NCBI GenBank assembly: GCA_017435485.1 | Contig: JAFSEY010000001.1 | Location: 81,197-116,109 of the forward strand | From: Bacilli bacterium | Lineage (GTDB): Bacteria > Bacillota_I > Bacilli_A > RF39 > UBA660 | DNA: 34,913 nucleotides | Direction: 5' to 3' | Shown here: one piece after another, positions 1 to 34,913 of the stretch | Numbering within the stretch: position 1 is the first letter of the stretch | Layout: every line of letters begins with the position of its first letter | Made by a program: the position numbers and the translations under genes | The notes under the pieces: generated by a model | What the model was told of the DNA's origin: nothing | Databases searched by the model: none | Seen by the model: only the letters and a program-made list of their open reading frames with translations

Positions 1-582
1 AACCATTCCATATAATTTTAATTGATTAGACAAGTCTACTACAAAAGGAAGTCTATAACCTAAACGTTTTAATATTTTATCTTCTTCTAAAACCGCTTTC
101 GCTGGTCCACTAATAGCTACTTTTTCATCCATAAAAGCTATTATATAACCATCAAAAAAATAATCATCTTCAATAGTTTCAGCATATGTTATTATCACTA
201 TATTGTTTTGTTTAGCATAATCAAAAATAGATATTCTCTTTGCTTTATCTAAATAAGTTAAATAATTATCTATTACTATAACCCCATCTTTTTGAGGCAT
301 TTTCAAAATAATCTTTAAAAAGTATTTCTCACTAATACTTAGATTATCTATGGATTTATCAATCATATCAACAAGTTTACCAAACGAATTAACATTAACA
401 TTATAGTTTTCTAATTCAGTTTTAACAAAATTTGTCGAAAATGAAAAATCATCATTTAAGATGCTAATATTTAATTTTTCTAATTCTTCATTTAAACTAT
501 TTTTTGTTTTTTTAGGTGTACCTAAAATTATAGTGTTTGATTTATATAAACATATATCATTATTGTGTAATAATATTTCCAT
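1..582 (-). CDS. Degenerate ECF-type ABC ATPase (3' end outside window)
   Basis: The visible 194 residues, cut by the window edge, resemble the C-terminal half of ECF-transporter energising ATPases (EcfA/CbiO). The clearest match is the tail from about residue 158 (GPAKAVLEEDKILKRLGYRLP), which fits the family's G-P-x-E-V-(8)-L-x-x-x-G-L-x-x-P pattern. Catalytic motifs are eroded. There is no Walker A; residues 20-30 (LGTPKKTKNSL) sit where it should be. The signature is reduced to LSISEK (81-86). Walker B keeps Asp105 but has Asn106 in place of the catalytic Glu. The H-loop position reads ITYAE, without His. The protein is also much shorter than the usual ~280 residues. The ATG has a good ribosome binding site (AGGTGAG) and its own promoter. 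I read it as a non-hydrolysing paralogue, perhaps pairing with an intact ATPase outside the window; a decaying gene is the alternative. Confidence 0.6.
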   Translation of the reverse strand, partial: MEILLHNNDICLYKSNTIILGTPKKTKNSLNEELEKLNISILNDDFSFSTNFVKTELENYNVNVNSFGKLVDMIDKSIDNLSISEKYFLKIILKMPQKDGVIVIDNYLTYLDKAKRISIFDYAKQNNIVIITYAETIEDDYFFDGYIIAFMDEKVAISGPAKAVLEEDKILKRLGYRLPFVVDLSNQLKLYGMV

Positions 583-600
583 TATTCTCACCTACAAAGT

Positions 601-629
601 ATTATAATTTTAATCTAAAAAGAACACAA
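601..629 (-). promoter_or_regulatory. Sigma-A-type promoter of the ECF ATPase-like gene
   Basis: On the minus strand, -35 TTGTGT (629-624) and -10 TATAAT (606-601) are separated by 17 bp, about 20 bp upstream of the ATG at 582. The preceding terminator makes this gene an independent unit. Confidence 0.6.
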
Positions 630-642
630 GAGTTTTTATATC

Positions 643-664
643 AAAAAAAGAAAGCTAAGCTTCC
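643..664 (-). terminator. Intrinsic terminator after divIC
   Basis: On the minus strand GGAAGC-TTA-GCTTTC forms a 6 bp hairpin with one G-U pair, followed by seven T. It touches the divIC stop codon and closes the yabP-yabQ-divIC unit. Confidence 0.65.
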
Positions 665-954
665 TATTTCATTTTAATAATAACTTCATCTGGCAAAGAA
701 TAAAAAAATGTCTCCCTTGCATATCTTGCCATATATTCCGGATCTTGTAATTTTATTACTTCTGCTTGTAATTCTTTTTCTTCTTTTAATAACGCCGTAT
801 ACTTTTCTTCCAATACTATCGTTTGTTTTTTATTATCTAAAATCTTTAACCAGTCTTTTAAAACTGAACTAGCTAAGATACCTATGCACCCAAGCATAAG
901 CACACAAATCATAAATAAGCGACGACGTGATTTTTTTGACACTTTTGATTTCAT
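664..954 (-). CDS. divIC: Septum formation initiator DivIC (FtsB/DivIC family)
   Basis: A 96-residue bitopic membrane protein with the DivIC/FtsB plan. A basic cytoplasmic N-terminus (KSKVSKKSRRR) is followed by one membrane segment (about 13-32) and then a coiled coil (about 40-70) rich in Glu, Lys and Leu. The family-typical C-terminal motif is DPEYMARYARE (72-82), ending in a 'P-D-E-V-I' tail. In Bacilli it acts in the divisome with FtsL and DivIB. It follows yabP and yabQ exactly as in B. subtilis, which supports the name. The ribosome binding site AGGAG lies 7-8 bases before the ATG. Confidence 0.93.
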   Translation of the reverse strand: MKSKVSKKSRRRLFMICVLMLGCIGILASSVLKDWLKILDNKKQTIVLEEKYTALLKEEKELQAEVIKLQDPEYMARYARETFFYSLPDEVIIKMK

Positions 955-991
955 ATTACAATCTCCTATTATTTTTATTATAACATCTTTT

Positions 992-1279
992 CTATGACTT
1001 TTTAATTCTATTTTTTAATTTTGGCATTAGCTTTACACTAACAAAAAATGATATAACCAATATAAGCAAAAAATAGATATGTAAAATTCCCTCATTTATT
1101 ATATATAAACCTAATAAAAATAAAAGGTCGAAATCTATCACAAAAACAATTGTAATTATATATTTCCAAATAATTTTATAATTTTTAACTATTTTATAAT
1201 TAAAAAAACTTAACACATAAAATATCCAACCACTAAAGATTGCATACAAGAAAGACCATAATTGTACATCTATTTTCAT
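992..1279 (-). CDS. yabQ: Spore cortex protein YabQ
   Basis: A 95-residue, very hydrophobic protein with about three membrane segments (10-27, 38-60 and 66-85) and a basic tail (KLKNRIKKS). The internal stretch 'D-F-D-L-L-F-L-L-G' followed by 'N-E-G-I-L-H-I-Y-F' fits the YabQ family core. The B. subtilis protein is longer, about 210 residues. YabQ is a mother-cell membrane protein needed for cortex formation in B. subtilis. The start codon overlaps the yabP stop (TAATG), giving tight coupling, and divIC follows. The assignment rests on weak sequence similarity plus exact synteny. Confidence 0.82.
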   Translation of the reverse strand: MKIDVQLWSFLYAIFSGWIFYVLSFFNYKIVKNYKIIWKYIITIVFVIDFDLLFLLGLYIINEGILHIYFLLILVISFFVSVKLMPKLKNRIKKS

Positions 1280-1572
1280 TATTTAAATAATTTAGCTATA
1301 AAGCCTTCTTCTTTGTTCTTTAGTTTATTATTTTCTAAATAAGCTATACTATTTATTTTTCCCTTAATTTTAACGTTTCCTTCATGAGTATCTAATTTTA
1401 CTATTTCTAAAGATTCTCCTTTAAGCAAGATAACTCCCATTGTACTATCCATTAAAAATTCTTCATTATCAAAACTAGTTATTTTTTTAATGCCTGTAAA
1501 AATAATTTGACTTCTATCTACCATTTTTAATTCATGCGATCCAATAGATACTTCTGTTATAGTCTTGTCCAT
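1279..1572 (-). CDS. yabP: Sporulation protein YabP
   Basis: A 97-residue protein matching the YabP/YqfC family. It has an early 'G-S-H-E-L' segment, then ITGVKxxxSFDxEEFL-like residues (FTGIKKITSFDNEEFLMD, 26-43), 'T-M-G-V-I-L-L-K-G' and 'KIKGKINSIAYLE', ending in GFIAKLFK. In B. subtilis yabP is expressed in the mother cell under sigma-E and acts in cortex and coat assembly. Here it leads the yabP-yabQ-divIC unit, with the ribosome binding site TAGGAGG before the ATG. A possible sigma-E-like promoter lies just upstream. Confidence 0.93.
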   Translation of the reverse strand: MDKTITEVSIGSHELKMVDRSQIIFTGIKKITSFDNEEFLMDSTMGVILLKGESLEIVKLDTHEGNVKIKGKINSIAYLENNKLKNKEEGFIAKLFK

Positions 1573-1590
1573 ATTATATCCTCCTAAGAG

Positions 1591-1619
1591 TATTTATGTT
1601 AGTAACTTTAAAATTAGAC
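1591..1619 (-). promoter_or_regulatory. Possible sigma-E-like promoter for yabP
   Basis: On the minus strand GTCTAATT (1619-1612) and CATAAATA (1598-1591) are 13 bp apart. They resemble the sporulation sigma-E elements (GTCATATT-like and CATANANT-like), and yabP is a sigma-E gene in B. subtilis. The call rests on that resemblance; the region is AT-rich, so chance matches are likely. Confidence 0.35.
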
Positions 1620-1622
1620 CAC

Positions 1623-1646
1623 AAAAAAACTCAACTAGTGAGTTTT
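1623..1646 (-). terminator. Intrinsic terminator after spoVG
   Basis: On the minus strand AAAACTCA-CTAGT-TGAGTTTT forms a hairpin with its T-run included in the 3' arm. It lies 5 bp beyond the spoVG stop and separates spoVG from yabP. Confidence 0.7.
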
Positions 1647-1651
1647 AATTT

Positions 1652-1918
1652 TTATTCAGCATCTTCTGCTTCGTTATATTTTTCTAAGATAGCAGTTTCT
1701 AATTGAGTACGAGCTTCTTGGTTAACTGGATGTGCAACATCTTTAAATTCACCAGTAGCTAACTTACGTCTAGGCATACCAATATGAAGACCATTATCTC
1801 CTTCTAAAATTCTAATGTCATTAATAGCTACAGCATCATCGATAGTTACTGAAGCAAATCCTTTAACAATAGAACCTTCTCTTTCAAATTTACGAACGTA
1901 TACTTTTGTAATATTCAT
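1652..1918 (-). CDS. spoVG: RNA-binding regulator SpoVG
   Basis: An 88-residue protein with clear SpoVG identity. It opens with ITKVYVRKF, then 'G-S-I-V-K-G-F-A-S-V-T-I-D-D', DIRILEGDNGLHIGMPRRK (35-53) and 'DVAHPVNQEAR'. SpoVG is a small nucleic-acid-binding regulator, widespread in Firmicutes, that affects sporulation, septation and virulence genes. It has a strong ribosome binding site (AAGGAGTG) and its own terminator, so it is probably monocistronic or the last gene after veg. Only 60 bp separate it from veg; in B. subtilis the veg and spoVG genes are farther apart. Confidence 0.97.
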   Translation of the reverse strand: MNITKVYVRKFEREGSIVKGFASVTIDDAVAINDIRILEGDNGLHIGMPRRKLATGEFKDVAHPVNQEARTQLETAILEKYNEAEDAE

Positions 1919-1978
1919 TGTGTGTCACTCCTTCTATAATATTATTTTAAAGCAAAATTTAATGATAAGCAATAAAAA

Positions 1979-2215
1979 TTAAAGATACTTTACAACTACA
2001 TCTTTAGTTATAACATCTGCATAAGAAATACTTTTTTGTTCATAGTTATTTTCAACCATAAAAAGTTTAGGATAGATCTTCGTAATATGACCCGTAAAAG
2101 ACTCAACTCTATTACGCATTCCATATATTTTAAGTTCTACCTCGCTACCTAGTTTTTTAGATATTTCTTCTTTTACTAATTCAATATTCAAATCATTCTC
2201 GAGGATATCCAACAT
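1979..2215 (-). CDS. veg: Veg protein
   Basis: A 78-residue protein of the Veg family (DUF1021). The core reads 'K-L-G-S-E-V-E-L-K' then 'R-N-R-V-E-S-F-T-G-H-I-T-K-I-Y-P-K-L-F-M-V' and 'S-I-S-Y-A-D-V-I-T-K'. In B. subtilis Veg is a highly expressed protein that stimulates biofilm formation. Its ATG lies inside the end of yabG (23-base overlap in another frame), with the ribosome binding site GGGG six bases upstream. It may therefore be translationally coupled to yabG here, whereas B. subtilis veg has its own strong promoter. Confidence 0.92.
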   Translation of the reverse strand: MLDILENDLNIELVKEEISKKLGSEVELKIYGMRNRVESFTGHITKIYPKLFMVENNYEQKSISYADVITKDVVVKYL

Positions 2216-2975
2216 ACATTACCCCATTACCTACGATACCCCCTATACCATCCTTTCCATATTTAGTTTTTTCTAAAAGTGTTAATAAATCTATTTCCTC
2301 GCTTCTTTTAGTAAGTGCTACTGAACATGCAATAATCGCCGGATCTAAAGCATGAATATTAACCCGCTTTGGACTTGAGGCAAAGTTAGCCCCAGCTTTT
2401 ATTAATTCTTCGTAATTACTTTGACAAGCTCCCGCAATAATAATTAATTTATCATGACTTTTTTCATACTTACGAGCTTCTTTAACTGCTTTTATAAAGT
2501 TTTCCGTATTCTTATAATTTCTAATATCATGAATATCTCCCTTTTTCTTATAGTAAGCATCATGACCAGTAATAATAACAATATCGGGACGATATTCATT
2601 TAGTAAAAATTTCATTTGTTCATAAATATTTTTTTCTGCTATCTTTTTACCAATTGCAAGAACGCCAGCTTCCTTATAAAAACTTAAGCATCTTTTTAAA
2701 AATTCGGCATCACCATCAATATGAAGCACCTTACCTGGGAGAAAAAAATAGTCACTTCGCTCTCCAATTAAATCTTTATCTAAAATATCTTTTGCATTTT
2801 TAGTAACTTCTGGAGTAAGATTAACAACTTCTAAATCATTAATCGGACTATCTGCATATAACCTTACTTCTTCGCCTTTTAAATAACAAACACCATCTTT
2901 TATATTAATAACTTTAAAAATAATATCATGCTTATAACTTTTTCTCGTTACATAAACTCCCTTTTTTATTTCCAA
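2193..2975 (-). CDS. yabG: Sporulation-specific protease YabG
   Basis: A 260-residue match to YabG, the spore-coat protease that trims proteins such as SafA and SpoIVA. Conserved blocks seen are 'RKSYKHDIIFKV', 'GEEVRLYADSP', 'PGKVLHIDGDAEFLKRCL', YRPDIVIITGHDAY and 'GACQSNYEELIKAGANFASSP' followed by RVNIHALDP. I place the start at TTG 2975. It has a GGTGG ribosome binding site six bases upstream, and the N-terminus (first residue, then EIKKGVYVTRKSY) then aligns residue for residue in length with the B. subtilis protein. The frame stays open upstream to an ATG at 2987 and a further start at 3050, which would add an implausible hydrophobic leader. Confidence 0.95.
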   Translation of the reverse strand: MEIKKGVYVTRKSYKHDIIFKVINIKDGVCYLKGEEVRLYADSPINDLEVVNLTPEVTKNAKDILDKDLIGERSDYFFLPGKVLHIDGDAEFLKRCLSFYKEAGVLAIGKKIAEKNIYEQMKFLLNEYRPDIVIITGHDAYYKKKGDIHDIRNYKNTENFIKAVKEARKYEKSHDKLIIIAGACQSNYEELIKAGANFASSPKRVNIHALDPAIIACSVALTKRSEEIDLLTLLEKTKYGKDGIGGIVGNGVMYVGYPRE

Positions 2976-2998
2976 ATATACCACCATTAAAATATATG

Positions 2999-3028
2999 AA
3001 AAAAAGTATAAATAAATTATACTTTTTA
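2999..3028 (-). terminator. Intrinsic terminator after the CAP-domain gene
   Basis: On the minus strand AAAAAGTATAA-TTTAT-TTATACTTTTT is a nearly perfect hairpin ending in a T-run. It overlaps the stop codon of the CAP-domain gene. Confidence 0.7.
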
Positions 3029-4357
3029 ATCGGAAAACATTTGAACCCAATAATAATGATCTGTTTTAACAAGCCCAATACCAATTTTGCCAAATTCATC
3101 AGCAATCATATTTTCATAATGTCCTTGAGAATCTTTCCAACCTTGCGAAACATCCGCAGATGTTTTATATCCAGATGCAATATTTTCTCCTGCTGCATAA
3201 GCAGTATATCCTATTTCATTTAAAACAGTAAAACAACTTGAACCATTAGGTCTATCATGAGAAAATTCATCGCTATAACCTAACTCTAATGCTCTAATTG
3301 TCGCAGCAACACTTAAATTTTTATCTAACACTAAAGCTGGCTTTCCCACTTCAGCACGATACTCATTTACTTTTGATAAAACTTGATTTATTTCATTTGA
3401 ATACTTACTTACAAGACTTGTTGCTTCTGTTTTTAATTCATCAGTGGTTGCATTAAATCCTCTTTTATCATAACTAACTGAAGAACTGGAACTTAATTTT
3501 TCTTTTGTACCATCAGAATAAACTTTATATTTAGTTTTATTTGTTGTTGTTAAAACAGCTCCATATTTTACTTTTTCTTCTTCAGTAACTTCTTGTTTAA
3601 CTTCATAAGTCACTTCTGTTTTAGTATCCTCTTTTGGATTTGAAGTTATTATGTTATTTTCCTCTTTAGAAGATGTATCTTTACTTTCCGTATTCTCATT
3701 TTCTATATTCTTACTTTCTTCTTTAGAAGAAGTGTTAACTTTTTTAATAATTAATTTAGTTTCTTTAGAAGTTTCATTTCCATATTTATCACTAGCTACT
3801 ATTTCTATATCATATGAACCCGATTTAGTGTAACTAGCCATTTTATCATCTAAAAACTTTAAAATACAATCTTTTTTGCTGTTATCACTACAATTATCAA
3901 TAAAATCATTCAAATTATAACTTTCTTTTTCCTTGATCGTAACTTCTTTTAACTTCAACTTTGGAGATGTCTTATCAATTACTAATAATTTACTAGAATA
4001 TTCTTTATCTTTTATTTTAAGACTAACAAAATATTCTCCTACTTCAGACGCAAATTTTTTGCCATCAATTGTTTCTATAGGTAATCCTATAAAATCCTCA
4101 TCGATTAATATTTTAGGATCTTCATTAAAAAATTTATAACCACCGGGAACTTCATCGTATACATTAATTGTTAAACTTTCTTTTACACTTAAAGCGTCTT
4201 CAATATTTTTATTGTTTTCTGTTTTAGGAATATCTTTTTTATCTTTCCAAATAAAATAACCTACTGTTCCACTTCCACCTAGTATAAGTGTAATTACACA
4301 TATAATAATTACTAATTTTTTCTGACTTATTTTTACCTTTTTCTCACTCTTTTTCAT
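3026..4357 (-). CDS. Membrane-anchored CAP/SCP-domain protein with Ig-like region
   Basis: A 443-residue protein. A short basic cytoplasmic start is followed by a membrane segment (about 14-37) with no cleavage or lipobox motif. Residues 60-206 are extracellular and resemble DUF5011-type bacterial Ig-like repeats. The end of this region reads 'S-G-S-Y-D-I-E-I-V-A-S-D-K-Y-G-N', and Cys156 and Cys164 may form a disulfide. A Ser/Glu/Lys-rich linker (207-265) leads to a CAP domain (about 325-441) like YkwD. The CAP cavity residues are present: His367, Glu391 in AGENIA, and His413 in SQGHYENM. CAP proteins in Bacilli are extracytoplasmic and several are linked to spores; the enzymatic role is unsettled. 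Its place before yabG suggests, but does not prove, an envelope or spore role. Confidence 0.85.
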   Translation of the reverse strand: MKKSEKKVKISQKKLVIIICVITLILGGSGTVGYFIWKDKKDIPKTENNKNIEDALSVKESLTINVYDEVPGGYKFFNEDPKILIDEDFIGLPIETIDGKKFASEVGEYFVSLKIKDKEYSSKLLVIDKTSPKLKLKEVTIKEKESYNLNDFIDNCSDNSKKDCILKFLDDKMASYTKSGSYDIEIVASDKYGNETSKETKLIIKKVNTSSKEESKNIENENTESKDTSSKEENNIITSNPKEDTKTEVTYEVKQEVTEEEKVKYGAVLTTTNKTKYKVYSDGTKEKLSSSSSVSYDKRGFNATTDELKTEATSLVSKYSNEINQVLSKVNEYRAEVGKPALVLDKNLSVAATIRALELGYSDEFSHDRPNGSSCFTVLNEIGYTAYAAGENIASGYKTSADVSQGWKDSQGHYENMIADEFGKIGIGLVKTDHYYWVQMFSD

Positions 4358-4426
4358 AAAACATTAACCTCTACTATTTACATTTTAGCTCATAAAAATT
4401 TCTATCTCAATAACTATTGACTAAAG

Positions 4427-4452
4427 AAAAACAACTCCTTACTCAAAAGTTG
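4427..4452 (-). terminator. Probable terminator after the HExxH membrane protein gene
   Basis: On the minus strand CAACTTTT-GAGT-AAGGAGTTG pairs over about eight bases, two of them G-U, followed by five T. It spans the stop codon of the upstream gene. Confidence 0.55.
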
Positions 4453-6176
4453 AATTTCATATTTAAATTATTTTCTTGGCTTCTTACTGTGTCATTAGGA
4501 AATCTTTGTGCTATACTTTGGTAATAAACTTTAACAGGAGCAAGGATTGCGTTTCCCATTTTTTCTTTAAAAGAGCCAGCAGTAATAACTTCATATTCTT
4601 TAATACAATCTTTTGCTAAATTAAATTGTTCTTCAGTTAAATATAAATATATTTTCTTTTCTAAAATACCAGCAGTAATAGCTTCATCAATAGACATAGT
4701 AGCAAACATTCCATTAGGGTAATATAATCTTACAATTCCGTCGTTATCAATTGTACAACCATCTAAGGAAACTAACGGCTCATACTTTGTTTTAGATGGA
4801 ATCCCCCCAATACTGTATTTTTCAAACAAAACATTATCTTCTTCACTACTTATAATTTCATAATATATGATGTCATCCTCTTTAACTAAACCATGATTTA
4901 AACCCTTTTGTACTGATACATTGTAAAAATTATTTTCAAGCATTTTAGATTCATTAAAATAAATTCTTTTATCAATAAAATTACCATGAATATCATAAAT
5001 ATCTTGATTAGATTTAATATCTGACTTATAAATATTTAAATAAAGTTTGTCAATTAAATTTGATAGCTCTTCATCTCGCCCATCATTTTTTTCTAGAATA
5101 TCAATAAACACCTTATAATCTTCTTCTGATAAATTTTCTCTCAAAATATTATTTAACTTAGTTGCATCACCAGTAAATACATATTCCCAAATTATTTTTG
5201 GGCCTATTACGTCCATTAATTTACGACCATTCTTATCCGCATTAACGTATCCCTCATGATTAGATCCATAATATTCATAAGCAATAATATCCGCCGTTGA
5301 CTCACAAATATAACTATAAACATTAGGATGTTGTAATAAATGAATAAATTCATGATCTAGCCATAATTTCTTCTCAACACCTTCTTTTCCATTAATAGCA
5401 TTAGGATCCATCATTGTATAATACCCAATAAGAGGGTCATCTTCTTCACCTTGAAAATACTTAATTTCTAAACCTTCAAGTTTTAAATTATATAAGTAAT
5501 CCATTTTAGTTCCATACGTATAAAGTAAAATATCATTAAACAAATCTTCATTATCTAAAAACTCTTTTTCACTTTGAGTTAGATTATCCGATTGATAAAT
5601 ATATTCTTGTATTTCCTTAACACTATTTACTTTTTTAGCTAATGGACCATATTCTATTTTACCCAAAGAACTAATCCTTACTTGGCTAAGATTATCAAAA
5701 GTAGTTTTAATATCAGTCAAAGACACATCAAAAATATTCATAAGATTTAATAGCAAAATAAAACTGGCCGAACAAATAAACACCGCTCCTAATATTTTAA
5801 ACTTAAATATTCCTTTATTATTTTTGTTTTGTGAACCAGAAGACTCAAAGATTTCCTCGCACTTCTCATAATTTAAAGCATTATCTCCATTAAATTTAAA
5901 AAGTGCAGAGAAATTTTCTTTACCATCTTTAAAATAATGTTTCAAACCAGTTTTCTTATCTAAATAAACTTTAAACCCTAAGTAGTCGTCCAGTTGTTCC
6001 GATTCTTTACCTAACAAAAAAGTTTCTAACAATTCATAGATAAACGTTTTATTCATATTAAAAACACCAGCATTCGTTACATCAAACCCATGAATGTTTA
6101 AATAATTACTTGACAAACCGAAACACATATATGTTTGCCTATTATTATTTTCGTCGCACTTAATAACAGATATCAT
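4443..6176 (-). CDS. Membrane protein with HExxH metalloprotease motif, uncharacterised
   Basis: A 577-residue protein I cannot assign to a named family. The N-terminal ~120 residues look cytosolic. A membrane segment follows at about 124-147, and the rest is probably outside the membrane. The zinc-protease signature HEFIH is at 275-279 inside 'LWLDHEFIHLLQH', and Glu292 in CESTAD is well placed as a third, gluzincin-type ligand 12 residues later, with Asp296 after it. This is a credible active zinc peptidase core, although HExxH alone is a short motif. The ribosome binding site GAGGTG precedes the ATG, and the gene starts 15 bp after ksgA, so the two are likely co-transcribed. B. subtilis has no counterpart between ksgA and yabG. 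Confidence 0.7.
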   Translation of the reverse strand: MISVIKCDENNNRQTYMCFGLSSNYLNIHGFDVTNAGVFNMNKTFIYELLETFLLGKESEQLDDYLGFKVYLDKKTGLKHYFKDGKENFSALFKFNGDNALNYEKCEEIFESSGSQNKNNKGIFKFKILGAVFICSASFILLLNLMNIFDVSLTDIKTTFDNLSQVRISSLGKIEYGPLAKKVNSVKEIQEYIYQSDNLTQSEKEFLDNEDLFNDILLYTYGTKMDYLYNLKLEGLEIKYFQGEEDDPLIGYYTMMDPNAINGKEGVEKKLWLDHEFIHLLQHPNVYSYICESTADIIAYEYYGSNHEGYVNADKNGRKLMDVIGPKIIWEYVFTGDATKLNNILRENLSEEDYKVFIDILEKNDGRDEELSNLIDKLYLNIYKSDIKSNQDIYDIHGNFIDKRIYFNESKMLENNFYNVSVQKGLNHGLVKEDDIIYYEIISSEEDNVLFEKYSIGGIPSKTKYEPLVSLDGCTIDNDGIVRLYYPNGMFATMSIDEAITAGILEKKIYLYLTEEQFNLAKDCIKEYEVITAGSFKEKMGNAILAPVKVYYQSIAQRFPNDTVRSQENNLNMKFNF

Positions 6177-6191
6177 TATGTCACCTCTTTA

Positions 6192-6971
6192 TTACTTGGC
6201 CATATAATTAGCTAATAAAACGAAAATATTTACTGGAATTTCTTCAGCTCTTACATTTTCTGTATAACCATGTACTTTTAATATATCATATATTTCGTTC
6301 CAATCATAAGCTTTTAAATTATTTTTTAAAGTCTTTCTTTTTAGAGCAAAAGAATCATTAATAAGCTTTTCAAAAACTTCCATATTTTTAATATTATATT
6401 TATCTGCTCTAGTAAATTTTACTATTGCACTATCCACCTTAGGAACAGGATTAAAACAATATTTACTCACATTAAATAACTTTTTAACATCATAATTAAC
6501 ATTACAATAAACAGTTAAAGAACCATAAGATTTTGATTTACAGGATGCACTTAATCTATCAGCAACCTCTTTTTGAACCATTAAAATCATTTCATCTACT
6601 ATTATTTTACTTTCCAATACCTTTTTAATTATTAATGAAGTAATATAGTAAGGAATATTAGCAATAACATGAATTTTACAATATTTTTTGTTTACGTATT
6701 TTTCTAAATCAACTTTTAAAAAATCTTCAAAAATAACCAAAGTTTTATCATCTTCTAACTTTTTTAAAACACTAACCATTCTTTCATCTATTTCAAAAGC
6801 TATTAAATCACAATTAAAAGACTTTAATCTTTTCGTTAAAGCACCTTTTCCTGGGCCAATTTCAATTACTAAGTCTTCCTCAGTAACATTACAATTAACG
6901 ATAATATCATCTAAAATTCTTTCATCTTCTAAAAAGTTTTGACCTAAACTTTTCTTTGCTTTAATTTCCAT
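6192..6971 (-). CDS. rsmA: 16S rRNA dimethyladenosine transferase RsmA/KsgA
   Basis: A 259-residue SAM-dependent enzyme that dimethylates two adjacent adenosines in the 3'-terminal hairpin of 16S rRNA. It opens with KKSLGQNFLED (6-16), the family's KxxGQNFL motif, then VIEIGPGKGALTKRL (SAM-binding motif I), FEID (motif II) and the catalytic NIPYYI motif (about 104-109). The tail has 'F-N-P-V-P-K-V-D-S-A-I-V'. Length is normal. In B. subtilis rnmV lies between the yabE-type gene and ksgA; it is absent here. Confidence 0.97.
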   Translation of the reverse strand: MEIKAKKSLGQNFLEDERILDDIIVNCNVTEEDLVIEIGPGKGALTKRLKSFNCDLIAFEIDERMVSVLKKLEDDKTLVIFEDFLKVDLEKYVNKKYCKIHVIANIPYYITSLIIKKVLESKIIVDEMILMVQKEVADRLSASCKSKSYGSLTVYCNVNYDVKKLFNVSKYCFNPVPKVDSAIVKFTRADKYNIKNMEVFEKLINDSFALKRKTLKNNLKAYDWNEIYDILKVHGYTENVRAEEIPVNIFVLLANYMAK

Positions 6972-6996
6972 AAGTTACTCCTTTAAAAAAGATGGG

Positions 6997-7527
6997 TTAA
7001 TCCCATCCTAATCTTAATACGTCATAAGTAATTGTCGAACGACCAACATTTGTCCTAGCATATTCTTCAGATGGAGATAGTAAATCTAAGGAATTTCCTC
7101 TAACTCCTCTGTCTAAGACTATTGCTATTACTGGATCTGGAGAGATTCTACTGCTTTCAAATCTTACAATTGAACCACATGGTAAATTTTTTGAAGATGC
7201 AACAATTTTTACTTTTTTATAAGTTTCATCTACATAATAATCTTTCCCATCTCTAATGTTATAACTAGGCATACAACCAAGTGTTCCCCCACATAAAGGA
7301 CAATCATAAGTATATCCAGTTAAATCACCAGTAAACGTATCTATTGCTGTATAGTATTTATTAACTTCAATTTCTTCAATTTTTAAAGCCATTGTTGATA
7401 AATTAACGTTTTTACTAACGTTTTCATTTTCAACTTTACTTTCATTATAAACCAAAGTGCTTGAATTTATTAAAAATACTGCTACAACCATTAATAATGA
7501 TTTTATTCCTATATTTAAAATTTTCAT
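6997..7527 (-). CDS. Exported 3D-domain (double-psi barrel) protein, YabE position
   Basis: A 176-residue protein with an N-terminal signal or anchor (about 5-24) and a C-terminal domain of the 3D type, named for three conserved Asp. Visible elements are 'T-G-Y-T-Y-D-C-P-L-C-G-G' and 'IVASSKNLPCGSIVRF', then VLDRGVRGNSLDLL (about 138-151), the key Asp-containing segment. Several Cys (CPLC, GCM, PCG) may form disulfides or bind metal. Such domains occur in RpfB/YabE-type cell-wall lytic enzymes and in MltA-like transglycosylases. The tatD-(this)-ksgA order matches the tatD-yabE-rnmV-ksgA order of B. subtilis, but the G5 and DUF348 parts of YabE are missing. I chose the ATG at 7527 (ribosome binding site GAGGTG) over an adjacent TTG. 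Confidence 0.78.
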   Translation of the reverse strand: MKILNIGIKSLLMVVAVFLINSSTLVYNESKVENENVSKNVNLSTMALKIEEIEVNKYYTAIDTFTGDLTGYTYDCPLCGGTLGCMPSYNIRDGKDYYVDETYKKVKIVASSKNLPCGSIVRFESSRISPDPVIAIVLDRGVRGNSLDLLSPSEEYARTNVGRSTITYDVLRLGWD

Positions 7528-7563
7528 CAATTCACCTCAATTGATAAAAGAATTATAGCATAA

Positions 7564-8319
7564 TTACATATTTATGTCAAAAATGCGCCTAATATTAGTG
7601 TTGGTAACTTTTGCTAATTCCTCTAAAGATACACTATAAAGTTCACTTAAAAATTCTGCAACATGAATAACATACTTAGGAGCATTCTGCTTTCCCCTAA
7701 AAGGAACAGGAGTTAAATACGGAGAGTCAGTCTCTACAATTATATGCTCTAATGGTATTCTTTTTAACACATCTTTTAAATTACTATTTTTAAAAGTTAC
7801 CACACCATTCACTCCTAATAAATAACCCATTTTAATATAAATCATTGCTGTTTCATAAGAACCAGAAAAAGAATGAATTACTCCCTTAACATTATATTTT
7901 TTTAAAATCTCAATTGTATCAGCAGTAGCTTCTCTACTATGTATAATGACTGGTTTACGATACTTTTCAGCCAACTTTAATTGAGCTTCAAATAACTCGA
8001 TTTGTTTATCTTTATCTTCCTTTGTATAATGATAATCTAAACCTATTTCTCCAACAGCGACTACTTTAGGATTGTTAATATTATCTTCAATAAATTTCAA
8101 ATCATCTTCGGTATAATCTAAAACCGATTCTGGATGAATACCAATAGCTCCATACATATTTTTATAAACATTCAAAAGTTCCAAAACTTCTTTATTTGAC
8201 CTTCGGTCACAACCATTATTGATAACATATTCAACGTTATTATTTTTAGCTTCTCCTAAAATAAATTCAATATCTTCATAATAATCTTTATATATATGAC
8301 AATGTGTATCTACAAACAT
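7564..8319 (-). CDS. tatD: TatD-family metal-dependent DNase
   Basis: A 251-residue TIM-barrel hydrolase of the TatD family (3'-5' DNase, YabD in B. subtilis). It begins MFVDTHCHIY with the first HxH metal motif. It continues with 'AIGIHPESV', VAVGEIGLDYHY (metal-binding Glu), PVIIHSREA, 'VIHSFSGSYE' and IVETDSPYLTP with the last metal-binding Asp. The frame extends 16 codons upstream, but the ATG at 8319 has a GGTGAT ribosome binding site and gives the canonical start. It lies downstream of metG, as in B. subtilis, with the kinase-like gene inserted between them. Confidence 0.96.
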   Translation of the reverse strand: MFVDTHCHIYKDYYEDIEFILGEAKNNNVEYVINNGCDRRSNKEVLELLNVYKNMYGAIGIHPESVLDYTEDDLKFIEDNINNPKVVAVGEIGLDYHYTKEDKDKQIELFEAQLKLAEKYRKPVIIHSREATADTIEILKKYNVKGVIHSFSGSYETAMIYIKMGYLLGVNGVVTFKNSNLKDVLKRIPLEHIIVETDSPYLTPVPFRGKQNAPKYVIHVAEFLSELYSVSLEELAKVTNTNIRRIFDINM

Positions 8320-8373
8320 AATAATATCACCAACAAAAATTATAAAGAAAAAACACCTTTTTAACAAGTATTC

Positions 8374-9177
8374 TTAGTATTTTTTTAATAATCTAGAAAA
8401 ACCTAATAATTTATTTCTGTCAAACACATAATCATCAGATCTATCAATTAATTCATCTAAATATGGTATATCCTCAACATCCCGATTAACATCGACAAGC
8501 ATATCAAAAATTGGCCTTAAATTTTCCAACGTACGAACATTTCTAGATAGCTTATCATATTTTCTAGGTGTTATTTCTTGAATTTCTTTAGCATAAATTA
8601 AATGCAAAAGAGAAGTTAACATAGAAATTCTATCAACTTTCTCTGTAAATACATCAGTTTCTTTTCTATAATTAATCCATAAGCTTTGCATTACTGCAGG
8701 TATAAATGGCGAAATGAGATTGTTATAACAACAAGCATCCATATCACAAAAATGAATATTGTCTTCATTATCAACTAATATATTTTCAAAATTTAAATCT
8801 TGATAGATTATACCATTCTCATGAAGCTTTTTTAAGACATCAGTTGCTTTAATAACATAACTAAACAAAGCTTTGCAAGATACATATCTACTCTGAAACA
8901 TATCAAACAAAGTGATAGCCCCTTTATAATAATCCATCGTATAACCAACAAATTTATTGTTATGCATAATCAAAGTTTTTGGAAATATCGCCCCAACTAT
9001 TTGTATACCATCCATTTCTAAAAACTTTCTTAGCATCACTTCTATTTCCGCGTCGTTTAAATTCTCAAATAATTTATAGCATACATCACCTTGGCAATAA
9101 ATTGTTGAAAAATTACCTTGTTTAGGCAGCTTTTCTAATCGTTCAAAATTAATATCATTATATTTTATTATTTCCAT
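8374..9177 (-). CDS. Atypical protein-kinase-fold protein
   Basis: A 267-residue protein with a recognisable kinase core. It has a glycine-loop-like 'KQGNFSTIY' (19-27), a candidate ATP-binding Lys35 in VCYKLF and a catalytic-loop motif YQDLNFENIL with Asp127 and Asn132. The metal-binding Asp145 lies in a DMD variant of DFG. The catalytic residues are therefore intact even though the HRD and DFG signatures are altered. The fold resembles bacterial Ser/Thr kinases or small-molecule and lipid kinases of the Rio/Kdo type; the substrate is unknown. There is no transmembrane or PASTA region. I chose ATG 9177 because the upstream in-frame ATG (9213) has no ribosome binding site. It sits between metG, which has its own terminator, and tatD; B. 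subtilis has no such gene here. Confidence 0.72.
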   Translation of the reverse strand: MEIIKYNDINFERLEKLPKQGNFSTIYCQGDVCYKLFENLNDAEIEVMLRKFLEMDGIQIVGAIFPKTLIMHNNKFVGYTMDYYKGAITLFDMFQSRYVSCKALFSYVIKATDVLKKLHENGIIYQDLNFENILVDNEDNIHFCDMDACCYNNLISPFIPAVMQSLWINYRKETDVFTEKVDRISMLTSLLHLIYAKEIQEITPRKYDKLSRNVRTLENLRPIFDMLVDVNRDVEDIPYLDELIDRSDDYVFDRNKLLGFSRLLKKY

Positions 9178-9245
9178 AATCTTCACGTTCCTAAAAATTC
9201 TAATAAATTGCATTTACAATAGCACAAACATTAGCAAATATCAAA

Positions 9246-9271
9246 TAAAAAAGCTCATGTAAAATGAACTT
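9246..9271 (-). terminator. Intrinsic terminator after metG
   Basis: On the minus strand AAGTTCAT-TTTAC-ATGAGCTT is followed by a T-run, immediately after the metG stop codon. Confidence 0.75.
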
Positions 9272-10795
9272 CTATTTAATGTCAATTCTAGCAAATAATA
9301 TTTCTGGTTTATTTAATTCAAACACATTATCTTCTTTAAATGAGGCAGATTCATAATTATTTAACTCCGTATTTAATTGATTAAATATTTTTTCAGCTGT
9401 TGTAGGAATAAATGCTTGTAATAATACAGATGCACATCTAATTGATTCAATTAAGTTATATAGAACTGTTTGTAATTTTTCCTTTTCATTTTCATCTTTA
9501 GCAAGTATCCATGGAGTAGTTTCATCAATGTATTTATTACATCTTCTTAAAACTTCAAATATTTCATCTAAAGCATCAGCAATTCTTAAATTACTCATTT
9601 TTTCTTCTACAACATTAGTTAAATTATTAACTAGACTAATTAAGCTTTCATCAAATTCAGTAGCAACCTTTTTATTTTCAATTCGTCCCTCAAAATACTT
9701 ATGACTCATGCTTATTGTTCTATTTACTAAGTTACCTAATGTGTTAGCCAAATCAGCATTAGTTCTATTAATTAAAGATTCTTCTGAAAAATTACCATCA
9801 TTTCCAAACGGAACTTCTCTTAAAGCAAAATATCTAACAGCATCGACACCATATTCTTCAATGTATTCACGAGGATCTTTATAATTTCCGGTTGATTTAG
9901 AAATCTTGCCACCATCAATGATTAACCATCCATGACCAAATACTTTATCAGGTAGCGGAATATCCAAAGCCATTAATAAAGCCGGCCAGATAATTGTATG
10001 GAATCTAACAATTTCTTTTCCTACTAAATGTAAGTTTGCTGGCCAATATTTTTGATATAACTCATCATTATCACTAGCATATCCTAAAGCTGTAATATAA
10101 TTTGTTAACGCATCTATCCATACATAAACAACATGTTTAGGATCAAATGTTACAGGAACTCCCCAAGTAAATGTTGTTCTAGAAACGCATAAATCTTCTA
10201 ATCCTGGTTTAATGAAATTATTAATCATTTCATTTTTACGAGATTCTGGTTGAATAAACTCTGGATGACTTTCTAAATATTCAACTAATCTATCTTGATA
10301 TTTTGATAATTTAAAGAAATAACTTTCTTCTTCTACTTCGTGAACATCTCTTCCGCAATCCGGACATTTACCATCAACTAATTGAGTTTCAGTCCAAAAT
10401 GATTCACATGGAGTACAATAAAGTCCAGTATACTTTCCTTTATATATATCTCCTTGATTATATAATTTTTCAAATATTTTTTGCACAGCTTGTTCATGAT
10501 AATCATCAGTTGTTCTAATAAATTTATCATAAGTAATTCCTAAAGATGCCCATAAATTTTTAGCATTATCTACAATTGCATCAACATATGCTTGAGGAGT
10601 TACTCCAGCATCCTTAGCTTTATTTTCAATCTTTTGACCATGTTCATCAGTTCCTGTTAAGAAAAAAACATCAAAACCAGTTAATCTTTTATATCTAGCA
10701 ATTGCATCAGCAATTATTGTTGTATAACAATGTCCAATATGAAAATTAGCACTTGGATAATATATTGGTGTTGTTATGTAATATTTTTTATTCAT
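9272..10795 (-). CDS. metG: Methionyl-tRNA synthetase
   Basis: A 507-residue class I aminoacyl-tRNA synthetase that charges tRNA-Met. It begins KKYYITTPIYYPSANFHIGH with the HIGH motif at 19-22. A single zinc-knuckle follows ('CTPCESFW' then 'CPDCG'). The KMSKS loop reads KISKSTGN, and the methionine pocket is marked by 'HVVYVWIDALTNYI'. The C-terminal tRNA-binding (EMAP-like) domain found in B. subtilis MetS is absent, and the protein ends after the anticodon-binding helices. I chose ATG 10795 (ribosome binding site AGGAAGG). Only two bases separate it from the dut stop codon, so both genes share the T-box transcript. Confidence 0.97.
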   Translation of the reverse strand: MNKKYYITTPIYYPSANFHIGHCYTTIIADAIARYKRLTGFDVFFLTGTDEHGQKIENKAKDAGVTPQAYVDAIVDNAKNLWASLGITYDKFIRTTDDYHEQAVQKIFEKLYNQGDIYKGKYTGLYCTPCESFWTETQLVDGKCPDCGRDVHEVEEESYFFKLSKYQDRLVEYLESHPEFIQPESRKNEMINNFIKPGLEDLCVSRTTFTWGVPVTFDPKHVVYVWIDALTNYITALGYASDNDELYQKYWPANLHLVGKEIVRFHTIIWPALLMALDIPLPDKVFGHGWLIIDGGKISKSTGNYKDPREYIEEYGVDAVRYFALREVPFGNDGNFSEESLINRTNADLANTLGNLVNRTISMSHKYFEGRIENKKVATEFDESLISLVNNLTNVVEEKMSNLRIADALDEIFEVLRRCNKYIDETTPWILAKDENEKEKLQTVLYNLIESIRCASVLLQAFIPTTAEKIFNQLNTELNNYESASFKEDNVFELNKPEILFARIDIK

Positions 10796-10797
10796 TT

Positions 10798-11286
10798 TTA
10801 TCTTCCTTCCTTTTCTGGTTTTCCACTCCAACCAGTTCTTTCATTTTCTATTTCTTCTTCATTTGATACACAATTATATTTTACAAAAATGCCTTGACCA
10901 AAACCCTCTCCGGCTTTAACTCTAAAAGTTTTATCGCCTTCATTCTGTAACGCAAACCACATATGACCTTCATTATCAGGATTATTATAGTAATCTGCAT
11001 CAATAATTCCAACTTGATTGCACATTCGTACATTCCACTTAAATCCCATGCTACTACGCACAAATAGCATTAGCATTTCATCTTCAGGATACTTTGCTTT
11101 AATTCCTGTAGGAATCTTTTTAATTTTCCCTGGCTCAATTTCAAAATCTTCTATTGCCAAAAAGTCATATCCAGCAGATGCTTTTGTTTTTCTAATTGGT
11201 AATTCATATTTATCATATAAATCTTTATCATCTTTTATGTCTTTTTTAAATTGTTCAAAACTTATTTTTTCAAAATATCTTTCCAT
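10798..11286 (-). CDS. dut: dUTPase-family nucleotidohydrolase
   Basis: A 162-residue trimeric-dUTPase homologue. The five motifs are recognisable: I AGYDFLA (38-44), II VRSSMGFK, III NQVGIIDADYYNN with the catalytic Asp, IV GQGIFVKY and V 'R-T-G-W-S-G-K', a GSTG variant. An insertion around 'NNPDNEGHMWFAL' after motif III makes it longer than typical bacterial Dut. The enzyme hydrolyses dUTP to dUMP, supplying dTMP synthesis and keeping uracil out of DNA. The ribosome binding site GGAGG precedes the ATG. The gene lies directly after the T-box leader as the first gene of the dut-metG operon. Confidence 0.9.
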   Translation of the reverse strand: MERYFEKISFEQFKKDIKDDKDLYDKYELPIRKTKASAGYDFLAIEDFEIEPGKIKKIPTGIKAKYPEDEMLMLFVRSSMGFKWNVRMCNQVGIIDADYYNNPDNEGHMWFALQNEGDKTFRVKAGEGFGQGIFVKYNCVSNEEEIENERTGWSGKPEKEGR

Positions 11287-11506
11287 AATTCCTCCAAAAC
11301 ATAAAAAAATTCATAAACTAAAGGACGAGTAAATACCCGCGGTACCACCTTTATTTATGAATTATCATACACTTATATCTTAACGCGACTTACACGATTT
11401 AACTCCAGAGTCATCTTCATTATTTTAAATTAAATTGTTTTCACCAACCACAATCTCTCTAGTTAACTAAAATAACTAATCATTCCTTCAACATTAATTA
11501 TGTAGC
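11287..11506 (-). promoter_or_regulatory. T-box riboswitch leader of dut-metG
   Basis: Read on the minus strand, this is a complete T-box leader. It has the stem I AG-bulge/distal loop (AGAGAGATTG and GGTTGGTG) and a specifier region around 11420-11411, where AATGAAGATGAC contains a possible Met codon at 11414-11412. The diagnostic T-box AGGTGGTACCGCGG (11350-11337) follows. The UGGU tRNA-binding bulge would match an A discriminator base. The competing terminator is TTCATAAATAAAGG with CCTTTAGTTTATGAA and a T-run at 11308-11302. The downstream metG makes tRNA-Met the likely ligand. The exact specifier codon is not certain by eye. Confidence 0.93.
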
Positions 11507-11507
11507 C

Positions 11508-11536
11508 ATTTTAACATAGATAAGTTTTTTTAGCAA
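11508..11536 (-). promoter_or_regulatory. Sigma-A promoter of the T-box dut-metG operon
   Basis: On the minus strand, -35 TTGCTA (11536-11531) and -10 TAAAAT (11513-11508) have an ideal 17 bp spacer. The -35 overlaps the spoVT stop codon. Confidence 0.7.
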
Positions 11537-12063
11537 GAAATATCCACTTTATTAGCAATTAATGAAGAAAGTAATTTAGCAACTACTAAATAATTAGTAT
11601 CTATTTGATTTTTATTATACAAAATTACTAAACCCAAGGAATTACCATCACTAATTATCGGAAATATCATATAATAGCCAATTAATTCTTTATCTTCAAA
11701 AAGATATTTATCTAGTTCTTTACTAACTTTGTTTTGTCTTTCATCAATTATTACTTTTAAATTATTATCTAGTTGTTTATTTAAAATTTCATTTTTAATA
11801 TTTTTCCCAGCACAAGCTATAACTTTATCACGATCAGTAACCATAATATCTAAATCAGTTATATTATTAGTTGAATTTACTAAATCATTTATAAAACTTT
11901 GATATTTATTTACTAAAGAATGTTTTCTTAATTTAATTGCATCATCATCGATAATTATTTCTAAATTTTCTCCATCTCTAATTCCCATAGTCTTTCTTAT
12001 CTCTTTAGGAATAACAATTCTTCCTAAATCATCAATTTTTCTAAATACTCCAGTAGATTTCAC
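11530..12063 (-). CDS. spoVT: Stage V sporulation regulator SpoVT
   Basis: A 177-residue transcription factor, almost exactly the length of B. subtilis SpoVT (178). The N-terminal AbrB/SpoVT swapped-hairpin domain reads MKSTGVFRKIDDLGRIVIPKE then 'IRKTMGIRDGENLEI'. The C-terminal ~120 residues form the GAF-like domain that separates SpoVT from AbrB ('DLDIMVTDRDKVIACAG', 'GYYMIFPIISDGNSLGLVILY'). In B. subtilis it tunes sigma-G-dependent genes in the forespore. It follows mfd in the same order as B. subtilis, apart from the inserted ppa. Its upstream region has a sigma-G/F-like promoter and a TGGAGTGA ribosome binding site. Confidence 0.95.
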   Translation of the reverse strand: MKSTGVFRKIDDLGRIVIPKEIRKTMGIRDGENLEIIIDDDAIKLRKHSLVNKYQSFINDLVNSTNNITDLDIMVTDRDKVIACAGKNIKNEILNKQLDNNLKVIIDERQNKVSKELDKYLFEDKELIGYYMIFPIISDGNSLGLVILYNKNQIDTNYLVVAKLLSSLIANKVDISC

Positions 12064-12087
12064 TACATTAATTCACTCCATTCTAAT

Positions 12088-12118
12088 TATAGTGTTAACT
12101 TTTGTTAAGTATTTATAC
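12088..12118 (-). promoter_or_regulatory. Sigma-G/F-like promoter upstream of spoVT
   Basis: On the minus strand, GTATAA (12118-12113) and CACTATA (12094-12088) are 18 bp apart. They are close to the forespore sigma consensus (GNATAA and CATNNTA). B. subtilis spoVT is transcribed by sigma-G, which agrees. A TATAAT also lies here, but without a convincing sigma-A -35. Confidence 0.45.
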
Positions 12119-12173
12119 TTTTATTTGAATTAAATAAAGAAGATATTTATACTTATTATGAAAGGTGGTTTAT

Positions 12174-12650
12174 ATGACAGTAGAAGCTATTGTAGAAATT
12201 CCTATGGGAACTAAAAATAAATATGAAGTAGATCATAAAACTGGCAGAATTAAATTAGATAGAGTTTTATATAGTAGTGTTTCATATCCTTGTGAATATG
12301 GATTTATTGAAAATACATTAAGTGGTGATGGCGATCCATTAGACATCTTAGTATTATCAACATCTCAAACTTTTCCTGGATGTATAATTAAAGCAAGGGT
12401 ATTAGGTTATCTTGAATTAATTGATAATAATCAAACTGATGAAAAAGTTATAAGTGTAGTTGACACTGACCCAAGATGGGATCATATTCAAAAACTTGAG
12501 GATTTACCGGAACATACAATTGAAGAAATTAGAGAATTTTTCAAAACTTACAAGCATTTACAAAATGTTGACGTTGAAATTGGTAACTTACATGGTTTAG
12601 AAGAAACAATAAAACTTATCGAAGAAAGCCGTCATAACTACAAAGGCTAA
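12174..12650 (+). CDS. ppa: Inorganic pyrophosphatase, family I
   Basis: A 158-residue soluble family I pyrophosphatase that hydrolyses PPi to phosphate. The active site is clear: 'MGTKNKYEVD' (substrate-binding Lys), 'YPCEYGFIENTLSGDGDPLDILVL' (the EYGF and DGDPLD metal-binding motifs) and 'VDTDPRWDHI'. The ATG at 12174 has an AAAGGTGG ribosome binding site; a GTG three codons upstream lies within that site. It is the only gene left of oriC on the plus strand (lagging for that replichore). It sits between the divergent spoVT and convergent mfd and looks like an insertion into the conserved mfd-spoVT order. Confidence 0.97.
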   Translation: MTVEAIVEIPMGTKNKYEVDHKTGRIKLDRVLYSSVSYPCEYGFIENTLSGDGDPLDILVLSTSQTFPGCIIKARVLGYLELIDNNQTDEKVISVVDTDPRWDHIQKLEDLPEHTIEEIREFFKTYKHLQNVDVEIGNLHGLEETIKLIEESRHNYKG

Positions 12651-12678
12651 ATATTTTTAAATTTCCGTCAAAAAAAGT

Positions 12679-12714
12679 AAACGCTAGGTCATACCCCGAT
12701 CCTAGCGTTTTTTC
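12679..12714. terminator. Bidirectional terminator between ppa and mfd
   Basis: AAACGCTAGG (12679-12688) and CCTAGCGTTT (12701-12710) form a 10 bp perfect stem with a T-run to the right on the plus strand. A T-rich stretch also lies on the minus strand (complement of 12671-12676), so it can serve both convergent genes. Confidence 0.9.
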
Positions 12715-12726
12715 ATTTACGTAAAA

Positions 12727-15700
12727 TTAATTACTAATCTTTTCTAATAATTCAACTAAATAATATATGAAATGTTTATCTAATTGCTTAATTGGAAGCA
12801 TTATTATAATTCGTTTATTAAAATATTTAAATTGAAATTTAGGAGTTATAGAATAAGCTTCTAAGAATAATTTATCTCCTTTAATATTGGCACTTATATC
12901 TTCTGGAATTTCGATAGTTATTAAACGATCAGTTTGGGTAACTTTTGTAATATTAAATTTACTAGCTAATTTTTCAAACCATTCTTCATACATATAAATA
13001 ACTAATTCTTCACTTATTTTACCAAATCGATCTTCTAATTCATTTTTAACATCAATTAATTTATTATATGAATCAATTTCATTAATCTTTTGATGAATTT
13101 CAATTTTTAAGTCTTCATCAGAAACATAATTATCACTAATATGTGTTTCTACATTTATTAAAGAAGGTTTCTCGGTTTCTTCATAAACCTCTTCACCATT
13201 CTGCCTTTTTATCTCATCTTCAACCATTTTCAAATATAAAGAAATACCTACACTATCAACAAAACCTGCTTGCTCACTTCCCAAGATATCTCCAGCACCA
13301 CGAATTGCTAAATCTCGCATCGCTATCTTGTACCCACTACCAAGTTCCGTAAATTCTTTAATTGCTTGCAGACGTTTTACCGCAATATCATTTAGTACTT
13401 TCCTATTATCATAGAAAAGATAAGCATACGCAATACGGTCGCTTCTTCCGACCCTTCCTCGTAACTGATATAACTGACTTAAACCAAAATGATCAGCATC
13501 AAAAACTAATAAAGTATTGGTATTAGGTATATCAATCCCTGTTTCAATAATTGTTGTACATAATAAAATATCATATTTATAATCAATGAAATCTTCCATT
13601 ATTTTTTCTAGATCTTGCTTAGACATTTGTCCATGAGCACTGATAATTCTTGCTTCTGGCACTAATTTTTGCAGATGTAAAAGTTTATCATCCATCTTAC
13701 CGATATTATTATATAAAATAAATACTTGGCCATTTCTAGCTAACTCTTTATATATTGCATCCTTAATTATCAAATCATTTTCAGCGACTACATAAGTCTG
13801 AATTGGATATCTGTTTACGGGAGCAGTATCAATTACTGTTAAATCCCGAAGCCCACTTAAAGCCATTTTTAAAGTTCGCGGAATTGGCGTAGCTGATAAT
13901 GTCAAAACATTAACATCATTTTTGTATTCTTTAATTTTTTCTTTATGAGTTACGCCGAAGCGTTGTTCTTCATCCACTACTAAAAGTCCCAACTTCTTAA
14001 ATTTAACATCTTTACTTAATAAACGATGGGTTCCAAATACTATATCAATAGTTCCATTTTCTAAGTCTTTTAAAATACGTTCCTTTTCTTTTGGTGTAGT
14101 AAATCTGTTTAATAATGCTATTTCAATAGGATAACTTTTAAATCTTTCTATCGCATTCTCATATTGTTGTTTCGACAAAATAGTTGTTGGACATAAATAA
14201 AAAACTTGTTTATTATTTAATACTGCTTTAAATATCGCTCTAAAAGCCACCTCAGTTTTACCAAATCCAACATCTCCACACAATAGCCTATCCATTGGTT
14301 TAGAACTTTTTAAATCCATATCAATTTCCGAAATAGCTTTTAGCTGATCAGCAGTTTCGGTATAAGGAAATTCATTGGCAAACAAGACTTCTTCTTCATA
14401 AGTCTTATATTTTTCATTTTCTAGCATATTTCTAGCGGCATACAGCTTGATTAATTCTTCTGATATATCTTTTATTTTTTTAGTTAATGATCTTTTCGTC
14501 TTTTCCCAACTAACAGAATTTAACTTATTCAACTTTGGAGCACTTCCTTCATTTGCACTATATTTAAAAACATTACTAATATTTTCCACCGGAACATAAA
14601 TCTTATCATTTCCTTGATAATTTATTTGTAAATAATCTTTTTTTAAGCCATTTCTTTCTAAAGTTATTAAACCTGCATAAACTCCTATGCCATGCATGCT
14701 ATGAACAACATAGTCTCCAATTTCTAATTGTTCATAATCCTTAATCTTTCTTCCTAAACGATAATTATTACGATATTTAATAACGCTATTTTTAGATTTA
14801 TCTAGATCATTTTCACCAATTACAACATATTTATCAAGTATAAAGCCATTATTAATTTTTTTCTTTATTATTTTAATGTTTCCTAAATTTAATTCTTTAA
14901 TAGTTTTAATCTCGCTATCAGTTGATAAACAAAAAAATACTTCTTTTCCCGCATTTAAATATTTATCAACTTCTTTAGCTAAATAATCATAATCACCATC
15001 AAACGGGATTATCGTTTTAGCCCCAAGATTAACGTTTACATCACTATCCACATTTTCTAAAGTATCCAAATAAATTACTTCTTTTTCTATGATTTCATCT
15101 AAATAAAACATATATTTTTCCATATGATTATCTTTAGTTGCACAATATTCAACAATATCACTTTGAAGTTTTAAATTACTAGCATTAATCTGTTGTTCAT
15201 TTATCTTAATTACTAAAGGATCATCACAATAATCATACAATGAACTATTTATAGAGGTAGTTATTTCGTCAACTGGATAAATATTTACAGATTCTATTGT
15301 TTCTAAAGATCGTTGCGTCTTTTCATCAAAATATCTAATAGATTCTATTTCATTACCAAAAAACTCTATTCTTATCGGATGATTTTCGCTAAACAAAAAA
15401 GCATCTACAACAAAACCACGAACCGCAAATTCTCCTGTTGAAGTAACAATAGAATCCTTGGTATAACCTAGATCTACCAGGTTTTCTACTAAAGTGTCAC
15501 GATTGATATTTTCTCCTTTTGAAATTGTATATATTTTATTACTTTCAATGTGTGGTAAAAATTTTAAATAACCCATCAAGTTAGTTACGATTATTTTCGG
15601 TGTTACTAAACTATTTAAAGTTTCTAATCTTGTCATTTTAAGTTCAGGAGAAACCGCTAATGCTACCGATGTAACAAAATCATCCATTGGAAACAATAAA

Positions 15701-15888
15701 ACATTGTCCGTATGAGTTTTAATTTTCTGATATAGCTTGTTAGCTTCATATAATGAACTTACCAATACAATTACATGTTTATTTGTCTTTTGAAATGCTT
15801 TTAGAACGTAAAAAATGCTTAACTCTTCAGTTAAACCACCTATCTTAAGTCCAGATTCCACTTTTAAATAATCATCCAGAAAGTCCAT
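12727..15888 (-). CDS. mfd: Transcription-repair coupling factor Mfd
   Basis: A 1053-residue Mfd, a little shorter than the ~1170 of B. subtilis. It recognises RNA polymerase stalled at lesions, displaces it and recruits UvrA. Order of domains: a UvrB-like N-terminal module ('LYEANKLYQKI', 'RLETLNSL', 'RIEFFGNEIESIRYFD'), then the RNA-polymerase-interacting domain marked by YVVHSMHGIGVYAGL. The RecG-like translocase follows, with Walker A LLCGDVGFGKTEVAFRA, VFGTHRLL, the DEEQ box in VVDEEQRFGV, LSATPIPRTLKMAL and 'QLRGRVGRSDRIAYAYL'. The C-terminal UvrA-masking domain ends the protein. Its ATG follows the pth stop with no intervening base. The B. subtilis gene fin, normally between pth and mfd, is absent. 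Confidence 0.97.
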   Translation of the reverse strand: MDFLDDYLKVESGLKIGGLTEELSIFYVLKAFQKTNKHVIVLVSSLYEANKLYQKIKTHTDNVLLFPMDDFVTSVALAVSPELKMTRLETLNSLVTPKIIVTNLMGYLKFLPHIESNKIYTISKGENINRDTLVENLVDLGYTKDSIVTSTGEFAVRGFVVDAFLFSENHPIRIEFFGNEIESIRYFDEKTQRSLETIESVNIYPVDEITTSINSSLYDYCDDPLVIKINEQQINASNLKLQSDIVEYCATKDNHMEKYMFYLDEIIEKEVIYLDTLENVDSDVNVNLGAKTIIPFDGDYDYLAKEVDKYLNAGKEVFFCLSTDSEIKTIKELNLGNIKIIKKKINNGFILDKYVVIGENDLDKSKNSVIKYRNNYRLGRKIKDYEQLEIGDYVVHSMHGIGVYAGLITLERNGLKKDYLQINYQGNDKIYVPVENISNVFKYSANEGSAPKLNKLNSVSWEKTKRSLTKKIKDISEELIKLYAARNMLENEKYKTYEEEVLFANEFPYTETADQLKAISEIDMDLKSSKPMDRLLCGDVGFGKTEVAFRAIFKAVLNNKQVFYLCPTTILSKQQYENAIERFKSYPIEIALLNRFTTPKEKERILKDLENGTIDIVFGTHRLLSKDVKFKKLGLLVVDEEQRFGVTHKEKIKEYKNDVNVLTLSATPIPRTLKMALSGLRDLTVIDTAPVNRYPIQTYVVAENDLIIKDAIYKELARNGQVFILYNNIGKMDDKLLHLQKLVPEARIISAHGQMSKQDLEKIMEDFIDYKYDILLCTTIIETGIDIPNTNTLLVFDADHFGLSQLYQLRGRVGRSDRIAYAYLFYDNRKVLNDIAVKRLQAIKEFTELGSGYKIAMRDLAIRGAGDILGSEQAGFVDSVGISLYLKMVEDEIKRQNGEEVYEETEKPSLINVETHISDNYVSDEDLKIEIHQKINEIDSYNKLIDVKNELEDRFGKISEELVIYMYEEWFEKLASKFNITKVTQTDRLITIEIPEDISANIKGDKLFLEAYSITPKFQFKYFNKRIIIMLPIKQLDKHFIYYLVELLEKISN

Positions 15889-16443
15889 TTACTCACCTTT
15901 TTTATTATAGTTCATCATCGCTTTTTCAATACCATCAGATATAAAGGTTTCAATTATTTTATTAAATGTTGGATATAAATCATTTATCCTTTCTGTTTCT
16001 GCTTTAGAAAACTTTCCTAAAACATAATCCTTAACATCACCATTTGCTTTAGATATACCAACTTTTAATCTCGCAAAAGCTTCTGAATGAAGATTACTAA
16101 TAATTGATTTAATTCCATTATGTCCACCAGATGAACTATTTTTCTTAAGTTTATAAGTTCCAAAAACTAAATCTAAATCGTCGTGAATAATTAAAATATC
16201 ATCTATATCTATATCATAATAATTAGCTATTTCTCTAACAGCTAGACCTGAATTATTCATATAAGTAAGAGGTTTTACAAATAAAACCTTTTGACCAGAT
16301 ATATTTGTACTATAAATTAAACTATTGTGTTTTTTCGTCCAATTTGAGTTATCCACAAAGTTATCCACAATCATAAATCCAATATTATGTCTTGTATTAT
16401 CATATTCCTTATCAGGATTACCTAATCCTACAATTAGTTTCAT
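15889..16443 (-). CDS. pth: Peptidyl-tRNA hydrolase
   Basis: A 184-residue enzyme that releases peptides from peptidyl-tRNA after ribosome drop-off. It begins KLIVGLGNPDKEYDNTRHNIG, with the catalytic His at about residue 19 and Asn9. It continues 'FVKPLTYMNNSGLAV' (Asn contact), 'DILIIHDDLDLVFGTYKLK' with the catalytic Asp, and SSSGGHNGIKSII. The ribosome binding site AGGAGG precedes the ATG. The N-terminal region contains two strict DnaA-box sequences (16349-16357 and 16361-16369) that encode the repeated V-D-N motif. Confidence 0.97.
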   Translation of the reverse strand: MKLIVGLGNPDKEYDNTRHNIGFMIVDNFVDNSNWTKKHNSLIYSTNISGQKVLFVKPLTYMNNSGLAVREIANYYDIDIDDILIIHDDLDLVFGTYKLKKNSSSGGHNGIKSIISNLHSEAFARLKVGISKANGDVKDYVLGKFSKAETERINDLYPTFNKIIETFISDGIEKAMMNYNKKGE

Positions 16444-16454
16444 ATTGTAACCTC

Positions 16455-17150
16455 CTAATCAAATATATTTTTATAAGTCTTTAAGTCTTGAACATCAAGA
16501 CATTTTACTTTTACCCCTAGCTTTCCTTTTTTTACGGCTTTAATTAATACTAAAGCTAATTCAGCAGATTTATTAGTCTTAATAAAAACTAATTCCTTTA
16601 TAGCAATGCCATAATTATTTAAAATAATCGTTAATTCTGTAAGTCGATCTGCTCGATGAACCATGTATAAACAGCCATTATCTTTTAATAAATAATCAAT
16701 TTGCCAACAAAGGTCTTCTAAACTTACTTTTATCTCATGACGAGATATCGCTTTTTCCTCCACTTCATTTATAAGAGCATTTTTATTATATTTAAAAAAT
16801 GGCGGATTGCAAGATACAACATCAAAATTATTTCCCGGGAAATAATTTTTTACATTTTTAACATCATCATTTATTATTTTGATTTGTTCTTGTAAATTAT
16901 TATAAGTAATTGAATCACTTGCATTATTATATACGTTATTTTGAATTTCTATTCCATATATTTCATTATCATACTTTGTTGATAAAATCATTGGTATAGG
17001 AGCATTACCTGTACAAAGATCAATAATTTTATCACTTTTCTTTAATTTAATATATTCAGCTAGCAAGATAGAATCTAAAGAAAATTTAAAATAATCCTCA
17101 TCTTGATAAATTTTTAAATTATAATCATATAAATCATTTAATATCTTCAT
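16455..17150 (-). CDS. tRNA1(Val) (adenine37-N6)-methyltransferase-like protein (YabB)
   Basis: A 231-residue Rossmann-fold methyltransferase of the TrmN6/YabB group. 'FKFSLDSILLAEYI' is the family's N-terminal block, IIDLCTGNAPIPMIL (42-56) binds SAM, and the catalytic NPPF motif is at 115-118. Known members methylate N6 of A37 in tRNA-Val. The peptide NYFPGNN at 102-108, just before 'FDVVSCNPPF', is encoded by a perfect palindrome. It falls in a loop where relatives are, to my knowledge, variable. The ATG lies 17 bases inside the end of ricT with no clear ribosome binding site, suggesting coupling. The order ricT-yabB matches B. subtilis, minus yabA. Confidence 0.88.
   Translation of the reverse strand: MKILNDLYDYNLKIYQDEDYFKFSLDSILLAEYIKLKKSDKIIDLCTGNAPIPMILSTKYDNEIYGIEIQNNVYNNASDSITYNNLQEQIKIINDDVKNVKNYFPGNNFDVVSCNPPFFKYNKNALINEVEEKAISRHEIKVSLEDLCWQIDYLLKDNGCLYMVHRADRLTELTIILNNYGIAIKELVFIKTNKSAELALVLIKAVKKGKLGVKVKCLDVQDLKTYKNIFD
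16824..16849. promoter_or_regulatory. Noc-binding-sequence-like palindrome in the TrmN6-type gene
   Basis: A perfect 26 bp palindrome with core ATTTCCCGGGAAAT at 16830-16843. From memory of the B. subtilis literature, this core is the consensus site (NBS) of the nucleoid occlusion protein Noc. It encodes NYFPGNN in the host gene and shares its central 24 bp with two further copies in dnaX. Confidence 0.8.
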
Positions 17151-17925
17151 AAGGATAACTTATTTCTTTCTTTTCATTTCCAACTAAAACAGTAACTTCT
17201 CTTTTTAAAATATTTACAGAGATTACTTGAGCTATTTCTCCATCAACGTTGATTTTTTGACCAACTGAAGGTAGTCCCTTATTACATCTTTTATATTCTT
17301 CATCTTCATACGTTAAACAACAAAGAAGTCTTGAACACATTCCATTAATCTTTTGGGGATTTAAAGAAACTCCTTGATTTTTGGCCATATTCATTGAAAC
17401 AGAATCAATATGTTGTAAAAAGTTACTACAGCATAGTACTTGTCCACATGGACCAATACCAGCAATTTCTCTAGCTTTATCACGAGCTCCAATTTGGCGT
17501 AATTCTATTCTTGTTTTATAAATAGCAGCTAGCTTTTTAGCAAGTTCACGGAAATCAATTCTTTCATCAGCCACAAAATTAAACAATAATTGCTTACGAT
17601 CAAAGGTAAATACTACATTTATGATATCCATATCTAAATTCAACTCTTTAACCAAAGACTTAGCTTTTTTCAAAGCTGCCGTAGCATCCTTACAATTTTT
17701 TAAATATGCGTCATAATCTTTATCTGTTGCAATTCTTAATATTTCTTTAATTTCCGCTACAGGCACTTTATTTTGATCTTCAGTTACTTTGTTAACAACT
17801 TTCCCAAATTGTTCGCCCTTTTCAGTTTCAACAATTACTTGAGTATCAACTTCAATAGTCTGTTCGCTTTTGAAATAATATTTCTTTCCTCTTTCTTTAA
17901 AGATTACTTCATATATATTAATCAT
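17134..17925 (-). CDS. ricT: PSP1-domain protein RicT (YaaT)
   Basis: A 263-residue protein with the PSP1 C-terminal domain. Hallmarks are 'FTFDRKQLLFNFVADERIDFRELAKKLA', 'RIELRQIGARDKAREIAGIG' and the Cys cluster GPCGQVLCC, then 'NGMCSRLLCCLTYEDEEY'. In B. subtilis RicT joins RicA and RicF in an Fe-S complex that promotes RNase Y-dependent mRNA maturation and affects sporulation, competence and biofilms. The ATG overlaps the holB stop (ATGA), as expected for an operon. RicA and RicF are not encoded in this window. Confidence 0.94.
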   Translation of the reverse strand: MINIYEVIFKERGKKYYFKSEQTIEVDTQVIVETEKGEQFGKVVNKVTEDQNKVPVAEIKEILRIATDKDYDAYLKNCKDATAALKKAKSLVKELNLDMDIINVVFTFDRKQLLFNFVADERIDFRELAKKLAAIYKTRIELRQIGARDKAREIAGIGPCGQVLCCSNFLQHIDSVSMNMAKNQGVSLNPQKINGMCSRLLCCLTYEDEEYKRCNKGLPSVGQKINVDGEIAQVISVNILKREVTVLVGNEKKEISYPYEDIK

Positions 17926-18683
17926 TTTACTTCACTCATCTCTATAATAAACTCTTCAAGCAAAAGTTCCATATTTACATTATACTTTATTTTTTCAAGA
18001 AAGCGATGGTAAATTTTAACTTTTCTTAAATCAACTTCTTTCCCTTTTTCTAATTCATCTTGTAATAAATAACTAAATATATGTTTTAAATCATTTTTAT
18101 CTTCCAGACTGCCTATATAATCTTTTACATCATAAATACCTGTAATAGATGATGTTAAATCAAGTAATCTTGTAGCATTATCTTTTAAACTATTATTATC
18201 TTCACATATATCAAAAATTTCTGTTAAAAGTTGACAACGACTAGTTATTGTTGGTAAAACTAGATCCTTTTTCGTCGTTAAAAGTAAACCAATAATATTT
18301 TCTTCTGGCTCTTCTAAGAACTTAAGTAAAGCGTTTGCAGCAGTCTGATTTAGTTTATCCGCTTCATAAATGATATAAATATTATACTTTCCAAAAAAAG
18401 CTTTAGTGCTAAATTTCTTTTGTAACTCTTCAACTTGACCTATTTTAATATTAACTCCGTCAGCAGCTATTCGAATAATATTAGGATGATTATCATTTTC
18501 AACAAAATAACATTGTTGACAATTATTACAATATTCATTATCTTCTTCACATAAAATCATTTTTAATATTTCTTTTAATTCATTTTCAAACTCTAATAAA
18601 TTGTTTGTTTCAATTAAATAAGCGTGAGCTAACTTTTTCTCACGTACTTGATTTAATATAGCTTGTCTAACTAATACTGCCAT
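17922..18683 (-). CDS. holB: DNA polymerase III delta' subunit
   Basis: A 253-residue clamp-loader AAA+ protein. It has 'KKLAHAYLIE', a zinc module (CNNCQQC, 52-58), 'HPNIIRI', 'IYIIYEADKLNQTAANALLKFLEEPEE' (sensor 1 region) and 'LPTITSRCQ' (SRC motif). Walker A is degenerate, as expected for delta', which does not hydrolyse ATP. Shorter than B. subtilis HolB (~330). It follows bofA and precedes ricT with a 4-base overlap; tmk, yaaQ and yaaR, which precede holB in B. subtilis, are missing. Confidence 0.92.
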   Translation of the reverse strand: MAVLVRQAILNQVREKKLAHAYLIETNNLLEFENELKEILKMILCEEDNEYCNNCQQCYFVENDNHPNIIRIAADGVNIKIGQVEELQKKFSTKAFFGKYNIYIIYEADKLNQTAANALLKFLEEPEENIIGLLLTTKKDLVLPTITSRCQLLTEIFDICEDNNSLKDNATRLLDLTSSITGIYDVKDYIGSLEDKNDLKHIFSYLLQDELEKGKEVDLRKVKIYHRFLEKIKYNVNMELLLEEFIIEMSEVK

Positions 18684-18693
18684 TTAAACCTCC

Positions 18694-18882
18694 TTATTTA
18701 ACAATGAAACTCATTATTACCAAAGATAACAAACCTGGAGTTCCTAAACAAGATACTATTCCAATAGAAATTAAATTTACGGGAATATTAATATTGATTG
18801 AGGAAACTAACAAGTTAAAACTATATAAAAATATAAATGCAAATAATACTCTTTTTAATACTTTAAATAATACTTTGAACAT
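18694..18882 (-). CDS. bofA: Pro-sigma-K processing inhibitor BofA family protein
   Basis: A 62-residue membrane protein whose second half fits BofA: 'N-I-P-V-N-L-I-S-I-G-I-V-S-C-L-G-T-P-G-L-L-S-L-V' corresponds to the family's N-lysine-free hydrophobic segment ending in LGxPG. It has two hydrophobic stretches, about 10-28 and 36-60. In B. subtilis BofA, with SpoIVFA, holds the SpoIVFB protease inactive in the outer forespore membrane. The gene order recR-bofA agrees, as does an AGGTGAG ribosome binding site. Shorter than the 87-residue B. subtilis protein. Confidence 0.82.
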   Translation of the reverse strand: MFKVLFKVLKRVLFAFIFLYSFNLLVSSININIPVNLISIGIVSCLGTPGLLSLVIMSFIVK

Positions 18883-18920
18883 ATTCTCACCTAGTGAAAA
18901 TTATGCATTAAATCAATAAA

Positions 18921-19523
18921 TTATTCAGAAATCTTTTTTCTATCAACTAAGGCTTTATCAATAGTTACTGGATCAAGATAATCTATATCTGCACCCATCG
19001 GAATTCCATAAGATAATCTTGATATTATCACATTACTATTTTCAAATATTTTTTTCAAATAAAGCATCGTAGTTTCACCTTCTATTGATGATTTTAAAGA
19101 TAATATTAATTCAGGATTTTCCATTTCTTTTACTCTTGATACCAAACTTGCAATGTTAATATCTTCCGGAGAAATATCATCAATCGGAGAAATTAATCCA
19201 TTTAAAACATGATATACTCCATTAAAATGGCCAGACTTTTCAAAAGTAAAAACGCTTTTTGAGTCTTCTGTTACACATATAACATTTTTTTCACGACCAT
19301 CATCACTACAAATATTACAAATCTCCTCATCTGTTAAATGACCACATATCGGACATGCATGTAAAGTTTTTAAATTAAGTATACAATTAGCAAAGTCGCT
19401 TATTGCATCTTCATCAATAGCCATTGTTGCCAAAGCAAGTCTTTCAGCGTTTTTCTCACCTATACCTGGAAGCTGCTTGTAAAAATCCATAGTTTCTTCA
19501 ATTAATTTAGGATAAATTGCCAT
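18921..19523 (-). CDS. recR: Recombination mediator RecR
   Basis: A 200-residue RecR. It has a helix-hairpin-helix ('QLPGIGEKNAERLAL'), a four-Cys zinc finger (CPICG then CNIC), and a Toprim domain starting 'NVICVTEDSKSVFTFEKSGHFNGVYHVLNGLISP'. A Walker-B-like 'GIPMGADIDYLDPVTIDKAL' C-terminus completes it. With RecF and RecO it loads RecA onto SSB-coated gaps. The start at 19523 (MAIYPKLIEE) matches the family start and lies right after the ybaB stop. An ATG five codons upstream (19538), inside ybaB, has an AAGG element and could be used instead. Confidence 0.96.
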   Translation of the reverse strand: MAIYPKLIEETMDFYKQLPGIGEKNAERLALATMAIDEDAISDFANCILNLKTLHACPICGHLTDEEICNICSDDGREKNVICVTEDSKSVFTFEKSGHFNGVYHVLNGLISPIDDISPEDINIASLVSRVKEMENPELILSLKSSIEGETTMLYLKKIFENSNVIISRLSYGIPMGADIDYLDPVTIDKALVDRKKISE

Positions 19524-19524
19524 T

Positions 19525-19824
19525 TTAGAATAACCCATTTAAGCCTTGACTATATGCACCAAGCTTGTCATTAATTTCTTTATCAATTTTAGCTAAAGCA
19601 TCACTTATAGCAATATTAATCATATCTTCTAACACTTCTTTATCATCTTCATCGATAGTACCTTCTTTTAAAATTTTTAAAGAAACAAGTTTTCTATCTC
19701 CTTTAAATGTAACCTTTACCCATTCAGAATTACCTTCAAATTCAGTTTTATCAATTTCTTCTTTCTTTTTAGTAATATCACGTTGCATTCTTTGCGCTTG
19801 CGCCATCATACTTTGTAAATTCAT
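19525..19824 (-). CDS. Nucleoid-associated protein YbaB/EbfC family
   Basis: A 99-residue YbaB/EbfC protein. It starts with 'MNLQSMMAQAQRMQRDITKKKEEI', then 'T-E-F-E-G-N-S-E-W-V-K-V-T-F-K-G' and 'EDMINIAISDALAKI', ending in GLNGLF. Members are small dimers that bind DNA and are found next to dnaX and recR in many bacteria, as here. The ribosome binding site AAGGAGA is clear. It sits 12 bp after dnaX in a dnaX-ybaB-recR operon. Confidence 0.95.
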   Translation of the reverse strand: MNLQSMMAQAQRMQRDITKKKEEIDKTEFEGNSEWVKVTFKGDRKLVSLKILKEGTIDEDDKEVLEDMINIAISDALAKIDKEINDKLGAYSQGLNGLF

Positions 19825-19836
19825 TATTCCATCTCC

Positions 19837-21516
19837 TTAATTAAATTCTATTTTATCCTCTGAAAATATTTCGCTAGCAATATCTGCAAGCTCATCATTT
19901 TCTTCCTCTGTATATTGTATATCATCTTCTTCAATAAGAGAATATGTTTTCTTATTTTTTAAATTTTGGATATATCCCTTTTTTTGAACGATCCATTCTT
20001 CATCAGTTATCGCAACTAATTTTAATTTTTTATTAAAATACTCAGAAGCAACTTCATCAACCTTATTAATATTTAAGTTAACTAATTCTGCAGTGCCTTT
20101 AGATCCCGAAGTTATTATGACATATAAATCAGAAGCTGCGACAACATTAGTATCTACTAAAACCGATAATATTTGAGAATCATTTATATTGTTAACAAAA
20201 CTATTCCATTTTTCTTTTAATTCTTCTAAAATTAATTTTTGCGGATTTACAAAACAATTATTGATTCTAATATTTTTCAATTTTTCATAATCAGATTCTT
20301 CAAAATTATTTCCCGGGAAATAATTTTTATTATCATCCCTAGAAAATTCGGTCTCTTTACTTTCCTCAGTAACCGGAATCTTCTCATCTTTTTCTACTTC
20401 AACTTGATTCAAATTATTTCCCGGGAAATAATTTGAATCAACACGATTTACATTGTTAGTAACTTTTTTATCTTCTTTTGAGGTTTCAATAGCAACCTCA
20501 CTGTCAACTGTTGCTAACATTATAGCTTCTAGCAATATGTATGGACTAACATATATATTAGCATCATTAATAGATTGATTTATCTCTAATATTGCTTTCT
20601 TTAATTTAGAGATATTAGACGAAGAATATTCGTTTCTGTTTGCTATTAGCATATTCATAAAAATGTTGATTATTTTTTTAGCAACATTTTTATAATCATA
20701 CCCTTTAGATTTTATTTCATCAATAATTTCAATAATCTTAAGATAATCATTTGTTAAAAAAGCATTATTAAGTTGTTCTATCAAAATAGTACTAACTATA
20801 TTATATGAATTTTGAACAATATCTAATGAAATATTATCATATTGAGAACTGAGTTGATCTAATATTCCTAAAGCATCTCGCATTCCGCCTTCTGCCAAAT
20901 TTGCTATTTCTGTAATTGCTTCATCAGAAATTTGAATTTTTTCTTCTTCACTTACATACTTTAAACGAGAAACCAACGCCGGTAGACTTATTTGATGAAA
21001 GTCAAACCTTTGACATCTCGATAAAATAGTTATTGGAATACATTCAACGTTAGTTGTAGCCAATATAAACACTACATTACTAGGCGGTTCCTCCAATGTT
21101 AATAACAAAGCATTAAAGGCGTTTGCTGTTAGCATGTGAACTTCATCAATTATATAAACTTTATATTTAGACATCGATGGCGCAAGCTTTACATTATTAA
21201 TAAGTTCTCTTATCTCATCTACACCATTATTAGAAGCAGCATCAATTTCAATTATATCTGGACTTTGGGCAAAACTCTTACACAAATCACACTCGCCACA
21301 AGGTCCCGATTCAGAATAATTCAAACAATTTAAGGATTTAGCAAAAACCTTTGCTGTCGTAGTTTTTCCGGTCCCACGAGGTCCCGAAAAAATATAAGCA
21401 TGAGCAATCTTTTGCTTATTTATCGCATTTTTTAAAGTCTTTATAATAAAATCTTGATCAATAATATTTTCAAAATTGTCAGGTCGATATTTACGATATA
21501 ATACTTTATAGTCCAT
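19837..21516 (-). CDS. dnaX: DNA polymerase III subunits gamma/tau
   Basis: A 559-residue AAA+ clamp loader. Walker A is in FSGPRGTGKTTTAKVFA, the zinc module is CGECDLC, Walker B is YIIDEVHML, then 'LLLTLEEPP', TILSRCQRFDF and 'GGMRDALGILDQL'. Domain III ends near residue 330. A charged linker (about 340-420) joins it to the C-terminal tau region. This linker contains two copies of NYFPGNN (362-368 and 398-404), each encoded by a perfect palindrome. The ribosome binding site AAGGAGC precedes the ATG. The linker is a tolerant site for such insertions, consistent with the palindromes being selected at DNA level. Confidence 0.97.
   Translation of the reverse strand: MDYKVLYRKYRPDNFENIIDQDFIIKTLKNAINKQKIAHAYIFSGPRGTGKTTTAKVFAKSLNCLNYSESGPCGECDLCKSFAQSPDIIEIDAASNNGVDEIRELINNVKLAPSMSKYKVYIIDEVHMLTANAFNALLLTLEEPPSNVVFILATTNVECIPITILSRCQRFDFHQISLPALVSRLKYVSEEEKIQISDEAITEIANLAEGGMRDALGILDQLSSQYDNISLDIVQNSYNIVSTILIEQLNNAFLTNDYLKIIEIIDEIKSKGYDYKNVAKKIINIFMNMLIANRNEYSSSNISKLKKAILEINQSINDANIYVSPYILLEAIMLATVDSEVAIETSKEDKKVTNNVNRVDSNYFPGNNLNQVEVEKDEKIPVTEESKETEFSRDDNKNYFPGNNFEESDYEKLKNIRINNCFVNPQKLILEELKEKWNSFVNNINDSQILSVLVDTNVVAASDLYVIITSGSKGTAELVNLNINKVDEVASEYFNKKLKLVAITDEEWIVQKKGYIQNLKNKKTYSLIEEDDIQYTEEENDELADIASEIFSEDKIEFN
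20302..20327. promoter_or_regulatory. Noc-binding-sequence-like palindrome in dnaX (first)
   Basis: A perfect 26 bp palindrome identical in sequence to the one in the TrmN6-type gene, core at 20308-20321. It encodes NYFPGNN (398-404) in the DnaX linker. Confidence 0.8.
20404..20441. promoter_or_regulatory. Noc-binding-sequence-like palindrome in dnaX (second, extended)
   Basis: A perfect 38 bp palindrome: the arm TTGATTCAAATTATTTCCC (20404-20422) is followed by its exact reverse complement (20423-20441). The core is at 20416-20429. It encodes NYFPGNN (362-368). It is 108 bp from the other dnaX copy, centre to centre. Confidence 0.8.
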
Positions 21517-21560
21517 AGTTATTGCTCCTTACCTAATAAGTATACCATAGTTCAAACAGA

Positions 21561-21974
21561 TTATCTTTTATTTTTAAATATTTTTTGCATAAATCCAACA
21601 AGTTCCTGAGAAACATTAGTTTGAACATTAATAAATTCTGTTTTGTTATACTCTTTTTTTGTGGATAACTTTTCTGAATAAAAATAAACTTTATTTATTC
21701 TAGATTGCTTAATAACCTCACAACACATTGAACAAGGTTTTAACGTCACGTACAAATCGCAACCATTAAGGCGCCAATCTTTTAGTTTTTTAGTCGCTTT
21801 TCTTATAGCTAATATTTCAGCATGACCTGTTACATCATGAGATTTTTGTTTTTTATTAAAAGCACAAGAAATTATCTTATTATTTTTAACAATTACTGCC
21901 GAAACTGGTATTTCATCTCTTTTAAAAGCTTTTTTAGCTAATGTTAATAACTTTTTCTCAACTTTTTCTTGCAT
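21561..21974 (-). CDS. tadA: tRNA-specific adenosine deaminase
   Basis: A 137-residue CDA-fold enzyme that makes inosine at the wobble position of tRNA-Arg(ACG). The zinc site is seen as HAEILAIRKA (catalytic Glu) and PCSMCCEVI. 'DEIPVSAVIVKNNKII' is the N-terminal core. The ATG at 21974 has a GGAG ribosome binding site; an upstream in-frame start would run into the SRP RNA gene. The neighbours SRP RNA and dnaX match B. subtilis (tadA-scr-dnaX region). Confidence 0.93.
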   Translation of the reverse strand: MQEKVEKKLLTLAKKAFKRDEIPVSAVIVKNNKIISCAFNKKQKSHDVTGHAEILAIRKATKKLKDWRLNGCDLYVTLKPCSMCCEVIKQSRINKVYFYSEKLSTKKEYNKTEFINVQTNVSQELVGFMQKIFKNKR

Positions 21975-21987
21975 ATAAATTCTCCTA

Positions 21988-22068
21988 CAAAAAAAGTGCA
22001 CACAAACAGAGACCGACGTGGCTGCTATATTCCTATCCTGACCAGATTACAGCATATTTGTTGCACGA
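21988..22068 (-). ncRNA. ffs: Short (4.5S-like) SRP RNA
   Basis: On the minus strand the apical domain GGTCAGGATA-GGAA-TATAGCAGCC matches the universal Ffh-binding helix 8, including the GGAA tetraloop and both symmetric loops (UCAG and AGCAG). Paired U-A changes lie next to the tetraloop. The ends close as GTGCAACAAA with TTTGTGTGCAC, and seven T (21995-21988) terminate. The RNA is about 73 nt and lacks the Alu domain of the B. subtilis 271-nt scRNA. Its position beside tadA and dnaX is the classic one. Confidence 0.92.
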
Positions 22069-22072
22069 ATAA

Positions 22073-22101
22073 ATATTATCATATATTTTTTTAACAAGCA
22101 A
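22073..22101 (-). promoter_or_regulatory. Promoter of the SRP RNA
   Basis: On the minus strand, -35 TTGCTT (22101-22096) and -10 TAATAT (22078-22073) are 17 bp apart, placing the start close to the first paired base of the RNA at 22067. Confidence 0.6.
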
Positions 22102-22109
22102 CTTTTTAA

Positions 22110-22125
22110 TGTTTCACGTGGAACA
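22110..22125. promoter_or_regulatory. parS site 1
   Basis: TGTTTCACGTGGAACA, the ParB/Spo0J centromere sequence, with one mismatch from the perfect palindrome TGTTTCACGTGAAACA. Confidence 0.95.
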
Positions 22126-22204
22126 CAAAAAAACAATATTTTTTTATAAAAATCTAAAACAAATAAAGGTTTGTTACCTTTAAAAGCATATTATCAAAAA
22201 TATA

Positions 22205-22220
22205 TGTTTCACGTGGAACA
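22205..22220. promoter_or_regulatory. parS site 2
   Basis: TGTTTCACGTGGAACA, identical to site 1. Confidence 0.95.
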
Positions 22221-22258
22221 TTAATTTAAGTTCCTAAGTTAAACTATACTAAACAAAG

Positions 22259-22267
22259 TTATCCACA
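22259..22267 (+). promoter_or_regulatory. DnaA box beside parS 3
   Basis: The strict consensus TTATCCACA in non-coding DNA, one base before parS site 3. Confidence 0.6.
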
Positions 22268-22268
22268 A

Positions 22269-22284
22269 TGTTTCACGTGAAACA
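22269..22284. promoter_or_regulatory. parS site 3 (perfect palindrome)
   Basis: TGTTTCACGTGAAACA, identical to the B. subtilis consensus. Confidence 0.97.
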
Positions 22285-22390
22285 TCATGGTACAACCAAT
22301 AAATGATTAAATACAAAATTTAGAAAGACATCGAGTTAATTTTATTTTAAAATAATAGTTAATTGTATAAATATTATATACTTTTATGAA

Positions 22391-22406
22391 TGTTCCACGT
22401 GAAACA
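22391..22406. promoter_or_regulatory. parS site 4
   Basis: TGTTCCACGTGAAACA, the inverted form of the GGAACA variant. The flanks extend the symmetry to ATGAA...TTCAT. Confidence 0.95.
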
Positions 22407-22423
22407 TTCATAATTTTATGTAC

Positions 22424-22459
22424 AAAAAAACTATCTAAGTTCATACTTAAATAGTTTTT
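22424..22459 (-). terminator. Intrinsic terminator after gyrA
   Basis: On the minus strand AAAAACTATTTAAGT and ACTTAGATAGTTTTT form a long stem with a small loop and a seven-base T-run, ten bases beyond the gyrA stop. Confidence 0.85.
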
Positions 22460-22468
22460 ACATTAATA

Positions 22469-24970
22469 CTAGTTCTGTTCTTCAGATGTTTCACGTGGAA
22501 CATCATTGTTAATTTCGTTAGAATATATTTCTGTAAGATCTTCTTCAATCTCATCCTCTTTTTCTACTAAACTAATAGTAGTAACAAAGTGATCTTCTTT
22601 TAAATTAATTAATCTAACCCCCTGTGCGGTTCTTCCTAAAGTGTTAATTTGCTCTAATTTCATACGCATTGCCATACCATTGTTGGTCATAATAACTAAT
22701 TCTTTATTTTCTTCAACAACTTTTACAGCAACTATTGAACCATTTTTCTCTGTTACACTTAAAGCTTTTACACCTTTGCTTCCACGGCTTGTTTCTCTAA
22801 AATCACTAACTCTTGATTGTTTTCCGTATCCTTTGTTAGTAACTATTAAGATATTATCTTCGTTTTTAACAATTTCACACGCAACACAAACATTTCCATC
22901 CAAATTAATACCTTTAACGCCACTTGCAGTTCTTCCCATTGCTCTAAGTTTATCTTCTGAGAATTTAACTAACTTACCTTCGCTTGAACCAAGTAATACT
23001 AAATCATTACCAGAAGTCTTTTTAACATCTAATAATTCATCACTATCTTTCATAGAAATAGCAATTTTACCAGTTGCTCTAATATTGTTGAATTCTTCAA
23101 TGTTAGTTTTCTTAACAATACCTTTTTTAGTTGCGAATAGCAAATACTTATGACTTTCATTTTTAGAAATGTTGATCATCGATTTAACATATTCGTCTTT
23201 TTCTATTTGAATCAAGTTTACTATTGGTAAACCTTTTGCGGTTCTACTAAATTCTGGTATTTCATAGCCTTTTAAGCGATATACGCGACCTAAATTAGTA
23301 AATAATAATACATAATCATGCGTTGTAATATTAATCATACTTTCAACAAAATCTTCTTCATTTGTTGTCATACCTTTAATACCTACACCACCACGATTTT
23401 GCGTTTTATAAGTATCTGCAAGCATTCTTTTAATATATCCTTTGTTAGTAAGTGTGATAACCACATTTTCATCAGGAATCAATGATTCATCTTCAATATA
23501 ATCAATTGCTGTCATGTCGATATCTGTTTTACGTTCATCAGCATATTTTGCTTTAATTTCAAGCATTTCCGTTTTAATAATGTTAAGAATTTTTTCTTCA
23601 CTTGCTAAAATTTCTGTTAATTCAGCAACTAATTTAGTTAATTCATCAATTTCATTTTCAACTGTTTCCTTAGCTAAACCAGTTAATCTTCTTAACTTCA
23701 TTTCTAAGATAGCATTAGTTTGTGCTTCAGAAAGGCCATATTTAGCCATCAACGCTTTACTTGCATCTTCATCTGTTTCAGATTCCTTAATAATTCGAAT
23801 TACTTCATCAATATGATCTAAAGCAATCTTTAAACCTTCTAAAATATGCAATCTAGCTTTATATTTAGCTAAATCAAACTCTGTACGACGATAAATTACA
23901 TGTTTTTGATGATCTACATACTTTTCGTAAATAGTTTTTAGATCTAAACATCTAGGACGACCATCTACTAACATCAAGAAATTTATTCCATAAGACATTT
24001 GAACTTGTGTATGTTTATATAAATTATTTAATATAACATTAGCATTAGCTTCTTTTTTTACATCTATTACAATTCTAACTCCACCTAAAGCTGATTCATC
24101 GGTTAGACCTGAAACTCCATCGATTACTTTATCCCTAATTAATTCAGCTATTTTAATAATTAAAGCCTTTTTATTAACTTGATATGGTAATTCTGTAATA
24201 ATAATTCTATTTTTTCCGTGATGTTCTTCAATTTCAACTCTTGAACGAATAGTTATTGTTCCACGACCAGTTTCAAAAGCCTTTTTAATACCTGAATTTC
24301 CTAAAATTATACCACCACTCGGAAAATCTGGCCCTTTAATATAATTCATTAATTCCATAATACTTATATCAGGATTATCAATATAAGCAACACATCCATC
24401 GATAACTTCTCCTAAGTTATGTGGTGGAATGTTAGTAGCCATACCAACAGCAATCCCCATATTTCCGTTAACTAAAATATTTGGAAATCTACTTGGTAGA
24501 ATTGTTGGCTCTTTTCTTTGACCATCGTAGTTATCAGTAAAATCTACAGTATTTTTATTTAAATCTCTTAATAATTCCATTGATATCTTAGCTAATTTAG
24601 CCTCGGTATAACGGGAAGCTGCAGCTCCATCACCGTCAATATTACCAAAGTTTCCATGTCCATCAACTAAAGTATGTCGATAAGTAAATGGTTGAGCCAT
24701 TCTTACCATTGAATCATAAATAGCTGAATCTCCATGTGGATGGTAATGTCCCATTACAGCACCAACAGCATTAGCACTTTTTTGATGTTTTTTATCAGGA
24801 GTCATTCCTTCTTCTAGTAATGTATATAATATTCTTCTATGAACTGGCTTTAAACCATCTCTTACATCAGGAATTGCTCTTGATACAATTACACTCATCG
24901 AATAATCTAGAAAAGAATCTTTCATTTCTTTAACAAGATTAACGCTGACCATTTTATCATGTTCATTCAT
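22469..24970 (-). CDS. gyrA: DNA gyrase subunit A
   Basis: An 833-residue breakage-reunion subunit of gyrase. The quinolone-determining segment [17 protein letters not shown] has Ser82 and Asp86 at the positions of E. coli Ser83 and Asp87, so those resistance positions look unmutated. The catalytic Tyr121 is in [10 protein letters not shown]. The GyrA box appears as [11 protein letters not shown], which marks gyrase rather than topoisomerase IV, followed by the C-terminal beta-pinwheel repeats. The last codons encode [11 protein letters not shown], read through parS site 5. The start lies 13 bp after gyrB, in the recF-gyrB-gyrA operon. Confidence 0.98.
22487..22502. promoter_or_regulatory. 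parS site 5, inside the gyrA 3' end
   Basis: TGTTTCACGTGGAACA within coding sequence, translated as part of DVPRETS near the GyrA C-terminus. Confidence 0.95.
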
Positions 24971-24983
24971 TTAACTCACCGCC

Positions 24984-26903
24984 CTATACATCCAGATTTA
25001 TAACACTTAAAGCATTATCTTCAATAAATTTTCTTCTAGGTTCAACATCTTCACCCATTAATAAGTCAAAAATTGAATCAGCTGCCATAGCATCTTCTAA
25101 ATCAATTTTCTTTAAAACTCTCGTATCAATATGCATTGTTGTTTCACGAAGTTCATGCGCATCCATTTCTCCTAGACCTTTCATACGTCCAATATCTGGT
25201 TTAACGTTTGGAGGTAATGTTGATAAATATTCTTCAAGTTCAGCATCATTTAAAACATATTTTTTTGTTTTACCATGTGTAATTGAGTATAACGGAGGTT
25301 GTGCAGCATAAATATGTCCATTTTCAATTAATGGTTTAAAATAGCGATAAAATAATGTTAATAACAATGTTCTAATATGAGCTCCGTCAACATCGGCATC
25401 GGTCATAATAACTATTTTATGATAACGTAATTTAGAAATATCAAAATCTTCTCCAATTCCGGTATTAAATGCAGTTATCATTGTTCTAATTTCTTCATTT
25501 GATAATGCTCTATCCAAACGAGCTTTTTCTACGTTTAAGATTTTTCCTCGAATCGGTAAAATAGCTTGGGTAGCCGGATTTCTTCCATCCTTAGCTGTTC
25601 CTGCTGCACTATCCCCTTCGACGATAAATACTTCACATTCTTCAGGATTTTTTGAAGAACATCCTGTTAATTTTCCTTGGAATGAAGGTAAATCAACAGT
25701 TCCTTTTTTACGATTAACTTCACGAGCTTTTTTAGCGGCAATTCTTGCTCTGGCTGCAACCATTGATTTTTCAACTATTGCTTTAGCTTGATCAGGATTT
25801 TCTAATAAAAATCTCTCAAATGCTTCAGCAAAAATGTTAGCAACAACTCTTTTAACCTCGGTATTACCTAGTTTTGTTTTAGTTTGTCCTTCAAATTGTG
25901 GTTCAGGAACTTTTACTGAAACAATCATTGTAACACCTTCTCTAACATCTTCACCGGTTAAAGAATCGTCATTTTCTTTCATAAACTTATTTGCTTTTGC
26001 ATAAGTGTTAATAATTCTTGTTAAAGCAGATTTTACTCCGTCTTCATGTGTTCCTCCTTCTGGAGTTGTAATATTATTAACAAAAGAATAAATAGCTGGA
26101 TTATATCCGTCATTATATTGGAATGCTACTTCTAAAGAAATATCTTCTTCTACTCCATCTACATAAATAATATCTTCATGAATAGCTGTCTTATTTTCAT
26201 TTAATAATGCAACATATTCCTTGATTCCACCTTCATAAAGGAAAGTATCTTTCTTACCAGATCTATCATCTACTAAGATTATTCTAAGCCCTTTATTTAA
26301 GAAAGCTAATTCTCTGGCTCTTGTAAATAAAGTATCATAATCAAATGTTGTTGTTTCTTTAAATATTTCAGCATCTGGCATAAATGTTACGGTTGTACCA
26401 GTTCTTTCTTCACTACAGTCACCAATAACCGTTAATGGTGACTCAGTATGTCCTCCATTAGCAAATTTTACTTCATGAATTTTACCTTCTTTATAAACTG
26501 TTACAGTAACCCATTTACTTAACGCATTAACAACTGATGCTCCTACCCCATGTAATCCTCCAGATACCTTATATCCGCCACCACCGAACTTTCCTCCGGC
26601 ATGTAATACTGTATAAACAGTTTCAACTGTTGATAACCCTGTTTTAGGATGAACTCCAACTGGAATACCACGACCATCATCTTTTACAGTAACAGAACCA
26701 TCTTTATTAACAATAATTTCAATATCATCACAATATCCTGCTAATGCTTCATCAATTGCATTATCCACAATTTCCCATACTAAATGGTGAAGACCTCTAA
26801 CACTAGTACTACCGATGTACATACCAGGTCTTTTACGAACGGCTTCTAAACCTTCTAATACTTGGATATCCGATGCATCATAATGTTTTGTTTCTTCTTG
26901 CAT
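24984..26903 (-). CDS. gyrB: DNA gyrase subunit B
   Basis: A 639-residue GHKL ATPase subunit of gyrase. ATP-binding blocks are [12 protein letters not shown], '[11 protein letters not shown]' and '[14 protein letters not shown]'. The Toprim domain has [14 protein letters not shown] and DADVDGAHI, with the metal-binding acidic residues. The C-terminus ends [19 protein letters not shown], standard for GyrB. The ribosome binding site GAGGAGTGAG is strong. Four bases separate it from recF. Confidence 0.98.
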
Positions 26904-26907
26904 ACTC

Positions 26908-27993
26908 TCACTCCTCTACGACGTTTCCGGAAAAAACCTTAAACTTCTTACTGTTTTCTTTTAATGATTTTTTCAACTTACTTAATTCAGTAGTTGTTAT
27001 AAATATTTGGCAATCACTTGGTAATAATTTTAAAATATTGTTTATTTTCTCTTTATCTAACTCACTAAATAAGTCATCTAAAATAAGTATTGGTCCAAAT
27101 CCTAATCTTTCTTTAATCATTTCTAATTCAGCCAATTTTAAAGCAACTATAATATTTTTTATTTGTCCTTCACTTGCCCACTCTTTCGCTTTATTATCAT
27201 CTAATAAAAAATCAAGATCATCTAAATGTACTCCTAATAAAGTTTTCCCAAAATTTAACTCTTTTTCATATATTTTTTTGAATTTTTTAGCTAATTCTTC
27301 TGAGCTTTTATCAAAAGTAGATAAATATTTTACTGAGATGCTTCCCTCTTTTGTAATTAGATTATAATAATCATTAATCCTTAAATTAATTTGATTAATG
27401 AACTCTAAACGTAAATCATAAATAATTTTTCCTAACTCAATTAATTTTTGCGTTAGAATATCTAAGTATTCATAACTCTTATTAGCATTTAAAGATAACT
27501 GTTTCAAATAAGAATTCCGTTGTTTTAAGACTTTATTATAATCACTAACATATTTTAAATAGTTAGAATCATAAAAAGATAACTCAATATTTAAAAATTT
27601 TCTTCTTGTAATCGGCGTATCTTTTAAAATTCTTAAATCTCCAGGCGAGAACACAACTATCGGAATTTTAGCAATATATTCACTTAACAGCTGAATTTTA
27701 TTGTTATTAATTTGAACCTTTTTCCCCTCTTTTGTAATTTCTACCTGATATTTGATTTTCTTTGTTTGTTTAACAGTACCTTTGATTTTTGCTTTTTCAC
27801 AAGACTTTCGAATTAAGCTCTTATCATTTACATTTCGAAAAGTTTTGGTTAAGGCTAAAACATAGATTGCTTCAACAATATTTGTTTTACCACTACCATT
27901 TTTACCATATATAATATTAACGTTTGGGGAAAATTTTAAAGACAATTTATGATAATTACGAAAATTTAGTAATTCTAGAAGTTCAAATTTCAT
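26908..27993 (-). CDS. recF: Recombination protein RecF
   Basis: A 361-residue SMC-like ATPase that works with RecO and RecR at ssDNA gaps. It has '[23 protein letters not shown]', Walker [10 protein letters not shown], the ABC signature region '[19 protein letters not shown]' and Walker B '[12 protein letters not shown]'. Length is normal. The ATG has an AAGGGGG ribosome binding site. It sits between comK and gyrB. In B. subtilis yaaA (S4 domain) precedes recF and remB (yaaB) follows it; neither is present here. Confidence 0.97.
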
Positions 27994-28027
27994 AAATTGC
28001 CCCCTTTTACGTCAATATAATAAAATA

Positions 28028-28055
28028 ATAGGTATACCCGTACACCTATACCTAT
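28028..28055 (-). terminator. Inverted repeat between comK and recF, possible terminator
   Basis: ATAGGTATA (28028-28036) and TATACCTAT (28047-28055) form a 9 bp stem downstream of comK. The T-run on the minus strand is interrupted (TATTTTATTATA), so termination would be weak. It could equally be an operator for the recF-gyrBA operon. Confidence 0.4.
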
Positions 28056-28084
28056 CATTAATTATAACACAAATTTAAGATTTA

Positions 28085-28537
28085 TTAAATGTTTTTTCGA
28101 TTTTTTCGCCCTCTTAAAACAGATTCTAAACGAGTCGCTCTTAAAACTTGATTATCAATAATTCCATATGATGTTGATAACTCAATTTTTTGCTTATTTT
28201 TAAAGATAATAATAACCTTATTACCAACTGTGTAATACCTATCGATATTCTTTAAAGATACCCAAGAACACTCTTTTAACCTTGGTGAACAAGTTGGAAA
28301 AAAGATGATCTCTTTAGTTTCTTCAACAATTACTGGGCATTTATGCGTTACACCGATTAAATTAGATGTCCCTTTTTGTCTACCTAATAAACTACTTCCA
28401 AAATAAGCACAACTATCTTCCATTATGTTATTAGCCAACTTATCCACATAAAATTCTTGATTATTTTCATATACTTTAGTTTTACCTTTTTCGCTAATCA
28501 AGGCCAATGTATCGGTATTAATTTCATACTCTTGCAA
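28085..28537 (-). CDS. comK: ComK-family competence transcription factor
   Basis: A 150-residue protein that aligns well by eye with ComK, the master activator of DNA-uptake genes. It has 'SCAYFGSSLLGRQKGTSNLIGVTHKCPVIVEE', matching ComK CRFFGSSYAGRKAGT...ITHKPPI. Next comes 'FFPTCSPRLKECSWVSLKNI', matching FPTLSSTRPQCGWIS, then 'IELSTSYGIIDNQVLRATRL'. The start is TTG 28537 with a strong AAGGGGGTGA ribosome binding site; there is no suitable ATG. The weak start codon could limit expression. It lies between dnaN (with a terminator) and recF, a place taken by yaaA in B. subtilis. No late competence genes are in the window, so its targets are unknown. It may instead regulate something near the origin. 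Confidence 0.87.
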   Translation of the reverse strand: MQEYEINTDTLALISEKGKTKVYENNQEFYVDKLANNIMEDSCAYFGSSLLGRQKGTSNLIGVTHKCPVIVEETKEIIFFPTCSPRLKECSWVSLKNIDRYYTVGNKVIIIFKNKQKIELSTSYGIIDNQVLRATRLESVLRGRKNRKNI

Positions 28538-28579
28538 ATTAATTCACCCCCTTACAAATAAATTGTTTTCTATTAAACT

Positions 28580-28609
28580 AAAAAAAAACAACAAAATTTG
28601 TTGCTTTTT
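28580..28609 (-). terminator. Intrinsic terminator after dnaN
   Basis: On the minus strand CAACAAATTTTGTTG forms a hairpin flanked by AAAAAG upstream and a nine-base T-run downstream, directly after the dnaN stop. Confidence 0.8.
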
Positions 28610-28613
28610 GTAA

Positions 28614-29735
28614 TTAATATGTTTTTATCGGTAAAATTAATTGAATTAATGATTCATCACTAACAGATTTTACAATAATTGGTTTAGTATCACTATTTAA
28701 TAATATTAAAATATCTTCATCTTTAATGGTTTTTAAAGCTTCTAACATATATTTAGAACTAAAGGAAATTTCTAATTTTTCTTTATTATTAGATTCTACT
28801 AACAATTTTTCTTCAACCTTTCCTAATTCTGAAGATGAAGATGAAATTAACATATTAACATTTTCTAAATTCATTTTAACAATATTTTTATCTTTTCCTT
28901 GCGTTAATAAAGATGCTCTATCAATTGCAGAATTAAATTCACTAGAACTTACCTTTATAATATAAGCAAACTCATTAGGTATTAAATTACTTGTATTTGG
29001 ATAAGTTCCATTTAATAAGTTACTTTGGAATAAGATATTCTTATATTTAAATAATATTTTATTACTAAATACATGAATTTCTAAATTTTCATCTGTTAAT
29101 AACTTCTCTAATTCAATAATATTTCTACCTGGAATAACGATATCCACATTGTTATTAACAATTTGATTTAATTTAATATTCTTTTTAGCTAAACGATATG
29201 AATCGGTCGCTACACATTCTAATAAATCACCATTAATTTTTAAGTTAACACCTGTAAGTAATGGTCTTAATTCTTGATTAGATATTGCAAAAGAGGTTTG
29301 ATTAATAATTGTTTTAAATGTTTCTGCTTCAATAACAATTGGTTCTTTACTTTCTTCAATTTTAATAAGTGGATAATCTTTAGCATCTAAACAATTTAAT
29401 GAAAATTGGTTATTATCAGTATAGATTTTTATCTTTAATCCATCTAATACTTCAAAGTTAACAACATCACTAGGCATCTTTCTAATAATTTCTAAGATAT
29501 ATTTACTTTGTAAAATAATAGATCCTTCTTTTTCAATATTTTTAATTTCTTTACTTTCAATTAATACTTTAATAGTAAGCTCTCCATCACTTGCTAACAA
29601 GTATAATCCTTCTTTTTGTAAATCAAATTTAATTCCATTTAATACTGGTATTATGTTTTTAGTAGATATTGCTTTAATAACATTATTAAGTCCATCTAAT
29701 ATAATATTTTTATCAATTGAAAATTTCATCTTCAT
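28614..29735 (-). CDS. dnaN: DNA polymerase III beta subunit (sliding clamp)
   Basis: A 373-residue clamp with the usual three-domain length. It begins 'MKFSIDKNIILDGLNNVIKAISTKNIIPVLNGI', contains 'GEL..VLIESKEI..GSIILQSKYILEIIRKMP' and 'TSFAISNQELRPLLTGVNLKI', and ends 'SLIQLILPIKTY', the family's QLILPxRTY tail. It tethers polymerase III to DNA. It is the second gene after dnaA with its own probable promoter in the intergenic region, and carries a strong terminator. Confidence 0.98.
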   Translation of the reverse strand: MKMKFSIDKNIILDGLNNVIKAISTKNIIPVLNGIKFDLQKEGLYLLASDGELTIKVLIESKEIKNIEKEGSIILQSKYILEIIRKMPSDVVNFEVLDGLKIKIYTDNNQFSLNCLDAKDYPLIKIEESKEPIVIEAETFKTIINQTSFAISNQELRPLLTGVNLKINGDLLECVATDSYRLAKKNIKLNQIVNNNVDIVIPGRNIIELEKLLTDENLEIHVFSNKILFKYKNILFQSNLLNGTYPNTSNLIPNEFAYIIKVSSSEFNSAIDRASLLTQGKDKNIVKMNLENVNMLISSSSSELGKVEEKLLVESNNKEKLEISFSSKYMLEALKTIKDEDILILLNSDTKPIIVKSVSDESLIQLILPIKTY

Positions 29736-29766
29736 TCCTTCTTTCTTATTTATATTATTAATTATT

Positions 29767-29794
29767 ATTATAATAGTGTTAGTAATGTGGATAA
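29767..29794 (-). promoter_or_regulatory. Probable dnaN promoter overlapping a DnaA box
   Basis: On the minus strand, -35 TTATCC (29794-29789) and -10 TATAAT (29772-29767) are 16 bp apart. The -35 lies inside the strict DnaA box TTATCCACA (29794-29786), so DnaA binding could affect this promoter. Further box-like TTATAAACA and TTATCAACT lie at 29847-29839 and 29858-29850. Confidence 0.45.
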
Positions 29795-29871
29795 GTCATT
29801 TTTCTTAGGTATAACCTAGGGTTAAAACCAATATTCTATGTTTATAAGTAGTTGATAACTTTTAACATTAT

Positions 29872-31224
29872 TCACATTCGGTTTTTTATTTCGTTAATTG
29901 TTACTTGTAATTTAGCATCTTGTTTTAGTTCTTTTTCAATCTTATCACAAGCAAATATTACGGTTGAATGATCCCTACCCCCAAATTCTAATCCAATCTT
30001 AGGAAATGTCTCATTTGTTTCCATTCGACATAAGTACATTCCTAGCTGTCTTGGATATGCGATCTTATTACTTCTTTTCTTTCCTTTTAAGTCTTCTACA
30101 GTTATACCATAATAACTTGCTACAGCTTTTTGTATTTTTTCGATATTACTAGACGCATAAATGTTTTTACTAACATAATCTTTTAATGCTTCACAGGCAA
30201 ATTCTAAATCAATTTTATCTGGTACAATCATTGCTGTATAAGCCATTAATCTATTTATTGTTCCCTCAATATGTCTAACATCATTTTGACAAGCATTAGC
30301 GATATATTCAACAACTGCATCATCAATTTTCTTAGCAATACTTGTATGAGCTATCTTACTTCTTATAATGCGACATCGAAGGTCAAAATCAGGTGGATAA
30401 ATATCAACAGGTAATCCCCACATAAAACGAGATCTTAGTCTTTCTTCAAGCTTTTTTAAATCATCTGGCGATCTATCAGAACTTATAATGATTTGTTTTC
30501 CCATTTTATGTAAAGAATTAAATGTATTAAAGAATTCTTGTTGTGTTCTATCTGCACCAACTAAATATTGAATATCATCAATTATCAACACATCAACATT
30601 ACGATACTTATTTTTAAACTCATTAGCATAATCAAATGAATTAGCATTTTTCGTAATATCAGCAATTCCGGTAAAGTCAGTCATAAAATCTTCACTAGTT
30701 ACATATAAAACGCGTTTTTTTGAAGTTTCTACAATATAATTACCGATAGCATGCATTAAATGTGTTTTTCCTAGTCCACTTTTTCCATATAAAAATAATG
30801 GATTATGGATTTTCCCAGGAGCTTCTGCTACAGCTCTAGCAGATATATAAGCAAGTCGATTGGTGTTACCAACAACAAAATTTTCAAAATTTAAATTTTT
30901 ATTTAAATTAGTATCATATACTTTATAAGTAGTTTCTGGAGCTTCCTTCTCTACTATTTCTTCTTCAGTAAAGATTGAATCATCTTCTAATACAAATTTA
31001 ATATCATATTTTGTATTAGTTAAATTATAAAATATATTTTCTATTAAATTATAATAAGTATTTCCAAGCATCTTTTTATGTATTTCCATTGGTACTTGAA
31101 TCTTTATTATATTCTGCTCTATTTTTAATAATATTAAATCATTAAACCAAACTTGATACGTGGTCGGGCTTACTTCTTCAGCAACTTCCGCCAAAAAATT
31201 TTTCCATAAATTTTCTGTGTTCAT
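29872..31224 (-). CDS. dnaA: Chromosomal replication initiator DnaA
   Basis: A 450-residue AAA+ initiator. Domain I opens 'LWKNFLAEVAEEVSPTTYQVWF', domain II is short, and domain III has Walker A GKSGLGKT (147-154) and Walker B VDVLIIDD (210-217). Domain IV carries the DnaA signature GGRDHSTVIFACDKI, which contacts the DnaA box. The start ATG 31224 follows a G-rich ribosome binding site (GGGGGTGGGGA). An in-frame ATG at 31239 has no such site. Confidence 0.98.
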   Translation of the reverse strand: MNTENLWKNFLAEVAEEVSPTTYQVWFNDLILLKIEQNIIKIQVPMEIHKKMLGNTYYNLIENIFYNLTNTKYDIKFVLEDDSIFTEEEIVEKEAPETTYKVYDTNLNKNLNFENFVVGNTNRLAYISARAVAEAPGKIHNPLFLYGKSGLGKTHLMHAIGNYIVETSKKRVLYVTSEDFMTDFTGIADITKNANSFDYANEFKNKYRNVDVLIIDDIQYLVGADRTQQEFFNTFNSLHKMGKQIIISSDRSPDDLKKLEERLRSRFMWGLPVDIYPPDFDLRCRIIRSKIAHTSIAKKIDDAVVEYIANACQNDVRHIEGTINRLMAYTAMIVPDKIDLEFACEALKDYVSKNIYASSNIEKIQKAVASYYGITVEDLKGKKRSNKIAYPRQLGMYLCRMETNETFPKIGLEFGGRDHSTVIFACDKIEKELKQDAKLQVTINEIKNRM

Positions 31225-31251
31225 TCCCCACCCCCACATCTAATTTTGACA

Positions 31252-31280
31252 ATTAAATTTTCTCACAATTGTGTTAACAA
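31252..31280 (-). promoter_or_regulatory. Probable dnaA promoter
   Basis: On the minus strand, -35 TTGTTA (31280-31275) and -10 TTTAAT (31257-31252) are 17 bp apart, about 30 bp before the dnaA start. The spacer holds the palindrome CACAATTGTG (31264-31273). Confidence 0.5.
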
Positions 31281-31319
31281 AACAAGTAAAAGAATTAAAC
31301 TTAAAGTTATTAACACAAC

Positions 31320-31328
31320 TTATCCACA
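31320..31328 (+). promoter_or_regulatory. DnaA box
   Basis: The strict consensus TTATCCACA in the dnaA upstream region. Confidence 0.9.
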
Positions 31329-31361
31329 ATTTATCGCTTATAATACCTTAAAAAAATAGAT

Positions 31362-31379
31362 TTATCAACATTATCCACA
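31362..31379 (+). promoter_or_regulatory. Tandem DnaA boxes
   Basis: TTATCAACA (one mismatch) and TTATCCACA (perfect) lie head to tail with no spacer. Confidence 0.85.
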
Positions 31380-31576
31380 AATTTTTGTTAAAAAGTTATC
31401 CCAAAAGTTAATAAACAAAATTCAAGTTATTAACATAACTGTTTATAAGTAAAATTAATCGCTTAAATAAAGGAAATAAATTATTAACAAATAGATTATT
31501 TTTATTAACATTAACTCTATTTAGTTATTAGTCAAAACAAAACATAAACAATTGGTTGTTGATAACTCATTAAATA

Positions 31577-31604
31577 TTGCATAATTAAGAAAATATGTTA
31601 ATAT
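31577..31604 (+). promoter_or_regulatory. Promoter of the unknown gene right of oriC
   Basis: -35 TTGCAT (31577-31582) and -10 TAATAT (31599-31604) are 16 bp apart, with the start codon at 31629. Confidence 0.5.
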
Positions 31605-31628
31605 ATAGGCAAGAAAAGGAAGGTATTT

Positions 31629-32237
31629 ATGGGAATATTCGAACAATTTCAAGCAAAATGTAAAGAAAGAAAAGAAACACAAAAACAAATAGATGCATTG
31701 TTGGTAGAAAAAAATAAATTAAGATCTGAAGAAGATGCGTTGTGGAACACGATTGAGCAACTATCAACATTTACAATAGTTACTTTAGGAGATATACTAG
31801 CATATGTAGTTTCTAAAATTGAGGGAGAAACATATACTTATAAAGAAATTTATTATTCAGAAGGTTGTGGACAATCATTTGATAATGCAATAATCAGAGA
31901 AGATATTATAGATTGTAAATTTACTACAAATTCAAATCTTCCATCAAATCCTTTAGCAACCGCCGGTTTAGCATATTATTTTGAAGTATCAGATAAATAT
32001 AAAATTATTAATTTTTATAATAAATTTTCTAATACAAAATTTGAATACTTAAATGACTTTATTAATATGTTAATAGATGCAAAATATCAGAAAGTTCGTG
32101 AACAGTTGCCTAGCATTGAAGAAAATACAACGGTTTCAGAACTAACATTTGAGGAATTAAAAGCAGTAGCAGATCAATTTTTAGAAACTCGTAAACCAAC
32201 CGATGATCAAAAATTAATAAGATCTCAAAAAAAGTAA
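31629..32237 (+). CDS. Uncharacterised protein beside oriC
   Basis: A 202-residue soluble protein I do not recognise. Residues about 8-48 are charged and heptad-like ('QAKCKERKETQKQIDALLVEK'), suggesting a coiled coil. A mixed alpha/beta region follows, with 'TLGDILAYVVSKIEGETYTYKEIYY' and 'GLAYYFEVSDKYKIINFYNKF'. There is a Lys-rich tail, and no signal peptide or membrane segment. The ribosome binding site AGGAAGG and a promoter precede it. It diverges from dnaA across oriC, at a spot usually next to rpmH. A role tied to replication is possible only by position. Confidence 0.75.
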   Translation: MGIFEQFQAKCKERKETQKQIDALLVEKNKLRSEEDALWNTIEQLSTFTIVTLGDILAYVVSKIEGETYTYKEIYYSEGCGQSFDNAIIREDIIDCKFTTNSNLPSNPLATAGLAYYFEVSDKYKIINFYNKFSNTKFEYLNDFINMLIDAKYQKVREQLPSIEENTTVSELTFEELKAVADQFLETRKPTDDQKLIRSQKK

Positions 32238-32288
32238 TTTAGAAAAAAAATTAAAGTTTCATTAAAATCTAGCTACAAGTAAAAAAGC

Positions 32289-32318
32289 TTGACAAAAAGA
32301 TAACATAAATAATATAAT
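32289..32318 (+). promoter_or_regulatory. Strong sigma-A promoter of rpmH
   Basis: Perfect -35 TTGACA (32289-32294) and perfect -10 TATAAT (32313-32318) with an 18 bp spacer, 29 bp before the rpmH ATG. Confidence 0.9.
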
Positions 32319-32346
32319 TAAAAAAGTTTAGTGATGGAGGTGCAAA

Positions 32347-32469
32347 ATGAAAAGAACTTATCAACCAAATAATCGTAAAAAAGCTAAAAAACATGGATTT
32401 TTTGCAAGAAAAGAAACTAAAATTTTAAAATCAAGAAGAAAAAAAGGTCGTAAGATTTTATCAAGATAA
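32347..32469 (+). CDS. rpmH: 50S ribosomal protein L34 (short form)
   Basis: A 40-residue very basic protein beginning [21 protein letters not shown], the invariant L34 N-terminus, and ending [11 protein letters not shown]. The usual bacterial length is 44; about four residues (the NGRK turn before 'VLARRR') are missing. The ribosome binding site GGAGGTG is excellent. First gene of the rpmH-rnpA-yidC-jag cluster. Confidence 0.96.
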
Positions 32470-32491
32470 CCACTTTAATGTGGTTTTTTTT
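32468..32491 (+). terminator. Attenuator-like terminator between rpmH and rnpA
   Basis: AACCAC-TTTAAT-GTGGTT followed by eight more T, starting on the rpmH stop codon. It probably lets most rpmH transcripts end while some continue into rnpA-yidC-jag. Confidence 0.75.
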
Positions 32492-32507
32492 CTATAAGGT
32501 GAAAAAA

Positions 32508-32837
32508 ATGAAGAAATATGAAATTATAAAAGATTCTAAAATATTTGATTATGTTATAAAAAACGGAAAACGTCTAAAAAACCAATATTACAATATATTT
32601 TATATGGAAAATAAAGAAGTAAAACCATTATTCGGACTAGCTGTTGGTAAAAAAGTTGGTAATGCCGTTACAAGAAATAAAAATAAAAGACAATTAAAGA
32701 ATATAGTTGATGAAAATAAGTTTTTATTTCAAAAGCCTTACTATTATATTATAATGGTAAAGAAAGATGTTAATGATTTAAATTATGAACAAAAAAAAGA
32801 AGCTTTAGTTTCTTTAATAAAAAAGGAGAAAAATTAA
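32508..32837 (+). CDS. rnpA: Ribonuclease P protein component
   Basis: A 109-residue protein subunit of RNase P, which processes the 5' end of tRNA precursors. The RNR-type motif appears as 'FGLAVGKKVGNAVTRNKNKRQLKNIV', with the N-terminal aromatic cleft 'QYYNIFYM'. The start ATG 32508 has an AAGGTG ribosome binding site; an in-frame upstream ATG lies in the terminator. The stop overlaps the yidC start (TAATG). Confidence 0.95.
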   Translation: MKKYEIIKDSKIFDYVIKNGKRLKNQYYNIFYMENKEVKPLFGLAVGKKVGNAVTRNKNKRQLKNIVDENKFLFQKPYYYIIMVKKDVNDLNYEQKKEALVSLIKKEKN

Positions 32838-33853
32838 TGAAAAAAAATATAACTAAAATAACAGTATTAGCTTTATTAGTATTAACTTTAACAGGATGTG
32901 GTCAAAAAGATTACTTAATGGATAAGAAAGATAAAGTTATTACTTATGAAAAAACTGGTCAAACATTACCAAATAACATATTATGTAAACCAACCGATAA
33001 AGAATTATATAAAGTTTATGAAAAAAATAATGATCAATTAAAAGTACCAATGGATAAATTACCAACATGTTCTAATTTTAAAGTTTCATTTAAAAATAGT
33101 GGTTCTCTATGGGAAGGATTATTTATTAGACCACTTGCTTATTTAATTATTAAATTAGGAGAAATTGTTAATAGCTATGGTATTTCAGTAATATTAATTG
33201 GTTTAGCTATAAGATTATTGTTGTTACCAGTATCAATTAAAAACCAAGCCCAAGCTGAAAACATGAAAAAGATTAATCCTGAACTGCAAAAACTAGAAAA
33301 GAAATATGCTAATCAAACTAGTAATGAAGCAATGATGGCAAAAAGTCAAGAAATGATGATGTTATATAAGAAATATAATGTTAGCCCATTCTCAAGTTGT
33401 TTAATATCATTTATTCAATTACCATTATTCTTAGCATTCTTACAAGCTATAAATCGTATTCCTGTTGTTTTTGAAGATTCATTATTTGGAATGTATTTAG
33501 GTATGACACCTTATACTGGATTAAAATCTGGAAATTATATCTATATCATTTTAATAGTATTAATTTTCTTAACAACCTATCTATCATTTAAAAAGACATT
33601 ATCATCAACAGGAAATCCAGAACAAGATCAAAGTATGAAAACAATGTTTTATATGATGTTAATAATGATTGTGTTTACTTCATTTAGTTTATCAACAGCA
33701 ATTAGTTTATATTGGATTGCTACAAATGGCTTTATCGTTGTTCAAAACTATATTATTAAAAAAATAATTGAAAAAAAAGAAGAAACCAACGATAATAGAA
33801 GTAGAAAACAAAAAAAGATTTCAATTAAAGAAAAATCTGAACGTAGAAGGTGA
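32837..33853 (+). CDS. yidC: Membrane protein insertase YidC/SpoIIIJ/OxaA
   Basis: A 338-residue insertase. It has a lipoprotein signal with lipobox LTGC (Cys21) and then an extracellular segment of about 75 residues containing Cys50 and a further Cys ('LPTCSNF'). The YidC core follows: the first membrane helix near 'YGISVILIGLAIRLLLLPVSI', whose Arg is the hydrophilic-groove residue, then the coiled-coil hairpin 'KINPELQKLEKKYANQ' and four further membrane segments. The basic tail (RSRKQKKISIKEKSERRR) can bind ribosomes. In B. subtilis the paralogue SpoIIIJ is required for sporulation. No second copy is in the window. Confidence 0.96.
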   Translation: MKKNITKITVLALLVLTLTGCGQKDYLMDKKDKVITYEKTGQTLPNNILCKPTDKELYKVYEKNNDQLKVPMDKLPTCSNFKVSFKNSGSLWEGLFIRPLAYLIIKLGEIVNSYGISVILIGLAIRLLLLPVSIKNQAQAENMKKINPELQKLEKKYANQTSNEAMMAKSQEMMMLYKKYNVSPFSSCLISFIQLPLFLAFLQAINRIPVVFEDSLFGMYLGMTPYTGLKSGNYIYIILIVLIFLTTYLSFKKTLSSTGNPEQDQSMKTMFYMMLIMIVFTSFSLSTAISLYWIATNGFIVVQNYIIKKIIEKKEETNDNRSRKQKKISIKEKSERRR

Positions 33854-33858
33854 AGTAA

Positions 33859-34470
33859 ATGAACAAAATCATTAAAGAAGGTAAAAGCTTAGCAGATTTA
33901 TTAGAACAAATTGCTAATGAATATGAAATTTCTCAAAATGAAATTTTATATTCAACTTATGAAAAAAAAGGTGGACTATTTAAAGGAAATATAGTTGTTG
34001 TAGAAGCAATTAGCTATAATAGTTTGAAAGATGAAATAAAAACTTTTTTAGCAGACTTGTTAAATAACTTAGGTTTTGAAGTTACTTTAGAAAGTAAATT
34101 AAGAGAAAACCAAATTATTATTAATATGAATTCAAATAATAATCCATTATTAATTGGAAAAAATGGTCAAACGCTAAAAGCTTTAGAAACAATTGTAAGA
34201 CAATATGTCTTAAAAGATTTTAGAACTTGTCCAACAATTTCTTTAGATGTTGAAGATTACAAACTAAAACAACAAAAGAGAATTGAAAGATTGGCTAAAA
34301 ATGTTGCTAGGGAAGTATCAAGAACCAAAATTGAAGTGGCTTTAGAAAATATGAATTCATTTGAAAGAAGATTAGTACATAACATATTATCTAATAATAA
34401 ATATGTTTATACTGAAAGCATTGGAGAAGATCCAAATAGACATGTTGTAATTAAACCAAAAAATGAATAA
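33859..34470 (+). CDS. jag: RNA-binding protein KhpB/Jag
   Basis: A 203-residue protein with three modules. These are Jag_N (about 1-52, 'IIKEGKSLADLLEQIANEYEI' with 'KKGGLFKG'), a KH domain with the GxxG loop in LIGKNGQTLKALE (about 94-106), and an R3H domain ('RIERLAKNVAREVSRT' to the end). KhpB acts with KhpA on RNA and affects cell elongation and septation. Five bases after yidC, as in most Firmicutes. The next expected genes (mnmE, mnmG) do not follow within the window. Confidence 0.95.
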   Translation: MNKIIKEGKSLADLLEQIANEYEISQNEILYSTYEKKGGLFKGNIVVVEAISYNSLKDEIKTFLADLLNNLGFEVTLESKLRENQIIINMNSNNNPLLIGKNGQTLKALETIVRQYVLKDFRTCPTISLDVEDYKLKQQKRIERLAKNVAREVSRTKIEVALENMNSFERRLVHNILSNNKYVYTESIGEDPNRHVVIKPKNE

Positions 34471-34759
34471 TATGCTTGAACAATTAGAACAATTTCAAGC
34501 AGAATTATTAGAAATTCAAAATGAATACAATATGTCAGATGATGAATTTCAATATCTTTGTACTCTAATAAATGAAAATATTCCAAGTATTAAAGATCCA
34601 GTTGAAATAATCGAAATAATAAAAAGAACTATAGAAATATATAATACAGAAGAAACTATTCTTCCAGCAGTAAATAGACTTCGTCCTATGCTAGTTAAAG
34701 AGGCCGTTAGAAAGGCAATTAAAAGCTTTCTAGATGAAAACAAATCAATGAGAATATAA
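34463..34759 (+). CDS. Small acidic helical protein, uncharacterised
   Basis: A 98-residue protein I cannot name. It is rich in Glu, Leu and Ile, predicted largely helical ('LEQLEQFQAELLEIQNEYNM', 'DPVEIIEIIKRTIEIYN'), and has no signal or membrane segment. The start overlaps the end of jag by 8 bases; a second ATG at 34472 just beyond the jag stop is an equally good choice. Co-transcription with jag is likely. Confidence 0.6.
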   Translation: MNNMLEQLEQFQAELLEIQNEYNMSDDEFQYLCTLINENIPSIKDPVEIIEIIKRTIEIYNTEETILPAVNRLRPMLVKEAVRKAIKSFLDENKSMRI

Positions 34760-34809
34760 GCAAAGAAAAAACTTGAACTTGTCAATAAAAAGTAAACAGT
34801 AAAAAGTTA

Positions 34810-34913
34810 CTAATTGAACCCTAGTTGAGTTCTATACTCAATTGGGGTTTTATAATTTAATGCATAACTTGGTCTTAAGTAATTATGGTCATATATAATT
34901 GCATTTATATAAT
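34810..34913 (-). mobile_element. IS3-family transposase, C-terminal fragment at the window edge
   Basis: Reading the minus strand from the window end, 34 codons give a DDE integrase tail: 'INAIIYDHNYLRPSYALNYKTPIEYRTQLGFN' and a stop (CTA complement at 34810). This is the Y-N-x-x-R-P-x-x-x-L-x-Y-K-T-P-x-E-Y motif of IS3/IS150-group OrfB proteins. The rest of the element lies beyond the edge. The sequence between 34772 and 34809 (AACTTGTCAATAAAAAGTAA and on) probably holds the terminal inverted repeat. Confidence 0.88.

Follow-up and report, generated by a model that had tools for sequence, protein, structure and literature searches.

The window analysed here is a stretch of 34,913 nucleotides from the genome of a Bacilli bacterium (assembly GCA_017435485.1, contig JAFSEY010000001.1). 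On its minus strand, at 4443-6176, an open reading frame (ORF) with an ATG start encodes a 577-residue membrane protein that carries an HExxH motif. The gene is flanked on one side by genes for a CAP protein (3026-4357; PF00188, E = 5.6e-20) and for YabG (2193-3050; PF05582, E = 1.5e-90), and on the other side by ksgA (6192-6971), identified by reading of the sequence, in agreement with the neighbourhood described in an initial annotation of this DNA. Inspection of the 15-nt gap to ksgA (6177-6191, minus strand) revealed a Shine-Dalgarno-like AGAGGTGA, an arrangement that suggests cotranscription with ksgA. An extended -10 promoter-like site (12/12) lies at 7580-7552, upstream of a yabE-like gene, promoter-like sites overall being near chance in number (54 versus 48.3 in shuffles). 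Between this site and the protease gene, the minus strand showed no terminator-like site, whereas the gene itself contains a weak one (5202-5186). Elsewhere in the window, a 202-residue ORF without any family match above cut-off is located between dnaA-like and yidC-like genes (31629-32237, plus strand), and a small kinase-like protein is encoded between tatD-like and metG-like genes (8374-9213, minus strand; Pkinase E = 4.8e-7, 29.9 bits versus a cut-off of 31.7).

Several parts can be distinguished in the protein, all of them encoded on the minus strand. The N-terminal domain (residues 1-104; 5865-6176), delimited from alignment A7 and predicted to be cytoplasmic, is rich in predicted strands and modelled with a pLDDT of ~61-80. 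A single transmembrane span follows (residues 128-146; 5739-5795), identified by hydropathy. The net charge is +4 in the 15 residues that precede the span and -2 in the 15 that follow it, which predicts an N-in, C-out orientation. In a hydropathy scan of 24 family rows, three showed no span at the threshold used. The catalytic domain (residues 182-412; 4941-5633), delimited from an AlphaFold2 model and fold comparison and gluzincin-like in its predicted fold, contains the HEFIH sequence (residues 275-279; 5340-5354) and E292 (5301-5303), the presumed third zinc ligand. Further downstream, a variable C-terminal segment (approximately residues 430-520; 4617-4889) precedes an FPND tail motif (residues 559-562; 4491-4502).

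The initial annotation had pointed to HEFIH, a glutamate 12 residues on and one membrane span, and all three are found in the 577-residue protein, with 12 residues separating H279 from E292 of the sequence CESTAD. HEFIH is the sole HExxH among 32 window proteins scanned, where composition alone predicts 0.16. For a protein of 577 residues, 0.009 such motifs are expected by chance, and 0.85% of 20,000 shuffles of this protein contain one. At these expected frequencies, the motif by itself is weakly suggestive, and it is conservation that decides. The initial annotation had likewise made its reading depend on conservation in orthologues, and the motif is indeed retained: HExxH is present in all 23 distinct members collected, a count that is biased towards the motif because the candidates came from whole-protein profile searches and the member ORFs were picked partly with an HExxH filter, and the position of E292 is occupied by Glu in 22 of these members and by Asp in the other. 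These members are divergent, being 23-33% identical to the window protein except for that of the sister species (93%). A homologue missed by a second HExxH filter (L032) still carries the motif, as do L037 and the protein of genome G174, both found by homology. Across alignments A2 (16 rows) and A5 (14 rows), which partly share genes, H275, E276, H279, E301, Y310 and G325 are invariant. E292 is Glu in 15 of the 16 and 13 of the 14 rows, respectively, with Asp in the same single protein, and A295 is invariant in A2 and replaced by Asp or Ser in two rows of A5. Several divergent members show EG or EP at the glutamate (EGLAS, EGCAT, EPTAE), and an E-G motif occurs in other small gluzincins. H275, H279 and E292 are presumed to be zinc ligands and E276 the general base.

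Modelled alone with AlphaFold2, the catalytic domain reached a pLDDT of 92.6 and a pTM of 0.89, and it is mainly in this domain that the full-length model is of good quality. The HExxH lies on a helix (model residues 92-100) and E292 (model residue 111) on the next one (107-122). When Foldseek candidates were re-ranked with VIA-align, where a common arrangement can account for Z values below 8, the catalytic-domain model matched 34 chains at Z >= 5. By title, these are M1, M9 and M4 peptidases, two TFIID chains and one putative lipoprotein. The TFIID chains we take to be TAF2, which has an M1 fold. The best match is ERAP1 (Z 6.9, 177 residues aligned, 4.4 Å), and others include LTA4H (Z 6.5), collagenase H (Z 6.0) and thermolysin (Z 5.2). 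Similarly, the matches of the whole-protein model at Z >= 5 are M1 and M9 enzymes plus a single TFIID chain, and PprI, an M78-like protein, appears at Z 2.9. Foldseek alone returned no match at E <= 0.001 for either model, nor did a viral fold library, where the weak matches included IrrE, M61, SprT-like and a single protein with the name enhancin. Neither the whole-protein nor the domain fold list contains a structure under the name M60, M48 or SprT, an absence that proves nothing. As the Z values are moderate, the reading rests on motif, fold and conservation together. In the fold search proposed in the initial annotation, the predicted fold thus resembles M1, M9 and M4 gluzincin peptidases, with a moderate best Z of 6.9.

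The same comparison bears on whether the protein might instead be a metal-binding HExxH protein other than a peptidase, for example a ChlB-like HExxH oxygenase, or an inactive scaffold. The HExxH oxygenase domain of ChlB (Z 3.9) and SjiH (Z 3.5) both match the catalytic-domain model, and the HExxH is lacking from the second partial repeat of L034 and from a 190-residue frame of a wider relative (L049). However, peptidases score higher and occupy the top of the fold list, E276 is invariant, and an oxygenase that needs an intracellular co-substrate would be an unlikely protein outside the membrane. We regard a non-peptidase function as improbable and favour a zinc metallopeptidase.

The placement of this metallopeptidase among known families was addressed with sequence libraries. 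The window protein has no Pfam match above cut-off (best E = 0.05), is assigned to no NCBIfam family and, with three other proteins, gave no match in PADLOC. Specifically, the Pfam profiles of M4, M9, M48, M78, SprT-like and DUF2268 proteins do not match it up to E = 10. Among 16 members, the best Pfam match is SprT-like (E = 0.0028, one member) and the best NCBIfam match has E = 0.018. Likeness to the small gluzincins, in which the spacing from HExxH to Glu is short, is weak throughout the Pfam matches of members and relatives: M78 is touched by one of the 16 members (E = 0.014), and M48 (E = 0.0011) and DUF2268 (E = 0.005) are touched by wider relatives, both below cut-off. In a sequence search of the PDB, the full profile matched nothing and the catalytic profile gave one match at E = 0.06. 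The M1 aminopeptidases ERAP1, LTA4H and ColAP provide the best fold matches (Z 6.3-6.9 among the first ten matches listed) and share the placement of HExxH on one helix and Glu on the next, as predicted here. Unlike M1 enzymes, which are characterised by HExxHx18E spacing and a GxMEN motif, the window protein has 12 residues between HExxH and Glu, GxMEN is found in none of 29 aligned family rows, and no M1 Pfam family is among the matches of the 16 members. M9 collagenases and M4 thermolysin-like proteases are extracellular gluzincins that match the fold at Z 5-6, but neither family is matched by any of the 16 members in Pfam up to E = 1, and the window protein differs from them in having a membrane anchor and an N-terminal domain. 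Its x12 spacing agrees with the motif HEXXHX(8,28)E, given for M60-like PF13402 in a paper on surface proteases of host-associated microbes (PMC3267712). Profiles PF13402 and PF03272, in turn, are matched neither by the window protein up to E = 10 nor by the 16 members up to E = 1.

Within the same clade, the family profile matches a wider set of HExxH proteins (E = 4.2e-12) with HExxH aligned on HExxH. By reading, this set comprises membrane, lipoprotein-like and apparently soluble proteins. Searched against 395 class genomes, a profile of the wider group (A8) gave matches in 30: 25 belong to the window's family, and the remaining five have E = 2e-4 to 9e-4. At E = 0.001, this profile misses the window's own protein. 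An HExxH with a conserved downstream Glu, the sequence hallmark of clan MA(E), is present in the window protein, with the ligand role of the Glu being predicted, and the fold hallmark of the clan, an HExxH helix followed by a Glu-bearing helix, is present in the predicted model. In our reading, these proteins constitute a new family of clan MA(E) peptidases that has no name in the libraries searched. No published naming of the family was found in the literature searched, which is no proof of its absence from print.

Relatives of the protease occur patchily within a single family of uncultured Bacilli. Of 243 genomes sampled from this family, 15 were matched by a profile built from four members; after removal of one chance match (L020 in G026), 14 carriers in 11 genera remain, figures that set a minimum as far as divergent members are concerned. 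A single copy of the gene is present in the window's genome. Genome G174 is a further carrier, detected with a profile of the N-terminal domain, and may or may not be within the sample of 243. Outside the family, the class and phylum samples yielded a single match (G387), which reads as a methyltransferase. The matches at L004 (holB-like) and L040 (methyltransferase-like) were judged to be due to chance, and the members exclude L038, a C-terminal remnant only, and L039, which is cut by a contig end. Named assemblies encode relatives at 11 loci. The sister species (G001, L024) is goat-cecum bin RGIG1752, and a gut habitat is probable for the other relatives' assemblies (Lapin, RUG, SRR), this being our own reading, as their titles state none outright. 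A published statement on loss of sortase (PMC10868615) concerns the orders RFN20 and ML615J-28. The gene was also considered as phage or plasmid cargo, and this was rejected: no relative was found in viral contigs (searched with two peptide patterns only), plasmids or phages, and the best PHROGs match of the window protein has E = 0.17.

The ksgA-yabG region was also compared among genomes. Among 19 other family genomes with yabG, ksgA lies within 80 nt of it in ten, a single membrane-protein ORF lies between the two in one (G009), and ksgA is absent from the ~1.5 kb flank in eight; when the protease and CAP proteins of the window were used as tblastn queries, neither was detected at these 19 yabG loci. 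The ORF that fills the gap in G009 (L077) is a different membrane protein, which makes the gap look like an insertion slot. In a genome of the same genus (G002), the ksgA and yabG matches overlap, with no insert. In both G025 and G186, ksgA is followed by a CAP relative, and each genome has two protease genes near each other on another contig. Altogether, the comparison indicates that the gap accepts insertions, the protease gene being one of several residents.

These observations bear on the proposal of the initial annotation that the protease, the CAP protein and YabG jointly act on the spore or envelope as a module that took the place of rnmV. The three genes are adjacent on one strand in the window's genome (G000) and in its sister (G001), and yabG is matched in all 14 carriers (fragmentary in G074 and G199). 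Nevertheless, the protease lies beside yabG in these two carriers only, whereas in the other 12 the two genes are on different contigs or more than 60 kb apart (G074, G179). Likewise, yabG is also matched in 19 of 23 other family genomes (Fisher p = 0.28 for co-occurrence), the gap of G002 is empty, and CAP and protease genes are unlinked in G025 and G186. Replacement at this locus is further contradicted by the finding that rnmV is below the curated cut-off in all 25 family genomes examined, versus 13 of 15 other class genomes above it. The absence of rnmV is therefore general to the family as sampled. Sixteen sub-threshold matches of the rnmV profile in family genomes fall in frames of 577-621 residues, which we take to be DnaG primase, with its shared TOPRIM fold. 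The profile result for rnmV, which encodes ribonuclease M5, touches on how 5S rRNA matures in family f1. In sum, the description of a membrane gluzincin-like protein without a named family stands, and the idea of a spore or envelope module in place of rnmV finds no support and is highly improbable, which removes a false lead. The protease probably has no special tie to the adjoining spore genes.

Comparison with the sister species revealed an uneven pattern of divergence within the gene, for which the overall dN/dS is 0.22. In 100-nt blocks, nucleotide identity is 0.98-1.0 from the end of ksgA to approximately residue 360, drops to 0.69 near residue 476 and returns to 0.99 (the blocks at window positions 4601-4900 have identities of 0.81, 0.69 and 0.91). 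Correspondingly, dS rises from 0.05 in the catalytic domain to 0.51 over residues 413-577. Allele replacement by recombination is the simplest reading of such a sharp drop inside the gene, and residues ~430-520 are thus probably a recombined segment, as judged from two genomes. Among members, the number of residues after position 405 ranges from 33 (L025) to 524 (L034), and FP[DNSEK][QD] is found within the last 120 residues of 15 of the 23, even where the preceding segment is nearly absent.

The N-terminal domain raises the question of whether the protease is regulatory, with its cytoplasmic and outer domains cooperating in signalling or in the trimming of envelope proteins of the cell itself, instead of degrading outside proteins. 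In line with this possibility, seven residues of the domain (Y71, L72, D73, K79, K83, E87 and N96) are invariant across 13 sequences, and the domain was seen only with this protease in the genomes searched: its profile matched 15 of 236 genomes, 13 of them with the protease architecture and two, with a PolA-like and a NUDIX-like protein (L131, L132; E near 0.001), judged to be chance matches. On the other hand, two short homologues in G167 lack the domain and start with a hydrophobic segment, the patchy presence of the family is ill-suited to a core envelope regulator, and no partner gene is kept across genera in the loci of 17 genomes (~1.5 kb flank), where shared neighbours occur only within genera g1, g24 and g61, apart from a tyrS-like gene in G199 and G101. 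A regulatory role consequently appears unlikely.

Our preferred reading, which we hold with somewhat better than even confidence, is that the protein is a membrane-anchored, outward-facing zinc metallopeptidase of clan MA(E), in which H275, H279 and E292 would coordinate the metal and E276 would act as the base, its activity being predicted, and probably a surface protease of an ordinary kind. The N-terminal domain would reside in the cytoplasm and the catalytic domain would face outward, where a zinc ion held by the three ligands and a water molecule activated by E276 would allow proteins or peptides to be cut at the cell surface. Substrate choice may be tuned by the variable C-terminal segment, or this segment may be exposed to selection, and the gene would share a housekeeping promoter with ksgA and would not be expressed as a sporulation gene. 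More tentatively, these proteins could constitute a lineage-restricted group of exported, membrane-tethered gluzincins of uncultured gut Bacilli with an exclusive cytoplasmic domain, in which a substrate-selecting segment is swapped by recombination between the conserved catalytic domain and an FP-x-Q tail. If so, segment swapping could provide strains with surface proteases that differ in their specificity for proteins of the host or of competitors. The analysis provides a checkable family definition for proteins of an uncultured clade left unnamed by the libraries searched, and leads to the prediction that commensals with small genomes, probably living in the gut, carry out proteolysis at their surface.

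Some relatives depart from the common gene structure. L034 (78-2912, plus strand) encodes a 944-residue protein with an internal partial repeat, and the protease homologue of L019 (G065) is divided between two ORFs that overlap in different frames, through either a frameshift or an assembly error. In G199 the protease adjoins the same tyrS-like gene that in G101 lies beside L038 (976-2109, plus strand), a 377-residue frame in which an RVT_1 part (E = 1.5e-7) is joined to a C-terminal remnant of the protease family, either by a real insertion or through an assembly error.
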